A stretch of DNA of 64,000 nt from Reichenbachiella agarivorans (lineage in GTDB: Bacteria > Bacteroidota > Bacteroidia > Cytophagales > Cyclobacteriaceae). How positions within the stretch are numbered: position 1 is the stretch's first letter; each line of letters opens with the position of its first letter. The notes beneath the pieces were generated by a model. The model did not search any database. It saw only the letters and a list, made by a program, of their open reading frames with translations, and was not told where the DNA came from. The position numbers and the translations under genes were made by a program. This document shows positions 1 to 64,000 of this stretch, piece by piece. The stretch lies in NCBI RefSeq assembly GCF_025502585.1, contig NZ_CP106679.1:1655001-1719000 (forward strand), read 5' to 3'.

Positions 1-1875
1 ACAATAGGGGGGACTTTCAAGGAACGAAGCGCCTCTTTTAAGGGACGAACCTATCAATACAAAGTACCTATCCTTGAGCTAGGAGGGTTGCGCGCTTCTA
101 AAAACGGAAATTCGGTTTTTGTCAAGTACCTTCCCGATCCTTCTCTGCCATACCAGATGGAAGTCAAGGGTAAGTTTGTTGATTTTCAGTATGGTGATAT
201 TCCAGTTTCTATTTCTGATAATTACGAAAAATACTCTCTGACATTCACACCAGATTCATTGTTGCTTGTAGGAGGCTCAGGAGGATATTTACAAGCCTAC
301 AACCTCAACGGGGAGATGGTCACCAAGTTTGAAGGGCATGAAGACGTCGTATTCACTATCAACCTCTCTACAGACGATAGATGGATCATATCAGGTTCTC
401 ATGACCAGAGCATTAGACTTTGGGATGCCCAAAAAGTAGGCAAGCAGAAATTTTTACAGCCTGCAGCTACTTGCTTTTTTAGCAAGGAGGGCGAATGGAT
501 AGTGGTGACAGAGCAGGGCTATTATATGTCCTCAACCAGAGGAGGTCAATATGTGGGTTTTCATCAAAATCAAGGTTTTCGCGAAGCAGCCAAATATTAC
601 CCATTTGAAAATTTTGATCTCAAGTACAATCGTCCCGATTTGGTGCTGGAGGTACTGGGGATGGGGTCTGATCAGTTGAGAGAATTGATCTACAAGGCAT
701 ACCAAAAGCGTGTAAAGAAAATGGGTCTGCGTGAAGAGGATATTTCAGGAGAACTAAACCTGCCTACAGTGCGCATTGACGGAGCTGGTCAGACGGTCAA
801 GGACAAATTCTATACGCTGAAATTCACTGCCGCAGATGACAAACTCATGCTTGACCGTATTCATGTCTATGTCAATGACATTCCCATATTTGGAATCAAG
901 GGTATTTCTGTCAAGGAAGAAGTGAATCGACAAAAAATATACAAATCCATACCTGTCGAATTGACAGCTGGTAAAAACAAGATTCAAGTTTCCACGATGA
1001 ATATTTCAGGGATAGAATCACTAAAAGAAACGGTGATCATCTACTATGAAGGTGCCGATCCCAAACCAGATTTGCATGTTGTCACCATTGGTGTGTCCAA
1101 CTACAAGGATAGTCAGTATGATTTGACCTATGCCAGCAAGGACGCTACTGATATAGCCAACTTGTTTTTTGGACACCATCAGCGGTACAACCAGATTCAT
1201 ATCCACCGCTTCACGGATGCACTGGCTCAGCGAGAACAAATACTCGCCGTAAAGGAAAAATTACTAAAAACCAAAGTAGAAGATGAAGTGATTCTATTTA
1301 TGGCAGGACATGGATTGCTGGATGACAAATTGGATTATTACTTCGCAACACAGGACATAGACTTCAGCAACCCATCTGGTCGTGGACTCAAGTATGAAGA
1401 ACTCGAAGGGTTACTGGACGGTATCCCAGCCCGTCAAAAGCTCATGCTCATAGATGCTTGTCACTCTGGAGAAGTGGACAAAGAGGATACCCAATTGATT
1501 GCTTCATCAGTCAGTACCACAGGAGTATCTACACGTGGGTTTGCCAAAAAGCCGCAACCTATTGGGATCAATAATACATTCGAGCTGATGCAGGAATTGT
1601 TTGCGGATCTTAGACGCGGCACAGGCGCCATGGTCATCTCGTCTGCTTCAGGTGTAGAGTTTGCATTTGAGAGTCCTGAGTGGCAAAATGGGGTGTTTAC
1701 CTACGCTTTACTCGAAGGGTTAAAATCAGGAAACTGTGACAAAAACCTAGATGGAGAAGTGCAGATTTCGGAACTTAAAAATTATGTCTTTGACCGAGTA
1801 GAGCAATTGACCAATGGCAAACAACATCCTACTTCTCGAAGAGAAAATCTTGAGTTTGATTTTGTGGTTTGGTAA
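1..1875 (+). CDS. WD40-repeat / caspase-like (peptidase C14) protein, 5' truncated
   Basis: The frame is open from the first base of the window, so the gene starts upstream; 624 residues are visible. A TTG at 88 is only an internal codon. The N-terminal part holds beta-propeller repeats, with a clear WD40 unit at nt 325-435 (GHEDVVFT...SGSHDQSIRLWD). A linker follows, then a caspase-fold domain from about nt 1070. The catalytic dyad is visible as His in FMAGHG (codon 1309) and Cys in DACHSG (codon 1459). Family knowledge: WD40-caspase fusions in bacteria are orthocaspase-type cysteine proteases, with the propeller acting as a binding or sensing module. Substrate and trigger are unknown, and no obvious partner gene lies downstream. 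Confidence 0.85.
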   Translation, partial: TIGGTFKERSASFKGRTYQYKVPILELGGLRASKNGNSVFVKYLPDPSLPYQMEVKGKFVDFQYGDIPVSISDNYEKYSLTFTPDSLLLVGGSGGYLQAYNLNGEMVTKFEGHEDVVFTINLSTDDRWIISGSHDQSIRLWDAQKVGKQKFLQPAATCFFSKEGEWIVVTEQGYYMSSTRGGQYVGFHQNQGFREAAKYYPFENFDLKYNRPDLVLEVLGMGSDQLRELIYKAYQKRVKKMGLREEDISGELNLPTVRIDGAGQTVKDKFYTLKFTAADDKLMLDRIHVYVNDIPIFGIKGISVKEEVNRQKIYKSIPVELTAGKNKIQVSTMNISGIESLKETVIIYYEGADPKPDLHVVTIGVSNYKDSQYDLTYASKDATDIANLFFGHHQRYNQIHIHRFTDALAQREQILAVKEKLLKTKVEDEVILFMAGHGLLDDKLDYYFATQDIDFSNPSGRGLKYEELEGLLDGIPARQKLMLIDACHSGEVDKEDTQLIASSVSTTGVSTRGFAKKPQPIGINNTFELMQELFADLRRGTGAMVISSASGVEFAFESPEWQNGVFTYALLEGLKSGNCDKNLDGEVQISELKNYVFDRVEQLTNGKQHPTSRRENLEFDFVVW

Positions 1876-2060
1876 GTATCATTAACCTAAAGCAGTTGTG
1901 AAATGGGACTTAGGTATTTCACTTTCTCAGGTACGATTGCACAGCGGTACTGTCTTAATTGTAGTTTTGAGTGGTTTAGCTACAAAGTGTCGCCACTTAG
2001 CGAGTGAGTAGTATTAATCTCTGGGCTTTGTTTAGTTTAGCATGAGAATATGATCTTAAC

Positions 2061-3179
2061 ATGAAACTAAATTTATCTTTCCTTTTACTAGCATTGGGTA
2101 CGCTCGCTTGCAACACTAAATCAGAAACACAAAATCATCCTGTCAAATCCAATTTGGAGATTTTAGTAGGCACTTACACTGGAGAAGGGAGCGATGGAAT
2201 ATACAGTGTTCAGTTTGACCCTACTACTGGGGTGCTGTCTGATAAAAAACTGTTGGTCGAAACAGCCAATCCATCTTTCATTGCACGCAGCAAAAACCAT
2301 GAAATTGTCTTTTCGGTCAACGAAACACAAGAGGGAGGGGTAAGTTCATTTGCTTGGGATGAAACGAAAGAGCTATTGAAGTTGGTGAGCAGACGAGATA
2401 GTCAGGGAGATTATCCTTGCTATCTTTCCCTCAATCCAGAGGAAAGTTTCGTCAGTATTGCCAACTATGGCACAGGCAATGTTATCACCTATCCCATAGA
2501 TCAGGCTGGCGTGATCTCCACGAAAGGAATGATCAAACAACATGAGGACACAGGACCCAACCCGGAGAGACAAGAAGGTCCTCATGCTCATTTTTCCATG
2601 TTTTCCAATGATGGAAAAAATATATACACAGTGGATTTGGGTATAGATCAAGTAATCAAGTATCCAGTCCATGGATCTGAGATTGGAGCAGGTGTGATTG
2701 CTTTGAGTTTGGAGTCAGGAGATGGACCTAGACATTTAGCTTTTCATCCAACCTTACCAATAGTGTACGTGATCACGGAACTGACCAACATGATCGTGAC
2801 CGCCAGCATAGATTCTGCAGGCATCTTTCAAGCAAACCACAGAATTAGTACTCTGCCTAAGGATTTCGAAGGGGAGAGCTACTGTGCTGACATCCATGTA
2901 TCAGAGGACGGTCGCTACCTGTATGCATCCAACCGTGGACACAATAGCATAGCAATATTTAGCATAGCGGAGGATGGTAGTTTGGACATGATAGCTACAG
3001 AACCTGCTTATGGAGATTGGCCGAGAAACTTCGCTCTGACACCAGACAACAATTATCTACTGGTAGCCAACCAAAGGTCAAACAACATCACAGTGTTTCA
3101 ACGTGATTCAGCAACAGGCATGCTTTACTACACCAGTCAGCAGATTGAAATATCGCAACCCGTATGCTTGATATTTTGA
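2061..3179 (+). CDS. Lactonase family lipoprotein (7-bladed beta-propeller, 6-phosphogluconolactonase-like)
   Basis: A 372-residue protein with a lipoprotein signal peptide; the lipobox LGTLAC places the lipidated Cys at residue 17, so it should be anchored on the envelope. The body matches the Pfam lactonase propeller pattern: VGTYTGEGSDGIYS near residue 36, EGPHAHFSMF and GDGPRHLAFHP in the middle, and repeated strand-turn blades. Relatives include 6-phosphogluconolactonase (Pgl) and muconate cycloisomerase-like enzymes. An extracytoplasmic location argues against a pentose-phosphate role, so the substrate is unknown. It is probably monocistronic and converges on hemB, with a dispersed repeat between the two. 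Confidence 0.85.
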   Translation: MKLNLSFLLLALGTLACNTKSETQNHPVKSNLEILVGTYTGEGSDGIYSVQFDPTTGVLSDKKLLVETANPSFIARSKNHEIVFSVNETQEGGVSSFAWDETKELLKLVSRRDSQGDYPCYLSLNPEESFVSIANYGTGNVITYPIDQAGVISTKGMIKQHEDTGPNPERQEGPHAHFSMFSNDGKNIYTVDLGIDQVIKYPVHGSEIGAGVIALSLESGDGPRHLAFHPTLPIVYVITELTNMIVTASIDSAGIFQANHRISTLPKDFEGESYCADIHVSEDGRYLYASNRGHNSIAIFSIAEDGSLDMIATEPAYGDWPRNFALTPDNNYLLVANQRSNNITVFQRDSATGMLYYTSQQIEISQPVCLIF

Positions 3180-3238
3180 GATTCATTGGGGTGGATTTCA
3201 AAATTCTAGTCACACGAAATACCCAACTCTTTACTCAT

Positions 3239-3400
3239 GACCTGAGTTCGAATCTTATAGAGGGCAAAATTGAAATGACCTTTGATAAATGTGCAGAAAA
3301 ACCCTTGCAGGGGTTTCTTTCCAGATCATAGACAAAACGAATGGTCAACTAAACCCTTCAAAAAAGCCTTTGAAGGGATATGTAAAATCGAACACAGGTT
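3239..3400 (-). repeat. Dispersed intergenic repeat with terminal inverted repeats, copy A
   Basis: Read on the minus strand this 162-bp segment aligns along its length with 49993-50183 and 63318-63490. Shared blocks include ACCATTCGTTTTGTCTATGA, a GGTCATTT..TTTTGCCCT block and the end CGAACTCAGGT. The ends form an imperfect terminal inverted repeat (AACCTGTGTTCGA against ACCTGAGTTCGAA). It contains two hairpins, one with arms around CCCTTCAAA/TTTGAAGGG and one around AAACCC/GGGTTTTT. It lies between two convergent genes and may serve as a bidirectional terminator. It encodes no convincing protein. Confidence 0.8.
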
Positions 3401-3425
3401 TATGGTAGTGAGTCATTTACCTCCA

Positions 3426-4403
3426 TTAACTATTTTTCATCAGCAGAGCAGCTTCCTTAGCGAAATACGTCAAAATGACCTTGGCTCCTGCACGTTTCAT
3501 ACTCAATAGCATTTCCATCATGGCACGGTCACCATCGATCCAGCCTTTCTGTGCCGCAGCTTTGAGCATCGCATATTCTCCCGATACGTTATAGGCAGCG
3601 ATAGGCAAGTCAAAATTGTCACGCAGCAACTTGATGACGTCCAGATAAGCCAAGGCAGGTTTCACCATCAGAAAATCTGCTCCTTCTTCTTCGTCCATTT
3701 CAGCCTCAATCATTGCCTCACGTAGATTGGCAGGATCCATTTGGTAGGTTTTTTTATCCCCAGACTTGGGAGCGGAATCTAGCGCATCTCTGAACGGCCC
3801 ATAAAATGCACTGGCGTACTTGGCAGTATAGGCCATGATTGATGTATTCTCATAGCCACTTTCGTCCAATATATCCCTGATGTATTCTACTCTCCCATCC
3901 ATCATGTCTGATGGCCCTATGATGTCAATACCAGTCTCAGCTTGAGCCAGAGCCATTGATCCCAATATTTCCAAAGTTTCATCATTCAGAATGTTGCCGT
4001 ACTCATCTACCAGACCGTCATGACCATCTGTACTATACGGATCCATTGCTACATCGGTCATGATACATGCTTGAGGAAATTCTTGCTTGATCCTCTCCAG
4101 TGCTTTCAGGTAGAAAAATTTTGGATCATAACTCTTAGTGGCTTCTTTGTCTTTGTGTTTGTCTTCGACTACTGGGAAGATATCAAAGGCATTGATCCCT
4201 AGTTTGAGACACTCCTCCATTTCACGTAGCATATGATCCAGTGACAATCGGTGGATGCCAGGCATCGAGTTGACTTCTACTTTTTTGTTCTTTCCTTCCA
4301 AGAGGAACATAGGATACATAAAATCTTTGGTGGACAGTCTTGTCTCTTCTACCATCTGTCTGATTACTTCAGATTTTCTGTTTCTTCTGGGTCTTCTTAG
4401 CAT
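3426..4403 (-). CDS. hemB: Delta-aminolevulinic acid dehydratase (porphobilinogen synthase)
   Basis: A 325-residue cytoplasmic enzyme condensing two 5-aminolevulinate molecules to porphobilinogen in haem biosynthesis. Both active-site lysines are visible: K195 in AYTAKYASAFYGPFRDA and K248 in FLMVKPA. The metal-site region (residues 116-130) reads TDVAMDPYSTDGHDG, with Asp/Ala where zinc enzymes carry cysteines, so this is the Mg-type, zinc-independent class by family knowledge. Length is normal. A TACTTTTG -7 box lies just upstream of the ATG. The gene appears monocistronic. Confidence 0.97.
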   Translation of the reverse strand: MLRRPRRNRKSEVIRQMVEETRLSTKDFMYPMFLLEGKNKKVEVNSMPGIHRLSLDHMLREMEECLKLGINAFDIFPVVEDKHKDKEATKSYDPKFFYLKALERIKQEFPQACIMTDVAMDPYSTDGHDGLVDEYGNILNDETLEILGSMALAQAETGIDIIGPSDMMDGRVEYIRDILDESGYENTSIMAYTAKYASAFYGPFRDALDSAPKSGDKKTYQMDPANLREAMIEAEMDEEEGADFLMVKPALAYLDVIKLLRDNFDLPIAAYNVSGEYAMLKAAAQKGWIDGDRAMMEMLLSMKRAGAKVILTYFAKEAALLMKNS

Positions 4404-4420
4404 CTTTTCTGTGTTTGGAG

Positions 4421-4428
4421 CAAAAGTA
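4421..4428 (-). promoter_or_regulatory. Candidate -7 promoter box for hemB
   Basis: On the minus strand the sequence reads TACTTTTG, an exact match to the Bacteroidota -7 consensus TAnnTTTG, 17 nt before the hemB ATG. A TTTG lies 23 nt upstream of it, slightly longer than the usual 19-21 spacing. A short leader is predicted. Inferred from consensus only. Confidence 0.45.
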
Positions 4429-4646
4429 GAATATCTCAGGGAAAATCATCCCAAAGAGATTCAAGAACCAAGGTTTTAGATGTTTGGTTCCAAACATATT
4501 GGACTCAATTGGGATGTTTTATGGAGCGGAAAACATGTCATCTCTCTGAATGTCAGTCTATAATGTTGATTTAGTCTTCTTTTTTTGTTAGATTAATAGA
4601 GGAAATTCAAGGCTGCACATGACAGAGGCTTGATACAGGGTGAAAG

Positions 4647-5885
4647 ATGAAAGCAAAATATTACATATTGGTGATGTCACTGGTGGGACTTCTATCCTAT
4701 AGACATGGCATGGCACAGCATGTGGGTTTCGATCTTCCCGACAAATTGCAAAGAGTACGCATTGACTTTGAATTACACAACAATCTGATTGTCATACCTG
4801 TCGTTCTCAACAAGACGCTCAAGGCCAATTTTATACTAGACACAGGGGTGCAATACCCCATTATCACCGAAAAGGCGTTGGCCGATATGCTGGGGCTGAC
4901 GTATAGTCGCCGAATCATAATCCAAGGCCCTGGAGAAAAAGACTCCATTACTGCACTCATCAATACGGATATCCATCTACAGCTACCTGGAGGTGTAGAA
5001 TCTGGAATGAATCAATCACTTCTCGTTTTGGAAAACGACTACCTCAATTTGCGTGAAACCATGGGAGTCGACGTATATGGCATCATAGGATATGACATTT
5101 TTAGTCGTTTCATTGTAGAAATCAATTATGATGAAAAATACCTGGTAGTCCACGAACACAAAAGGTACAAGCCTAAAAGAAGGTATAAGAAACTTGACAT
5201 GCGCGTTTACAACACCAAACCCTATGTCAGCCTCATGGTAGAAAATAAACGTGGAGACAAAAACAAGCTTAGCCTCATGATAGATACAGGAGCAAGTCAT
5301 TCCCTACTCATTGACAGTCCAGACGACAGATCTGTACTCCCTACCACCAATATCATGTCAGTCATAGGTAGGGGCTTAGGTGGTGATATCGAGGGACATT
5401 TGGGTAGAGTGAAAAATGTAAAAATCGGAAAATATGAGTTTGAAAATCCAATCGTTTCCTTTCCGCAAGAAGGGGATTATGGTTCTGCTGTGATGAGAGG
5501 CAGCAGAAATGGAACCATGGGTAGCGAATTTCTATCCAGATTCAACGTGGTATTTGACTACTTTTCTGGTACGCTGTACATCAAGAAAAACAAAAACTAC
5601 GCCCGAGAATTTGAATATGACATGAGCGGGATGACACTCGTAGCACATGGCACAGACTTTAACGAATTCCGAGTCGGTTCAGTGCGATATAACTCTCCCG
5701 CCTATTTGGCGGGTGTAAAAAGAGGTGACATCATTCATTCTATCAATGGTTTCAATTTTGAAATTCTCAATCTGTCTGGTGCGAGTACCTTGTTGAGACA
5801 GAAGGAGGGAAAAAAAATAACACTCAAAATCACCCGAGGAGAAGAGGAATTCAAAACCTCTTTCAAACTCCTTCGCTACATATAA
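4647..5885 (+). CDS. Secreted retropepsin-like aspartyl protease with C-terminal PDZ domain
   Basis: A 412-residue protein with an N-terminal signal peptide (cleavage near GMAQ, residue 24). It carries two aspartyl-protease half-domains, each with the D-T-G catalytic motif: ILDTG at D65 and MIDTGASH at D213. Both half-sites are therefore within one chain, so the fold could be self-sufficient. The C-terminal ~90 residues form a PDZ domain (SPAYLAGVKRGDIIHSING). The family is common in Bacteroidota and its substrates are unknown. A periplasmic location is likely. It is flanked by intergenic gaps of about 200 bp, so it is probably monocistronic. Confidence 0.85.
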   Translation: MKAKYYILVMSLVGLLSYRHGMAQHVGFDLPDKLQRVRIDFELHNNLIVIPVVLNKTLKANFILDTGVQYPIITEKALADMLGLTYSRRIIIQGPGEKDSITALINTDIHLQLPGGVESGMNQSLLVLENDYLNLRETMGVDVYGIIGYDIFSRFIVEINYDEKYLVVHEHKRYKPKRRYKKLDMRVYNTKPYVSLMVENKRGDKNKLSLMIDTGASHSLLIDSPDDRSVLPTTNIMSVIGRGLGGDIEGHLGRVKNVKIGKYEFENPIVSFPQEGDYGSAVMRGSRNGTMGSEFLSRFNVVFDYFSGTLYIKKNKNYAREFEYDMSGMTLVAHGTDFNEFRVGSVRYNSPAYLAGVKRGDIIHSINGFNFEILNLSGASTLLRQKEGKKITLKITRGEEEFKTSFKLLRYI

Positions 5886-6037
5886 ACCAGCGAAATTTCT
5901 CATAAGATTTCTGTCCCAAAAAATGAATATGTTGGAATAACCTAGTGGCTTACTTTCAATAGGGATGATCAAACATTGAAAGAGACTAAAATTCAAGGTG
6001 ACTTACTGCGCACATTTTTAACTTCTTACTTTTAACT

Positions 6038-6071
6038 CCTGAATTGAATAATTCAGGTTTATCTACTTTTG
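6038..6071 (+). promoter_or_regulatory. Palindrome plus -7 box upstream of icmF
   Basis: A perfect inverted repeat CCTGAATT-GAAT-AATTCAGG occupies 6038-6057. It overlaps a plausible -33 element (ATTG, 6043-6046), 17 nt before an exact -7 box TACTTTTG (6064-6071). The ATG at 6092 follows 20 nt later. The placement fits an operator over the -33 element, or a hairpin if transcription starts further upstream. Related palindromes occur upstream of asnS, obg and the cytochrome gene. Confidence 0.5.
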
Positions 6072-6091
6072 AGAAAATTACTATTATCCAT

Positions 6092-9000
6092 ATGTCCGAA
6101 TTGGTCCCTCAAGTTTACGCGCCTCAAAATCACATCCGAATCGTCACCGCTGCATCGCTATTCGATGGACATGATGCCGCCATCAACATCATGCGCCGCA
6201 TCATCCAAGCTACAGGCGTAGAGGTGATTCACCTCGGACACAACCGATCCGTCGATGAGATTGTGAACTGTGCGATTCAAGAGGATGTCCAGGCCATCGC
6301 GATTACTTCTTACCAAGGAGGCCATGTGGAATATTTGAAATACATGTTTGATTTGCTCAAAGAGAAAGGCAGACCTGAGATCAAAATATTCGGAGGAGGA
6401 GGTGGTACGATACTGCCAGCAGAAATCGACGACCTCCATGCCTATGGTATCAATCGAATCTACAGTCCGGACGATGGTCGTGCGATGGGACTACAAGGTA
6501 TGATCAATGACATGATTGCGGCATGTGATTTTCCTATCGGAGAAAATGAAAACATGCCACTCGAAAGGCTCTCTCCACAAAATACACTGGATATGAGTCG
6601 ATTGATTACAGTGGTAGAGAATTTCCCAAAACAAGCTCAAGAGCTGATGGCCGACATCAAGCGCAAAGCAGATTTATCCAAAGCACCCATACTTGGTATC
6701 ACAGGCACAGGAGGTGCTGGCAAGTCATCCTTGGTAGATGAATTGGTCAGGAGGTATTTGATGGATTTTGAAGACAAAACCATAGCTATCATTTCGGTCG
6801 ATCCCTCCAAACGCAAAACGGGTGGCGCACTACTGGGCGACCGTATACGTATGAATGCCATCAACAACCCTCGGGTCTACATGCGTTCATTGGCCACACG
6901 CCAGTCTAATCTTGCCTTGTCTAGGTACGTCAATGAAGCTGTTCAGATTGTCAAAGCAGCGGGTTATGATTTGATCATATTGGAGACCAGCGGAATAGGT
7001 CAGTCAGATACCGAAATCACGGATCATTCTGATCTGGCACTCTATGTGATGACGCCTGAGTATGGTGCCGCTACCCAGTTGGAAAAAATTGATATGCTGG
7101 ATTTTGCTGATGTCATAGCACTCAACAAGTTTGATAAACGTGGTGCATTGGATGCCATCCGAGACGTCAAGAAGCAGTTTCAACGCAATCATCAGTTGTG
7201 GGATCGCCCCATCGAGGAGTTGCCTGTATTTGGCACCATTGCTTCACAGTTCAATGACCCAGGGATGAATCAACTCTATGTGCATATCATGAGGTTGTTG
7301 ACTGCACAGTTTGATCCGAGTTTTTCCCCCAAACTAGAAGTAACCCAGGATAGCTCAGAAAAAGTCTACATTATTCCTCCCAAAAGAGTTCGGTATCTCT
7401 CAGAGATCGCTGAAAGTATCAGAGAGTACGACCAATGGGTGTCTCAACAAAAGAATATTGCTCAAAACCTCTACAGCATACAAAACACAATCAATCTCTG
7501 TGACTCTAGTATCATCAATCAACTGACCGGACTCTACGAAAAGACGGCTTTGGATTTTGATCCGAGAAACAAAAAAATCATTGATGACTGGCCTCACAAG
7601 AAGGCTAACTATGATGCGAATCAATACGTCTATCATGTCCGTGGCAAAGAAATCCGTGTAGAGACTAAAACCGAGTCACTCTCCAAGACCAAGATTCCCA
7701 AAATATCCTTACCCCGATACGAGGCTTGGGGCGACATCCTCCAATGGTCACTTCAAGAGAATGTGCCAGGTGAATTCCCCTTTACGGCGGGTGTATTTCC
7801 ATTCAAGCGTGAAGGAGAAGATCCGACACGGATGTTTGCAGGAGAAGGTGGACCAGAACGAACCAATCGCAGATTTCACTACGTCTCGATGGGTTTGCCT
7901 GCTGCTAGGTTATCCACGGCCTTTGACTCGGTGACACTTTATGGTGCTGACCCAGCCATCCGTCCAGATATCTATGGTAAGATAGGCAACTCTGGTGTGA
8001 ATGTCTGCTGTCTCGATGATGCCAAAAAGCTCTATTCTGGTTTTGACTTGACCGCTCCGACCACCTCCGTATCCATGACCATCAATGGGCCTGCTGCGAC
8101 CATATGTGCCTTTTTTATGAATGCTGCCATCGATCAGCAGTGTGAAAAATACATCCAAGCACATGGCTTGGAAAAGGAAGTAGCTGCCAAAATAGCCAAG
8201 ATTTATGAGGGAAGAACCAAACCTCATTACCAAGGAGAGCTTCCTGAGGGAAATGATGGTTTAGGATTGATGCTGCTAGGAGTCACTGGTGATCAGGTTT
8301 TACCCACCGATGTGTATCAACAAATCAAAGCTGATACCCTATCCAAAATCCGTGGAACAGTGCAGGCTGACATACTCAAAGAAGATCAGGCACAAAACAC
8401 CTGCATCTTCTCAACGGAATTTTCTCTCCGTGTCATGGGTGATATGCAGCAGTATTTTATCAATCAGCAGATCCGCAATTTTTATTCCGTGTCAATTTCG
8501 GGCTACCACATCGCTGAGGCAGGTGCCAACCCTATTACCCAGCTGGCACTGACACTATCCAATGGTTTCACCTTCGTGGAATACTATGTCTCTCGTGGGA
8601 TGAATATCAATGATTTTGCACCAAATCTATCCTTCTTTTTTTCCAACGGGATTGATCCAGAGTATGCAGTGATAGGTCGAGTGGCAAGGCGTATTTGGGC
8701 CAAAGCCATGAAACTAAAATACAATGCAGATGAGCGCTCACAAAAACTCAAGTACCATATTCAAACCAGTGGCCGATCACTCCACGCACAAGAGATAGAT
8801 TTCAATGATATACGGACGACATTACAAGCCCTCTACGCTATCTATGACAATTGCAACTCACTGCATACCAATGCATATGATGAGGCCATTACCACGCCTA
8901 CCGAAGCATCGGTACGCCGTGCCATGGCGATACAGCTCATCATCAACAAAGAGTTGGGATTGACCCAAAACGAAAATCCCTTGCAAGGAGCCTTCATCAT

Positions 9001-9451
9001 CGAGGAACTTACCGATCTGGTGGAAGAAGCTGTATTGTTGGAGTTTGATAAAATCACAGATCGGGGCGGTGTATTGGGAGCAATGGAGACCATGTATCAG
9101 CGCAGCAAGATTCAAGAAGAAAGTCTCCACTATGAACATCTCAAACACTCAGGTCAGTATCCCATCATTGGTGTCAATACATTCTTGTCTGCTCAAGGCT
9201 CCCCTACTGTGACACCTGGAGAAGTGATCCGTGCTACCAAAACCGAAAAGGAACACCAGATAGGCATGTTGTCTGCGCTACATCGCCACCATGCAGACCA
9301 ATCGTCCACAGTCCTGCAAAAACTCCAAGAAGTGGCCATCCAAAATGGCAATATCTACGAGGTACTCATGGAAACAACCAAATATTGCTCACTCGGTCAA
9401 ATCACCAATGCACTCTACGAAGTAGGAGGACAGTATAGAAGAAATATGTAA
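6092..9451 (+). CDS. icmF: Fused B12-dependent isobutyryl-CoA mutase (IcmF)
   Basis: A 1119-residue fusion interconverting isobutyryl-CoA and n-butyryl-CoA (or related acyl-CoAs). Order of domains: cobalamin-binding Rossmann domain with the base-off ligand His27 in FDGHDAAI and a SYQGGH motif; a MeaI-type G3E GTPase chaperone with P-loop GTGGAGKS at 205-212; then the TIM-barrel mutase domain with AGVFPFKR and [12 protein letters not shown]. Phe in GVFPFKR, where methylmalonyl-CoA mutase has Tyr, favours an Icm-type substrate. I chose ATG 6092 because the upstream TTG (6044) lies inside the palindrome and before the -7 box. The exact acyl substrate is inferred. Confidence 0.95.
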
Positions 9452-9499
9452 AGGTTGAGGTAAATAGTACGACTATGGTTGATTTGCTCGATGAGGGTC

Positions 9500-10084
9500 T
9501 TACTCTCTCACCCAAGTGACTTTGCTTTCGATGGATTTTCTTTTGCTCTCAGGCCATTTTTTGAGATCAGGCATGCCTACATATAGAAATCCGAGTAGCA
9601 AATCCTTTTTGCCGAGATCAAAATAAGGTTTGGCTTCTTCCAGATAGGTGATGCCTCCTGTCGACCAGTAGCAGCCAACACCCAAAGCCGTGGCGGTCAG
9701 ATGCATGTTTTGAACTGCAGCGGCTACAGCACAGATTTCTTCTATTTTGGTGATTGACTTGTCACGTTTCATGCCGATGGCAATCACATGAGAGCATTCT
9801 TGAGGCTTGTTGATGAGTTTTTTGAGTGTGCTGTCGTCTGCCTTTTTTCCATTTGCTTTCTTGTAGATTTCAGCCTGCATCTCACCCAGTTTTTTCAATC
9901 CCTCGTCACAAAAAACCTTGAACCTCCAAGGTTCAGTCTTTTTGTAGGTGGGAGCCCAATTGGCATTTTCTAGCATCTCTTGAATGAACGCATCCTTCAC
10001 CCTTTCGCCAGAAAACTGTTTGGTAAAAATGGATCTTCGGTTTCGAAGCAATTTTGTGACTTGTGCTGGATCAAAGTTCATCAT
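9500..10084 (-). CDS. Nitroreductase family protein
   Basis: A 194-residue FMN-dependent NAD(P)H oxidoreductase of the nitroreductase fold. Visible signatures are RNRRSIFTKQF near residue 16 (FMN phosphate contacts), NWAPTYKKTEPWRF in the middle, and LGVGCYWSTGG toward the C-terminus. The short form resembles the YdjA subgroup. The physiological substrate is not evident. It lies 9 nt after the M23 peptidase gene on the same strand, so it is likely the last gene of a dsbD-M23-nitroreductase transcript. Two ATGs (10084 and 10081) are possible starts. Confidence 0.88.
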   Translation of the reverse strand: MMNFDPAQVTKLLRNRRSIFTKQFSGERVKDAFIQEMLENANWAPTYKKTEPWRFKVFCDEGLKKLGEMQAEIYKKANGKKADDSTLKKLINKPQECSHVIAIGMKRDKSITKIEEICAVAAAVQNMHLTATALGVGCYWSTGGITYLEEAKPYFDLGKKDLLLGFLYVGMPDLKKWPESKRKSIESKVTWVRE

Positions 10085-10093
10085 GACTGGTTG

Positions 10094-11398
10094 TTATTGA
10101 GTTGCTACTGCTGTGAGAACTTCTTGTTGTTTCAAAGGCAAATTGATTTGATTCAATCTCGAAATATACAATGATGACAAGGAATCAAAGGCTGATCTAT
10201 ATTCTGCCATAATAGGCTCTGATGGTGGCAATTCCACCTTCAAGGCATCTACTTGTACGCCATTTTTCCAAAATCTGTAACACAGGTGAGGACCTGTCGC
10301 TAACCCTGTCGAGCCTACATAGCCGATGGTTTGTCCTCTCTTCACTTTTACCCCTGGCTTCATACCAGTTGCGATTTTAGACATGTGTAGGTATTGAGTG
10401 GCGATGTTTCCGTTGTGGTTGATTTTGACATAGTTACCATTGTTGGATTTGTACCTTGCTTCTGTTATTACCCCATCGGATGCTGCAAAAATCGGCGTTC
10501 CTCTAGGCGCAGCATAGTCCGTGCCGAGGTGCGCTTTGAATCTTTTCTGTACGGGATGGTATCTGCGTCCTGTATAGCGTGAGCTAATTCTCGTAAACGT
10601 CAGCGGTGCTTTGAGAAACTCACGTCTGAGGCTATTTCCATCCTTGGAAAAATAATCTTGTCCATCACCCTGATCAAAGTGTACACCATAGTAGGGTTGA
10701 TTGATGTGGTTGAAGTAGGCTGCTTTGATCTTGCCAGAGCCAATGTATTCATCATCTACATATTGTTCGTCATAGATGATCTTGTAGTTATCACCTTTTT
10801 GGATTCCAAAAAAATCCACCTGCCAGCCAAAAACATCTACCAGGTTGTTGACCAAATCGACATCTCCACCTTGGTTGAGCATATCGACATAGAGTGAAGT
10901 TTGTATCTCGCCAGCCAACTCTCGCTCAACCAGACGAATCTCGCGTACACCTTTGTACACGGACACAGAGTCTCTGAAATCAAAAACCACATAGTCTATG
11001 GCATTGGGTCTATAGATAAAGTGTGTCGCAGACTTGTTGAGACTATCTCCTTGATACAGGATGGAATAGGGTTTTCTGACTACAAATTTCCTCACGTCAA
11101 AAATGGCCTTGGAGTTTTTAGCAGCCAGATTGATCTTTTCGTACGGGACATTGAATGGTGCCAAAATATCGGCCAATGTACCGTTTCGCTGAATTTCTCC
11201 TTCAAATACCTGTAGTGAATCCACCACGATCCCATAGTAGAAATTGGGCACATATACGGGTGCCTGCAATGTGTCTTCTACGAAGGTCTCCTCTATTTGT
11301 ATTTGATCTTGCGTAGGTAGCATCCAATAGCTACCTACAAATAATACTGACAATAACCCTACTGATAACAGTCGTTTTGTCCCTTTTCTTTTTGTCAT
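10094..11398 (-). CDS. M23 family metallopeptidase (cell-wall endopeptidase)
   Basis: A 434-residue envelope protein with one N-terminal hydrophobic segment (RLLSVGLLSVLFVGSYW) acting as signal or anchor. The C-terminal ~130 residues are a LytM/M23 zinc peptidase domain: HLGTDYAAPRGTPIFAASDG (first zinc His and Asp) and TGPHLCYRFW (H-x-x/H region), with the usual YLHMSK block. The middle region resembles the OapA/LysM-like N-terminal part of DD-endopeptidases of the MepM type. It should cut peptide crosslinks in peptidoglycan. It sits 14 nt after dsbD in the same direction. Confidence 0.92.
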   Translation of the reverse strand: MTKRKGTKRLLSVGLLSVLFVGSYWMLPTQDQIQIEETFVEDTLQAPVYVPNFYYGIVVDSLQVFEGEIQRNGTLADILAPFNVPYEKINLAAKNSKAIFDVRKFVVRKPYSILYQGDSLNKSATHFIYRPNAIDYVVFDFRDSVSVYKGVREIRLVERELAGEIQTSLYVDMLNQGGDVDLVNNLVDVFGWQVDFFGIQKGDNYKIIYDEQYVDDEYIGSGKIKAAYFNHINQPYYGVHFDQGDGQDYFSKDGNSLRREFLKAPLTFTRISSRYTGRRYHPVQKRFKAHLGTDYAAPRGTPIFAASDGVITEARYKSNNGNYVKINHNGNIATQYLHMSKIATGMKPGVKVKRGQTIGYVGSTGLATGPHLCYRFWKNGVQVDALKVELPPSEPIMAEYRSAFDSLSSLYISRLNQINLPLKQQEVLTAVATQ

Positions 11399-11412
11399 GT
11401 AATCTCCCCGTG

Positions 11413-13371
11413 CTACTTGGCTAGCTTCTTAAAATTTCGCTTGCCTTGTTCTAAAAATTCTACAAAACTAGCAATATTTAGATCATAGGCTTTAGGAGGG
11501 AGTAATAATTCACCATTTGTATCCAAGATTACATAATAGGGTTGTGCATTGTTGTCAAGCCTGGCTATCTGAAAGTCAGCATTCTTTTTGCCAATCGATT
11601 TTTTTATTTTACCATCGTAGCTGGATGTGACCCATTCTGACTCAGGTAGATCCGTTTTGTCATCTACATACAATGCCAACATCACAAAATCCTCATTCAA
11701 TCGCTGTAGTACCATCGGATCAGACCAAACCTTGGCTTCCATCTCCCGACAGTTGACACAGCCATGCCCTGTGAAATCTATGAAGACAGGTTTGTTTTGT
11801 TCTTTGGCACAAGCCAAAGCTTGCTCGTAATCAAAGTAACCTTGTATCCCATGTGGGAAATGTAGGAAATCAGCGTATTTGGGTACTTCACAAATGGTAC
11901 TTTCTGCATGTGTTTCGGTCGAGGCAGTCAGGTTAAAATCCTGTGAACTCTGAGGTGGTAGGTAGCCTGCCAATGCCTTGAGCGGCGCACCAAACATCCC
12001 TGGAATCAAATAGACCACAAACGACAAAGTAGCAATGGCCAAGATCAATCCGCCAACTGAAGTGTGATCCGAAGGAGAGTCATGTGGGAATCGGATTTTA
12101 CCCAAAAGGTAAAGCCCAAGAATAGTAAATATGACAATCCAGATCGCCAAATATACTTCTCTGTCCAAAATACCCCAGTGGTAGGCCTGATCTGCGATGC
12201 TTAAGAATTTGAATGCAAAGGCCAACTCTAGCAGTCCTAAAACAACTTTGACGCTGTTGAGCCAACCACCTGATTTTGGGAGGTTTTTGAGTAAACTAGG
12301 GAACAACGCAAAGACCGTAAATGGCAGAGCAAAAGCCAATGAAAATGCGAACATGCCCAAGATAGGTTTCAAGATTTGACCTCCCGCAGATTCCACCAAT
12401 ATGGTACCTACCAGAGGTCCAGTGCAGGAGAATGAAACCACTACCAACGTAAAGGCCATGAAAAATATACCGATTAGGCCACCTTTGTCCGATTGCTTGT
12501 CAATGTTGTTGACGAATTTGCTGGGAAGTGTAATCTCGAATAGACCCAAAAAGGACAGGGCAAAAACCACAAACACGGCAAAGAAGATCACATTGGGAAT
12601 CCAATTGGTAGCCAATTCATTGGCTGTCTCAGCTCCCATGAAGGGCGCAAGCACCGATCCTATCAAAGTGTAGATCAAGATGATAGAGAAGCCATAAAAA
12701 ATGCCTTTCCATTTTCCACCGCCATTGCCAGTAAAAAACGATACCGTCATCGGTATCATAGGGAACACGCAAGGTGTGAAAATGGCGGCCAAACCAGCTA
12801 AAAACGCCGCAATCATAAAACTTAGAAGACTGTAAGGGTCATTGTTGCTGCGCTGGGTTAGCATTCCCTTGTCTTTTTGATCATCTACCGATGTAGCATG
12901 CAGTTGACTGCCTAACAAAGGACTGAAATCAAATTCATCGTCAAAGGGAATACACTTGCCATCTATGTCGGTACAGACTTGATAGAAATACGAACCTTTG
13001 ATTGTCGGATTGGTGGAGAGAATTTTTACTCTCTGGGTGAATTGGGCATTTTTCTTGAAATAGGTGTACTCGCCTTCCCACAGGGAGTCATATTTTTTTT
13101 GAGGGTTCACGGGTGTGATACCTCCCAGTAGCTCAAAACTTGCATGGGGTTCGAACTCGATCGTCGTGACCAGTGGTCCCAAGTCAGGATCAAAATCTGA
13201 TGAGTACAAGTACCAATCTTGGTCGATTTTGACATTGAAAGTTAAATCCATTTCCTGACCTATCTCTGGCTCAGAAACAGAAATGTCCAAGGACCATTTG
13301 GCAGGTTGCAACACCTGTGCTGATCCTTGGACACTGAAAAATATTAGTATAATCGCGATTGCTTTATTCAT
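11413..13371 (-). CDS. dsbD: Thiol:disulfide interchange protein DsbD (membrane electron carrier)
   Basis: A 652-residue inner-membrane protein passing electrons from cytoplasmic thioredoxin to periplasmic partners. It has a signal peptide ending near GSAQ and an N-terminal immunoglobulin-like domain with a cysteine pair (CTDIDGKC). About eight membrane segments follow, carrying FTPCVFPM and SFSCTGPLVG, the transmembrane redox pair. The C-terminal thioredoxin domain has GHGCVNCREME. All three redox modules are intact and length is slightly above the E. coli protein. It lies downstream of metK behind a terminator-like hairpin, so it may have its own promoter. Confidence 0.95.
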   Translation of the reverse strand: MNKAIAIILIFFSVQGSAQVLQPAKWSLDISVSEPEIGQEMDLTFNVKIDQDWYLYSSDFDPDLGPLVTTIEFEPHASFELLGGITPVNPQKKYDSLWEGEYTYFKKNAQFTQRVKILSTNPTIKGSYFYQVCTDIDGKCIPFDDEFDFSPLLGSQLHATSVDDQKDKGMLTQRSNNDPYSLLSFMIAAFLAGLAAIFTPCVFPMIPMTVSFFTGNGGGKWKGIFYGFSIILIYTLIGSVLAPFMGAETANELATNWIPNVIFFAVFVVFALSFLGLFEITLPSKFVNNIDKQSDKGGLIGIFFMAFTLVVVSFSCTGPLVGTILVESAGGQILKPILGMFAFSLAFALPFTVFALFPSLLKNLPKSGGWLNSVKVVLGLLELAFAFKFLSIADQAYHWGILDREVYLAIWIVIFTILGLYLLGKIRFPHDSPSDHTSVGGLILAIATLSFVVYLIPGMFGAPLKALAGYLPPQSSQDFNLTASTETHAESTICEVPKYADFLHFPHGIQGYFDYEQALACAKEQNKPVFIDFTGHGCVNCREMEAKVWSDPMVLQRLNEDFVMLALYVDDKTDLPESEWVTSSYDGKIKKSIGKKNADFQIARLDNNAQPYYVILDTNGELLLPPKAYDLNIASFVEFLEQGKRNFKKLAK

Positions 13372-13412
13372 ATCAACTAGTAATAACTCTGCCTACTAAT
13401 CGCAAATTATAC

Positions 13413-13434
13413 AAAAAAGTTTCCTCGTCGGAAA
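13413..13434 (-). terminator. Intrinsic terminator after metK
   Basis: On the minus strand TTTCC-gacga-GGAAA is followed by a six-T run (13418-13413), starting directly after the metK stop codon. The stem is only five base pairs, so read-through into dsbD is likely. Confidence 0.5.
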
Positions 13435-14685
13435 TTATAATCCAAATGCAGATTTTACTTGGTCTACATAATCCAGTTTTTCCCAAGTAAATGTCTCCAC
13501 CTCTTGTTTGACCGAACCCGCTGGACTAAAGAACTCTACAGTTTTGATTTCAGGGGTTCTACCCATGTGACCATAGGCCGCAGTTTCCGAATAGATAGGA
13601 TTCATCAATTTCAACCTTTTGATCAGTGCAGCAGGTCTCATGTTGAAAATCTCAGAGATTTTTTTAGCAATCTCTCCATCCTTCATGTTCACTTTGGCTG
13701 TGCCATAAGTGTTCACAAAGATACCCATTGGTTCCGCTACTCCGATCGCATAAGACACTTGTACCAATATTTCGTCAGCTACACCTGCCGCCACCATGTT
13801 TTTGGCAATGTGTCTGGTTGCATAGGCAGCTGATCTATCTACTTTTGAAGGATCTTTACCTGAGAATGCACCTCCACCGTGAGCGCCTTTGCCTCCGTAG
13901 GTATCTACGATGATTTTACGTCCAGTCAAACCAGTATCACCGTGAGGTCCACCGATTACGAATTTACCCGTTGGGTTGATGTGGTACTTGATGTCGCTGT
14001 TGAATAGCGCTGCAATTTCTGGAGCCAGTTGTGCTACGACTCTTGGGATCAATATTTCCTTGATATCCTTTTTGATTTTGTCGAGCATGGCTGCTTCTTC
14101 TGCAAAATCATCATGCTGTGTAGAGATCACAATTGCATCAATTCTTACAGGTTTATTGTCATCACTGTATTCGATAGTTACCTGAGACTTGGCATCAGGT
14201 CTCAAATAAGGAATCTCTTTTCCTTCTCTTCTGAGTTTGGCCAATTCGATCAACAGCATGTGAGACAGATCTAGTGCCAATGGCATATAATTTTCTGTTT
14301 CGTTGGTTGCATAACCAAACATCATTCCTTGGTCACCAGCACCTTGTTCTTCTTCAGAAGCTCTTTCTACACCTTGGTTGATATCTGGAGACTGCTCATG
14401 AATGGCAGAGATCACACCACAGCTATTACCATCAAACTGGTATTCACCTTTGGTGTATCCGATTTTGTTGATCACGTTACGAGCTACTTGCTGTACGTCC
14501 ACATACGATTTGGTCTTCACTTCGCCACTCAGTACAGTCAAGCCTGTAGTTACTAAAGTTTCGCATGCAACTTTTGACTGATTGTCAAAAGCTAAAAAAT
14601 GATCCAATAGCGCGTCAGAGATTTGATCGGCTACCTTGTCTGGGTGTCCTTCAGACACAGACTCTGATGTAAATAAATATGGCAT
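13435..14685 (-). CDS. metK: S-adenosylmethionine synthetase
   Basis: A 416-residue cytoplasmic enzyme making SAM from methionine and ATP. The three-repeat fold is recognisable from [20 protein letters not shown] at the N-terminus (ATP site), [12 protein letters not shown] (signature), and [19 protein letters not shown] (P-loop-like signature). Length is a little longer than the usual 380-400 residues, with small insertions. The N-terminus aligns directly at MPYLFTSES, which fixes the start. An exact TAAATTTG -7 box lies upstream. I saw no SAM riboswitch in the short leader. Confidence 0.98.
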
Positions 14686-14715
14686 AGTTATAAATTACTT
14701 TCTTTTTAAAGTCGG

Positions 14716-14723
14716 CAAATTTA
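14716..14723 (-). promoter_or_regulatory. Candidate -7 promoter box for metK
   Basis: The minus strand reads TAAATTTG, an exact TAnnTTTG match, 30 nt before the metK ATG. No good TTTG is seen at -33 spacing. It lies in the 61-bp gap after the RsmI-like gene. Confidence 0.4.
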
Positions 14724-14746
14724 GACGAATTGAATTATAAATAAGA

Positions 14747-15451
14747 TTAAGAGCAAATTGAAAATATTGTAGGTACTTTATGCAGATCTATTTTTTTCTT
14801 TTTCCACTCTTTAATTTTTAAAGTCTTGATGTATTCCTCCTGTCCACTGATTCCCTTGGCTACTGAGAGCTGGGTTTCTCCATTACAAGTAGAAAGGAGC
14901 TCTTCAAATAATTTTTGATTGCGATAGGGCGTATCCATGAATAGTTGGGTTTGTCCCAGCTGAAGGGCATTTTTTTCCATGTCCTTGATTTTGGCGATCA
15001 AATCAGGTTTTTTGATGGGTATATACCCATGAAAGGCAAAAGATTGTCCGTTGAATCCTGAACCCATCAATGCCATCAGTATAGAAGAAGGGCCTACCAA
15101 AGGCACTACTTGTATTCCTTTTTGATGTGCCAAGGCGACTGCTTCTGCTCCTGGGTCGGCCACACCTGGACATCCAGATTCAGAGATGACTCCCACATCT
15201 TTGCCATGCATCACCTTTTCCAAGTATTGATCTATAACCTCTCTTTTGGTTTTTTTATCCAAAAGTTCAAAAGCCAAATTTTCGATCACTAAGCCCAGCT
15301 TCAATTTGCTAATGTAGCGCCTGGCTGTCCTCACATTTTCTACCAAAAAATAATCAAGCCCTGCGACCACTTCTTTGATTTGCGGTGAGAGTACCGATTC
15401 TTCTGTGTCATCAGCGATGACAGTGGGTATCAAATAGAGTTTTCCTTTCAT
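14747..15451 (-). CDS. RsmI-like SAM-dependent methyltransferase (tetrapyrrole methylase fold)
   Basis: A 234-residue member of the tetrapyrrole methylase superfamily, with the N-terminal block KLYLIPTVIAD and the cofactor loop SESGCPGVADPGAE near residue 95. Canonical RsmI (2'-O-methylation of C1402 in 16S rRNA) is about 280 residues and reads GTPGISDPG, so this is the shorter paralogue common in Bacteroidota. Its substrate is uncertain; calling it rsmI would be overreach. Its start overlaps the end of the upstream hydrolase gene by 4 nt, implying translational coupling in a pdxJ-hydrolase-methyltransferase operon. Confidence 0.8.
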   Translation of the reverse strand: MKGKLYLIPTVIADDTEESVLSPQIKEVVAGLDYFLVENVRTARRYISKLKLGLVIENLAFELLDKKTKREVIDQYLEKVMHGKDVGVISESGCPGVADPGAEAVALAHQKGIQVVPLVGPSSILMALMGSGFNGQSFAFHGYIPIKKPDLIAKIKDMEKNALQLGQTQLFMDTPYRNQKLFEELLSTCNGETQLSVAKGISGQEEYIKTLKIKEWKKKKIDLHKVPTIFSICS

Positions 15452-16209
15452 TGGATAAAGTTCATTACTTTGGTATAAAATTCTTCAGGCTGCTCTGCAT
15501 GTAACCAATGCCCTGCATCAGCGATGGTTTCAAGCTTTGCGTGGGGAAATATCTCTTCGATTTCATGCCATTCTTCGTCTTGAATATAATTGGAATTTCC
15601 TCCTCGAATGAAAAGTGTCTCTGTTTCAATTGGAATTTGATAACTCAGTGCTTCACCTACATTTTCTATGTTTTTGATTAATACAGGCAAGTTCATTTTC
15701 CATGAAAAACCGTCACTTGAGCGATTCAGGTTTTTCATCAAAAAAGTTCTAGTTCCTAAATCAGGCACATAGTTGATCAAGACATCTTCGGCTTCTTGTC
15801 TGCTGTCAATTGTATCAATCGGTACGGCACTTAACCCATCCAAAATTTGCTGATGGTGAGGAGGGTAAAGTTTAGGTCCAATGTCGGCAACTATGAGTTT
15901 ATCCACCTTGGACGCATGAAATGCAGTAAATTGCATCACGGTTTTCCCTCCCATAGAGTGTCCCAATAAGATGGGGTTTTCAATCCCTAGTTCATCGATA
16001 AAATATTCTAAATCCTCCACCATAGCATCATAATCCCACTTATCAGAATGAAATGACTTACCATGGTTGCGTTGATCAATTAGAAAAACCTGAAAGTCCT
16101 CGCTAAATTTTTTCCCCAAAGTCAGCCAGTTGTCTAGCGACCCCAAAAAACCATGAATGATGATTAAAGGTTGGCCTTCGCCAAAAGTCTTATAATTTAA
16201 TAACTGCAT
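15448..16209 (-). CDS. Alpha/beta hydrolase (YbfF-type esterase family)
   Basis: A 253-residue cytoplasmic alpha/beta-hydrolase. Oxyanion-hole HGFLGSLDNW is near residue 19, the nucleophile elbow GHSMGG has Ser85, and the catalytic His is in AGHWLHAEQP near residue 233. The pattern IDQRNHGKSFHS is typical of YbfF-like short-chain esterases. The natural substrate is unknown. Its first base overlaps the last base of the pdxJ stop codon, and its end overlaps the next gene by 4 nt, so the three genes are tightly co-translated. Confidence 0.88.
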   Translation of the reverse strand: MQLLNYKTFGEGQPLIIIHGFLGSLDNWLTLGKKFSEDFQVFLIDQRNHGKSFHSDKWDYDAMVEDLEYFIDELGIENPILLGHSMGGKTVMQFTAFHASKVDKLIVADIGPKLYPPHHQQILDGLSAVPIDTIDSRQEAEDVLINYVPDLGTRTFLMKNLNRSSDGFSWKMNLPVLIKNIENVGEALSYQIPIETETLFIRGGNSNYIQDEEWHEIEEIFPHAKLETIADAGHWLHAEQPEEFYTKVMNFIQ

Positions 16210-16922
16210 TATTTCAATTGCTTTAAATACATCTGGATAGTGTTTTCTAATCCCAAATACAAGGCATCGCAGACGAGTGCATGACCTATGGAGACCTCAT
16301 CCAAAAACGGCAGGTTGTCTTTCAAATATTTAAGATTATAAAGATCCAGATCGTGCCCAGCGTTGATTCCTAGTCCCAACTCATGTGCCAATTTACCAGC
16401 AGCCACATAGGGTATGACTGCTTCTTCTTTGTTGACAGGGTAGCCAGTGGCATAAGGTTCGGTGTAGAGTTCTATCCGATCGGTTCCGATTTTGGCCGCC
16501 CCTTCTATGATTCTCAAATCGGGATCTGCGAAAATGGACACTCTTACGCCAAAGGATTGGATTTGCTGTACGATGTCTTTAAGATAAGCTTCATGTTGGA
16601 TCGTGTCCCAGCCAGCATTGGAAGTGATTGCCTCTGGTGGATCAGGGACCAATGTGGCCTGAGCAGGCCTCACCTCCTCAATGAACTTCAAATACCTAGC
16701 GTCTGGATAGCCTTCTATATTAAATTCTGTCTGACAGACTTGTTGGATTTGATAGACATCTTGTGCTGTGATGTGTCTTTCGTCTGGTCTGGGATGAACA
16801 GTGATTCCCTGTGCGCCGAAGCGTTCGCAATCTTTGACAACTTGAATCAAATCCGGGTTGTTGCCTCCACGTGCATTACGAATTGTCGCAATTTTATTAA
16901 CGTTTACGCTAAGTTTTGTCAT
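16209..16922 (-). CDS. pdxJ: Pyridoxine 5'-phosphate synthase
   Basis: A 237-residue TIM-barrel enzyme closing the pyridoxine ring from 1-deoxyxylulose 5-phosphate and 3-amino-1-hydroxyacetone phosphate, the last step of the DXP-dependent vitamin B6 route. Diagnostic blocks are [17 protein letters not shown] at the N-terminus, [13 protein letters not shown] near residue 40, and [12 protein letters not shown] and [16 protein letters not shown] at the C-terminus. Length is normal. It is the first gene of the overlapping minus-strand operon and diverges from yqeY. Confidence 0.97.
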
Positions 16923-16957
16923 GAGAATCTAATGAGCTAAAGTATATTGAGCCGCGA

Positions 16958-16988
16958 ATTGGCTTAGAACTGTTTCTAACTAAATTTG
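16958..16988 (+). promoter_or_regulatory. Candidate promoter for the yqeY-cvpA cluster
   Basis: ATTG (16958-16961) is followed after exactly 19 nt by TAAATTTG (16981-16988). This is close to the Bacteroidota consensus TTTG-N19-21-TAnnTTTG. The yqeY ATG is 42 nt downstream. Confidence 0.55.
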
Positions 16989-17030
16989 CATCAAAATTAC
17001 ACATTTTAAGAGATTAAAAAACCAGAAATA

Positions 17031-17480
17031 ATGAGCCTCAAAGATCAAATCAACGCTGACATCAAAGCTGCCATGCTGGCCAAAGAAAAAGAAAAGCTAA
17101 CAGCTCTTAGATCTATCAAATCGATGATCCTACTTGCAGAAACTGAAAAGGGCGCAACGGAAGAAATCTCTGAAGATGCAGAAATGAAGTTGCTGATGAA
17201 GGCTGCCAAGCAGAGAAAAGATTCTGCAGACCTATTCAGAGAGCAGGGTCGTGACGATCTAGCAGACAAGGAAGAAGGGGAGCTGGAGGTAATCAATCAC
17301 TACCTGCCTAAGCAGCTATCAGAGGAAGATCTCAAGGCGGAACTCCAAAAAGTAATTGCTCAGGTGGGAGCTACTGGCCCACAGGATATGGGCAAAGTCA
17401 TGGGAGCAGCTTCCAAAGCCCTAGCAGGCAAGGCAGATGGCAAGTCTATTTCAATTATGGTCAAAACTTTATTGGGGTAA
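17031..17480 (+). CDS. GatB/YqeY domain protein
   Basis: A 149-residue cytoplasmic protein of the YqeY family. It is helical and charged, with the standard N-terminus MSLKDQINADIKAAMLAKEKEKLTALR read from two adjacent blocks, and the C-terminal GPQDMGKVMGAASKALAGKADGK motif. The fold resembles the tail domain of GatB/GatE amidotransferases that binds tRNA, but the free-standing protein has no settled function. It lies 4 nt before cvpA in the same direction. Length is typical. Confidence 0.9.
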   Translation: MSLKDQINADIKAAMLAKEKEKLTALRSIKSMILLAETEKGATEEISEDAEMKLLMKAAKQRKDSADLFREQGRDDLADKEEGELEVINHYLPKQLSEEDLKAELQKVIAQVGATGPQDMGKVMGAASKALAGKADGKSISIMVKTLLG

Positions 17481-17484
17481 GCAG

Positions 17485-18024
17485 TTGAATGTAATTGATA
17501 TAGTAATACTGGTCTTTTTGGTGGTCGGAGCGATCATGGGGTTTAGAAAAGGGCTCTTGATGGAGATTATTTCTATCTCTGCGTTTTTTATTGCCATCAT
17601 CTTGGGGATCCGATTGATAGACTGGGGAGTGATGGTGTTATCAGATTTCATAGACGGCTATGAGGGGCTATTGCCTGTCATTTCGTTTGCTGTTATTTTC
17701 ATCATCATCATCATTGCACTGCACCTGCTGGGCAAGGTGCTCAAAAAATTACTTGACCTGACTTTATTGGGCAGTCTGGATGATATTGCAGGTAGTCTGT
17801 TGGGTATAGTCAAATGGGCATTGTTTATCAGTATTTTCTTTTGGATTTATCATTCTTTCGGAGGAGAAATAGATCATGATATCACGAGTAGGAGCCTGTT
17901 GTACGAGCCTATCACTTCGTTTGCACCAAAACTTTTTGACATGCTTTCAAGCATATTTCCATTTATCATGGATTTCTTTGAACACTCTGAGGAAGTGATA
18001 AATCAACAAGAAGTTAACGTCTGA
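17485..18024 (+). CDS. CvpA family membrane protein
   Basis: A 179-residue inner-membrane protein with four hydrophobic segments and the CvpA signature DIVILVFLVVGAIMGFRKGL at the N-terminus. I chose the TTG at 17485 because family members start a few residues before DII; the ATG at 17437 is inside yqeY and would add 16 unrelated residues. CvpA is linked to colicin V production and envelope integrity in Enterobacteria; its molecular function is unresolved. The short gap after yqeY suggests co-transcription. Confidence 0.85.
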   Translation: MNVIDIVILVFLVVGAIMGFRKGLLMEIISISAFFIAIILGIRLIDWGVMVLSDFIDGYEGLLPVISFAVIFIIIIIALHLLGKVLKKLLDLTLLGSLDDIAGSLLGIVKWALFISIFFWIYHSFGGEIDHDITSRSLLYEPITSFAPKLFDMLSSIFPFIMDFFEHSEEVINQQEVNV

Positions 18025-18079
18025 TTTATCAGAAATTAATATATTATAGATATAATTAAAGAAATTTTTAAAAATCAAC

Positions 18080-18850
18080 ATGCTTGAGGTAGCTAATTTA
18101 AAGGAAGAAGGTGAGTTTCAGTTTATTGAAGAAGGTGAGGGCAAAGTCATGCTCCTGCTTCATGGCTTGTTTGGCGCACTGAGCAACTGGCAATCTGTGG
18201 TCGAGAAGTTTTCTCCCCATTATAAAATTATTATCCCGATGTTGCCAATCTATGAACTCCCAGTTCGTGAAGCTGGTTTGGGGAAATTAATCGAGTTTCT
18301 GGAGTCTTTCATTGCGTTCAAAGGGCTAGAAAAATTCGACCTTATGGGCAACTCGCTAGGTGGACACATGGCGCTCATGTATGTGTTGAAATATCCCGAA
18401 AAAGTGGATCGGTTGATTTTGACGGGAAGTTCTGGTCTATTTGAAAACTCCATGGGAGGTTCTTTTCCAAAGCGAGGAAGCTATGATTTTATCAAAGAAA
18501 AAGTAGAATACACATTCTATGACCCCAAAACAGCTACCAAAGAATACATTGATGAGATTTTTAATACGACGCAGAGTATTCCCAAATGTATGCGCATCGT
18601 AGGGATAGCAAAATCAGCTCAAAGAAATAATTTGGCTCATGAATTGCACCAAATTGAAAATGAAACGTTATTAATCTGGGGATTGAATGATACAATCACT
18701 CCTCCTCGTGTAGGACATGAGTTCAACAGACTGTTGAAAAACTCTACATTGAGGTTCATTGACAAATGTTGCCACGCCCCTATGATGGAGCGCCCCGACA
18801 TGTTCAATGAAGTGCTTGAAGAATTTTTGAATAAAAGAAATACAGCATGA
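18080..18850 (+). CDS. Alpha/beta hydrolase
   Basis: A 256-residue hydrolase with oxyanion HGLFGALSNW near residue 29, nucleophile motif GNSLGGH with Ser92, and a C-terminal His in CCHAPMMERP. Unlike the protein at 15448-16209 it has Asn instead of His before the nucleophile, resembling the meta-cleavage hydrolase branch. The substrate is unknown. Its last four bases overlap the start of the CBS-domain gene (ATGA). The run hydrolase-CBS-nadK is a recognisable Cytophagales arrangement, suggesting housekeeping use. Confidence 0.87.
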   Translation: MLEVANLKEEGEFQFIEEGEGKVMLLLHGLFGALSNWQSVVEKFSPHYKIIIPMLPIYELPVREAGLGKLIEFLESFIAFKGLEKFDLMGNSLGGHMALMYVLKYPEKVDRLILTGSSGLFENSMGGSFPKRGSYDFIKEKVEYTFYDPKTATKEYIDEIFNTTQSIPKCMRIVGIAKSAQRNNLAHELHQIENETLLIWGLNDTITPPRVGHEFNRLLKNSTLRFIDKCCHAPMMERPDMFNEVLEEFLNKRNTA

Positions 18851-19509
18851 TAGCTAGAGATCTGATTAACTACACCATTCCGCCGCTCAAACCATCTGAC
18901 AAAGTCTCAAAGGCGAAAAGATGGATGAATGAATTTCATATTCATGAATTGCCAGTGGTACAAAATGGTGAGTTTGTCGGTATCTTCAACGAAAACTTAT
19001 TGTTCGATCAGGTGCAAGGAGCTCATCGCATCGAAGAATTCCATTTGCTCAGTGCACATCTCCATGTAGATCAAAACGAACATTATTACGAAGTGCTTAA
19101 AAGAGCCTATGAAGCCAGTTCTAATATTGTAGCTGTCCTCAATGAAGAAAAAAAATACATAGGCTGTGTCACCATTCAAGACGTCGTAGAGGCATTTTCA
19201 AAAATGTCGGCAATCAATAGTCCTGGTACCATCATAGTTGCATCTATGAGTATGTCAGATTATTCTATGGCAGAGATAAGCAGAATTGTAGAATCAGAAG
19301 GAGGTAAAATACTCAGCAGCTTTATAGAAAATGCCAACCAAGCCGGAATGATCAGATTGACATTGAAGTTGAATCTAGAAAATGGCTCCAATATTATTTC
19401 TTCACTACAGAGATTTGGGTACAAGATCACCTCTATATATGGAAAAGGTGAAGAGAGTACCTTTGAAAAGGAACGCTTAGACACCTTGATGCGCTACCTA
19501 AAAGTCTGA
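18847..19509 (+). CDS. CBS-domain protein with C-terminal ACT-like domain
   Basis: A 220-residue cytoplasmic protein. Residues 1-125 hold a CBS pair: HELPVVQNGEFVGIFNE in the first and NIVAVLNEEKKYIGCVTIQDVVEAF in the second. The remainder (SMSDYSMAEISRIVESEGGKI...) resembles an ACT domain of the AcuB type. Such proteins usually sense adenine nucleotides or small ligands. No catalytic domain is visible, so it is likely a regulator. It is translationally coupled to the hydrolase upstream and lies 18 nt before nadK. Confidence 0.85.
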   Translation: MIARDLINYTIPPLKPSDKVSKAKRWMNEFHIHELPVVQNGEFVGIFNENLLFDQVQGAHRIEEFHLLSAHLHVDQNEHYYEVLKRAYEASSNIVAVLNEEKKYIGCVTIQDVVEAFSKMSAINSPGTIIVASMSMSDYSMAEISRIVESEGGKILSSFIENANQAGMIRLTLKLNLENGSNIISSLQRFGYKITSIYGKGEESTFEKERLDTLMRYLKV

Positions 19510-19527
19510 TCCAAAAAAACTCAACCC

Positions 19528-20400
19528 ATGCGAATAGCCTTACATGGTAGAATAAATAGGGAAGATTCCTTGTTCTACCTAGATCAAATTATAGAACAAA
19601 TACAGTCCAACAACTCTGAAATCGTATTCAGTCCCGAGTTGTTTCAATCAGCCAAAGCTCACTTCAAAACGAAGCAGTTTGAAGTGATCGATTCCAAATT
19701 TGATTCGTCGACCATAGACTATTATTTCAGCTTGGGAGGAGATGGAACCTTGCTAGAGACCGTGTCCAAAGTAGGAAGTCTGCAAACCCCTATTCTTGGT
19801 ATCAATCTAGGTAAGCTGGGGTTCTTGGCTACCATCAATAAAAAGGACATTGAACCTGCCCTCAACAGCTTTTTTGCAAAGGAGTTTTCTTTTGATGACA
19901 GGATGTTGATTCATTTGGATAGCAACAACTCTGTTTTTGAAGGTCAAAATTTTGCCCTCAACGAGGTAGCGGTACTCAAACGAGACACGTCTTCCATGAT
20001 CATCGTACATTGCTATATAGACGGTGAATTTGTCAATACCTATTGGGCAGATGGATTGATGGTTTCTACACCTACGGGCTCTACAGGTTATTCGTTGAGT
20101 GCAGGAGGACCGTTGGTACTACCTCAATCCGACAGTTTTATTATTACACCTGTAAGTCCTCACAATCTCAATGTTAGACCCCTGATCGTTTCTGGTTCTA
20201 GTATTATTTCATTTGAAATCGAAGGGAAAGGTAGGTCCTTCTTAACATCCTTAGACTCAAGGTCATACAAAGTAGATAATTCAGTGAGCCTATCGGTAAG
20301 GAAGGAGTCTTTTAGCGCTAGATTAATAAAATTGAACGGGTACAATTTCTTTGATACGCTCAGAACTAAACTCAATTGGGGCTTAGATATTAGGAATTAG
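19528..20400 (+). CDS. nadK: NAD kinase
   Basis: A 290-residue cytoplasmic kinase that phosphorylates NAD to NADP. The GGDGT loop is at residues 70-74. LGINLGKLGFLA, FALNEVAVLKR (NE motif) and VSTPTGSTGYSLSAGGPLV follow in the canonical order. Length is typical of bacterial enzymes. It heads the stretch leading to the DUF6089-uppS-bamA cluster, although a candidate promoter lies in the 78-nt gap after it. Confidence 0.97.
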   Translation: MRIALHGRINREDSLFYLDQIIEQIQSNNSEIVFSPELFQSAKAHFKTKQFEVIDSKFDSSTIDYYFSLGGDGTLLETVSKVGSLQTPILGINLGKLGFLATINKKDIEPALNSFFAKEFSFDDRMLIHLDSNNSVFEGQNFALNEVAVLKRDTSSMIIVHCYIDGEFVNTYWADGLMVSTPTGSTGYSLSAGGPLVLPQSDSFIITPVSPHNLNVRPLIVSGSSIISFEIEGKGRSFLTSLDSRSYKVDNSVSLSVRKESFSARLIKLNGYNFFDTLRTKLNWGLDIRN

Positions 20401-20445
20401 TATAAATATCAAATATATATGTGTTTAATTTGCAGCACATTTATA

Positions 20446-20453
20446 TAGATTTG
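20446..20453 (+). promoter_or_regulatory. Candidate -7 box for the envelope cluster
   Basis: TAGATTTG is an exact TAnnTTTG match, 25 nt before the ATG at 20479. TTTA (20423-20426) lies 19 nt upstream as a weak -33 element. It may drive the outer-membrane biogenesis genes independently of nadK. Confidence 0.45.
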
Positions 20454-20478
20454 TGTTAACGGGTCGTTTGAATTTGTA

Positions 20479-21624
20479 ATGAGAAACAGTATACTAATAA
20501 CTCTTTTGTTTGCCTTAATTGTCATATCTGTCACAGATGCAGATGCGCAAAGAAAAAACCGCTACAGTTACAAGAATAAAAATACTAGCAAGCAATTCTC
20601 CAAATACAAGGGGGGGAAAGTTGGTTATTCTGGCGTGGGCAATCCTAAATATACCACTATTGGGGTAAGTATGAACATGAACAATTACTTTGGAGACATT
20701 AGTAACTCCAGTAGTAAGTTCAGTACTGACTATAAATTCATCCCAGACGGATTTGGAATTACAGCTTCCAAAGTTTTATACCCTGGTATTTTCCTTAGAG
20801 GAGGGTTCAACTATGGACAAATTAAAGTCTCAGATTATTCGACAGGTAGTAGTACTGTCCCAGGGCCAGATGCGAGCAAGCAGGAAACAAGTGACTATGG
20901 TCGATGGGCAAGAAACTACCAATTCAAAAATTCAATCAAGGAACTTTCTTTAGGGTTTGAAGTAGATATGATTCCTAGCAATGGTGGAGCAAGAAGACGT
21001 TTTCCTATCAACCCTTATATGTTTGTAGGAGTTGCAGTATTTCATCATGCACCTAAAGCGCAAGCACCTGCGTTTGACCAGGCAGGAAACCCAACTGGAA
21101 AAAAAGAAGGTGAGTGGGTAGATTTGCACTCTATTGGTACTGAGGGTCAATACTCTGATTCATTGAATCTAAAACCATATAGCAAAGTTCAATTCTCATT
21201 GCCATTGGGGCTAGGTGTTAAAGTTAAACTTGCACGTAGTTTTGACTTAAATTTTGAAGTTGGATTCAGGTATTTGTTTACTGACTATTTGGATGATATA
21301 GGAGGTAATTATGCCAACTTGGATTATTTTGGGAATGATCATTTGGCACGAGCATTGTCAGAAAGAGGAGCGGAAAGCAAATCGTTGTTGGATGGGAAAG
21401 ATCGTGGTGACTTAAGTGGAATCACAAGTACTCATGCAGTCCAATTGGATAGATCAAATGCAGACCTCAATTGGAGTGGTGGCTCAACTTATACGCATGG
21501 GTACAACTACGTAGCTGGACAAGACAGAGCGAGTTCCAAATACAAGGATTTCTTAGTGACTACTCAGATCAGATTGGTTTACATTCTTGACAAAAAAGGA
21601 ATGGCTAAAGGTAAGTTCAGGTGA
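20479..21624 (+). CDS. DUF6089-like outer-membrane beta-barrel protein
   Basis: A 381-residue secreted protein with signal peptide (ending near DADAQ, residue 24), then a basic Tyr/Lys-rich stretch and alternating amphipathic strands typical of an outer-membrane barrel. The block VSMNMNNYFGDISNSSSKF resembles the DUF6089 N-terminal strand pattern. Function is unknown. Its place directly before a second, shorter homologue, uppS, bamA and ompH is a common arrangement in Cytophagales and suggests a role in envelope assembly. A Gly/Asp-rich loop insertion near residues 300-345 makes it longer than its neighbour. Confidence 0.75.
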   Translation: MRNSILITLLFALIVISVTDADAQRKNRYSYKNKNTSKQFSKYKGGKVGYSGVGNPKYTTIGVSMNMNNYFGDISNSSSKFSTDYKFIPDGFGITASKVLYPGIFLRGGFNYGQIKVSDYSTGSSTVPGPDASKQETSDYGRWARNYQFKNSIKELSLGFEVDMIPSNGGARRRFPINPYMFVGVAVFHHAPKAQAPAFDQAGNPTGKKEGEWVDLHSIGTEGQYSDSLNLKPYSKVQFSLPLGLGVKVKLARSFDLNFEVGFRYLFTDYLDDIGGNYANLDYFGNDHLARALSERGAESKSLLDGKDRGDLSGITSTHAVQLDRSNADLNWSGGSTYTHGYNYVAGQDRASSKYKDFLVTTQIRLVYILDKKGMAKGKFR

Positions 21625-21649
21625 TAGCTATTTATTAACTAGAGACTCT

Positions 21650-22348
21650 ATGAGACTAAAAATATTGCCGATTCTGTCGGCATTTCTTTTTTTTACCCAA
21701 GTGGGACTGGCGCAACGAACGGAAGTTGGAATTGGTATTGGGGCGATGAGTTATTCTGGTGATATGTTCAGAGGATACAATATCCTCCAACAAAACTTAG
21801 GCGTACAAGGCCACTACCGAATCAATTACGACAAGGATGTCAGTTTCAAATTTTCTCTGCTGTATGGGCAAGTATCAGGGAATGACGATAGGCCTTTTGA
21901 TGCTCTTGGTGAGCAAAGGAATGCTAGTTTTAGTCGAAATATATTGGAAGGTAGTGCAGTGATGGAATTTCATTTTCTAGATTACAAAAACCCAAAATCG
22001 GCAATCAAGTGGTCCCCTTACTTGTTTGGGGGAGTTGGTGTTATGAAAATTTTCAATGTCGGTGGAGAAGAAATCAAAGGAATCCAACCGGTAATCCCTT
22101 TTGGACTTGGATTCAAATATTTGGCAGGGCGGAAATTTAATGTCGGGGTTGAGTTTGGAGCGAGGAAGACCTTCACAGATTATTTTGACGAGGTATCGGA
22201 TAGCGAGCTCTACGATAAAGCATCGTTTCAATTTGGAAATCCTGAAGACAAGGACTGGTATTATTTCGTAGGTTTTTCGATTTCTTACGTGATCTTCAAA
22301 GTGCCTTGTACCTACCAGTACATACCTAACAGAACACTCTATAAATAG
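21650..22348 (+). CDS. DUF6089-like outer-membrane protein
   Basis: A 232-residue protein with signal peptide (ILPILSAFLFFTQVGLAQ). I chose ATG 21650 because the signal peptide begins there; the upstream ATG at 21587 lies inside the preceding gene. The mature N-terminus TEVGIGIGAMSYSGDMFRGYN and later FKFSLLYGQVSGND match the DUF6089 strand pattern. The FNVGVEFGARKTFTDYFDEVSD block parallels LNFEVGFRYLFTDYLDDI in the previous protein, so the two look like diverged tandem paralogues. Function is unknown; an outer-membrane location is inferred. Confidence 0.8.
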   Translation: MRLKILPILSAFLFFTQVGLAQRTEVGIGIGAMSYSGDMFRGYNILQQNLGVQGHYRINYDKDVSFKFSLLYGQVSGNDDRPFDALGEQRNASFSRNILEGSAVMEFHFLDYKNPKSAIKWSPYLFGGVGVMKIFNVGGEEIKGIQPVIPFGLGFKYLAGRKFNVGVEFGARKTFTDYFDEVSDSELYDKASFQFGNPEDKDWYYFVGFSISYVIFKVPCTYQYIPNRTLYK

Positions 22349-22430
22349 GAAAACTAATTATAGAGTTCATTTTCAGCAAAAAAAGAAACAACTTTGCGGG
22401 TTATTTATATCATAAGCCAGAGATATTGGC

Positions 22431-23168
22431 ATGAAAGAGAAGATTGATTCAACAAATATTCCCAAGCATATCGCCATCATCATGGACGGTAATGGACGGT
22501 GGGCAAAACAGCGAGGAGCTGCACGTCTATTTGGACATAGGAATGCCATTCAGGCTGTTAGGGACTCGGCAGAAGCTTGTGCAGAAATAGGAGTTGATAG
22601 ATTGACCCTTTATGCGTTCTCGACAGAAAACTGGAGTAGACCAAAAGCCGAAGTAGATGGATTGATGAATTTGCTGGTTTCGACCATCAAGAAGGAAATT
22701 CCTACATTGATGAAAAATAACATTCGGTTGCAACCTCTTGGAGATATTTTGCATTTACCGAAAGAGGCGCAAAAGAATTTGCAATATGGTATTGACCAGA
22801 CTGCAAGCAATGATGGCATGATTCTCTCACTAGCTTTAAACTACAGTGGCCGTTGGGAAATCGGAGAAAGCGTCAAATGCCTAGTGGAAGATTTGAAGAA
22901 TAAGAAAATTGAATTTGATGAGATCAATAATCAATTCATCAACCAATACATTAGCGAACATACAATACCAGATGTAGAATTAATGATAAGAACGAGTGGA
23001 GAACATAGAATCAGCAATTTTTTACTTTGGCAAGTGGCCTATGCTGAACTGTTTTTCACCGAAACACTTTGGCCTGACTTCAGAAAAAATGATCTCTTTG
23101 AGGCTGTAATTGATTTTCAAAAAAGGGAGAGGAGATATGGTAAAATCAGTGAACAACTTACCCAATAA
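22431..23168 (+). CDS. uppS: Isoprenyl transferase (undecaprenyl diphosphate synthase)
   Basis: A 245-residue cis-prenyltransferase making the C55 lipid carrier for peptidoglycan and O-antigen. The N-terminal IAIIMDGNGRWAKQRG contains catalytic Asp19. GHRNAIQAVR and LYAFSTENWSRP follow, and the C-terminal region has DVELMIRTSGEHRISNFLLWQVAYAEL, with RTSGE binding diphosphate. GEHRISNF replaces the usual GExRxSNF/L with no loss. Length is normal. It is followed 29 nt later by bamA. Confidence 0.97.
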   Translation: MKEKIDSTNIPKHIAIIMDGNGRWAKQRGAARLFGHRNAIQAVRDSAEACAEIGVDRLTLYAFSTENWSRPKAEVDGLMNLLVSTIKKEIPTLMKNNIRLQPLGDILHLPKEAQKNLQYGIDQTASNDGMILSLALNYSGRWEIGESVKCLVEDLKNKKIEFDEINNQFINQYISEHTIPDVELMIRTSGEHRISNFLLWQVAYAELFFTETLWPDFRKNDLFEAVIDFQKRERRYGKISEQLTQ

Positions 23169-23197
23169 TTAACGGCAGAGAAGTCGGCATACTAACA

Positions 23198-25880
23198 ATG
23201 AAATTAAAGTTATTACTTTTAGTTCTTATCGCATCTACAAGTGCTTTTGGTCAAATAAGGTACGGAAGCCAAGGTAGGATTAATCCTAGCAATACTGTAC
23301 GCATTAACTATTCTAATCCGCAAGAATATACCATTGCGGAGATCAAAATTGAAGGCGCAGAGTATCTCGATCAAGTGGCGTTGACCTCAATATCAGGATT
23401 GAAAGTAGGGGACAAAATCAAAATACCAGGAGATGACATCACCATGGCCATCAAAAAACTATGGAAGCAAGGTCTGATTGGTAATGTGGAAATCTATGCG
23501 ACCAAAATAGAAGGAAGCAATGTTTACCTCACCATTGAACTTACAGAAAGACCTAGGTTGAGTAGGTTCAACTTCCACGGCGTAAATAAAAGCCAAGAAT
23601 CTGATTTGAAAGAAAAAATCGATTTGGTCAGAGGTCGTGTTATGACAGACGCCATCATCAAGAATACTGAAATGACTGTCAAAAAATACTTCTATGAGAA
23701 AGGCTATCTCAATACAGAAGTAGATATCAGATATAAAAAGGACTCTATCATCAACAATAGCGTCTTGTTGGACATTCATATCGCGAAAAATAGGAAGGTA
23801 AAGATCAGAGATGTCAACTTCGTCGGCAATGGGGAGTACACTGAGATGAAGCTGAAAAGTAAAATGAAAAATACTGGCGAACGTCCAAGATTCAAAATAG
23901 CAGGTGCATTGGTGGCCACAGGGATCAATGCATTGAAGCCTAAAGATAAGCGAGTCAAAATTAAAGATGAGGATGACACTCTATGGTACAGTATTTCAAA
24001 ACCTGCCATGAATTTGATTTATGAAAACGTAAAACTCAATGTCTTTAAGTCATCCAAATTTGTCAAAGAAAAATACGAAGAAGATAAAGAGGCACTCATT
24101 GCGTTTTATAACTCGAAGGGATTCAGAGATGCATACATAGCAGAGGATACCATTGTTAGCATTGACGAAAATTCTGTAGATATCAATATCAGAGTGGAGC
24201 CAGGTCAGAGATATTATTTCAGAGAAATTACTTGGACGGGTAACTTCATTCATGATGATCGAACACTCAATCAAATATTGGGTGTAGAGAGAGGAGATAT
24301 TTACAACATGGAGTCTTTGGACAAGAAGTTGAATTATAACCCCAACGGCCCAGATGTGAGTTCGTTGTACATGGACAATGGGTATCTGTTTTTTAGTGTC
24401 AACCCCGTCGAAATTAAAATAGAAGGAGATTCCATTGATGTAGAGATGAGAATCTATGAAGGAGCACAAGCTACCATCAGAAAGGTATATGTGACGGGCA
24501 ATGATAGAACCAATGATCACGTAATCATGCGTGAGTTGAGAACTTTGCCTGGACAGAAATTTAGTAGGTCTGAGTTGATCAGAACACAGAGAGAATTGTC
24601 TCAACTGGGTTACTTCAACCCAGAGACAGTGAGTCCTAACCCTATACCTAACCCAGCGGATGAAACTGTAGACATAGAATGGTCACTTGAAGAACGCCCA
24701 AGTGATCAAATAGAACTCTCAGGTGGATGGGGAGGCTCATTTGGATTCGTTGGTACATTGGGTCTGACATTCAACAATTTTTCACTTAGAAATCTGACTC
24801 ATTTTGATAAATGGAGACCTCTACCTGTAGGGGATGGACAAAAATTGTCTCTGAGGTTGCAGGCCAATGGACGTCAATTTCAGAGTTATTCTGTCAGCTT
24901 TTCCGAACCATGGCTTGGAGGTAAAAAGCCTATGTCATTTGGTGTGAGTTACAATTACTCTGTGCAAAGGAGTCTTGATTACAACAGAAAGGACATCATA
25001 GGATCGATGCAGGTGACAGGGATTACCGTCAGCTTGGGACAGCGTCTCAAGTGGCCTGATGATTATTTTACTTTGAGCAACGCAGTGTCGTACACGACCT
25101 ACAATCTTTACAGGTTCGGTGGTAGCTTAGGATTTGACAACAGTACAGGTGTGGCTAATAACTTTACCTTCAAGACTACTTTGGCTCGAAATAGTGTTGA
25201 CAACCCCATGTTCCCGCGAAGTGGATCATCGATTAGTTTGAGTTTAGCATTGACACCACCTTACTCTTTGTTCAATGACTTGGATTATGAAAACAGCCTC
25301 CAACAATGAGCGATACAAATGGGTAGAGTACCACAAATGGATGTTTGATGCTGCCTACTATATGCAGATTGTTGGCAATTTAGTTTTACAGGCACGGGCT
25401 CATATGGGTTATTTGGGTGCTTATCAAAGCACCACAGGTGTAGGTCCATTTGAGCGATTCCAGCTTGGTGGAGATGGTCTTACGGGATCTAATTTCCTAT
25501 TGGGTAATGATGTCATTGGATTGAGAGGATATGATAACAATTCGATTACTCCTACGGAGGTTGTCAATGGTAATCAAATCAATGGAGGTACCATATTTAA
25601 TAAATTTGTATTCGAACTGAGGTATCCAGTTTCGTTGAATCCATCCGCAACGATCTATGTTTTGACTTTTGCAGAGGCAGGCAACAACTGGCTCAATTTC
25701 AGTGAGTATGACCCAAATAACCTCTATTCATCAGCGGGCGCAGGTGTGAGAATATTCATGCCAGCATTTGGTCTACTAGGTATTGATTGGGGTTATGGCT
25801 TTAGTCCTGATCCTAGTAATCCAAACGGAGGTGCCAGTGGAGGACAAATTCACTTCTCAATTGGTCAAACATTGAGATAA
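23198..25880 (+). CDS. bamA: Outer-membrane assembly factor BamA, interrupted by an apparent frameshift
   Basis: Read as one gene with a one-base correction this encodes about 893 residues: signal peptide (STSAFGQ), five POTRA domains, and the C-terminal 16-strand barrel. YTIAEIKIEGAEYLDQVAL opens POTRA1. The reading frame from 23198 runs into TGA at 25307, while the barrel continues in the +1 frame from about 25290 through a typical BamA end (INGGTIFNKFVFELRYPVS, GLLGIDWGYGF). Dropping one A from AAAA at 25290-25293 gives DYE-TASNNERYKW. BamA inserts outer-membrane proteins and is essential, so a sequencing or assembly error is more likely than a true pseudogene. Confidence 0.9.
25289..25309 (+). 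other. Frameshift site in bamA
   Basis: Before the AAAA run at 25290-25293 the protein is in the frame of 23198; after it the conserved sequence is in the frame of 25275. The first frame gives only ENSLQQ and a stop. A single-base homopolymer length difference explains it. Confidence 0.85.
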
Positions 25881-25946
25881 TAAATGCAAGAAAGAATAGT
25901 CATTAACTAACAATGGATTAATTTTAGCATCTATTATCCGCGTGAA

Positions 25947-26498
25947 ATGAAGAATATTTATAAATTCGGTTCGATTCTTGCGTTTACTCTGATTTTAATT
26001 GTAAATGTATCACAGGCCCAAAAATTTGGCTATGTGGATACAGACTACATATTGAGTCAAGTGCCAGAATACGCGGAAGCAAATGGAGAAATAGATAAAC
26101 TATCCAAAGCATGGGAAGCCGAAATACAGGAAATGTACAAGGAAATCCAGATTCTGGAAGTTGCCCTTAAAGCTGAGGAAGTGCTATTGACCAAAGAAAT
26201 GAAAGACGATCGATACAAAGAGATCAATCGTAAATGGGATGAAGTGAAGGCCTATCAAAATAAAATTTTTGGTTTTGAAGGGCTGTTCTTTTTGAAGAAG
26301 AAGGAATTAATCAAACCAGTCCAAGACAAAGTGTTTGAGGCAATAGAGAAAGTAGCAAAAAAACAGAGATTGCAAATTGTCTTTGACAAATCAGGTGATC
26401 TCGTAATGATATATACCGACCCAGTTCATGATTATACTGATTATGTACTCGAAGAGCTAGGTCTGGGTGATAAGAACGATGTAATAAGTAATAATTAA
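25947..26498 (+). CDS. OmpH/Skp family periplasmic chaperone (first copy)
   Basis: A 183-residue secreted protein with signal peptide ending near VSQAQ. The mature start KFGYVDTDYILSQVPEYAE is the OmpH signature. The central region is a long charged coiled coil (KLSKAWEAEIQEMYKEIQ...), with an unusual aromatic step GFEGLFFLKKKEL, and the C-terminus returns to a strand region (QRLQIVFDKSGDLVMIYTD). Skp-like trimers hold unfolded outer-membrane proteins on the way to BamA, which is encoded just upstream. A second copy follows 13 nt later. Confidence 0.92.
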   Translation: MKNIYKFGSILAFTLILIVNVSQAQKFGYVDTDYILSQVPEYAEANGEIDKLSKAWEAEIQEMYKEIQILEVALKAEEVLLTKEMKDDRYKEINRKWDEVKAYQNKIFGFEGLFFLKKKELIKPVQDKVFEAIEKVAKKQRLQIVFDKSGDLVMIYTDPVHDYTDYVLEELGLGDKNDVISNN

Positions 26499-26511
26499 TT
26501 AGGACAGAAAT

Positions 26512-27048
26512 ATGAAAATCAAATCATTAATCGCAGTATTGGCATTCGTGGCTGTATCTGTTAGCTCGCAAGCTCAAGGAGTATCATTCAAATTTGGATA
26601 TACCAACGTAGAATATATCTTGAGCCAGATGCCAAAGGCGAAACAAGTAGATTCAGAGTACAAAACATATGAATCTCAGTTGCAAAACCAATTGCAATCA
26701 AAAGGACAAGAGTTCCAAACCAAATTGCAAGAATATCAGCAAGGTGCAGCAACCATGACTGATATCATGAGAGCTGACAAAGAATCAGAATTGCAAAATC
26801 TACAAACAAGACTAGAGACTTTCCAAAAAGATGCTCAAGTTTCATTGCAGAAAAAGCAAACTACGCTTTATGCTCCATTGTTTGAAGAAATCGGTAATGC
26901 AATCAAAGCAGTAAGAACAGAAAATGGCTATGACGCTATTTTCAGTACAGGCGTACCAGGAGTAGATATTCTTTTGGATGCAGATGAAAAATATGATGTA
27001 TCAAACTTGATCTTCAAGAAATTGGGTATCACACCTCCTGCAAAGTAA
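26512..27048 (+). CDS. OmpH/Skp family periplasmic chaperone (second copy)
   Basis: A 178-residue paralogue of the preceding protein. It has a signal peptide (VSVSSQAQ) and the OmpH start FKFGYTNVEYILSQMPKAKQ. Its coiled coil is Gln/Lys-rich (residues 50-120), and its end, YDAIFSTGVPGVDILLDADEKYDVS, is typical. The two copies differ clearly in the coiled coil, so they are not a recent duplication. They likely act with BamA. A strong terminator follows. Confidence 0.93.
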   Translation: MKIKSLIAVLAFVAVSVSSQAQGVSFKFGYTNVEYILSQMPKAKQVDSEYKTYESQLQNQLQSKGQEFQTKLQEYQQGAATMTDIMRADKESELQNLQTRLETFQKDAQVSLQKKQTTLYAPLFEEIGNAIKAVRTENGYDAIFSTGVPGVDILLDADEKYDVSNLIFKKLGITPPAK

Positions 27049-27074
27049 GCAGAGATAAATTTCGATATAAAGAA

Positions 27075-27109
27075 AGTCCTTGTTCATCAGATGAGCAAGG
27101 ACTTTTTTT
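27075..27109 (+). terminator. Intrinsic terminator after the bamA-ompH cluster
   Basis: A 13-14 bp stem (AGTCCTTGTTCATC / ATGAGCAAGGACT, one G-U pair) with a 2-nt gap is followed by a run of seven T. It lies between convergent ompH and asnS. Confidence 0.88.
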
Positions 27110-27137
27110 ATTACCTCTCTTAGCACGTGAAGTTGGT

Positions 27138-28589
27138 TTAAAACTCTGCATTGCCAGGAGTCCTTGGGAAAGGAATAACATCTCTTATATTGGTCATCCC
27201 TGTCACGAAGAGGATCATACGCTCAAATCCTAATCCGAATCCACTGTGTGGTGCTGAACCGAACTTTCGGGTATCGAGATACCACCATAGTTCTTCTGAG
27301 GGGATTCCCATCTCTGCCATTCTTTGTTCCAGCTTGTCTAAGCGCTCTTCACGCTGCGATCCGCCCACAATCTCACCGATACCTGGGAAGAGAATGTCCA
27401 TAGCAGCAACGGTCTTGCCATCGTCGTTTTGTCGCATGTAGAATGCTTTGATATCCTTAGGGTAATTGGTCAAGATGACGGGCTTTTTGAAGTGCTTCTC
27501 TACCAAGAATCTTTCGTGCTCTGATTGCAAATCTGCCCCCCATGATTCGATCAAATACTGGAACTTCTTCTTCTTGTTAGGATTTGAATTTCTCAAAATA
27601 TCAATTGCCTCGGTGTAGGTCACACGCTCGAAATCATTTTCTACAACGAATTTCAATCTGTCGAGCAGGTACATTTCTGGTCGCTCAGTTTCCTTCTTGT
27701 TTTTGTTTTCTTCTACCTCCCGTTCGTGCAAGAACTTCAAATCATCGGCACAGTGATCCAGTGCATATTGCACCAAGTACTGCAACATTTCCTCTGCCAG
27801 ATCAGCATTGTCATCGATATCTGCGAAAGCCATCTCTGGCTCGATCATCCAAAATTCAGCCAAGTGTCTGGTAGTATTTGAGTTTTCAGCTCGGAATGTA
27901 GGGCCGAAAGTGTAAATCTGTCCCAATGCCATAGCTGCCAACTCTCCTTCCAACTGACCAGATACGGTCAGGTTGGTTTCCTTTTCAAAGAAATCTTGGC
28001 TGTAGTCTACCTTGCCATCTTCAGTTCTGGGGACCTGGTTGAGATCTAAAGTCGTAACTTTGAAAGTCTCACCAGCACCTTCTGCATCAGACGCAGTGAT
28101 GATTGGGGTATGGATGTTGAAGAATCCCTTGTCATTGAAAAAATTGTGCACCGCGAAAATCATCGCGTGACGAATCCTGAACACCGCACTAAAAGTACTG
28201 GTGCGAGGACGCAAGTAAGCAATCTCACGGAGGAACTCCATCGAATGCTTTTTAGGCTGCAGAGGATATTTTTCTGGATCTGCCTCACCGAGTACTTCCA
28301 GTGATTTGACCATGAGTTCTACCTTTTGGCCAGAGCCCTGTGAGGCGACCAATTCGCCCTTTGCGGCGATACACGCACCTGTTGTGGTGCTTTTCAAAAG
28401 TACCTCAGAGATCAGATTAGGATCCACGACCAGCTGTATGTTGTTGATCGTAGAGCCATCATTCAAGGCAATGAATGCTACATTCTTGTTTTGCCTTTTG
28501 GTTCTAACCCATCCCTTTACAAGCGTACTGGTCCCAACCTCTCCCGATTGTAATATGTCCAGTATTTTGGTGCGTTTTTCGGTGCTCAC
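27138..28589 (-). CDS. asnS: Asparaginyl-tRNA synthetase
   Basis: A 483-residue class IIb aminoacyl-tRNA synthetase. The N-terminal OB-fold reads [23 protein letters not shown]. The catalytic core carries [47 protein letters not shown] (class II motif 2 region) and [15 protein letters not shown] (motif 3). The asparagine-specific form is indicated by overall length and the [21 protein letters not shown] region; AspRS would be longer. The start is GTG at 28589, with the palindrome of 28608-28627 only 18 nt upstream. Confidence 0.96.
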
Positions 28590-28974
28590 TTTGTTTGTTT
28601 TTTAAACCTGATTTTTTCAATTCAGGAGTTGAAAGTTATAATCTACTGCTGTCTCTGCTAGTTTTGATGGCAGAAGTCAGTAGGCCATAATTTTTATGAC
28701 CTAGCCAAATATTCCTCCCAAAAGAAGAAGGAACGCAAAAAAAGGGCTTTTTAAACTGCTTTCCAATTCGTAGTGAATAGTATATGAGAAATAGTCAATT
28801 GAGGGCATATAAAGCATGTGCTAAGCTGATTGCTGTTCATCCCTCGAATGCTATTTGATAGAAATTGACAGGCTTCTTTCCTTCTAAGTAGAGGATTCAC
28901 TCTATTTGCTACAAATTACAAAAGCGGGTTGACAGTCAGTCCACTTTTGGTCATAACGAATTAACTAAACAGTA
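28590..28974. other. Intergenic region between asnS and the PfkB kinase gene
   Basis: This 385-bp divergent gap holds the asnS-proximal palindrome (28608-28627, minus-strand CCTGAATT-GAAA-AAATCAGG). It also has a stem TAGGcCATAA/TTATGaCCTA at 28681-28703 and a longer-range TTGAGGG/CCCTC pairing around 28799-28847. No tRNA-like fold or credible small ORF was seen. A structured RNA is possible but not supported. Confidence 0.5.
28608..28627 (-). promoter_or_regulatory. Palindrome upstream of asnS
   Basis: The minus strand reads CCTGAATT-GAAA-AAATCAGG, arms matching at seven of eight positions. It is flanked by AACT before and TTTA after, the same flanks as the icmF and obg copies. It lies 18 nt before the GTG start of asnS. 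Confidence 0.5.
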
Positions 28975-29970
28975 ATGAAGAAATACGATATATATGGCAT
29001 TGGTAATGCCTTGGTAGATTTGGTATTCGAAGTAGATGAGAAATTCCTATCTGACAATGAGGTCGAAAAAGGTCTCATGACGCTAGTAGAAGAAGACCGA
29101 CAAAAGCAACTGATCAGCCAGATCCAAGTAAGCGAAAGCATGATGAAAGGCGGTGGATCAGCTGCCAACACGGTCGTGGCTGCTAGCCAATTTGGTGGCA
29201 CTTGTTACTACTCTTGCAAAGTGTCCAACGATGATTTTGGGACTTTCTACCTCAAAGATTTGAAAGACAATGGCGTGGATACCAAACTTATCCCTGAGAC
29301 AGCTCCAGCAGGTATTACAGGTAGATGTTTGGTCATGACGACTCCTGATGCTGAGCGTACGATGAATACTTTCTTGGGTATCACCTCTGATTTTTCGGTG
29401 GCGGAGATCGACGAAGAGGCGATCAAAAACTCTACTTACATCTACTCTGAGGGATATTTAGTGCCTTCTCCTTCGGGTCGTGACGCCATGAAAAAAGCTA
29501 TGGAAGTCGCCCGTGCCAATGGTGTGAAGGTTGCACTTTCTTTTTCTGATCCCAGTATGGTCAAGTTTTTCAATGCGGAGATGAAAGAAGTAGTGGGTAC
29601 CGGGGTTGATTTGTTGTTTTGCAATGAAGAAGAAGCGATGCTCTTTACTGATACGAAAAACATCTTGGATGCCAGAGAAGTATTGAAGGGAGTGGCTAAG
29701 AAATTTGTCATCACGATGGGTAAGAATGGTGCGATGATATTTGATGGGGATACCTTCGTCGATATAGAGCCGTATGCAGTAGACGCCATTGATACGAATG
29801 GTGCTGGAGACATGTTTGCAGGGGCATTTATGTACGGCATCACGCACGGTCACAGTTATGCCGAAGCGGGAAAGTTGGCCAGTTTGGCATCTTCCAAGGT
29901 CGTCTCTCAGTTCGGTCCAAGGCTGGAATGGTCGCAGGCCAAAGAGATTTTGAAACACTTAACAGAATAA
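28975..29970 (+). CDS. PfkB family carbohydrate/adenosine kinase
   Basis: A 331-residue ribokinase-fold kinase. MMKGGGSAANTVVAASQFGG near residue 58 is the substrate-binding signature 1, and DTNGAGDMFAGAFMYG near residue 268 is signature 2 with the catalytic Asp. The N-terminus IYGIGNALVDLVFEV and the length resemble adenosine kinase-like PfkB members of Bacteroidota, so phosphorylation of adenosine or a related nucleoside is the best guess. The sugar specificity cannot be read by eye. It ends in a strong hairpin and appears monocistronic. Confidence 0.87.
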   Translation: MKKYDIYGIGNALVDLVFEVDEKFLSDNEVEKGLMTLVEEDRQKQLISQIQVSESMMKGGGSAANTVVAASQFGGTCYYSCKVSNDDFGTFYLKDLKDNGVDTKLIPETAPAGITGRCLVMTTPDAERTMNTFLGITSDFSVAEIDEEAIKNSTYIYSEGYLVPSPSGRDAMKKAMEVARANGVKVALSFSDPSMVKFFNAEMKEVVGTGVDLLFCNEEEAMLFTDTKNILDAREVLKGVAKKFVITMGKNGAMIFDGDTFVDIEPYAVDAIDTNGAGDMFAGAFMYGITHGHSYAEAGKLASLASSKVVSQFGPRLEWSQAKEILKHLTE

Positions 29971-29978
29971 AATATTTA

Positions 29979-30024
29979 AGACCCAAGACCCAAGATTTTG
30001 AATTGGTTCTTGGGTCTTGGGTCT
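29979..30024 (+). terminator. Long hairpin after the PfkB kinase gene
   Basis: Two perfect 17-nt arms (AGACCCAAGACCCAAGA and its complement) enclose a 12-nt loop, 9 nt after the stop codon. Each arm is an internal GACCCAA duplication. The following T tract is poor (AATTTCG), so termination is inferred mainly from the stem. Confidence 0.65.
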
Positions 30025-30051
30025 AATTTCGCTACCGTTTACATAATATGT

Positions 30052-30084
30052 TTCGGTGTAGTTTTGATCTATATCATATATTTG
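30052..30084 (+). promoter_or_regulatory. Candidate promoter for the S9 peptidase gene
   Basis: TTTC (30052-30055), a near match to the -33 TTTG, lies 21 nt before an exact -7 box TATATTTG (30077-30084). This puts transcription start near 30091 and supports translation from ATG 30112. Confidence 0.55.
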
Positions 30085-30111
30085 TTTTAAATGATAATAG
30101 ATACAAGACAC

Positions 30112-32277
30112 ATGAAGCAATTATTAACCATTTTATTTCTTTCACTGGCAGTCTCGTCAGTTGCGCAAAAGAAAATTACGGTGGAAGATTTCACCGAAAA
30201 AGGCACTTTCAGATCTGACTACCTGTCCAGTCTCAACTGGATGAATAATGGTCTGTACTACTCTGCCTTGGAAGACAACCAAATCCTTCGATACAATGTC
30301 ACCACTGGAGCATCAGATTCGATACTAGTGGATGGTAACAAACTCAATATCAAGATTTCGGATTACGAATTCAGTGACAATGAAAAGAAAATCTTGTTGT
30401 TGACGGAGCAAAAATTCATCTACAGAAGATCCTACACAGCAGAGTATTATGTCTATACGTTTGAAGGGAGCGAATTGAAGAAACTTTCAAATGGTGGCCG
30501 TCAATCTTATGCGACATTCTCGCCAGACAATTCTATGGTGGCCTTTGTGAGGGAGAATAACCTGTACTATGTCAAGCTTGTCAACATGTCTGAATATGCA
30601 GTGACCAAAGATGGTAAATTCGGAAGCATCATCAATGGCAGTACAGATTGGGTGTACGAAGAAGAATTGTACCTAACCAAAGCATTTGAGTGGTCTCCAG
30701 ACAGCAAAAAAATTGCTTTCTTCCGTTTTGACGAAAGTCAGGTCAAAGAATACAATCTGCAATATTGGGACAATGGAGCCCTCTATCCCCGTGACTACAG
30801 ATACAAATACCCAAAGGCAGGCGAAGACAACGCTGTGGTGGAGGTTTTCATTCATCAATTGGCTAAAAACGAAAATGTCAAGGTAAAAACAGGCAAAGAG
30901 ACAGACGTCTATTATCCTAAAATGCAATGGACTCAGGATGCCAACATGCTGTCCTTGATGCAGCTGAATAGATTGCAAAACAAGCTAGATATCTACCATG
31001 TCAATGCACAATCTGGTGTGATGACCTTGGTGTTTACAGACAAGTCCAAAACCTATTTGGATGTGACCTATGCACATGAGCTGATTTATCTCAACAATGG
31101 GACACATTTTCTTTATTCAACCGAAAGAGAGGGCTACAAGCATTACTACCTACACCGTATGGACGGACAGATGCAAAACCCTATCACCAAAGGCAATTGG
31201 GAGGCGGAAGAGTTTGTTGGTTTAGATCAATCTTCTAAGACGCCAGTGCTATACTACATTTCCACAGAGGGATCGTCGATGGAACGCCACTTGTACAAAG
31301 TAGACATCAAAGGCAAAGGTAAAATGAAATTGAGCACCAAAGCAGGAACCAATTCTGTGGATATGAGCAAGGATTTCAAATATTACATTGCGTATAACAG
31401 TTCTAGTACTACACCTTTGGAGATTTCTTTGGTTTCAACCAAAACCAATAAGCTGATCAAAGTACTCAAAGACAATCAGGCGCTCAAAGATAGAATCCAA
31501 GCGTATCAACTCAGCGAAAAAATCTTTTTCCAGATTGACGGGGCAGATCAGAATCAGTTGAATGCCTACATGTTACAACCTGCCAATATGGACAGCACGA
31601 AGAAATACCCTGTCTTGATCTATCAATACAGCGGGCCTGGATCTCAAAACGTGACCAATAGCTGGTCTGGTGGACATTACTACTATCACCAAATGCTGGT
31701 ACAGAACGGCTACATCGTAGTATGTGTAGACTCTCGTGGGACTGGCGGACGCGGAGAGGCGTTCAAGAAAATGACTTACATGAATCTAGGAAAAATGGAA
31801 GTAGAAGACATGTTTGCTAGTGCCAAATTCCTAGGTAAGATGAGTTTTGTGGATTCAAATAGAATTGGTATCTGGGGATGGAGCTATGGAGGACACATGT
31901 CGTCTCTGGCCATGATGACTGGCGATGGTATCTTCAAAGCAGGTGTAGCCGTGGCACCAGTGACCAACTGGAGATTTTATGACACCATCTACACCGAGCG
32001 CTATATGAGAAAGCCTCAGGACAATCCAGAAGGTTATGACAGCAATTCTCCCAACACCTATGCTCAACAGCTCAAAGGGAATTTTCTACTAATCCATGGC
32101 ACAGGTGATGACAATGTCCATTTCCAAAATGCAGTGATGCTCCAAGAGAGTTTGATTCAGGCCAACAAGCAATTTGATTCATTTTATTATCCAGACAAGG
32201 CACATAGCCTATATGGAGGGAAAACACGGACACATCTTTACACGATGATGACCAACTGGATTATGAGCAATTTGTAA
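30112..32277 (+). CDS. S9 family serine peptidase (dipeptidyl peptidase IV-like)
   Basis: A 721-residue secreted peptidase. The signal peptide (LLTILFLSLAVSSVAQ) starts at ATG 30112, which also fits the promoter; an in-frame ATG at 30091 would add seven residues. Residues ~20-480 form the DPP IV-type beta-propeller, with WVYEEEL giving the conserved double-Glu that binds the peptide N-terminus. The alpha/beta-hydrolase domain has the nucleophile GWSYGG (Ser codon 31881), Asp in GTGDDNVHF and His in DKAHSLYGG. It probably removes Xaa-Pro dipeptides in the periplasm. Length is normal. Confidence 0.95.
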   Translation: MKQLLTILFLSLAVSSVAQKKITVEDFTEKGTFRSDYLSSLNWMNNGLYYSALEDNQILRYNVTTGASDSILVDGNKLNIKISDYEFSDNEKKILLLTEQKFIYRRSYTAEYYVYTFEGSELKKLSNGGRQSYATFSPDNSMVAFVRENNLYYVKLVNMSEYAVTKDGKFGSIINGSTDWVYEEELYLTKAFEWSPDSKKIAFFRFDESQVKEYNLQYWDNGALYPRDYRYKYPKAGEDNAVVEVFIHQLAKNENVKVKTGKETDVYYPKMQWTQDANMLSLMQLNRLQNKLDIYHVNAQSGVMTLVFTDKSKTYLDVTYAHELIYLNNGTHFLYSTEREGYKHYYLHRMDGQMQNPITKGNWEAEEFVGLDQSSKTPVLYYISTEGSSMERHLYKVDIKGKGKMKLSTKAGTNSVDMSKDFKYYIAYNSSSTTPLEISLVSTKTNKLIKVLKDNQALKDRIQAYQLSEKIFFQIDGADQNQLNAYMLQPANMDSTKKYPVLIYQYSGPGSQNVTNSWSGGHYYYHQMLVQNGYIVVCVDSRGTGGRGEAFKKMTYMNLGKMEVEDMFASAKFLGKMSFVDSNRIGIWGWSYGGHMSSLAMMTGDGIFKAGVAVAPVTNWRFYDTIYTERYMRKPQDNPEGYDSNSPNTYAQQLKGNFLLIHGTGDDNVHFQNAVMLQESLIQANKQFDSFYYPDKAHSLYGGKTRTHLYTMMTNWIMSNL

Positions 32278-32301
32278 AATATAACTACCTTTGTCTTGCG
32301 A

Positions 32302-32337
32302 AAGCAATCCCTTGGTTTACAAGGGATTGCTTTTTTT
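32302..32337 (+). terminator. Intrinsic terminator after the S9 peptidase gene
   Basis: Arms AAGCAATCCCTTG and CAAGGGATTGCTT with a 3-5 nt loop are followed by seven T, 25 nt after the stop. Confidence 0.9.
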
Positions 32338-32348
32338 ATACTCTATAG

Positions 32349-33230
32349 ATGAACAGAAAATTTTTCATTGTTGCAAACCCATATTCTGGAAAGGGTAAGG
32401 CCCAAGCTGCACTGAGTATGCTCAAAAAGAGGCTGGACAAGGAAAATTTTTACTACGCTATATTCATCACTCCAAAGAGCGAAATCTTAGACGAATTTAT
32501 AGAGGAAAACCTGTTTACCGATACGACAGATGTGGTCGTGATCGGTGGAGATGGCACAATCAACGCGACACTCAATGCACTCCGCGGAAAAGATATGGTG
32601 CTCAGTTTTATCCCTGTGGGGACAGGCAACGATTTCATCAAGACCATTCAAATAGGCAATGATCTGAGTGAGCAAATTCATACGATTATCCATGGTGGAG
32701 AAAGAACCATTGATATTGGTATCTGCAATAACCGAAAATTTATCAATGGTGTCGGAGTAGGCTTTGATGGACAAATTGTACATGACGATTTACGATCCAA
32801 AAGTATATTTTCTGGACATCTCAAATACCTCTTGCTCGTACTGAAAATATTAGGAAGTTATCGATCAAGAAAGTTTGTCTACTACATGGATGGACAAAGA
32901 TTGGAAATGAACCTGATCCTAATGGCTGTTCACAATGGGACTACCTTTGGTGGGGGCTTCAAATTGAATCCAGATTCTAAAATTGACGATGGTTTACTCA
33001 ATATCTGTACTGTTGGCAGAATCTCCTACTTCAGGAGATTTTTTAATGTAGGAAAGTTTAGCTTTGGAACTCATGGTCGATTACCAGAGGTCAATTTTTA
33101 TCAAGTGAAGCATATCCGTATTGAGACCAATGATGCATTAATGGCTCATATCGACGGAGAGTTTTTTGGTCATCCTCCTTTTGAAATAACGGTGGCAGAA
33201 AAAGCGCAGCGAATCAGAGTAAAGAGATAG
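32349..33230 (+). CDS. Diacylglycerol/lipid kinase family protein (YegS/DgkB type)
   Basis: A 293-residue cytoplasmic kinase with the DAGK catalytic domain: ANPYSGKGKA at residue 9, GGDGTIN at 66-72 (nucleotide loop) and FIPVGTGNDFI near residue 94. The C-terminal beta-sandwich carries NGTTFGGGFKLNPDSKIDDGLL, a family hallmark. The substrate may be diacylglycerol or another lipid alcohol; the sequence does not decide. yjbQ follows 21 nt later, probably in one transcript. Confidence 0.92.
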   Translation: MNRKFFIVANPYSGKGKAQAALSMLKKRLDKENFYYAIFITPKSEILDEFIEENLFTDTTDVVVIGGDGTINATLNALRGKDMVLSFIPVGTGNDFIKTIQIGNDLSEQIHTIIHGGERTIDIGICNNRKFINGVGVGFDGQIVHDDLRSKSIFSGHLKYLLLVLKILGSYRSRKFVYYMDGQRLEMNLILMAVHNGTTFGGGFKLNPDSKIDDGLLNICTVGRISYFRRFFNVGKFSFGTHGRLPEVNFYQVKHIRIETNDALMAHIDGEFFGHPPFEITVAEKAQRIRVKR

Positions 33231-33251
33231 ACTTTTTGCTATTAATCATTT

Positions 33252-33674
33252 ATGAAGAGTTTTCAAAAAGAGATTTTATTGCCAGCCTATCGACGAGGTT
33301 TTCATCTCGTAACAGAAGAAATCTTAGCTCATATTCCTGAAATCAAGTCGATTGAGATCGGAATATTCCACGTATTTATCCAGCACACGTCTGCAAGTCT
33401 CACAATCAATGAAAATGCTGATCCCACAGTGAGGAAGGATTTTGAAAGCCACATCAACAAAATGGTACCAGAGGATGCTCCATACTACCGTCACAACTAT
33501 GAAGGGTCAGACGATATGCCCGCTCACATCAAGTCTTCTATGATGGGGAGTTCCGTCTCTATCCCCATCACACACGGGAAACTCAATATGGGTGTCTGGC
33601 AAGGCATCTATCTCTGCGAACACCGAAACCACGGAGGCTCTAGGAGATTAGTGCTCACTGCGATGGGGAATTAG
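33252..33674 (+). CDS. YjbQ family protein (UPF0047, secondary thiamine-phosphate synthase-like)
   Basis: A 140-residue cytoplasmic protein with the full family signature HTSASLTINENADPTVRKD and HMGVWQGIYLCEHR-like C-terminus (read here as NMGVWQGIYLCEHRN). Conserved His and Glu residues bind a metal. E. coli YjbQ has weak thiamine-phosphate synthase activity in vitro, but the physiological role is unclear. It is convergent with the ABC permease gene with only 33 nt between them. Confidence 0.93.
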   Translation: MKSFQKEILLPAYRRGFHLVTEEILAHIPEIKSIEIGIFHVFIQHTSASLTINENADPTVRKDFESHINKMVPEDAPYYRHNYEGSDDMPAHIKSSMMGSSVSIPITHGKLNMGVWQGIYLCEHRNHGGSRRLVLTAMGN

Positions 33675-33707
33675 AAACAGGGGCAAAGTTCAAATCTTGA
33701 ATTCATT

Positions 33708-35027
33708 CTAGCTTTTCATCATAAACCACTTCGCCAGCGTCTTGTAATTCACCTTGGTGCCGTGCATGAAGATGCCCACTCTGTAGATTCTACTGGCGAG
33801 CCAAGTTGTGAATAAGAAGCCTCCAATCGTCAATAACATGGACAAAATAATCTGCCATGCAGGTACATCAAACGGAATCCTCATCATCATGATCACTGGG
33901 GATGTAAAGGGAATCATTGACAACCAGAAAGCAAAGCTTCCGTGGGGATCGTTGATTACGGCTGACAACACTACCACAGAGAAAATGAGTGGAATGGTCA
34001 CCGGAAACATGAACTGCTGTGAATCTGCGTCACTGTCCACGGCCGAACCAATGGCCGCAAACAAAGCACCATAAAACAAATAGCCAGCTATGAAGTAAAA
34101 TACAAAACACGAAATAACCAAAGGCAGATTAATATGCCCTACAGCATTCATGGATTTTTGAATCACCTCTTGAGTTTGCGAGTTGTTGGCTGCCATGGGT
34201 GTCGTCTGGTTGGCTTGACTGATGGCTTCCATCTGCTCTGGAGTTGCATCACCTACTACGAATGAACTGATGCCAGTGACAATCGCACTTGATAGCGCCA
34301 CCCAAAGCAAAAATTGGGTCAGACCTACGCTACCTACTCCTATTATCTTGCCCATCATAAGATGAAAAGGTCTGACCGAAGCAATGATTACTTCGATAAT
34401 TCTGTTTGTTTTTTCTTCGATCACGCCACGCATGATTTGCGCACCATAGAGGAAGATGAAAAAATAAATAAGAAAGGCACCTAAATACCCTACTGCAGTA
34501 GCCGCTCCTGTGCTGCTTTCATTTTCGTCTCCCGACTCAGAGAGGTTGACCGTCTGAACATAGACTTGGGCTTTCAGTCCATCCAAAAACTCTTGGTTGA
34601 GTCCTGAGTTCAACAACTTAATATTTTCAACTCTATCTCTCATCATTCCCTCCAGACTGGCTTGAAAACTAATGCCCGGGTTTTGAGTAGCGTAGAATTT
34701 GGCACCTTCAGGGTTTTCGATAGTCATTTCTGGAATGTACAGCAGTCCAAATACATCATTGCTATTGAGGGTAGATTTGGCCGATTCTAGATCTTCATCG
34801 ATGTACTCATAGGTGGTATTGTCATTGCTTACAAACTCATCGGTAAACAACCCAGACTCATCTAGGATTTGTATCACCTTGTGATCCCCTTCGCGAGTAG
34901 CCAACCAGATAGGGACAATAAACAGACCTGAGAACAAAAGAGGCCCTAAAATTGTCATAATCAAAAAGGATTTCTTTTTGACTCGTGACATATATTCTCT
35001 TTTGATAATGAGTAAAATCTTATTCAT
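33708..35027 (-). CDS. ABC-2 type transporter permease (NatB-like)
   Basis: A 439-residue inner-membrane protein. An N-terminal membrane helix (SFLIMTILGPLLFSGLFIVPIWL) is followed by a ~150-residue extracytoplasmic domain and about five C-terminal helices, including the conserved IMRGVIEEKTNRIIEVIIASVRPFHLMMGK. This is the NatB/YhaP pattern of sodium or drug exporters. Substrate is unknown. Its start overlaps the end of the ATPase gene by 8 nt, so the two form one transporter. Confidence 0.9.
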   Translation of the reverse strand: MNKILLIIKREYMSRVKKKSFLIMTILGPLLFSGLFIVPIWLATREGDHKVIQILDESGLFTDEFVSNDNTTYEYIDEDLESAKSTLNSNDVFGLLYIPEMTIENPEGAKFYATQNPGISFQASLEGMMRDRVENIKLLNSGLNQEFLDGLKAQVYVQTVNLSESGDENESSTGAATAVGYLGAFLIYFFIFLYGAQIMRGVIEEKTNRIIEVIIASVRPFHLMMGKIIGVGSVGLTQFLLWVALSSAIVTGISSFVVGDATPEQMEAISQANQTTPMAANNSQTQEVIQKSMNAVGHINLPLVISCFVFYFIAGYLFYGALFAAIGSAVDSDADSQQFMFPVTIPLIFSVVVLSAVINDPHGSFAFWLSMIPFTSPVIMMMRIPFDVPAWQIILSMLLTIGGFLFTTWLASRIYRVGIFMHGTKVNYKTLAKWFMMKS

Positions 35028-35931
35028 GGCTGGTGGGTTTTACAGTGGAAATGAAAATGTCATTGATGGATGGGATTTTTTCGTTGAGAGAAACCAAAGT
35101 TGAGTTTTGAGTGATCTTGTTGACCAAATCATTTACGCCGAAGGAATCCAATAACTTGATTTCAGACTGCATCACTCCTTCCTGTTCGTGACTATTTACA
35201 ATGTCAAACTGATCAGAAGGACTCAACTGTTGGCCAGTATATTCGACGATGAATGTATTGTCTCGGTAGCGATTTTTGATCTCCTTTTTAGAACCTGAAA
35301 TGACCAAACTGGCGTGATGGATCAAAGCTATGTCATCGCACAGCTCCTCCACAGATTCCATTCTGTGTGTCGAAAAGATGACAGTGGTGCCTCTGTTTCT
35401 CATTTCCAATATTTCATCTTTGATCAGGTTGGCATTGACTGGATCAAAACCAGAAAACGGTTCGTCTAAGATGATCAAACTGGGGTCATGAATCACCGTC
35501 GCTATAAACTGAATTTTTTGCTGCATGCCTTTGGACAAATCCTCGACATTCTTATTCGTCCAAGAACTGATTTCTAATTTCTTTAACCAAAATTTGATTT
35601 TGTCTACTGCATCAGATTTGGACATTCCCTTGAGTTGTGCAAGGTATAGGAGTTGTTCTCCCACTTTCATCTTTTTGTAGAGTCCTCTTTCTTCTGGGAG
35701 GTAACCGATTTTTCGGATGTGTTCTGGTTCCAATTTGGAACCGTGAAAAAGAACCTCTCCAGCATCGGGCATGATGATTTGAGTAATGATTCTAATCAGG
35801 GTGGTTTTACCAGCACCATTGGGTCCTAATAGTCCAAATATGCTGTTTTCTGGGATTGAAAATGAAATGTTTTCGAGGGCTTGGTGGCTACCATAGGCCT
35901 TAGAAATTTCCTTAATGTCTAATAAATTCAA
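35020..35931 (-). CDS. ABC transporter ATP-binding protein (NatA-like)
   Basis: A 303-residue ATPase. Walker A GPNGAGKTT is near residue 36, the ABC signature LSKGMQQK near 127, Walker B SLIILDEPFSG near 152, and the H-loop STHRM near 186. A C-terminal extension of about 80 residues is typical of NatA-type exporters with a DUF4162-like tail. The start codon is TTG at 35931, supported by the family N-terminus (NLLDIKEISKAYG). It pairs with the overlapping permease gene. Confidence 0.93.
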   Translation of the reverse strand: MNLLDIKEISKAYGSHQALENISFSIPENSIFGLLGPNGAGKTTLIRIITQIIMPDAGEVLFHGSKLEPEHIRKIGYLPEERGLYKKMKVGEQLLYLAQLKGMSKSDAVDKIKFWLKKLEISSWTNKNVEDLSKGMQQKIQFIATVIHDPSLIILDEPFSGFDPVNANLIKDEILEMRNRGTTVIFSTHRMESVEELCDDIALIHHASLVISGSKKEIKNRYRDNTFIVEYTGQQLSPSDQFDIVNSHEQEGVMQSEIKLLDSFGVNDLVNKITQNSTLVSLNEKIPSINDIFISTVKPTSHE

Positions 35932-35998
35932 GTCAAGTCGATTATGTGATACGCTAGTTTAGTACCATTTGACAAAAATTTCTTACAAGATTGGAAAT

Positions 35999-36895
35999 TT
36001 ATTTTACGTACTCGAAGGTTATATTGCCTAATGCCACGTCTATGACGAATTCCATCAGGTTTTTTGCATTGGGTTTGTAGCTTTTGCTAGCATAGATGCC
36101 ATCGCCTATTTTTTCAAACCCTTGTTCGAGGGAATACTTGCACAAAGGAGAGCTCTTGAAGCGGATGATTGCTGGGAACTCGGACTCTGGGACAATGACT
36201 TTGAGCGTACCTGCACCGATGCTTGCATTGACAGTACATTTCTGACTGACCCCTTGTCCAAAATCCAGTACAGCTGTCCCAAATCCCACTTCGGCAATTA
36301 CATGATTGGCTCTAGCCAGGTGCATCTTTTGTGTGACCAATGTACCCAAGTCTACTATTACCGAAAATGTATCCATTTGACATCTGTTCATTCCGCCAGC
36401 ACTGTAGTTGATGTTGACATCTGCACTGCCAGATTCTATTTTAAAATGGGCCACTGAGAGGTTGGATAGGTCGATGTAAGTGTCACCCACTCCGTAGTTC
36501 AAATTGAGCTTGTAGATTTTTTGGTCTGTGAGGTAGACTTTCCAATAGTCCTTTTCTGAGGCACTGCTTTCACTCCCGAAAACATTGTAAGTGATGGCGT
36601 GACTTAATCCCCGCTTGTTGTAGTCTTCTAGTTCTAGGTTGACCCAGTTGGTCGCTCCGCGGACGGATGATTTGAATGTAGGATTGACATCAGAAAGGGA
36701 AGGATTACCATATATGGTGAGGGGATCTTGGTGGTGGGAGGGTTTGACGAAGCAAGTGCCAGAAGTGGCCTTCATGGAAAAATCAACAGTGTCGTAGGAA
36801 GCATCGTTCTTCAAAGTATAAAACTTCTTCAGTTGACAATGCCCCTCAAATCCCCATGCACATGCTGCCAAAGCAACCAACAATATCCTAAACAT
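35999..36895 (-). CDS. Secreted toastrack-like beta-sheet protein
   Basis: A 298-residue secreted protein. I place the start at ATG 36895, where a signal peptide begins (FRILLVALAACAWG); the ATG at 36937 abuts a palindrome and would add 14 residues. The middle and end (YKLNLNYGVGDTYIDLSNL, FKIESGSADVNINYS, IGAGTLKVIVPE) repeat the short-strand pattern of LiaF-type toastrack/DUF4097 solenoids. Function is unknown. In Firmicutes such domains report cell-wall stress, but that cannot be carried over here. Gene stands alone between transporter and dnaJ operons. Confidence 0.7.
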   Translation of the reverse strand: MFRILLVALAACAWGFEGHCQLKKFYTLKNDASYDTVDFSMKATSGTCFVKPSHHQDPLTIYGNPSLSDVNPTFKSSVRGATNWVNLELEDYNKRGLSHAITYNVFGSESSASEKDYWKVYLTDQKIYKLNLNYGVGDTYIDLSNLSVAHFKIESGSADVNINYSAGGMNRCQMDTFSVIVDLGTLVTQKMHLARANHVIAEVGFGTAVLDFGQGVSQKCTVNASIGAGTLKVIVPESEFPAIIRFKSSPLCKYSLEQGFEKIGDGIYASKSYKPNAKNLMEFVIDVALGNITFEYVK

Positions 36896-36940
36896 GAATG
36901 TAGTTACGGAAAACAGAACTTTCTGGTTATAAATCATCTT

Positions 36941-36960
36941 GAATTACTTAATTCAAGCGG
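36941..36960 (-). promoter_or_regulatory. Palindrome upstream of the toastrack-like gene
   Basis: The minus strand reads CTTGAATT-AAGT-AATTCAAG, a perfect inverted repeat with 8-nt arms, 45 nt before ATG 36895. It has the same arm length and loop length as the icmF palindrome but differs at the outer bases and lacks the AACT/TTTA flanks. Confidence 0.4.
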
Positions 36961-37065
36961 TAATTGCAAAAAATAGTAACAAGTGAAGTACCAACCCTTC
37001 ACTCTTTTTCTTATCAATACTGGGTCAATTCACGTATTTTCCCAATTATAAACCTCGAAAATAAA

Positions 37066-37102
37066 ATGAAAGGGTTGAAATCAAAAATTCCAGCCCTTTC
37101 AT
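37066..37102 (-). terminator. Intrinsic terminator after grpE-dnaJ
   Basis: On the minus strand arms ATGAAAGGG and CCCTTTCAT, extended by CTG/CAA, enclose a ~13-nt loop and are followed by TTTATTTTC. It lies 32 nt after the dnaJ stop. Confidence 0.75.
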
Positions 37103-37133
37103 TCTCCATTTTCTATCATTCCTTTAGCTCGGA

Positions 37134-38264
37134 TCAAAAGAATTCTTTGATTTTCTCGAAGAATCCTTTATCTGTCTTAGAAGGATTTGGCGCAAAGTTG
37201 TCAGAGTTGCGCATGCTTTCGAGTTTTTCACGCTCATCTGCCGTCAAGGTCTTGGGAGTCCATACGTTGACGTGGATCAACTGATCTCCTTTGCCATATC
37301 CATTGATATCCTTGATTCCTTTGCCTCTGAGACGAAGAATTTTGCCACTTTGTGTTCCTGCATCGATTTTGATCTTGACCTTGCCATCGATGGTGGGGAC
37401 TTCTACAGAAGTACCTAATACTGCATCTACGAAATTCAAATAGAGATCAAAAACAATGTTGTTTCCATCTCTTTTGAGGATTTCTTCTTCCTTCTCTTCT
37501 ATGACGATGAGCAAATCACCAGGTACTCCACCCCCTGGGGCTTCATTTCCCTTGCCAGACATAGAGAGTTGCATGCCTTCTACTACACCAGCAGGAATTT
37601 TGACTGAGATGACCTCTTCTTTGTATGTCAAGCCTGAGCTATCTACCCCTGGAGGTTTCTTGTCTATGGTTTGTCCTGCGCCATTGCATGAGGGGCAAGT
37701 TGATGCAGATACCATCTGTCCTAGCATGGTGTTGACGACCTTTTGTACCTGACCTGAACCTTGACATTGGGGACAAGTTCTGAAAGTCACGCCATCGGCA
37801 GCCACTAGTCTGTTTACCTTTATTTTTTTCTCTACACCGTGTGCGATGTCTTCGAGAGACAGTTTCAGTTTGATACGAAGGTTGGTGCCTTTTCTTCTGC
37901 GCTGACGTCCACCGCCTCCACCGAAGAAGCTTTCGAATCCTCCGCCTCCACCTCCGCCACCGAAGATGTCTCCAAACTGAGAGAATATGTCGTCCATAGA
38001 CATACCGCCTCCACCATAACCACCCCCACTAGAGGCTCCACCCATTCCCGCATGACCAAACTGATCATAGCGTTGTTTCTTTTGTGGGTCGCTCAAGACT
38101 TCATAGGCTTCAGCAGCTTCTTTGAAACTCTCTTCTGCCTCTTTGTTGTCTGGGTTTTTGTCTGGGTGATATTTGATAGCAAGTTTACGATAGGCCTTTT
38201 TGATCTCATCAGCCGTCGCGGACTTGCTTACCCCCAATACCTCGTAATAATCTCTTTTTGCCAT
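37134..38264 (-). CDS. dnaJ: Chaperone DnaJ with a reduced zinc-binding domain
   Basis: A 376-residue Hsp40 co-chaperone stimulating DnaK. The J-domain has HPD at 33-35. A Gly-rich linker covers residues 71-120 and the C-terminal substrate-binding beta domains are normal ([34 protein letters not shown]). The central zinc domain has only two CxxCxGxG motifs (C164/C167 and C190/C193) instead of four: [15 protein letters not shown] replaces the first and the [14 protein letters not shown] segment replaces the last. One zinc site can still form. It overlaps no gene and lies 2 nt after grpE. Confidence 0.95.
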
Positions 38265-38266
38265 AA

Positions 38267-38845
38267 TTATGCGCCTGTTACCACCTTAGCAAATCGTATG
38301 ACTTTGTCGCCAAGTAGGTATCCCTTCTCCACTACATCTACGATCTTACCTTTCAATTTTTCTTCTGGGGCTGGGATCTGTGTGATGGCTTCATGTTTTT
38401 CCAAATCAAACTCACCTCCGATTTCAGCCTCTACTGCTTTTACTCCTTTGGACTCCAAGATGCTCGTGAGCTTGGCGAACACCAAATCCACGCCTTCTTT
38501 TACAGACTTCAAATCAGCCTCTTCGGTCATAGACTTTCCTGCTCTTTCGAAATCATCGACTACAGGAAGCAATGCCTGAAGCAAGCTTTCGTTGGCCGTG
38601 GTGATCAAATCCAATTTCTCTTTGGAAGTTCTTCTTCTGAAGTTTTCAAACTCAGAATACAATCTCAAATATTTGTCTTGAGACTCTTTCAACTCCGCTT
38701 GCAACTTATCTTCAACAGAAAGTTCTTCTTTCTGCTCTTCCTTTTCTTCTTCTTGAGATTCAGTACCTTCTACTTGATCTAGTACTTCTTCGTTGATCTC
38801 TGCTTCTTGAGACTTATTGTCAGCCTTGTTTTTGCCTTTTGCCAT
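38267..38845 (-). CDS. grpE: Nucleotide exchange factor GrpE
   Basis: A 192-residue cytoplasmic exchange factor for DnaK. The N-terminal ~60 residues are highly acidic ([18 protein letters not shown]) and lead to a long helix with the conserved [20 protein letters not shown]. The C-terminal beta domain ends in [31 protein letters not shown] chose ATG 38845 over the TTG three codons upstream. dnaJ follows 2 nt later, forming a two-gene operon; dnaK is not in the window. Confidence 0.95.
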
Positions 38846-38951
38846 TTTTGTCAAAAATTAATTGCTTCCGTACATAGTCAATTACTTTGCCAATGTCGGA
38901 TTTGTGTCATTATGTCTTGAAATGTGAAAATCTGTGTCTTTCAGCGCCTGC

Positions 38952-39941
38952 TTAGTTCAATTTTTCCCAAAGCATGTCTTTGAGTTTGTCCAAGTTGTAG
39001 TGGGCTACACTGGATATGAAAATGGATGGGACTCCTTTGGGCAATTCCTTCTTCATCTCGTCTATCAAGTCCTCGTCCAACATGTCAGACTTGGTGATGG
39101 CCAAAAGGCGCTCCTTGTCTAGCAGTTCGGGGTTGTACTTGGTCAACTCGCCCAGTAGAATGTCATAGTCCTTTTGGATATCGTCCGAATCAGCAGGTAT
39201 CATAAAAAGCAGCATCGAGTTTCGCTCAATGTGTCGGAGAAAACGAATGCCCAATCCCTTGCCCTCAGCGGCACCTTCGATAATCCCTGGGATATCGGCA
39301 ATCACAAAAGATTGACTGTCTCTGTATCCTACTACACCAAGGTTGGGTACCAAAGTGGTAAATGGATAATCCCCAATCTCAGGTTTGGCGGCTGACATCA
39401 CAGATAGCAAGGTAGATTTGCCTGCATTAGGGAAGCCGACAAGGCCCACGTCTGCGAGGACTTTGAGCTCCAACAGTACCCAGTGCTCTAAACCATCTTC
39501 ACCAGGCTGAGCATAGTGCGGAGTCTGGTTGGTAGCAGTTTTGAAATGGAAATTGCCCTGCCCACCTCGGCCTCCTGGGGTCAGTATGATTTCTTGACCT
39601 TCTTCTAGGATCTCTACGATGGTTTCACCTGTTTCACTGTCTTTGGCAACTGTGCCTAGCGGTACTTCGAGGATGATGTCTTTGCCCTCAGCACCTGATC
39701 TACAGCCTCCTTCGCCAGGACCACCATCATCTGCCAGCACATGCTTTTTGTAGCGCAAGTGCAGGAGAGTCCAGAGCTGTCTATTGCCGCGTAGGATGAT
39801 GTGGCCACCTCTGCCACCATCGCCTCCGTCTGGTCCGCCTTTAGGGACGTGTTTTTCCCGACGAAAATGAACCGAGCCTGCTCCGCCTTTACCAGAGCGG
39901 GAACAGAATTTTACGTGATCGATGAAGTTTGATGATGCCAC
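38952..39941 (-). CDS. obg: GTPase Obg
   Basis: A 329-residue ribosome-associated GTPase. The Gly-rich Obg domain is clear ([27 protein letters not shown]). The G domain has P-loop GFPNAGKST at 169-177, switch region [20 protein letters not shown] (G3) and TKSD (G4). It lacks the C-terminal OCT domain of long Obg proteins, ending soon after the G domain. Start is GTG at 39941; no in-frame ATG lies upstream before the palindrome at 39955-39969. Role: 50S assembly and stringent response. Confidence 0.95.
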
Positions 39942-39954
39942 TTGATGAAGTTAA

Positions 39955-39969
39955 ACCTGACTGAGTCAG
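39955..39969 (-). promoter_or_regulatory. Palindrome upstream of obg
   Basis: The minus strand reads CCTGACT-C-AGTCAGG, perfect 7-nt arms, flanked by AACT and TTTA as in the icmF and asnS copies. It lies 13 nt before the GTG start, with a poor -7 candidate TAACTTCA in between. Confidence 0.45.
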
Positions 39970-40037
39970 GAGTTATTAGAAAACTGTTAATTGAAAGTAG
40001 TCAAGAAAGTCTCAACCATTGTGTTTTTGTAACGAAG

Positions 40038-40080
40038 AAAGGTTGCCTTGCAAAGTTTATATACTCTCAGGACAACCTTT
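40038..40080 (-). terminator. Hairpin after adk
   Basis: Arms AAAGGTTG and CAACCTTT, extendable with CCTTG/CAGG pairing, enclose an AT-rich loop between adk and obg. The T tract on the minus strand is interrupted (TTTCTTCG), so termination is probable but not certain. Confidence 0.5.
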
Positions 40081-40101
40081 ATTTTCTTATATTGATCAAA
40101 A

Positions 40102-40674
40102 TCAGAATTTGTCTATGACAGCACTGATCTCCTGAAATATATCATTTATACTACCTACTCCGTGTATTTGGTTGAACTTGTTTTGCTCATTGTAAAAATT
40201 GGCAACAGGGAGTGTTTCGTCTTTGTAAACCTGAATTCGGTTGTTGATTTTTTCTTCGTTTTGATCGTCTGCTCTGCCAGAAGTTTTTCCTCTATCTAGG
40301 AGTCTTTTCTTCAATTCTTCATCCGGAACCTCCAAAGCAACCATACCACTGATGGTTGTATCAAATTCCTTCAGCATGTCGTCCAAAGCTACGGCCTGAG
40401 GCACTGTCCTAGGAAATCCATCGAAAATGAAGCCTTTGGCATCTGTAGTCGAAGCAATCTTGTCTTTGACCATGTCGATGACAAGAGAATCAGGCACCAA
40501 ATTGCCCTCATCCATGTATTTTTGAGCCAATTTGCCCAAATCGGTTCCTTCTCCGAGATGTTTTCTGAATAGGTCACCCGTGGATAAATGTGCCAAATTG
40601 TATTTTTCAATCAATTTTTCACTCTGAGTTCCTTTCCCTGCACCTGGAGGGCCAAATAGTACTACGTTTAACAT
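40102..40674 (-). CDS. adk: Adenylate kinase
   Basis: A 190-residue enzyme interconverting ATP+AMP and 2 ADP. P-loop GPPGAGKGTQ is at 8-17, AMP-binding LSTGDLFR near 30, and GFIFDGFPRTVPQA near 84. The LID is the short form without zinc cysteines (RLLDRGKTSGRADDQ), giving the reduced length. It stands 66 nt after hpt with its own candidate promoter. Confidence 0.97.
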   Translation of the reverse strand: MLNVVLFGPPGAGKGTQSEKLIEKYNLAHLSTGDLFRKHLGEGTDLGKLAQKYMDEGNLVPDSLVIDMVKDKIASTTDAKGFIFDGFPRTVPQAVALDDMLKEFDTTISGMVALEVPDEELKKRLLDRGKTSGRADDQNEEKINNRIQVYKDETLPVANFYNEQNKFNQIHGVGSINDIFQEISAVIDKF

Positions 40675-40712
40675 AATGTGTTTAATATATGCGTAAAGCT
40701 TGAAAAAGGGGT

Positions 40713-40720
40713 CAAATATA
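40713..40720 (-). promoter_or_regulatory. Candidate -7 promoter box for adk
   Basis: The minus strand reads TATATTTG, an exact TAnnTTTG match, 38 nt before the adk ATG and directly after the hpt stop region. No TTTG at proper spacing was seen. Confidence 0.45.
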
Positions 40721-40740
40721 ACAAAAATCCATTCAGAATC

Positions 40741-41271
40741 TTACTCCTCTATTTGATAGAGGTCGACCAATGATCTACCATATCCTTTGTAGTCCATGCC
40801 GTAGCCTATGACGAAATCATTTGGAATGGATTTTCCGATGTAGTCTATAGGGATACTTTTATTGTAAACATCTGGCTTGTGAAACAAAGTCAGGATCTTG
40901 ACGGATTCGGCGCCTTCGTTTTCTAGCGAGGAAATAATGTGTGCGAGTGTGTTGCCCGTATCGACAATGTCCTCTACGATCAAGACGTGTTTTTGATCCA
41001 AATCTTCATCCAGGCCAATCAGTTTTTTGACCTTCCCAGTTGATTTTTGACCGTCATAAGAGGCCAATTTCAAAAAACTGATCTCTGGGTCAATGCTCAT
41101 TTTCTTGACCAAATCAGATAGAAAAATAAAAGAACCATTGAGAATCCCCAGCAAAACCACCGTCTTGTCTTGGTAGTCTTTGCTGATTTGATCTGCCAGT
41201 TGGCTGACAATTTCTTCTATCTCCTTGTTGTCTAGGTATTTCTTGAATTTTTTATCCTCGATTTGGATCAT
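40741..41271 (-). CDS. hpt: Hypoxanthine phosphoribosyltransferase
   Basis: A 176-residue purine-salvage enzyme converting hypoxanthine (or guanine) and PRPP to IMP/GMP. The PRPP loop is VLIVEDIVDTGNTL at 96-109. GILNGSFIFLSDL near residue 42 and the C-terminal DFVIGYGMDYKGYGRSL complete the HPRT signature. Length is typical. It lies 29 nt after the M42-like peptidase gene in the same direction and precedes adk, a sensible purine pairing. Confidence 0.95.
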   Translation of the reverse strand: MIQIEDKKFKKYLDNKEIEEIVSQLADQISKDYQDKTVVLLGILNGSFIFLSDLVKKMSIDPEISFLKLASYDGQKSTGKVKKLIGLDEDLDQKHVLIVEDIVDTGNTLAHIISSLENEGAESVKILTLFHKPDVYNKSIPIDYIGKSIPNDFVIGYGMDYKGYGRSLVDLYQIEE

Positions 41272-41300
41272 GATGGGTCGTCTTATTTTAGATCGGCAAT

Positions 41301-42224
41301 TTACAGGTTCTCCATGAGATATTTGTACAAATCGATCATTGCCTCTATGTCCTTTTTATGAACTTTTTCGTCGGGAGAGTGGACGAAGTCTTCTGGTGCT
41401 CCCACAAAGCACCAATCGATGGGGTAAGGCGAGGCTTGGATTTCTCGTCCGTCACTACCTCCACTGCGCTCCACCTCGATTTGAAACGGCACATCTGATT
41501 GCTCTGCCAGTTCTATGATTTTGTTGATGTAGGACTTGCGAGGCACGCTCATGTCGCGCATAGAGATGACTACTCCTTTACCTGGCAGTACGCCCTCCGT
41601 CACCCATGTGATGTCGGATACCAATGCCTGTTTGACATGGCAGTGCTCATAAATGAACTTGCAAAGAAACGGAACCGTGCCTCCTCCATGCTCTTCGCCA
41701 CAAGAGAATACAATCAATCCATCTTTGAGTGTCTCTGCAACCTTGAGGGCAGAGAATACCCCTAGTCGGTTATCTAGGTAGCAGGATTGTATGTAATTTT
41801 TGGTTTCACGAAAATCACACTTGAAGACCAATTCTGTCCCAGTATCGATCCCACGACCGAAATCATAGAAGAGATAACCCTCGTCTTCTTTGAGTTTGCA
41901 CTCAATAGGCCCCATACTGTCCTGACCCACGAGTTCATAGCCCGTCTCAGCTTCGGGGCTACCGATGGGTACCAACTGGTTTTCATAGCGGACGGTGAAG
42001 CCAATCGAATCTAGGTGAGCGAAGATGGCTGTGCGTGGTTTTCCGAATTTGAGAATCAAACAATCTTGGAAAGCTGCACCATGAATCAACTCCGGCCGGG
42101 TGTGCCACGAGGAACTGTTGGTTTCCACGTATTCGATAATAAAATCTTTCATAGCGATCTCATTGCCAGATGGAGCAAACACCTCGCAGAGTTCGTTGAG
42201 CAACTGATAATCTGAACTATCCAT
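41301..42224 (-). CDS. M42-like zinc aminopeptidase
   Basis: A 307-residue M20/M42-type metallopeptidase. Ligands appear in order: AHLDSIGF (His, Asp), [10 protein letters not shown] (bridging Asp), SCGEEHGGG (catalytic Glu and ligand Glu), SDITWVTEG (Asp) and DFVHSPDEK (final His). All expected metal ligands are therefore present. The protein is shorter than the usual 340-360 residues, with a reduced lid domain. Specificity is unknown. It diverges from the small membrane protein at 42302. Confidence 0.85.
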
Positions 42225-42301
42225 ATAAATTTTATTCTGGACACAAAATTCATTCTTTTTCGTTCATATCAAACCACATTGTTGTTTTACTTCGCACACT
42301 C

Positions 42302-42769
42302 ATGGTCACAGAAATCCTCAAATATCTCAGTATTTATCTAGGCAGTATGCTCAAAATCATGGTTGGCCCTGTACTAGGTCTGACCTATGACTACAATATT
42401 TTCATCACAGGGACGCTGACTGCACTTGGCATGATGACGAGTGTGTACCTGATCACTTTTTTTGGAGCCAATATTCGTCACTATAGTCAGGCAATCTTGA
42501 ATAGAAAACGCAAAAACATATTCTCCAAAAAGACACGTCAGTACGTGAGGATCTGGCAAAAATACGGTGTGCCTGGAATCGCCTTTCTTACCCCAGTGCT
42601 TTTCATGCCTATCGGTGGAGCAATTATCGCCAATGCCTTTGGTGGCAAAAAGGCCGACATTTTCAAATACATGTGGATCAGCAGTTTGTTTTGGTCGTAT
42701 TTCCTCGCATGGCTGGTTAGGTTCGCAGGAGACCTGCTTCCTTTTTTGGGCTTGACTGGAGGTGTATGA
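42302..42769 (+). CDS. Small integral membrane protein (unknown; small-multidrug-export-like)
   Basis: A 155-residue protein with about four hydrophobic segments (residues 12-25, 32-55, 88-112, 122-148) and a basic cytoplasmic loop RKRKNIFSKKTRQYVR. The turn GVPGIAFLTPVLFMPIGGAIIANAFGGKK, with Pro and Gly inside a membrane segment, resembles re-entrant loops of DedA/small multidrug export families, but I do not recognise it securely. It lies alone between divergent and convergent neighbours. Confidence 0.65.
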   Translation: MVTEILKYLSIYLGSMLKIMVGPVLGLTYDYNIFITGTLTALGMMTSVYLITFFGANIRHYSQAILNRKRKNIFSKKTRQYVRIWQKYGVPGIAFLTPVLFMPIGGAIIANAFGGKKADIFKYMWISSLFWSYFLAWLVRFAGDLLPFLGLTGGV

Positions 42770-42818
42770 ACAAGGTACCTATCCGTACCAATTCAAAAAT
42801 TAAGACTATACCTTATAC

Positions 42819-42851
42819 AAAAAAAGACAGCTACACACATGTGCAGCTGTC
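42819..42851 (-). terminator. Intrinsic terminator after the small beta-barrel gene
   Basis: On the minus strand arms GACAGCTgCACA and TGTGtAGCTGTC are followed by a run of seven T. It lies 35 nt after the stop of the 42886-43446 gene and can act on the convergent gene as well. Confidence 0.85.
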
Positions 42852-42885
42852 CAAGCAATTCGCCAATTGCTACAGTCATGAAGTC

Positions 42886-43446
42886 TTAATGTCTGTCTTT
42901 TCTTAGGTTTTGGTAGAAGACTTTTGTTTCTGCGTATTTCTCTTGTCTTTTGATTCTTCCAGCTACACCAGCGAGGTTTAGAGAAGCCTTCATTTCCACA
43001 ACTGGCAATTGACTGATGAATCTTGCAGATACTCCTAGTGCTAGATTTTCTTTGACGTAGTATTCTGCGATTGCTGCAAAGGTGATGACGACTTTGTCTG
43101 TGTCAACCATGCCTGCTCTGGCATTGATTCCTGCGACTAGGTTCTTTGTACCTAATAAATATAGAGTAGTGTAAATGCCTGTGTAATTGGCAGAAGTAGT
43201 AAATGAATTTGAAGTGTCTGAGTTTTCTGAATTTTCATTTTTACCTAGGTAACGGTTTCTTTCATAGTAGGCCCCAACTTCGATGTCTCCAATGGTACCT
43301 GGTAGCAAGAATCCCATGGATGTACCTATGTCACCGAGTCCACGGCTAGGCATAGAGTAGAGAGAGAGTTTTAGGTCTTGTCCGAAAGTATAGTGAGTGA
43401 TAGAAACCAAGATTGAGATTGCGATAAATACTTTTAGCTTTTTCAT
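42886..43446 (-). CDS. Secreted small beta-barrel-like protein, unknown
   Basis: A 186-residue protein with a signal peptide (FIAISILVSITHYTFGQ). The rest has alternating strands with Gly/Tyr turns (GDIEVGAYYERNRYLG, GIYTTLYLLGTKNLVAGINARAG), fitting a small outer-membrane barrel. The C-terminal 25 residues turn strongly basic and helical (RIKRQEKYAETKVFYQNLRK), unusual for a barrel end. No family recognised. It is monocistronic with a strong terminator. Confidence 0.7.
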   Translation of the reverse strand: MKKLKVFIAISILVSITHYTFGQDLKLSLYSMPSRGLGDIGTSMGFLLPGTIGDIEVGAYYERNRYLGKNENSENSDTSNSFTTSANYTGIYTTLYLLGTKNLVAGINARAGMVDTDKVVITFAAIAEYYVKENLALGVSARFISQLPVVEMKASLNLAGVAGRIKRQEKYAETKVFYQNLRKDRH

Positions 43447-44070
43447 GATATTTAGATTTTGGCGTTTTGTAATTTGTTATAATTCAAAAGTCGCTCAACA
43501 AAGGCTCAATTGTAACTCGTGATTTCCGTAATTAAATCTTTGCTAGATTCTCGTATACTGGGGTATACTATTGAAAAAGGTTGATTAGGTAGGGTTTGTG
43601 TAGGTTTATCAAGCGAAAGGCTGCCGCCAAGTCCACTTCTTGTGTTTCATTTTGTGCAACATTGAGATTGTGGTAATCCTCTACACTTCACAAAATCAGC
43701 TCAATGGCGATGATCTCTATATCTCTCTCCCATGTAAGCTTTGTTCGACTCTCATGTAAACTTACTTCGGGTGTCATGTAAGCTTACATTGAGGCTCATG
43801 TAAGCTTACATGAGGGTTCAAGTAAACTTACTTCAAGGTCAAAGTAAGTTTACTTCAGAATTTTGCTTGCTACTCCGCTGAGAAACCCTCGTTTTACCCA
43901 CGATTTCGCAATTATATGATTGATTGAGGGCAGCAAGGGCTTTTCTCAATCCAGATGATAGAGTAATCGAGCCATACCAAAGGCAGATCCATCCATCACT
44001 TCCTATAAAAAAACTCTCCCCACTGTCTGAAAAATCAAAATTCTTTGCCTTGATTTCCTACCTTTACTTC
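43447..44070. other. Long noncoding region upstream of polA
   Basis: This 624-bp gap separates the divergent 43446 gene and polA. It holds the 22-bp palindrome array (43731-43862). An in-frame extension of polA back to 43924 exists but lacks any polymerase homology. No RNA gene was recognised, and apart from the array I see no clear signal. Confidence 0.6.
43731..43862. repeat. Six-unit 22-bp tandem array of GTAARYTTAC palindromes
   Basis: Six units start at 43731, 43753, 43775, 43797, 43819 and 43841, exactly 22 bp apart. Cores are GTAAGCTTtg (decayed), GTAAACTTAC, GTAAGCTTAC, GTAAGCTTAC, GTAAACTTAC and GTAAGTTTAC; three are extended as ATGTAAGCTTACAT or close variants. The stretches between cores (about 12 bp) are less conserved, often TTC or GAGG. 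The period is not a multiple of three, so it is not coding, and there are no unique spacers. It ends 208 bp before polA. Confidence 0.9.
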
Positions 44071-46884
44071 ATGAGTAAACCTGATAAAAAATTATTCCTG
44101 TTGGATGCGTATGCATTGATCTACCGTGCGCACTTTGCCTTTAGCAAGAACCCCAGAATCAATTCCAAAGGAGTCAATACCAGTGCCGTTTTTGGTTTTA
44201 TGAATTCTCTCTTGGAGATTTTGAAGAAAGAAAAGCCTACTCATATAGGTGTCGCTTTTGATACGAGCGCACCGACTTTTCGCCACATTCAGTTCCCTGA
44301 GTACAAAGCACACCGCGAAGAAACCCCCGAAGACATCCGTACAGCTACGCCGCTGATCAAGGATATCTTGAAGGCCATGAACATCCCGATTCTCTTGCTG
44401 GATGGTTTTGAGGCGGATGATATCATCGGCACGCTCGCCAAGGCTGCTGCTCGCAAGGGTTTTGAAGTATTCATGATGACACCCGACAAGGACTATGCAC
44501 AGCTGGTCGAGGAGCATATCTACCTCTACAAACCTGCCTACATGGGCAATGGTGTGGATGTATTGGGGATTCCCGAAGTGCTGGCCAAGTTTGAGATCGA
44601 AAGCGTAGATCAGGTACGTGACATCCTCGGACTGGAAGGCGATGCAGCGGACAACATCCCTGGCATCCCTGGAGTGGGCAAGAAAACCGCCATCAAGTTT
44701 CTACAACAGTATGGTTCGCTCGAAGGACTGCTTGCCAACACAGCAGAGCTCAAAGGCAAGATGAAAGAAAAGGTCGAAGAGTTCGGCGCACAAGGCATCT
44801 TGTCCAAAGAACTTGCGACCATCAAAATTGACGTACCGATTGTCTTTGACGAGGATGATTTGATCCACTGTGAACCCAACGAAGAAGCAGTCAAAAAAAT
44901 ATTTGAGGAACTGGAGTTCCGCACGATGCTCAAGCGAATCTTTGGAGAAGACAGCAGTGCTGCAACACCAGTGACAGAGGGCAAGAAAAAAACTACAGCT
45001 ACCGATACCCAACAGTTGGGACTCTTCGGAGCAGTAGAATCCAAGCCTGTACAAGAGGAAATGCCCAGCGAAAAAGGCAACATCGCGACCGTGGAGCATG
45101 AATACCACCTAATGGACTCGCCTGCACTCAGAAAATCCCTCGTCAAATACCTGCTGCTGCAGGAGGAATTTTGTTTTGATACCGAGACGACCAGCATCAA
45201 CCCTGAGGAGGCCGAATTGGTAGGGATAGCCTTTTGCTACCAAGCACACGAGGCATATTATGTGCCACTACCCGAAGATCAACAGGAAGCACAAGCCATC
45301 GTAGAGGAGTTTCGTACCGTGCTAGAAAACGAAGAGATTGTCAAGATCGGTCAGAACCTGAAATATGACATTCAGGTGATGAAAAACTATGGAGTGGAAG
45401 TCAAAGGCAAGCTCTTTGATACATTGCTGGCTCACTATCTGATTGACCCAGATTCCAGACACAAGATGGATGTGTTGGCGGAGAACTACCTGCACTACAC
45501 TTGCATCCCGATCGAAGACCTGATCGGCAAAGGCAAGTCCCAACTCAACATGCGTGACATTGATGTAGATCGGGTGGTGGATTATGCCGCAGAAGATGCT
45601 GACATCACTTTCCAACTCAAACACAAACTAGCACCCTTGATTGCAGAGAATCAATTGGAAAAACTCCTGCATGAAGTGGAAGAACCTCTGAGCATCGTGC
45701 TGGCCGACATGGAATACGCAGGCGTCAAGATCGATCTAGACGTATTGGCAGCCATGTCCAAGGACCTCAATGGACTCAGTCTCACTGCTCAAGACAAGAT
45801 ATTCGAACTAGCAGGCGTAGAATTCAACATCAACTCACCCAAGCAAATGGGAGAAATCCTCTTTGACAAAATGAAGTTGATCGAAAAACCAAAAAAGACC
45901 AAAACAGGCCAATATGCCACGGGAGAAGAAATCCTGTCCAAGCTGGCCAGTGAGCATGAGATTGCTGATCGGATATTGGAGTTTAGGGAATACCAAAAGC
46001 TGAAATCTACCTATGTAGATGCCTTGCCTCTGTTGATCAGCAAGAAAGATGGCCTGATCCATACAGACTACAGACAGGCTGTGGCTGCCACAGGCCGCTT
46101 GAGCTCCAACAATCCCAACCTACAGAATATCCCGATCCGTACGGCAAAGGGAAAAGAGATCCGAAAGGCTTTCGTCCCTAGGAGCAAGGATTTCAAAATA
46201 TTCGCAGCGGATTATTCTCAGATCGAGTTGAGGATCATTGCGGCATTCGCCAAAGACGAAAGCATGATTGATGCCTTCAAAAACGGCAGAGACATTCATG
46301 CCACTACCGCATCCAAGGTCTTCAAGGTACCCATGGAGGAGATGACTCCCGACGTGCGACGCAAGGCCAAGGAAATCAACTTCGGACTCATCTACGGTAT
46401 TTCAGCTTTTGGTCTATCCCAAAACATAGGCATCAGCCGTACCGAAGCTGCCGAGATCATAGAGGCCTACTTCAAGGAGTTTCCCGGTATCAAACGCTAC
46501 ATGGACGATACCGTCAACCAAGCCAAGGAACTGGAATACGTCGAGACCATCATGGGGCGCAGGAGATACCTGCGAGACATCAACTCTCGCAATGCAACCG
46601 TCCGTGGATTTGCCGAGCGAAACGCCATCAATGCTCCGATCCAAGGCAGTGCCGCAGACATCATCAAAGTAGCCATGATCAACATCCACGACTGGATGAA
46701 AAAGGAGAAACTCAAGTCCAAGATGACCATGCAGGTGCATGATGAATTGGTCTTTGATGCGCATGTCGACGAACTAGAGTTGCTCAAAGTCAAAGTGGAG
46801 GAATTCATGAAAAATGCCATCGCATTGGATGTACCGATGGAGATAGGAATGGGCGTAGGAGACAATTGGCTAGAGGCGCATTAA
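44071..46884 (+). CDS. polA: DNA polymerase I
   Basis: A 937-residue repair and Okazaki-fragment polymerase. ATG 44071 begins MSKPDKKLFLLDAYALIYRAHFAF, the family N-terminus; the frame upstream to 43924 is not conserved-looking. Order: 5'-3' exonuclease (DDIIGTLA, GDAADNIPGIPGVGKKTA), 3'-5' exonuclease with intact FDTETTS, then palm/fingers with ADYSQIELR (motif A), RRKAKEINFGLIYGISAFGL (O helix) and MQVHDELVFD (motif C). Proofreading residues are retained, unlike in Taq. Length is normal. Confidence 0.97.
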   Translation: MSKPDKKLFLLDAYALIYRAHFAFSKNPRINSKGVNTSAVFGFMNSLLEILKKEKPTHIGVAFDTSAPTFRHIQFPEYKAHREETPEDIRTATPLIKDILKAMNIPILLLDGFEADDIIGTLAKAAARKGFEVFMMTPDKDYAQLVEEHIYLYKPAYMGNGVDVLGIPEVLAKFEIESVDQVRDILGLEGDAADNIPGIPGVGKKTAIKFLQQYGSLEGLLANTAELKGKMKEKVEEFGAQGILSKELATIKIDVPIVFDEDDLIHCEPNEEAVKKIFEELEFRTMLKRIFGEDSSAATPVTEGKKKTTATDTQQLGLFGAVESKPVQEEMPSEKGNIATVEHEYHLMDSPALRKSLVKYLLLQEEFCFDTETTSINPEEAELVGIAFCYQAHEAYYVPLPEDQQEAQAIVEEFRTVLENEEIVKIGQNLKYDIQVMKNYGVEVKGKLFDTLLAHYLIDPDSRHKMDVLAENYLHYTCIPIEDLIGKGKSQLNMRDIDVDRVVDYAAEDADITFQLKHKLAPLIAENQLEKLLHEVEEPLSIVLADMEYAGVKIDLDVLAAMSKDLNGLSLTAQDKIFELAGVEFNINSPKQMGEILFDKMKLIEKPKKTKTGQYATGEEILSKLASEHEIADRILEFREYQKLKSTYVDALPLLISKKDGLIHTDYRQAVAATGRLSSNNPNLQNIPIRTAKGKEIRKAFVPRSKDFKIFAADYSQIELRIIAAFAKDESMIDAFKNGRDIHATTASKVFKVPMEEMTPDVRRKAKEINFGLIYGISAFGLSQNIGISRTEAAEIIEAYFKEFPGIKRYMDDTVNQAKELEYVETIMGRRRYLRDINSRNATVRGFAERNAINAPIQGSAADIIKVAMINIHDWMKKEKLKSKMTMQVHDELVFDAHVDELELLKVKVEEFMKNAIALDVPMEIGMGVGDNWLEAH

Positions 46885-47221
46885 TCAAGGACTTAGCGCT
46901 TTCTGAAAAAATGAATTTGCGTCGGATTATAAACCATTGAAATGCTTCAAAAAAAACACTTTTGTCATTTTGATGTAAGGAAACCAGCATGCAAATAATC
47001 TAAATAACAATCGTTTAGGTTTCTTCTTACATGTCAACACCATTTTTGTTGTGTTAAAATCAGCCTCTTCATCAAACCAATACACTTGAAAAGCTGCTAT
47101 TTCTTAATAGAAAGCCAGTCAGGTTTAGTACGATGGCAGAGGTAGCAAATAATTCAAATAACCCTGATTTGAATTATCAGGATTTCATATAAATTTGGTA
47201 AACTATACATTCTAACCTAAC
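46885..47221. other. Intergenic region between polA and the cytochrome gene
   Basis: A 337-bp gap. It contains a 13-bp stem (46973-46985 with 47018-47032, 2-nt bulge, 32-nt loop) whose ends are ATGTAAG and CTTACAT, the same half-sites as in the array before polA. The promoter and palindrome of the cytochrome gene lie at its 3' end. No coding potential was seen. Confidence 0.55.
47163..47197 (+). promoter_or_regulatory. Promoter with overlapping palindrome for the cytochrome c gene
   Basis: TTTG (47168-47171) and TAAATTTG (47190-47197) are separated by 18 nt, close to the Bacteroidota promoter consensus. The palindrome CCTGAT-TTGAATT-ATCAGG (47163-47181) covers the -33 element. The ATG follows at 47222. 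Confidence 0.6.
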
Positions 47222-48166
47222 ATGAAAAAACTATTCTTAGCACTTTCCATTGTGCTGCTATTGCTTGCTGGCTTTGCTGGTTATATCAACTATCAAGGTA
47301 TCCCTAGCTACGAAGTGAAACTCACAGACTACCACGCCTCTATGACTCCCGAGGCGATTGAAAGAGGCAAAAAATTGACCTTGATGCTTTGTGCAGGGTG
47401 TCACATGGATCGACCTACTGGCAAATTGATTGGGACACAAATGCTAGATGCTCCTCCAGAATTTGGTAAGATATACTCTCGTAACATTACCCAAGACAAG
47501 GAGCATGGCATAGGCGACTGGACAGATGCGGAGCTCCTGTATCTGCTGAGAACAGGTGTCAAACGTGATGGACAATACATTCCTCCCTACATGGCCAAAC
47601 TCACTGTGATGGCAGACCAAGATGTGGATGCGATTATTTCTTTTCTTCGATCTGATGATCTATTGGTTGCTGCTGATCCTAGTCCAGGTCACGATTCTGA
47701 GGTTGCTTTTCTGACCAAATTGCTCAGCCATCTGGCGTGGAAACCTATGCCTATGCCAACACAAGAAATTCCCATGCCAGACAGCACCAATGAAGTACAA
47801 TTGGGTAAGTACCTTGCACAAAATTTGGAGTGCTTTTCTTGCCATTCAGCAGATTTCAAAACGAACAATTATCTCAACCCTGAGAAAAGTGACGGTTATT
47901 TTGGAGGTGGAAATGCGACTTTGAATCAAAAAGGTCAAGTGATCCGCACTGCCAATCTCACCCCTCACGAAACGGGGTTGGGTGATTGGACACAAGAAAA
48001 GTTTGTGAAGGCATTGAGGTTTGGATTGAAGCCTGGGGAGCATGCTCTTCGTCCTCCGATGTATCCATATACACATCTGACTGATGGTGAAGCTGCGGCC
48101 ATCTTCAAATATTTACAAACCATAGACCCCATAGACAATAAGGTAGACAGGGTATTTTATGATTAA
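47222..48166 (+). CDS. Diheme c-type cytochrome
   Basis: A 314-residue membrane-anchored or secreted cytochrome with an N-terminal hydrophobic helix (LFLALSIVLLLLAGFAGYI). Two haem c motifs are visible: CAGCH at residues 57-61 and CFSCH at 204-208. Each is followed by a cytochrome c fold with NITQDKEHGIGDWTDAELLYLLRTGV and NLTPHETGLGDWTQEKFVKALRFG, which are clearly duplicated halves, with Met ligands likely in the PPYM/PPMYP segments. It should transfer electrons in the periplasm; partner unknown, no oxidase genes nearby. Confidence 0.92.
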   Translation: MKKLFLALSIVLLLLAGFAGYINYQGIPSYEVKLTDYHASMTPEAIERGKKLTLMLCAGCHMDRPTGKLIGTQMLDAPPEFGKIYSRNITQDKEHGIGDWTDAELLYLLRTGVKRDGQYIPPYMAKLTVMADQDVDAIISFLRSDDLLVAADPSPGHDSEVAFLTKLLSHLAWKPMPMPTQEIPMPDSTNEVQLGKYLAQNLECFSCHSADFKTNNYLNPEKSDGYFGGGNATLNQKGQVIRTANLTPHETGLGDWTQEKFVKALRFGLKPGEHALRPPMYPYTHLTDGEAAAIFKYLQTIDPIDNKVDRVFYD

Positions 48167-48403
48167 TGACATGTCCTTAGTCAATTAAGTAAACTGCGCA
48201 GATTGACTGCTTAGGTGGTTTTTTCTTTCTAGGTGATTCACCTATTCGTATAGAGGAATACATGAAATTGAAGGAAAACCATGTTTGTACGTATAAATAA
48301 TATCCAATTTCTCATTTTTTAGCATCTACTTTGCATCTCCAACCCGTAAGTATGGTCGTAGGTCTGAGCAAGACTAGATCGCAGCACTTAATATCTAAGC
48401 AAA

Positions 48404-49990
48404 ATGAGAAAAATTATTGCAGCATTAATTTTAATGTCATGGGTGACGTATGCGTCATTTGGGCAATGCCCAACTAGCGGAACAATTACCTCCAATTGTA
48501 CAACAACGGGAAACCTAACAGTTAGTGGTGGGACACTTACTGTTAATTCAGGTGTCATCGTTACAATAAGTGGAACACTTAATTTGAACAATGGGGGAAC
48601 CATCAATTCTGCTACTGGTGCAGTCATAAATGTAAACACATTATCTGAAGGGTATGGCGGGCCAAACTCAATAAATGGCGGCACACTCAATGTGTCAAAT
48701 ACTATGACAGTAGGAGGTGGTGGTGCTTTTACTATGAATGGAGTTGATCTGACAGTAACAGGATCTATATCTGTTTCAGGAACCACAATACAAATATTAA
48801 ATTCTAGTGTTCAATCCTCTTCTTTTGAAACGAACTTAAATAGTTTCATAGTGACTAATAGTACACTGACCACAACTGGAACAGGAGAATTAGAAATTGA
48901 AGACGCAACGATCTCCAATTCTACTTTTAATGTTGGTGGGTTTCTCGAGGTTGCTGGTGGAACGAATACTGCTTCAAACTCTGTTTTCAATGTAGGTCAA
49001 GGATACGCAGTAACTACTGGTGTTACAGGTATGACTATGAATGGGGGAGGATCCTTAGCACTCACCGATAACTCTACAATGGATATTATCGGAGATGTCA
49101 CAAACAATGAATTCTATATTGACAATTCAGATGTTGTAATATCTGGTGATTTTGATAATGCTGGAAATGAAGTTCTGGTAGTAAGCAATGGTGGTACTAT
49201 TAAAATTGGTGGAGACTATAACAATAGTGGTAGTGGTAACACAACTGTAGAAGACGGTGGAATTCTTGAAGTAGATGGTGATTACAACAATTCTGGAGGA
49301 GGTAGTACGGATGTTAATGGTGGTGGATTAGTTGTTGGAGGAACGTATACTGGAACGGCCCCTACCGGCACTGATGGAGCTGAAGGTTGTAGTGGAGGAG
49401 GAGGAGGGTGCTGTGGAGCAGCATGCTATTCACTTCCAGTTGAGCTAATTAATTATCATGTTGAAACCAAATTAGATCAAGTTAAATTAACTTGGCAAAC
49501 AGCTACAGAACAGAACAACGACTTTTTTAATATTTACAGATCCAACAATGGCAGAGACTTTGATCTTATCACAAGTATAGCTGGAAATGGAACCACCAAT
49601 GAAATCTATAATTACCAATATATTGACTACCCTCCGATTGCAGGTATTTATTATTATCAACTAGAGCAAGTGGATTATGATGGGAAGAATGAGTTTTTCG
49701 CTATCAAGCAAATAAATTTCAATTTGGCTCAAGCCAACCAAGAAATGCTGATTTATCCTATGCCCTTGAGAGCTACTGAGGATTTTTATATTCGTTATCC
49801 AGAAAGCAACGAAAGTGTTTCTGCTAGATTGTATGATCTCTCAGGTAGCATGCAATTGGAACTAAACATCGAGCGAGAATCTGATCGGATCAAATTTTTG
49901 ACATCTGAGTTGGGACTCAGATCGGGTATCTACATGGTTCAGATCCAAGTGGGACAACACATCACCAACCAAAAGATTAGATTGAATTAA
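48404..49990 (+). CDS. Secreted repeat protein with type IX secretion (type A) sorting domain
   Basis: A 528-residue exported protein. After the signal peptide (VTYASFGQ) comes a ~300-residue Thr/Ser/Asn/Gly-rich region of short strands (NLTVSGGTLTVNSGVIVTISG and similar), likely a beta-helix, including the near-repeat GDYNNSGSGNTTVEDGG / GDYNNSGGGSTDVNGG. A CSGGGGGCCGAAC cluster leads to LPVELINYHVE and a Fn3-like module. The last ~80 residues (IYPMPLRATEDFYI to GIYMVQIQVG...QKIRLN) are a T9SS CTD. It is probably displayed on the cell surface. Substrate or role unknown. Confidence 0.88.
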   Translation: MRKIIAALILMSWVTYASFGQCPTSGTITSNCTTTGNLTVSGGTLTVNSGVIVTISGTLNLNNGGTINSATGAVINVNTLSEGYGGPNSINGGTLNVSNTMTVGGGGAFTMNGVDLTVTGSISVSGTTIQILNSSVQSSSFETNLNSFIVTNSTLTTTGTGELEIEDATISNSTFNVGGFLEVAGGTNTASNSVFNVGQGYAVTTGVTGMTMNGGGSLALTDNSTMDIIGDVTNNEFYIDNSDVVISGDFDNAGNEVLVVSNGGTIKIGGDYNNSGSGNTTVEDGGILEVDGDYNNSGGGSTDVNGGGLVVGGTYTGTAPTGTDGAEGCSGGGGGCCGAACYSLPVELINYHVETKLDQVKLTWQTATEQNNDFFNIYRSNNGRDFDLITSIAGNGTTNEIYNYQYIDYPPIAGIYYYQLEQVDYDGKNEFFAIKQINFNLAQANQEMLIYPMPLRATEDFYIRYPESNESVSARLYDLSGSMQLELNIERESDRIKFLTSELGLRSGIYMVQIQVGQHITNQKIRLN

Positions 49991-49992
49991 AG

Positions 49993-50183
49993 AACCAGAG
50001 TTCGATTTTGAATAACCCTTCAAAGGCTTCTTTGAAGGGTTTAGTAAACCATTCGTTTTGTCTATGATCTGGAATGAGAACTCTTGAAGGGTTTTTCTGC
50101 TCCGTTTATCAAAAGGTTATTTGGTCATTTTAATTTTGCCCTATTGTGGATCATGAGTTCTCTTTAGGAATCAAACTCAGGTT
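49993..50183 (+). repeat. Dispersed intergenic repeat with terminal inverted repeats, copy B
   Basis: The fullest copy, 191 bp. Ends AACCAGAGTTCGAT and ATCAAACTCAGGTT are inverted repeats matching at 12 of 14 positions. It carries a perfect 12-nt-arm hairpin (AACCCTTCAAAG-GCTT-CTTTGAAGGGTT). A second AGGGTTTTTC element follows. It lies between convergent genes (the T9SS protein and the 50289 gene). No ORF of note. Copies A and C are at 3239-3400 and 63318-63490. Confidence 0.85.
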
Positions 50184-50288
50184 AGGAGCTAGTGCTCTCA
50201 AGATATGGTGCCAAGAGCCGGGGTATTAGACAAAGTCTGATGTTCTGGCTCTTGGTCTTTGGAATTGTGCTATGTGGTGTGAGGCAAC

Positions 50289-50753
50289 TTAATGTTCATT
50301 AAAGTTGTAAGCCTCTTTGGTTTCTTCTAACTCGCTCAGAAGCAAACAAGTCTCAGACAATTGATTTTCGAGTAGAGACTTTAAAAATACATCATACTCC
50401 TTGTCGTTGGATCGAAGGAGTGTTCTGTACATTTCGATCAATTCCTCCTCTCTTCTGACTAGAAAACTGAGGATTTCGCCCTCGTTGTTTTGTATCAGGA
50501 TATGCTCTACCTCGATACCTATTTTCTCCAAAGTAGCTTTGAGGCGATTGGCTAGGCTGAGATTGTGGTGTTCGATATCTACTTCTACGAGTTTGCTGAT
50601 GTCTTCAATAAATTTTGTCTTTCGATCTGCGAGCATCAGTATTTGTTCGGTCATGGGTTCGTCGTGTACACGAGATGATGCTTTGCAATAAATCTCCCTG
50701 GCTAATACGAGTTTGTCAATCAGGTTTTGTAATTCTGGGGTGAGAGCCTTCAT
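50289..50753 (-). CDS. Small helical protein, DUF2383/PA2169-like (tentative)
   Basis: A 154-residue soluble protein predicted as a four-helix bundle, with acidic and leucine-rich helices (LIDKLVLAREIYCKASSRV, LSLANRLKATLEKIGIEVEHIL, FLVRREEELIEMYRTLLR, YDVFLKSLLENQLSETCLLLSELEE). The layout resembles DUF2383 ferritin-like proteins associated with stress in proteobacteria, but no diagnostic motif is certain. A perfect 7-nt inverted repeat (50779-50797, GAATCAC/GTGATTC) lies 26 nt upstream of the start. Confidence 0.6.
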   Translation of the reverse strand: MKALTPELQNLIDKLVLAREIYCKASSRVHDEPMTEQILMLADRKTKFIEDISKLVEVDIEHHNLSLANRLKATLEKIGIEVEHILIQNNEGEILSFLVRREEELIEMYRTLLRSNDKEYDVFLKSLLENQLSETCLLLSELEETKEAYNFNEH

Positions 50754-50778
50754 AGTTTTGATAGTTTTATTGAAAATG

Positions 50779-50797
50779 GAATCACAGGTCGTGATTC
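50779..50797 (-). promoter_or_regulatory. Candidate operator palindrome before the helical protein gene
   Basis: GAATCAC-aggtc-GTGATTC is a perfect inverted repeat with 7-nt arms and a 5-nt spacer, 26 nt upstream of the ATG at 50753. No -7 box was recognised nearby. Regulator unknown. Confidence 0.3.
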
Positions 50798-50957
50798 ATC
50801 TGGTAGACGATCGACCAAGAACTATGCCGAGGGCTAATGGGTTGGATAGGGCACGTTTTTCACCCAAAAGTGAGGGTAATTGATGAATTATTCCACACAT
50901 TTTGAGTCACGATTGTTGCGTTTGTTGCCCAGTGGTTCAACAGCTTTGGAGACTTGT

Positions 50958-51680
50958 CTACAAGCTCATTCTTTCTTTAAACTTGGAGGCTTGGCGTCTA
51001 CTCACCTCGACTTTGTCTCCTCCTTTGAGTTCTACCATCAGGCCACCGTTGAACCAGGGTTCTATTTTTTCTACCCAACTGAGATTGATGATGTGCTTGC
51101 GGCTGGCACGAAAGAAAGCTTTGGGATCAAGTTTCTCATCCAGTGCGTTGAGGGATTTGTGTATCATAGGCCGCACCGAATCAAAATAGACTTTGATGTA
51201 GTTGCCGTCGGACTCGAACATTCGCACCTTGTCCAAGCGTACAAACCAGCACTTTTCGCCGTCCTTGACGAATACTTGGTCTGTATGGGATAGTTTCTGC
51301 TGGGGTTCTCCAGCATGAATGGTCGATTTTTTATGCTCATCGAGGAGCTTTTGTACTACTCTTGCCAGACGATCAGTCTCGATGGGTTTGAGCAAGTAGT
51401 CGAAGGCATTGACTTCAAAGGCCTTGATAGCATACTGATCATAGGCTGTGGTGAACACAACCAACGGCGTCCTGTCTAGCTCTGCCAGTAGATCAAAGCC
51501 GGATTTTTCGGGCATCTGTATGTCTAGGAATATCAGGTCAGGTTGGTGCTGGTCTATCAGTTCCAATGCTTCGTCTGCGTTGGTTGCCTCTGCGACTATT
51601 TCGATTTCGCTGTGAGTCTGTAGTAGTGAGGTGAGTTCTTTTCTAGCGAGCCTTTCGTCATCTATGATGATTGCCTTCAT
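50958..51680 (-). CDS. LytTR family DNA-binding response regulator
   Basis: A 240-residue response regulator. The receiver has acidic DDE at residues 7-9, phospho-acceptor D53 in LIFLDIQMP, and Lys in FDYLLKPIE. The C-terminal LytTR domain (VFVKDGEKCWFVRLDKVRMFESDGNYIKVYF, ASRKHIINLSWVEKIEPW) binds DNA. It is encoded 1 nt after its histidine kinase. Targets are unknown; members usually control envelope or adhesion genes. Confidence 0.95.
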   Translation of the reverse strand: MKAIIIDDERLARKELTSLLQTHSEIEIVAEATNADEALELIDQHQPDLIFLDIQMPEKSGFDLLAELDRTPLVVFTTAYDQYAIKAFEVNAFDYLLKPIETDRLARVVQKLLDEHKKSTIHAGEPQQKLSHTDQVFVKDGEKCWFVRLDKVRMFESDGNYIKVYFDSVRPMIHKSLNALDEKLDPKAFFRASRKHIINLSWVEKIEPWFNGGLMVELKGGDKVEVSRRQASKFKERMSL

Positions 51681-51681
51681 A

Positions 51682-52722
51682 TCAGTATTCCTTTGGGATG
51701 CTTATTTCGGTCAGCACGACATTGTCTTCTTCGTTGAAGATCCGCAGTGTTGCCTTGTTTTCATAAATCAGTTTCAATCTGTCCACCGTATTTTGTAAAC
51801 CAGTACCGTGTCCTTTTTCCAGTGTATTGGATGCATTGTAGTGTCCATTGTTGCGAATCTGCAAGATCATGTTCTCTCCCTCATAATACGTCTTCACAGC
51901 TACTTTTCCTCCATTTTTTAGTTTGGAAATCCCATGTTTGACACTGTTTTCTACGAGCGTTTGAATCATCATGGGCGGCACTTTGTTGGTCAAGGTTGCC
52001 ACATCCAAATCAAGAGCTACGGTTAGTCTTTCCTCAAATCTAATCGACTCCAATCCAAGATATGCCTTGACAGTTTCCATTTCCTCCTCCAGTGAGACCA
52101 ATCTCTTTTTTTCTACAATGAGTGTATTCCTAAAGATACTGGATAGTTGTGTAATCGCCATCTTGGATTTGAGGGGGTCTTCGTCCACGAGTGCCTTGAT
52201 GCTGTTGAGTGCGTTGAAGATGAAATGTGGGTTGAGCTGCGATCGCAGGTGTTGGAGTTCAGCTTCTTTGATCACGGCTTCATATTGCAGTGACTTGTTG
52301 TATTGTTCGAAAAACTGATAGGTAAAATAGACCAACGACCATAGGAAATAAATAGCCATTGGACCTAAAATCCCAAACAAAATATTGATGATCCGAAACT
52401 CTACGGACACCATCAAGATCCCCATGAGATAAGAGACCAACAGCAGCAAAAAATAATTAACCACAGACAACAGCAGGTTGCTGGCTATCACAACTGGAAT
52501 CAGTTTGGAAATACGAAATGACACCCACTTTCCTCGTTTGATCACGGCGCGTAGCAGATGAGTCGATAGCACGTAAAAAAGAATCTGTAGCAGGACGATC
52601 GAAAACTCCTTGCCATCAAATCGTCCACTCTGAAAAAAGTAGATCCCAAAATTGAGAAGTCCATAAATCGACCATCCCATAATCTGACACCACCAATAGA
52701 TACTCTGTTTTGTCATCGACAT
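51682..52722 (-). CDS. LytS-type sensor histidine kinase
   Basis: A 346-residue membrane kinase with four hydrophobic segments in residues 15-140 and a His_kinase domain (LQHLRSQLNPHFIFNALNSI) whose phospho-acceptor is H166. The C-terminal ATPase part has VPPMMIQTLVENSVKHGI (N box) and GHGTGLQNTVDRL (G box). No extracellular sensor domain is present, so the signal is likely sensed within the membrane. Paired with the LytTR regulator 1 nt downstream. Confidence 0.93.
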   Translation of the reverse strand: MSMTKQSIYWWCQIMGWSIYGLLNFGIYFFQSGRFDGKEFSIVLLQILFYVLSTHLLRAVIKRGKWVSFRISKLIPVVIASNLLLSVVNYFLLLLVSYLMGILMVSVEFRIINILFGILGPMAIYFLWSLVYFTYQFFEQYNKSLQYEAVIKEAELQHLRSQLNPHFIFNALNSIKALVDEDPLKSKMAITQLSSIFRNTLIVEKKRLVSLEEEMETVKAYLGLESIRFEERLTVALDLDVATLTNKVPPMMIQTLVENSVKHGISKLKNGGKVAVKTYYEGENMILQIRNNGHYNASNTLEKGHGTGLQNTVDRLKLIYENKATLRIFNEEDNVVLTEISIPKEY

Positions 52723-52822
52723 GTTGCCAAGGTAGTAGATTTACCAGAAAGGTAAAAGCTACAATAAGATGTGGTGATGGTTTTTATGATTAGCGGTGAC
52801 ATGCTTAGATTGAGTAAGGAAA

Positions 52823-53320
52823 TCAGCTCAAATGAATCTTTACACCTAAGACTTTCTCAAAAAACATGTGAATTCTAAAGGTCTGTTCTGCACCCAGTTT
52901 TTGTCCAAATTGAGATAGCAAGTAAAGCAAGGCTCCCACGATGACGAAACATGCTGCAACCCAAATTGCCCAAGGATAAGAACCGAGCATCAACTGAGAA
53001 TAACCGTATATCAGCGCAAAGAGACCTAAAATCCCTGCCGAAGCATAGCTAAATGTGAAAATGGCCCAAATAGATGGACTAGGTCCATAATAACCCCGGA
53101 CTACCGTTTTGTCCAACTCTTCGTCCAAATTCAAATTGAGTTGGGGAGACCAAAAATGTTGTTCTGCCGCAGGAATCCTGATCACCAAGGTATGATGTGC
53201 AAACACAATTTGACAGGGGCATTCAGCAGACTCCTTCTCTGTTTTGAACAGTGTCTTGATTTCCTCAACGCTGTATGCAGAATCTATCTTGAATCGGGGT
53301 CTGACACGGATGCTGGTCAT
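52823..53320 (-). CDS. Membrane protein of unknown function
   Basis: A 165-residue protein with a soluble N-terminal domain of about 85 residues (strand-rich, VRPRFKIDSAYSVEEIKTLF) followed by two transmembrane helices (IWAIFTFSYASAGILGLFALIYGY and SYPWAIWVAACFVIVGALLYLL). I do not recognise the family. Its ATG overlaps the stop of the rhomboid-like gene by 4 nt, so the two are translationally coupled and probably functionally linked. Confidence 0.7.
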   Translation of the reverse strand: MTSIRVRPRFKIDSAYSVEEIKTLFKTEKESAECPCQIVFAHHTLVIRIPAAEQHFWSPQLNLNLDEELDKTVVRGYYGPSPSIWAIFTFSYASAGILGLFALIYGYSQLMLGSYPWAIWVAACFVIVGALLYLLSQFGQKLGAEQTFRIHMFFEKVLGVKIHLS

Positions 53321-54069
53321 TGGACAGGAAGTAGGTCCTTGGGTCTGGATAAATACCTATCTCCTATCCATGTGTAGACCCAACCAAAGGTGGCGCAAGA
53401 GATGTGAATGAAAGAGATATGACCATTGTTGCCCAAAACTGTCAAATTGAAGATTTCGAAGGCAAAAACGAGCGACCATAAGAACCACTTCTTGCTGCTG
53501 TAGTAAGAGAGTGCCCCGATGATGGCAAATATACCAACAGAGCCTCCCATCCAGCTACGTGCAAATCCATAGCTTACAAAATGATGGTCTGGCCAATAGA
53601 GTAGCAAGGTATTGAACAACGAACCTGTGAATAGACCTATGAAGACATAAGAAGCAAAGTAAATCTTGATCGTACTCTTGGTACCATGCTGCTCTTCGTA
53701 GGATTGTACTGGGAAGAAAAATCCAAAAATCGTCACAAACAAAATGTGTACAAAATCATTGTGAAACCACGCCGTGGTAAAACAAGTCATCATAAAGTGC
53801 CCAAAATCAGATTTGAATTGTCCCATCCACATGGTCATGCTACACATGAATTGGATTTCCCATGGGCCATCACAGTTTTTACGTGAAGCAAATCCAAAAA
53901 ATGCGAGAAGAATCCATACGATAGCAAGGTACGACAGGGTGAATTTTCTTGACCACAACCACTCTCTGAATGAGGTCATGTTTTCACCATACTTGTTGGT
54001 CCATGGCCACTGATAGGGCACCCAACGTTTGTCATATTTCGTCTCCTTCATCTCTACTTTATCCACCAT
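53317..54069 (-). CDS. Rhomboid-like membrane protein with altered active site
   Basis: A 250-residue protein with about six transmembrane helices. The pattern WFHNDFVHILF-x-FGFFFPVQSYEEQHG matches the rhomboid helix 2 region, WMGGSVGIFAIIG the serine region, and GHISFIHISCATFGW the histidine region. The usual GxSG is GGSVG, and the Asn of the H-x-x-x-N pattern is replaced by a hydrophobic residue, so catalysis is doubtful although Ser and His remain. Function unknown. It is coupled to the following membrane protein gene. Confidence 0.7.
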   Translation of the reverse strand: MVDKVEMKETKYDKRWVPYQWPWTNKYGENMTSFREWLWSRKFTLSYLAIVWILLAFFGFASRKNCDGPWEIQFMCSMTMWMGQFKSDFGHFMMTCFTTAWFHNDFVHILFVTIFGFFFPVQSYEEQHGTKSTIKIYFASYVFIGLFTGSLFNTLLLYWPDHHFVSYGFARSWMGGSVGIFAIIGALSYYSSKKWFLWSLVFAFEIFNLTVLGNNGHISFIHISCATFGWVYTWIGDRYLSRPKDLLPVQ

Positions 54070-54106
54070 TCCCTGTTCTAGTTGAGATGCAAAACAAGTT
54101 AATTTG

Positions 54107-56974
54107 TTAAGAATTGGACAACTCAGTAGCCAAATATTTGGCTGTGTAACAATTATTTAACGCAACGACCTCTTCTGGTGTCCCTTCTCCGACTATCATA
54201 CCGCCGCCTACACCGCCTTCTGGCCCGAGATCAACGATATGGTCAGCTACTTTGATCACGTCGAGGTTGTGTTCGATGATCATGACCGTGTTGCCTTTCT
54301 CCACTAGGATATTCAATACCTCCAATAGCAACTTGATGTCTTGAAAGTGGAGTCCCGTCGTGGGTTCGTCCAGTACGTAAAAGGTCTTGCCAGTGTCTTT
54401 TTTAGAAAGCTCAGTTGCCAATTTCACTCGCTGTGCTTCTCCTCCTGACAGAGTGGTAGCATGCTGACCTAGCGTGACATAGCCTAGTCCCACATCACTC
54501 AAGGTCTGGATTTTACGAACAATTTTGGGTTGGAACTCAAAAAACTCGACTGCCTGCTCGACAGTCATATCTAACACATCGGCTATTGACTTGCCTTTGA
54601 AGCGTACCTCAAGTGTCTCTCGGTTGTACCTTTTGCCTTTACAAGTTTCGCAAGGGACGTGTACGTCTGGCAAGAAATCCATTTCGACGAGTTTCATCCC
54701 AGCCCCTTCACAGTTTTCGCATCTACCTCCCTTGACATTGAATGAAAATCTACCAGGTTTGTAGCCTCTGATTTTCGCCTCAGGCAACTGGGTGAATAAA
54801 CTCCTGATATCTGAAAAAACACCTGTATATGTCGCTGGATTGGATCGTGGTGTTCGGCCTATAGGTGACTGATCCACCTCTATGATTTTGTCCACGTGAT
54901 CGACTCCTTCGATTGACTCAAAGGCCAAGGGTTCTTTCTTGGATCGGTAAAATTTCTTGTTGAGGATGGGGACGAAAGTCTCATGGATCAAGGAAGACTT
55001 ACCACTACCTGACACCCCTGTCACCGCAATCATTTTGCCCAAAGGCAACTTCAAGGTCACATTTTTGAGGTTGTGTCCAGTAGCTCCAGTAAGTTTGATT
55101 TCTAGGCCATTGCCTGCACGCCTGACCTTGGGGACTTCAATTTTCAATTTCCCATTGAGGTAGCCTGCCGTACTGGTGTTGTTTTTGAGGAACTCTGCTG
55201 GTGTACCCTGTGCTACGACCTGACCACCATGACGACCAGCACCTGGACCAATGTCGATGATGTAGTCCGAGTCCAGCATCATGTCCTTGTCATGCTCCAC
55301 GACGATGACGGTGTTGCCTAGGTCGCGTAGGTCTTGCAGCGCCTTGATCAGTTTCACATTGTCCCGCTGATGCAACCCAATGCTGGGCTCATCCAAAATG
55401 TACAACACACCGACCAACTGCGTACCAATCTGAGTCGCCAAACGGATGCGTTGTGCTTCTCCACCAGACAGTGTTCTCAACGGACGATTCAGCTCTAGAT
55501 AATTTAAGCCTACGTCCAGCAAGAAGCCCAAACGTTTTCTGATTTCCTTCAGAATCTCTGCTGCGATCAGGTTTTGGCGTTCATTCAATCTTTCTTCTAC
55601 ATCCACAAACCACTCGGTCAGTTCCTCTATATTCATGGATGCCAACTCAGCAATGTTCTTCTCTGCGATTTTGAAATGCAAAGACTCTTTTTTCAGTCTC
55701 TGTCCTTCGCAGCTAGGACAGGTGCTGCTGGAGGTAAAATCTTTGATCCATTTTTGGATTTTATCTGTACCTGTTTCTTGTTGCTTTTCGAGGAAGTGAA
55801 CAATGCCCTCAAATTTTGTATTCCAGTCTGTACCAGGATATTTTTTGGAACTAACAGCCACAGGCTCATCTGCACCATACAATAAGACATCCAGCACTTC
55901 CCTTTTCATGTCTTTGATTGGGGTGGTCAATTTGTATTTGTACTGTTTGAGTATCGCTTCTATTTTTTTGAAAATCCAGATATCTCTGAAGTCTCCCAAG
56001 GGAGCAAATCCTCCGCGGCTGATGCTCAATTCTGGGTCTGGAATGATGTTAATCTCTTCTATCTTATCAATTTGTCCCAATCCGTTGCATTCTGGACATG
56101 CGCCATAGGGGGAATTGAAAGAGAACATGTTGGGGGCAGGGTCGTCGTAGGCCAATCCTGATTTGGCATCCATGAGATGCTTGGAAAAATGGTGTTCCTT
56201 GCCTGATTCATCTAGCACCATGATGATGCCCTTGCCATGATGAATGGATGATTTGATTGAGGCATTGATGCGTGCACGATCCTTGTCGCCGACCTTGATG
56301 CGATCGATGACAATCTCAATATCGTGCGTTTTGTAGCGATCCACTTGCATCTTGGGTGTCAAATCCGTGATCTCACCATTGATTCTGACTTTGGTGAACC
56401 CCATCTTGGCGATTTGCACAAATAGTTCTCTGTAGTGTCCCTTTCGACCTTTGACTACTGGAGCAAGCAAGGTAATTTTTTGACCATCGAAATAGGAAAG
56501 CACATGATGAAGAATCTGTTCTTCGGTTTGTTTCTCCATTTTCTCACCAGTGACGTAAGAGTAGGCAATGCCTGCTCTGGCATACAGCAAGCGCAGAAAA
56601 TCGTACACTTCAGTCACAGTACCAACAGTCGAGCGAGGATTTTTGGAGGTAGTTTTTTGTTCGATAGAGATCACAGGTGACAGACCGTTGATTTTGTCTA
56701 CATCTGGGCGCTCCATGTCGCCCATAAAGCTCCGCGCATAGGCAGAAAAGCTCTCCATGTACCGGCGCTGACCCTCGGCATAGATTGTGTCAAAGGCCAA
56801 TGAAGACTTGCCACTACCGCTGATTCCCGTGATCACGACCAATTGCTCGCGCTTGAAGCGAACATCTATATTTTTGAGATTGTGCTCTCTCGCTCCGAAG
56901 ACCTCTAGGTAATCACTGTGCTCGGGCACCCATGAATTGTTGTCTTCTTGCGTTTTGTTTTCTTTTACCTGCAT
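54107..56974 (-). CDS. uvrA: Excinuclease ABC subunit A
   Basis: A 955-residue DNA-damage recognition ATPase. The two ABC modules carry Walker A GISGSGKSSLAFDTIYAEGQRR and GVSGSGKSSLIHE, and two LSGGEAQR signatures. Zinc modules are visible as CPECNGLG, CPSCEGQR and CENCEGAG...CETCKGKRY. Length is normal. It is the last gene of a LOG-lytic transglycosylase-uvrA series, with only 2 nt separating it from the transglycosylase gene. Confidence 0.98.
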   Translation of the reverse strand: MQVKENKTQEDNNSWVPEHSDYLEVFGAREHNLKNIDVRFKREQLVVITGISGSGKSSLAFDTIYAEGQRRYMESFSAYARSFMGDMERPDVDKINGLSPVISIEQKTTSKNPRSTVGTVTEVYDFLRLLYARAGIAYSYVTGEKMEKQTEEQILHHVLSYFDGQKITLLAPVVKGRKGHYRELFVQIAKMGFTKVRINGEITDLTPKMQVDRYKTHDIEIVIDRIKVGDKDRARINASIKSSIHHGKGIIMVLDESGKEHHFSKHLMDAKSGLAYDDPAPNMFSFNSPYGACPECNGLGQIDKIEEINIIPDPELSISRGGFAPLGDFRDIWIFKKIEAILKQYKYKLTTPIKDMKREVLDVLLYGADEPVAVSSKKYPGTDWNTKFEGIVHFLEKQQETGTDKIQKWIKDFTSSSTCPSCEGQRLKKESLHFKIAEKNIAELASMNIEELTEWFVDVEERLNERQNLIAAEILKEIRKRLGFLLDVGLNYLELNRPLRTLSGGEAQRIRLATQIGTQLVGVLYILDEPSIGLHQRDNVKLIKALQDLRDLGNTVIVVEHDKDMMLDSDYIIDIGPGAGRHGGQVVAQGTPAEFLKNNTSTAGYLNGKLKIEVPKVRRAGNGLEIKLTGATGHNLKNVTLKLPLGKMIAVTGVSGSGKSSLIHETFVPILNKKFYRSKKEPLAFESIEGVDHVDKIIEVDQSPIGRTPRSNPATYTGVFSDIRSLFTQLPEAKIRGYKPGRFSFNVKGGRCENCEGAGMKLVEMDFLPDVHVPCETCKGKRYNRETLEVRFKGKSIADVLDMTVEQAVEFFEFQPKIVRKIQTLSDVGLGYVTLGQHATTLSGGEAQRVKLATELSKKDTGKTFYVLDEPTTGLHFQDIKLLLEVLNILVEKGNTVMIIEHNLDVIKVADHIVDLGPEGGVGGGMIVGEGTPEEVVALNNCYTAKYLATELSNS

Positions 56975-56976
56975 AA

Positions 56977-57912
56977 CTATTCTGCGCTTGATACCAGTAC
57001 GGTAAATTTCTGCCCTTTTTTGACTGTCATCTTATAATCCCTGATCCATGGATTGAGTTGCTTGAGTTCGTAAAAAGTCATCTCATGACTCTCTGCAAAA
57101 TCATTCCAATCCTCTATATCCTCCTCTACCGACACGGGTCTTGATGCGGGCATTTGATACAAATCTGTGCTGTCCACCGCAAAACTATAGTCTGCGGGGT
57201 TCTCCAAGAGATTTTTGATCGCGATGATTCTAAAAACGTAGCGAGACGGCTCTTCGCTGACAATCATATCGTAGTAGCTTTTGGCTCTTTGGTTTTTTGC
57301 TACTTGTGATACGCCCCTCATTCCCATGTTATAAGAAGCAGCTGCCATGGTCCAATTCCCGAATTTTTGATGGGCCTTTTTAAAGTACTTGGCGGCTGCC
57401 ACAGTGGATTTGATAGGGTCATAGCGCTGGTCTACTTGGTGGTTGACGATCAGACCAAAATCTTTGGCTGTCCCGCTGAGAAACTGCCAGAAACCTACAG
57501 CATTGGCAGGGGAAATGGCGTTTTGAAGTCCGCTCTCTGCTACTGCCAGATATTTGAAATCTGCAGGGACACCGTTGGCCCGAAGGGTCGAATCTATCAC
57601 AGGCAGCCACTTGTTGGCTCGCTTGATGAGGATGATGGCGTTGGAGTGCCAAAAGGCGTTGACCTGAATCTCTCTGTCTAGGCGCTCTTTGACGTCTGGT
57701 CGACCCATAGGGACTTCTTCTCCCGCAAAACTGATTTGCTCTGGGAGTGAATATCCAGAAATGACGGCATTGTTGAGGCGTGGAGTCACAGGTTCTAGAG
57801 GCAAAAGTGCTTCTGTCTGCAATTCTTTTTGTGCTGGCTCAGGCTTGATGAAGTAAATCAATACCCCACCCAGCACCAGACCCAACAACAAATACCGAAT
57901 TTCTTTGAGCAT
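56977..57912 (-). CDS. Lytic transglycosylase (SLT domain, MltD-like)
   Basis: A 311-residue envelope enzyme with an N-terminal signal or membrane segment (IRYLLLGLVLGGVLIYF). The SLT domain spans about residues 105-225: AVAESGLQN with catalytic E126, NAVGFWQFLSGTAKDFGL, and WTMAAASYNMGMRGV. It cleaves peptidoglycan glycan strands. The C-terminal ~60 residues (TFYELKQLNPWIRDYKMTVKKGQKFTVL) look like a single divergent LysM. It is flanked by uvrA (2 nt) and the LOG gene (3 nt), implying one transcript. Confidence 0.9.
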   Translation of the reverse strand: MLKEIRYLLLGLVLGGVLIYFIKPEPAQKELQTEALLPLEPVTPRLNNAVISGYSLPEQISFAGEEVPMGRPDVKERLDREIQVNAFWHSNAIILIKRANKWLPVIDSTLRANGVPADFKYLAVAESGLQNAISPANAVGFWQFLSGTAKDFGLIVNHQVDQRYDPIKSTVAAAKYFKKAHQKFGNWTMAAASYNMGMRGVSQVAKNQRAKSYYDMIVSEEPSRYVFRIIAIKNLLENPADYSFAVDSTDLYQMPASRPVSVEEDIEDWNDFAESHEMTFYELKQLNPWIRDYKMTVKKGQKFTVLVSSAE

Positions 57913-57915
57913 ACT

Positions 57916-58656
57916 TTAGATCAGAAAATTTGGTGAAAGATTGTAGTTGTTGTAGAACTCGTCGATCACAGCCACTGCATCGGATGCCGTGTCTACGATG
58001 TGAAATAGATCCAAATCTTTGGGACTGGCATTGCCATTTTTTTCTATGATGACGTTTTTGATCCAATCGATCAGTCCCGACCAAAACTCTGTACCGACTA
58101 AGATGATTGGGAATTTCCCGATTTTTTCTGTCTGAATCAAGGTCATTGCTTCAAACAACTCATCCAGTGTACCAAAGCCACCTGGCATGACGATGAAGCC
58201 TTGTGAATACCTCACGAACATGACTTTGCGGACAAAGAAGTAGTCAAAGTTGATGAATTTGTCTTGATCAATGTAGATGTTGCCATTTTGCTCAAAGGGT
58301 AGTTCTATGTTCAAACCGACAGATTTTCCAGACTCACTGTGTGCGCCTTTGTTGCCAGCTTCCATGATGCCAGGTCCCCCACCTGTGATCACGCCATAGC
58401 CATGTCGGACTAGTTTGGCGCCAATCTCTTCGGCCATGTGATAGTAGGGGTGGTCAGGCTTGGTTCTTGCCGATCCAAAGATGGATACGCAAGGACCTAT
58501 TTTAGCTAGTTTTTCAAAGCCTTCGACCATTTCGGCCATCACTTTGAATATGACCCACGAATCAATGCTTTTGATTTCGTTCCAATCCTTTTTTTTGAAG
58601 GCCTGTCTGATTTTTTTTTCGGTTTCTCCGTTGATAGAGTTTTCTCCCATTCCCAT
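57916..58656 (-). CDS. LOG family protein (cytokinin riboside phosphoribohydrolase-like)
   Basis: A 246-residue Rossmann-fold protein with the LOG/TIGR00730 signature: GSARTKPDHPYY, GYGVITGGGPGIMEAGNKGA, and MPGGFGTLDELFE. Family members release nucleobases from nucleoside 5'-monophosphates; the bacterial substrate is often uncertain. An N-terminal ~50-residue helical extension (KIRQAFKKKDWNEIKS...) is present. An exact -7 box (TAAATTTG) lies 42 nt upstream. It heads the LOG-SLT-uvrA transcript. Confidence 0.9.
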   Translation of the reverse strand: MGMGENSINGETEKKIRQAFKKKDWNEIKSIDSWVIFKVMAEMVEGFEKLAKIGPCVSIFGSARTKPDHPYYHMAEEIGAKLVRHGYGVITGGGPGIMEAGNKGAHSESGKSVGLNIELPFEQNGNIYIDQDKFINFDYFFVRKVMFVRYSQGFIVMPGGFGTLDELFEAMTLIQTEKIGKFPIILVGTEFWSGLIDWIKNVIIEKNGNASPKDLDLFHIVDTASDAVAVIDEFYNNYNLSPNFLI

Positions 58657-58697
58657 TTCCTTATGCTATTTTGATGAATCTTTTTTCGCAAGGAGCG

Positions 58698-58705
58698 CAA
58701 ATTTA
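58698..58705 (-). promoter_or_regulatory. Candidate -7 promoter box for the LOG-SLT-uvrA cluster
   Basis: The minus strand reads TAAATTTG, an exact TAnnTTTG match, 42 nt before the LOG ATG, within the 68-nt gap after the epimerase gene. No TTTG at the right -33 spacing. Confidence 0.45.
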
Positions 58706-58724
58706 CACATTATCGACTTCAAGC

Positions 58725-59633
58725 TCAGTCTGAAGTGAGAATATCCTTGATGGCGTCCTCTGCGCTAGTGAATTTAAATTTGAAGCCACTGTCGATGACT
58801 TTTTGATTGGATATATGGTGACCTTCCAATACGATCTCAGCCATCTCTCCTAACAATATTTTGAGTACAAACTCAGGCACATTGGGCATCCAAAGAGGTC
58901 TGCGTAGTGCACTGGCGATCAATTGTGTCAACCGAAGATTGGTGACGGGATCATTGCCCACGGCATTGTACGCCCCTACGGTCGCCTTGTTGTGCATGAA
59001 ATATTCGATCATGGCCGCCAAATCATCTACATGTATCCAGTTGCAAATCTGATTGCCACTACCGAGTGCCGCACCGACACACCATTTGATTGGTTGTGCG
59101 ATTTTATCCAATGCACCTCCTCTGGAGGAAAGTACCAAGCCAATGCGTGGTTTGACCACTCTGATGCCTAAATCCGCAATTTTGTCTGCCTCTTTTTCCC
59201 AGTCAATGGTTACTTCGGCCAAAAAGTCTTTTCCTTCTGCATCGTCTTCTTTTGACCAATGAGAAAAGGGTTCATAGCCATAATAGCCAATAGCAGAGGC
59301 ACAAATAAATGTTGCAGGTTTTTGTTTGCGCTTGGACAGAACTTCATAAAAGAGTCTTGTCGAGTCAATTCTGCTGTCATAGATTTCCTTCTTCCTTTTT
59401 TCTGTCCACTTGTGTTCGGCGACACCTGCACCTGCTAGATGAATGATCACTTCTACGCCATCCAACGCTCCCTCTTCGATGTAGCCAGACCGAATGTCCC
59501 ATTCGAAAACTTCGGCGGTCAAATGCTTAAAATGATTGCGGCTTAGCAGTCTGACAGTGTGACCTTTAGCAATTAACAATGCCGTTAGATGAGATGCTAC
59601 CAAACCATTACCCCCTGTTATGAGTACTGTCAT
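58725..59633 (-). CDS. TIGR01777 family NAD(P)-dependent epimerase
   Basis: A 302-residue SDR-type protein. The nucleotide loop is ITGGNGLVASHLTALL at the N-terminus, slightly divergent from GGxGxxG. VIIHLAGAGVAEHKWTEKRKKEIYDSR and FICASAIGYYG give the YfcH/TIGR01777 signature, with catalytic Tyr in the GYYG block. I chose ATG 59633; the codon at 59639 is TTG. The C-terminus has the DUF1731 domain. The natural substrate is unknown. Confidence 0.9.
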   Translation of the reverse strand: MTVLITGGNGLVASHLTALLIAKGHTVRLLSRNHFKHLTAEVFEWDIRSGYIEEGALDGVEVIIHLAGAGVAEHKWTEKRKKEIYDSRIDSTRLFYEVLSKRKQKPATFICASAIGYYGYEPFSHWSKEDDAEGKDFLAEVTIDWEKEADKIADLGIRVVKPRIGLVLSSRGGALDKIAQPIKWCVGAALGSGNQICNWIHVDDLAAMIEYFMHNKATVGAYNAVGNDPVTNLRLTQLIASALRRPLWMPNVPEFVLKILLGEMAEIVLEGHHISNQKVIDSGFKFKFTSAEDAIKDILTSD

Positions 59634-59739
59634 ATGCAAATGTGTTTTTATTGACTTAATTCAATATTAAATCTTTAACGAGATACATTATTAAAGTTAT
59701 TCACTATTTTAGGAATTAGTCTAAATCAAAATTTAGTTA

Positions 59740-61683
59740 ATGGATTTTTCTCTTGAGTCATATCAGCAACTAGTCATACTCAGCCTTGGATTTGCTGTGA
59801 TTTGCATCGCAGCGTCTCGAATTGCACCCATCTTTCAGAAGATCAATTTGCCTATCATCACGGGGTTTTTGGCAACTGGGGTTTTGGCAGGCCCGTACAT
59901 TTTGGATCTGGTGCCCAAGGAATCAACTCATCAACTCAATTTTATCAATGAAATTGCCTTGGCATTTATTGCATTTGCGGCGGGATCAGAGTTGTATCTC
60001 CGTGAATTGCGCTCTCGCTTTAGAAGCATCAAATGGAATACAATTAGCCAATTGGTTTTTACTTTCGGGTGTGGTAGTCTGTCTGTATTTTTTCTTTCTG
60101 ACCTGATACCTTTTATCAAGGGGATGGATTTCAGTACCAAACTCAGTGTGTCATTGCTTGCTGGGGCAATTTTTGTGGCGAGATCACCTACGAGTGCCAT
60201 CGCCATCATCAACGAACTCCGAGCCAAAGGGCCACTGACACAAACTGTGTTGGGCGTCACTGTGTTGACGGATTTTTTCGTCATTATTCTTTTTGCGGTA
60301 GCCATGTCGTTTGCCGTCAGCCTGTCAGGAGGCAACAGTTTTAACTACATCAGCATTATTTTACTATTGATTGAAATTGCCGTGTCGTTGGGTATTGGGT
60401 TTTTGTTGGGAAAGGTACTCAATATGACTATTTCGCTTAGGATCAGGCGGTTTGTCAAGTCTATCTTGATCATTGCGCTGGGTTATTCTGTGTATTTGCT
60501 CAAATTCTATTTGCAAGAGTTGTCGGCGGGATTTATGTCTCATGCCTTTACGATTGAGCCATTGATTATTTGCATCATTGCGAGTTTTTATGTAGCGAAC
60601 TACACGAAAAATCGTCCGGAATTTCTGTCCATACTGGACAAAACTTTTCCCCTGATCTATGCAGCATTTTTTACTTTGACTGGGGCATCTCTTTCGCTCT
60701 ATGCACTTATGGATGCTTCGTTGGTGGCTTTGTTGTTTTTCTTCATCAGGCTTTTATCTATCATGGCGGGCAATTATTTCGGAGGAATGATGGCGGAAGA
60801 CCCATGGGCTCAGATCCATGTAGGGTGGATGCCCTATATCACGCAGGCAGGTGTTGCACTAGGATTGACTGCTGTGGTTTCTAATGAATTTCCTTCGTTT
60901 GGACCTGATTTTGCGGCTTTCATCATTGCCATCGTTGTGATCAATGAAATCGTAGGTCCACCTCTGTTCAAATACGCCATCACCAAGGCTGGTGAAAACC
61001 GAAACAAAGGTTCGTTCAAATATGACGGGATACGCGATGCTATTATTTTCGGATATGAATCTCAAAGTGTTTCGTTGGCTCGTCAGCTGATGAACAATGG
61101 CTGGCAAGTCCAAATCGCTACCCGCAAAAAACCAGAAGAAATAGAGGTGCCTGATGGGATTGTTCTCAGACACATTGAGCAAGTCGATCTTGAAACACTC
61201 AAAGTCATGCATGCTGACAAATCAGAAGCGATTGTTTGCCTCATGTCTGACCGACGAAATCTCGAAGCTTGTGAATTGGCCTACAAACATTTTGGGACAC
61301 CAGATATGATCGTCAGGCTTGGCGATAGATCATATTATGATAAATTTTTGGCACTAGGCGCCAGAGTGGTCGATCCTTCTACAGCAATCGTCAGTTTGCT
61401 CGATCACTACGTGCGATCACCACAGGCTACCTCTCTCTTGCTGGGTATGCAGCCAGGTCAGGATACCAGAGACATGGAGCTACAGGATCCAAGCTTGCAT
61501 GGGATCACGCTGCGTGATCTTAGGTTACCTTCTGACGTATTGATTTTGTCCATCCACCGTGGAGGACAAATGATTATTTCTCACGGATTTACGCGGTTGA
61601 GAGTTGGAGACGTAGTGACTTTTGTTGGGTCTACCGAGAGTCTCAATGTGATGCAGTTGAAGTTTGATCACTACTCCTCGTAA
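59740..61683 (+). CDS. Cation:proton antiporter with RCK-type regulatory domain
   Basis: A 647-residue CPA2 family transporter. Residues ~10-410 form 12-13 transmembrane helices; FAAGSELYLRELR and LLAGAIFVARSPTSAIAII mark the ion-binding core. A cytoplasmic TrkA-N/RCK domain starts near residue 427 (DAIIFGYESQSVSLARQLM), with GYESQS in place of GxGxxG, so NAD binding may be weakened. A TrkA-C domain closes the protein (LHGITLRDLRLPSDVLILSIHRGG). Ion specificity (K+ or Na+) is not determined. Its end overlaps cysS by 13 nt tail-to-tail. Confidence 0.9.
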   Translation: MDFSLESYQQLVILSLGFAVICIAASRIAPIFQKINLPIITGFLATGVLAGPYILDLVPKESTHQLNFINEIALAFIAFAAGSELYLRELRSRFRSIKWNTISQLVFTFGCGSLSVFFLSDLIPFIKGMDFSTKLSVSLLAGAIFVARSPTSAIAIINELRAKGPLTQTVLGVTVLTDFFVIILFAVAMSFAVSLSGGNSFNYISIILLLIEIAVSLGIGFLLGKVLNMTISLRIRRFVKSILIIALGYSVYLLKFYLQELSAGFMSHAFTIEPLIICIIASFYVANYTKNRPEFLSILDKTFPLIYAAFFTLTGASLSLYALMDASLVALLFFFIRLLSIMAGNYFGGMMAEDPWAQIHVGWMPYITQAGVALGLTAVVSNEFPSFGPDFAAFIIAIVVINEIVGPPLFKYAITKAGENRNKGSFKYDGIRDAIIFGYESQSVSLARQLMNNGWQVQIATRKKPEEIEVPDGIVLRHIEQVDLETLKVMHADKSEAIVCLMSDRRNLEACELAYKHFGTPDMIVRLGDRSYYDKFLALGARVVDPSTAIVSLLDHYVRSPQATSLLLGMQPGQDTRDMELQDPSLHGITLRDLRLPSDVLILSIHRGGQMIISHGFTRLRVGDVVTFVGSTESLNVMQLKFDHYSS

Positions 61684-63161
61684 GCCCAGTCGATACCTGT
61701 CTTCATGTCTTTGAGGACAATTCCTTGGGCTTTGAGGCTGCTGCGTAGGACGTCTACTTTGTCGTAATCTTTTTGCTCTTTGGCCGCTGCATATTCTTTG
61801 ATTACTATGTCCATCAGGCTTTCTACATCTAGATTAGATTCTTCTTTCAATCCCAAAATGTCCAAGACGAACTCTTCGTAGGTTTGCTTCATGCGTTGGA
61901 ATGTCTCAATACCGATTTCTGCTATGGTTAGATTCTGTGTATGGACATTGTTGATTTTCTTGAGCAGGTTGAACAAATGGCCGATGGTCAATGCGGTATT
62001 GAAGTCATCATTCATGGCGCGGTAGCAGTTGTCACAAATTTGATTGATTTGCTGTGCTGCTTTTTCATTGAGTGCTCCATCTGTGTCGGGCAACTCAATA
62101 TTTCTCAAGGTCTTTAGACCATTGACGAGTTTTCTGTAGCCTTTTTGTGCGGCAAACAATGCTTCGTTGGAGAAATCCAAGGTGCTCGCATAGTGTGATT
62201 GCAACATAAAGAACCGTACAGTCATCGGGCTATAGGGTCTATCCAATAACTCATGCTTCCCGCTAAAAAGCTCGTGTGGCAAGAAAGAATTATTGAGCGA
62301 CTTGCTCATTTTTTGGCCATTCACCGTGAGCATGTTGGTGTGCAACCAATACTTCACTGGATCGTGACCATGAGCTCCTATGGATTGTGCCATTTCACAC
62401 TCATGGTGAGGAAATTTCAAATCCATTCCTCCACCGTGTATATCAAAGGTCTTGCCTAGATATTTGGTTCCCATGACGGTACATTCCAAATGCCATCCTG
62501 GGAATCCATCGCCCCAAGGAGACCTCCACCTCATGATGTGATCGGTACCTTCGGCGGACTTCCACAGGGCAAAATCTACAGACTCACGTTTTTCGTCTTG
62601 TCCGTCCAATGCACGGGTGTTGGACAACAAATCTTCAATTTTTCTTCCCGACAATTTCCCGTAGTTGTGATCTTTTTGGTAGGCATTGACATCAAAATAC
62701 ACCGAGCCATTGACTTCATACGCCAGTCCTTTTTCGATGAGCAGTTCTATCAACTCAATTTGCTCCAAGATATGTCCTGTTGCACTAGGCTCAATGCTCG
62801 GAGGTAGCGCGTTGAATTTTTCCATCACTTGATGAAAATCCTGGGTGTAGCGTTGCACTACTTCCATGGGTTCGAGGTTTTCCAGTTTGGCTTTCTTACC
62901 AATCTTATCTTCTCCCGCATCGGCATCATTGACCAAATGCCCCACATCGGTGATGTTGCGGACATAGCGCACCTTATAGCCCAAATGCTTGAGGTATCTA
63001 AAGATCACATCGAAGCTGACAAAAGTCCGGACATTGCCCAAATGCACATCGCTGTACACCGTCGGTCCACATACATACATCCCCACGAATGGAGTGTGCA
63101 AGGGTTCGAACAATTCTTTTTTACCAGAAAGGGAGTTGTGAAGTCTTAAGTCCTTGAGCAT
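61671..63161 (-). CDS. cysS: Cysteinyl-tRNA synthetase
   Basis: A 496-residue class Ia synthetase. The N-terminal [30 protein letters not shown] contains the zinc Cys and the HIGH motif as HLGN; the KMSKS loop is [10 protein letters not shown]. Zinc ligands also appear as [10 protein letters not shown] and [11 protein letters not shown]. Length is typical. Its 3' end overlaps the antiporter gene by 13 nt in convergent orientation, leaving no room for a separate terminator. Confidence 0.97.
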
Positions 63162-63589
63162 TGAAATGTTTTTTTCAAAAATTGAAGTGCAAAACTGCTT
63201 ATACGAGTTGAATGAAAAAAGTTATGACATCAATTTGTTCTATAGATGAATTATACATTTGAAACTTTTTCTGAAATACGCGATCAAAAATGATCGTATG
63301 TCGCAAACCTATCTAAAAACCAGAGTACGATTTTGAATATCAGTGTTTTTGAAGAGATTAGCACACCATTCATTTTGTTTATGATCTGGTAGAGAACCCT
63401 TGAAGGGTTTTTCTGTCCTTTTTATCAATGGTCATTTTAGTTTTGCCCTATTGTGGATCATGAGCCCTCTTTAAGAATCGAACTCAGGTTAAAAATAATA
63501 AAGTTGGTCATGAGAATAAATCTCTGTTCATTTTCGACACTTCGTAATTGCATTATCTTTATACTTGAATCAAAATTCTCATTGAATTA
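63162..63589. other. Intergenic region with repeat copy C
   Basis: A 428-bp divergent gap between cysS and the last gene. It holds a small stem (CGATCA-aaaa-TGATCG, 63281-63296) and the repeat at 63318-63490. A near-consensus -7 box TATACTTG (63560-63567) precedes the downstream ATG. Nothing else recognised. Confidence 0.55.
63318..63490 (+). repeat. Dispersed intergenic repeat with terminal inverted repeats, copy C
   Basis: This 173-bp copy has ends AACCAGAGTACGATT and AATCGAACTCAGGTT, inverted repeats matching at 13 of 15 positions. The first hairpin of the family is decayed here (CAGTGTTTTTGAAGAGATT), but the second is intact: AACCCTT-G-AAGGGTT followed by TTTTTC. Unlike copies A and B it lies between divergently oriented genes. 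Confidence 0.85.
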
Positions 63590-64000
63590 ATGAAAGGAAT
63601 AGTTGTCACGGTTCTGGTATCTATGTTTTCGATATGTGCGATGGCACAAACCGATGGCAACTATGAGTACTCAAAAGAAATCATTTGGGGTATCAACAAA
63701 AACACCAATGGAGGATTGATTGGCGGTTTTATGCTCAGATGGTCAAGTGCCAGAAGCGAAAAGAAATTTCGAAACATTGGGATTGAATTGATGAATGTCA
63801 AAGATCCCCATGAGAACAGAATTTCCAATGGACAAAGTCAGTTCATCTACGGCAAGTCGCACTACCTCTATGCCATTCGCGCACAATATGGCTTTGATCA
63901 TCTTTTGTTCAAAAAAGCACCTGATCGAGGCGTTCAAATCAATTTTAATTATTCCCTAGGCCCTACGATTGGTGTCATTGCTCCATATTATCTCCAAGAT
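63590..64000 (+). CDS. Conserved secreted protein, 3' truncated by window end
   Basis: 137 codons are visible from ATG 63590 to the window edge. A signal peptide (GIVVTVLVSMFSICAMAQ) leads to YEYSKEIIWGINKNTNGGLIGGFMLRW, then GKSHYLYAIRAQYGFDHLLFKKAPDRGVQINFNYSLGPTIGVIAPYY. The alternating aromatic strands suggest an outer-membrane or periplasmic beta-protein. I recognise the opening block as widely conserved in Bacteroidota proteins of unknown function. No domain name can be given. Confidence 0.8.
   Translation, partial: MKGIVVTVLVSMFSICAMAQTDGNYEYSKEIIWGINKNTNGGLIGGFMLRWSSARSEKKFRNIGIELMNVKDPHENRISNGQSQFIYGKSHYLYAIRAQYGFDHLLFKKAPDRGVQINFNYSLGPTIGVIAPYYLQD

Follow-up and report, generated by a model that had tools for sequence, protein, structure and literature searches.

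Upstream of polA in Reichenbachiella agarivorans, within a stretch of 64,000 nucleotides that we refer to as the window, a row of palindromes fills part of the intergenic space between polA and a divergently oriented gene (Table 1). The question that this locus raises is what such an array is for, and whether it serves the genes that flank it. An earlier note on the window took it for a protein-binding array, perhaps controlling polA or the divergent gene. In this study, we show that the window array belongs to a group of 22-bp palindromic arrays scattered over the genome, and that a link between such arrays and the genes of HU-HIG proteins, which are HU/IHF-fold proteins of the Bacteroidota, recurs across this phylum. 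Neither the further types of core nor the association with HU-HIG genes had been noticed in the earlier note.

Table 1. The array and the neighbouring genes, in window coordinates
Feature	Position	Strand
Array of six head-to-tail 22-bp units, each with the dyad centre GTAARYTTAC; unit starts 43731, 43753, 43775, 43797, 43819, 43841	43731..43862	.
Decayed outermost unit, GTAAGCTTTG	43731..43752	.
Five intact units; cores at 43756, 43778, 43800, 43822, 43844	43753..43862	.
polA, 937 aa, 89% identical to polA of Reichenbachiella agariperforans	44071..46884	+
Divergent 186-aa gene, without Pfam match	42886..43446	-
Small membrane-protein gene	42302..42769	+

RESULTS

The array and its place beside polA

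The six cores at a strict 22-bp period that had been reported are confirmed by the unit coordinates, by Tandem Repeats Finder (period 22) and by a combined detector of palindrome plus identity scanned over 27 periods, which scored the array 43.1 at period 22, the highest of 3780 control values, taken at 70 polA loci, being 29.7. The threshold of 29.4 is the 99.9% point of these controls; four of the 3780 values lie above it, at periods 16, 24, 37 and 39, and at periods 20–23 none of the 70 polA loci gave a passing score. It also holds that neither a coding repeat nor a CRISPR layout describes the array: no ORF of at least 80 aa overlaps it, which places it outside genes, and its units run head to tail with 12 bp between cores. 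What is unusual about it is the phasing and not the number of cores, of which the window contains 8 versus 5.7 expected when one mismatch is allowed (at least 8 in 18/100 shuffles). The exact core occurs at 22 places in the genome (13 for the reversed control), and the genome search for GTAARYTTAC at 22-bp spacing that the note had proposed returned four pairs, all within the window array, and none for the reversed control. Limited to this core, the same pair test was positive in two of 59 genomes, our own (G000) and G007. The half-sites that the note had likened to the array 3′ of polA do resemble it, but they belong to a single long inverted repeat (46973–47032), of which they form the outer arms, and are not 22-bp array units.

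A role of the window array in polA control is unsupported. Distances of 209 bp and 285 bp separate the array from the ATG of polA and of the divergent gene, respectively, and a passing 22-bp array within 1500 bp upstream of polA was found in only one of eight Reichenbachiella genomes, our own, so that a genus-conserved polA control element was rejected. The gene immediately before polA is a relative of the small membrane-protein gene in G002, G003 and G005, and a different one in G004 and G007; in R. agarivorans, the array and the 186-aa gene sit between the two. Homologues of the 186-aa gene are present in G002, G003 and G007 and as a second copy in our own genome. A passing 22-bp array was found at none of the five other loci of this gene that were scanned (L269 was left out), and the array was therefore also rejected as a part of the 186-aa gene; one of these loci, L265, passes at period 35, where no array is seen by eye. 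For neither polA nor its divergent neighbour did regulation by the array, as suggested in the note, find support. A different, non-palindromic repeat of 21/42 bp (GTACATGGTCG...) lies upstream of polA in R. versicolor (L068, 1040–1310). Over the 600 bp upstream of polA, G007 and R. agariperforans DSM 26134 have the same sequence.

Dispersed arrays with a fixed spacing

Searching our own genome with the core revealed GTAARYTTAC arrays also at 822, 879, 946 and 2407 kb, and a common flank of about 240 bp led to arrays with the other cores GTAACGTTAC, GTTGCGCAAC, ACCCGCGCGGGT, TCTGCGCAGA and GATATATATC. Judged by eye, nine of 11 dispersed arrays carry the core of an array beside a resident HU-HIG gene (see below); since the dispersed arrays were found through their pattern or the common flank, these matching cores may partly reflect descent. 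Two 22-bp arrays with the core TTGCGCAA, near 7.2 kb (L154, about 7200–7280) and 4260 kb (L025, 628–760, opening with one GTAAGCTTAC unit), have no counterpart among the arrays of the eight resident HU-HIG genes. HU-HIG genes with the TTGCGCAA core are present in G002. IS3-type transposase ORFs were seen by eye near several dispersed arrays (L234, L238, L154 and L014).

When the distances between successive core matches were counted up to 60 bp and without an imposed period in 36 arrays, of which 28 are HU-HIG-linked and had been chosen for their score at 22 or 23, the spacing was 22 bp in 105 of 123 cases, 44 bp in nine and 23 bp in six, with 27, 43 and 45 bp once each. Across 104 pairs of successive units, identity was 0.80–0.93 in the central 8 bp, a value raised by the selection of core matches, and 0.31–0.53 at the outer six positions. 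A spacing of 22 or 44 bp in 114/123 cases, though the spacers have drifted, is what a phased protein-binding array, as the note had suggested, would be expected to leave behind. Over 20 stretches spread evenly along our own genome (400 kb in all), the combined detector, with 27 periods and a threshold of 32, passed a single array, at period 22; it detected the 7.2-kb array, which a strict scan of these stretches had missed. No ORF of at least 90 aa overlaps 10 of our own dispersed arrays or the G007 array; the CACGTG arrays are crossed by ORFs of 125–131 aa, judged spurious by eye. The arrays are thus noncoding tandem repeats that recur at several loci with the same unit length, which is what defines a constant-length satellite.

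Linkage to HU-HIG genes

The 822-kb array has as its neighbour a gene (822306–822680) for an HU-HIG protein (PF18291, 95.7 bits, cut-off 26.2) with a predicted HU-like fold and an N-terminal hairpin (AlphaFold pLDDT 89.5, pTM 0.68). The best Foldseek matches of this model were 4fmr from Bacteroides (E 2.6e-6) and HU proteins; by sequence alone, PDB matches were weak. Of nine PF18291 matches in our own genome, one is, at a score of 29 bits, an ordinary HU. Upstream of each of the eight HU-HIG genes, 22 is the best period (8/8), with scores of 31.9–42.7, and seven different cores were distinguished by eye among these eight arrays, GATAC being common to L179 and L180 and the same outer GATA being present in L178. 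None of the nine matches lies within 1.5 kb of the window array, which shares its core with the array beside HU-HIG 822306 and was for this reason filed as a dispersed copy.

We then extended the scan to 49 full-length HU-HIG loci obtained from searches at the level of genus (22), family (18) and phylum (9), which include orthologues and are not independent; seven ordinary HU matches and five partial HU-HIG matches were left out. Period 22 passes upstream in 24 loci and downstream in eight, and period 23 upstream in one, so that 33/49 loci pass at 22 or 23 (32 without L215, a 7-bp simple repeat); every other upstream period passes in 0–2 loci. A passing 22/23-bp array is absent from 16/49, including both full-length copies of G006 and the copy of G004. 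Within the genus, the tally is 8/8 in our own genome, 5/5 in G002, 5/6 in G007, 0/1 in G004 and 0/2 in G006. In five genomes outside the family (L224–L228), three of them of one genus, the array lies just behind the HU-HIG gene; arrays being upstream or downstream, promoter autoregulation is not general. When whole loci were scanned, three of four partial HU-HIG loci passed at period 23 (L197, L200 and L201, from G004 and G006) and none of six ordinary HU loci of the genus passed at any period. The proteins of these three partial loci have 236–241 aa, and their 23-bp array reads, for example, ATGGATCG..CGATCCAT in L201. With a first, simpler detector, period 22 had been found upstream of 16/40 HU-HIG loci and downstream of 1/40, and at no period in the 70 polA loci. 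Moreover, in a replication by a new class-level search with detector and threshold unchanged, covering 23 of 31 new matches, eight of 23 loci passed at 22 or 23 (the best period in seven) and nine at 20–23; 15 had no passing 22/23-bp array. The replication arrays include new core sequences such as AACATCCGGATGTT and GAACGATCGTTC. Many HU-HIG genes have a TTTTTTAAC-type motif, noted by eye, between array and start codon (e.g., L177 near 1369 and L181 near 1192).

Covariation of core and protein

The class of the core follows the HU-HIG tree. On 32 rows, with labels set by eye, near-copies included and two members (L185 and L210) below the detector threshold, 13 changes of class are required, the minimum possible being 11; shuffled labels gave a mean of 22.6, with 13 or fewer in 0/200. 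Mean half-site distance rises from 0.06 to 0.37 and 0.59 at protein distances of <0.15, 0.15–0.5 and >0.5, and the Mantel correlation over 25 non-redundant proteins is modest (r 0.145; 116/5000 shuffles as high). In G007, an HU-HIG protein 85% identical to that of 822306 is accompanied by a GTAARYTTAC array. The upstream regions of eight pairs were compared by alignment. L214, from another genus, aligns with L174 over the array and elsewhere only in pieces of 14–16 bp, and L210 aligns with L180 over the array only, weakly (57 bp, E 0.023); over the array there is no alignment of L214 with L175 or of L210 with L179. Among paralogues (L177/L176 and L175/L174), the flanks align at 77–87% and the array is unaligned or aligned only in pieces of 20–30 bp; in pairs with a common core class (L177/L194 and L181/L199), the flank is aligned and the array wholly or partly so. 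Joint change of protein and array would be expected to produce such a pattern.

Within the L177 subfamily of eight members, four alignment columns separate the proteins with GTAAG|C from those whose half-site starts with G. Residues 12 and 14 (N and T/N vs. D and R) split exactly with C vs. G as the first half-site base, a split that rests on eight sequences, among them L185 with its array below threshold; arginine 14 is present where the half-site starts with G. Both residues are located in the loop of the N-terminal hairpin of the predicted structure, and as putative readers of the core they are a lead. The array, its period, the HU-HIG linkage and the match between core and protein clade can be read from the sequences themselves, from which each kind of array seems to be the private site of one member of the HU-HIG family.

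A flanking module and defence genes

The flank of about 240 bp is a module beside many arrays, represented by L028 1796–2041 and ten further copies in our own genome, two of them partial. It ends in the hairpin GTATGCGGA-ACTTTTG-TCCGCATAC, with a loop that some copies carry inverted. The gene that follows is oriented like the module in 10 of 11 cases, L242 being the exception. A cargo scan of eight proteins from seven copies gave strong matches to HamA, HamB, PDC-S37/Hhe-like and PDC-S06 proteins, which belong to three of the seven copies (Hachiman HamA/HamB; PDC-S37/Hhe; PDC-S06), and a weak PDC-S60 match in a NACHT protein; three of the eight proteins had no match. A copy of the module at the window array was rejected, its scores being within those of shuffles. 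In a hand-picked set of 20 from the 49 HU-HIG loci, with generic ABC and TPR matches left out, the first gene on the array side was a defence gene in five (HsdR, SspB, HsdM, Cas9 and HsdS) vs. none on the other side (one-sided Fisher p 0.024); with the generic matches counted, the numbers are 7 and 1. We regard this bias as suggestive only. Y1-transposase-like ORFs, a type (RAYT) that accompanies REP palindromes in REP/BIME elements, were seen by eye near three HU-HIG loci (L249, L255 and L259), one of the three having a Pfam Y1_Tnp match below the cut-off.

DISCUSSION

It is probable that HU-HIG homodimers bind phased dyads of their own and form a filament, both close to their gene and at a small number of distant sites between genes. 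Each homodimer would recognize its own dyad, over about 10–16 bp, and with dyads every 22 bp, about two turns of the helix, adjacent dimers would line up along a single face of the DNA and would build a short one-sided nucleoprotein filament. We infer binding, the occupancy of one dimer per unit, the filament and any effect on transcription from the arrangement described above. The array next to an HU-HIG gene may be a nucleation site or may serve self-control; since such arrays are found on either side of the gene, we give promoter control and a role in nucleation or anchoring equal weight. A few further arrays, that on the polA side included, would occupy remote intergenic sites, and the window array would be a remote copy of the cognate array of HU-HIG 822306–822680, the gene of which lies outside the window.

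It is unlikely that the arrays are bound by another sequence-specific protein, with HU-HIG as a neighbour or an architectural helper. The occurrence of arrays both upstream and downstream of HU-HIG genes and the two TTGCGCAA arrays in our own genome, for whose core there is no resident HU-HIG, would fit such a protein, but the core class tracks the HU-HIG tree, residues 12 and 14 track the core, and no second gene family is constant, by eye, beside 20 HU-HIG loci. That array and module together make up a terminal or leader part of a mobile cassette, or mark an insertion hotspot for defence genes, and serve mobility or cargo control is a possibility that we view with some doubt, and one that may hold together with HU-HIG binding. 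The orientation of the next gene, the strong defence cargo of three of seven copies together with the weakly matched NACHT protein, and the defence genes on the array side at 5/20 loci vs. none on the other are in its favour; however, the module is undetectable at the window array, the first neighbour is no defence gene at 15/20 HU-HIG arrays, the generic ABC and TPR matches turn the bias into 7 vs. 1, and no constant recombinase was seen by eye.

Slippage producing a neutral minisatellite is very improbable. The units are in tandem, and the earlier note had regarded absence from close relatives, or occurrence at unrelated loci with variable period, as signs of such an origin; the array is indeed missing upstream of polA in seven of the eight Reichenbachiella genomes, but elsewhere the period stays constant, and this argues against a minisatellite. 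Moreover, the spacing is kept although the spacers drift, a single period stands out among 27, and between genera (L214 vs. L174) the array is the conserved part. We attach hardly any credence to a transcribed array acting as tandem RNA hairpins: the predicted RNA fold is much more stable than in shuffles (z -6.84), as it would be for any dyad array, the array follows a terminator-like hairpin at some loci (by eye), and neither of two specific forms of this idea survived. An RNA family was rejected, Rfam giving no match in the window stretch and 12 related loci, and so was pairing between units, inverted inter-unit identity over 27 arrays (0.684) not being above direct identity (0.711).

Taken further, HU-HIG binding could be part of an addressed chromatin system of the Bacteroidota, an extension that we judge to have an even chance of being right. 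HU paralogues would have private palindromic addresses repeated every 22 bp, read in part by the N-terminal hairpin (residue 14 vs. the first half-site base) and placed beside their own gene and at selected loci, some at the edges of defence islands. HU is generally held to be non-specific, the textbook packer of bacterial DNA, and IHF binds single asymmetric sites; an HU-HIG clade of the HU/IHF superfamily is said to have been described by Burroughs and co-workers in 2017. The proposed partner protein is a member of this superfamily by Pfam score and predicted fold, and the phased arrays of paralogue-specific dyads that we propose would set it apart. Plasmid iterons and parC-type partition arrays are mostly direct repeats on plasmids, bound by Rep or ParR proteins. 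Like them, the arrays described here are phased and near the gene of the, in this case putative, binding protein; unlike them, they are palindromic, chromosomal and associated with HU-HIG. In the open-licence literature we found no paper on HU-HIG arrays, and the term 22-bp does not occur in the main text of PMC5771137.

A closer parallel in form is offered by bacterial satellites. Subirana and Messeguer reportedly described satellites of 22/44 nt in J Bacteriol in 2020. As given in the main text of another article of theirs, in which neither "palindrom" nor "bacteroid" nor "HU-HIG" occurs, noncoding satellites of constant length in Bacillus have units of 20–21 or 52 nt, and proteins that need a constant repeat size for polymerization on DNA are suggested to account for them (PMC8161180). 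Going by that text, the arrays described here resemble the Bacillus satellites in being noncoding and in having tandem units whose length is fixed while the sequence varies, and differ from them in a unit of 22 bp (PMC8161180). If our proposal is true, HU-HIG proteins would form a family of nucleoid proteins addressed by sequence, and would be a candidate for the protein behind fixed-length bacterial satellites.
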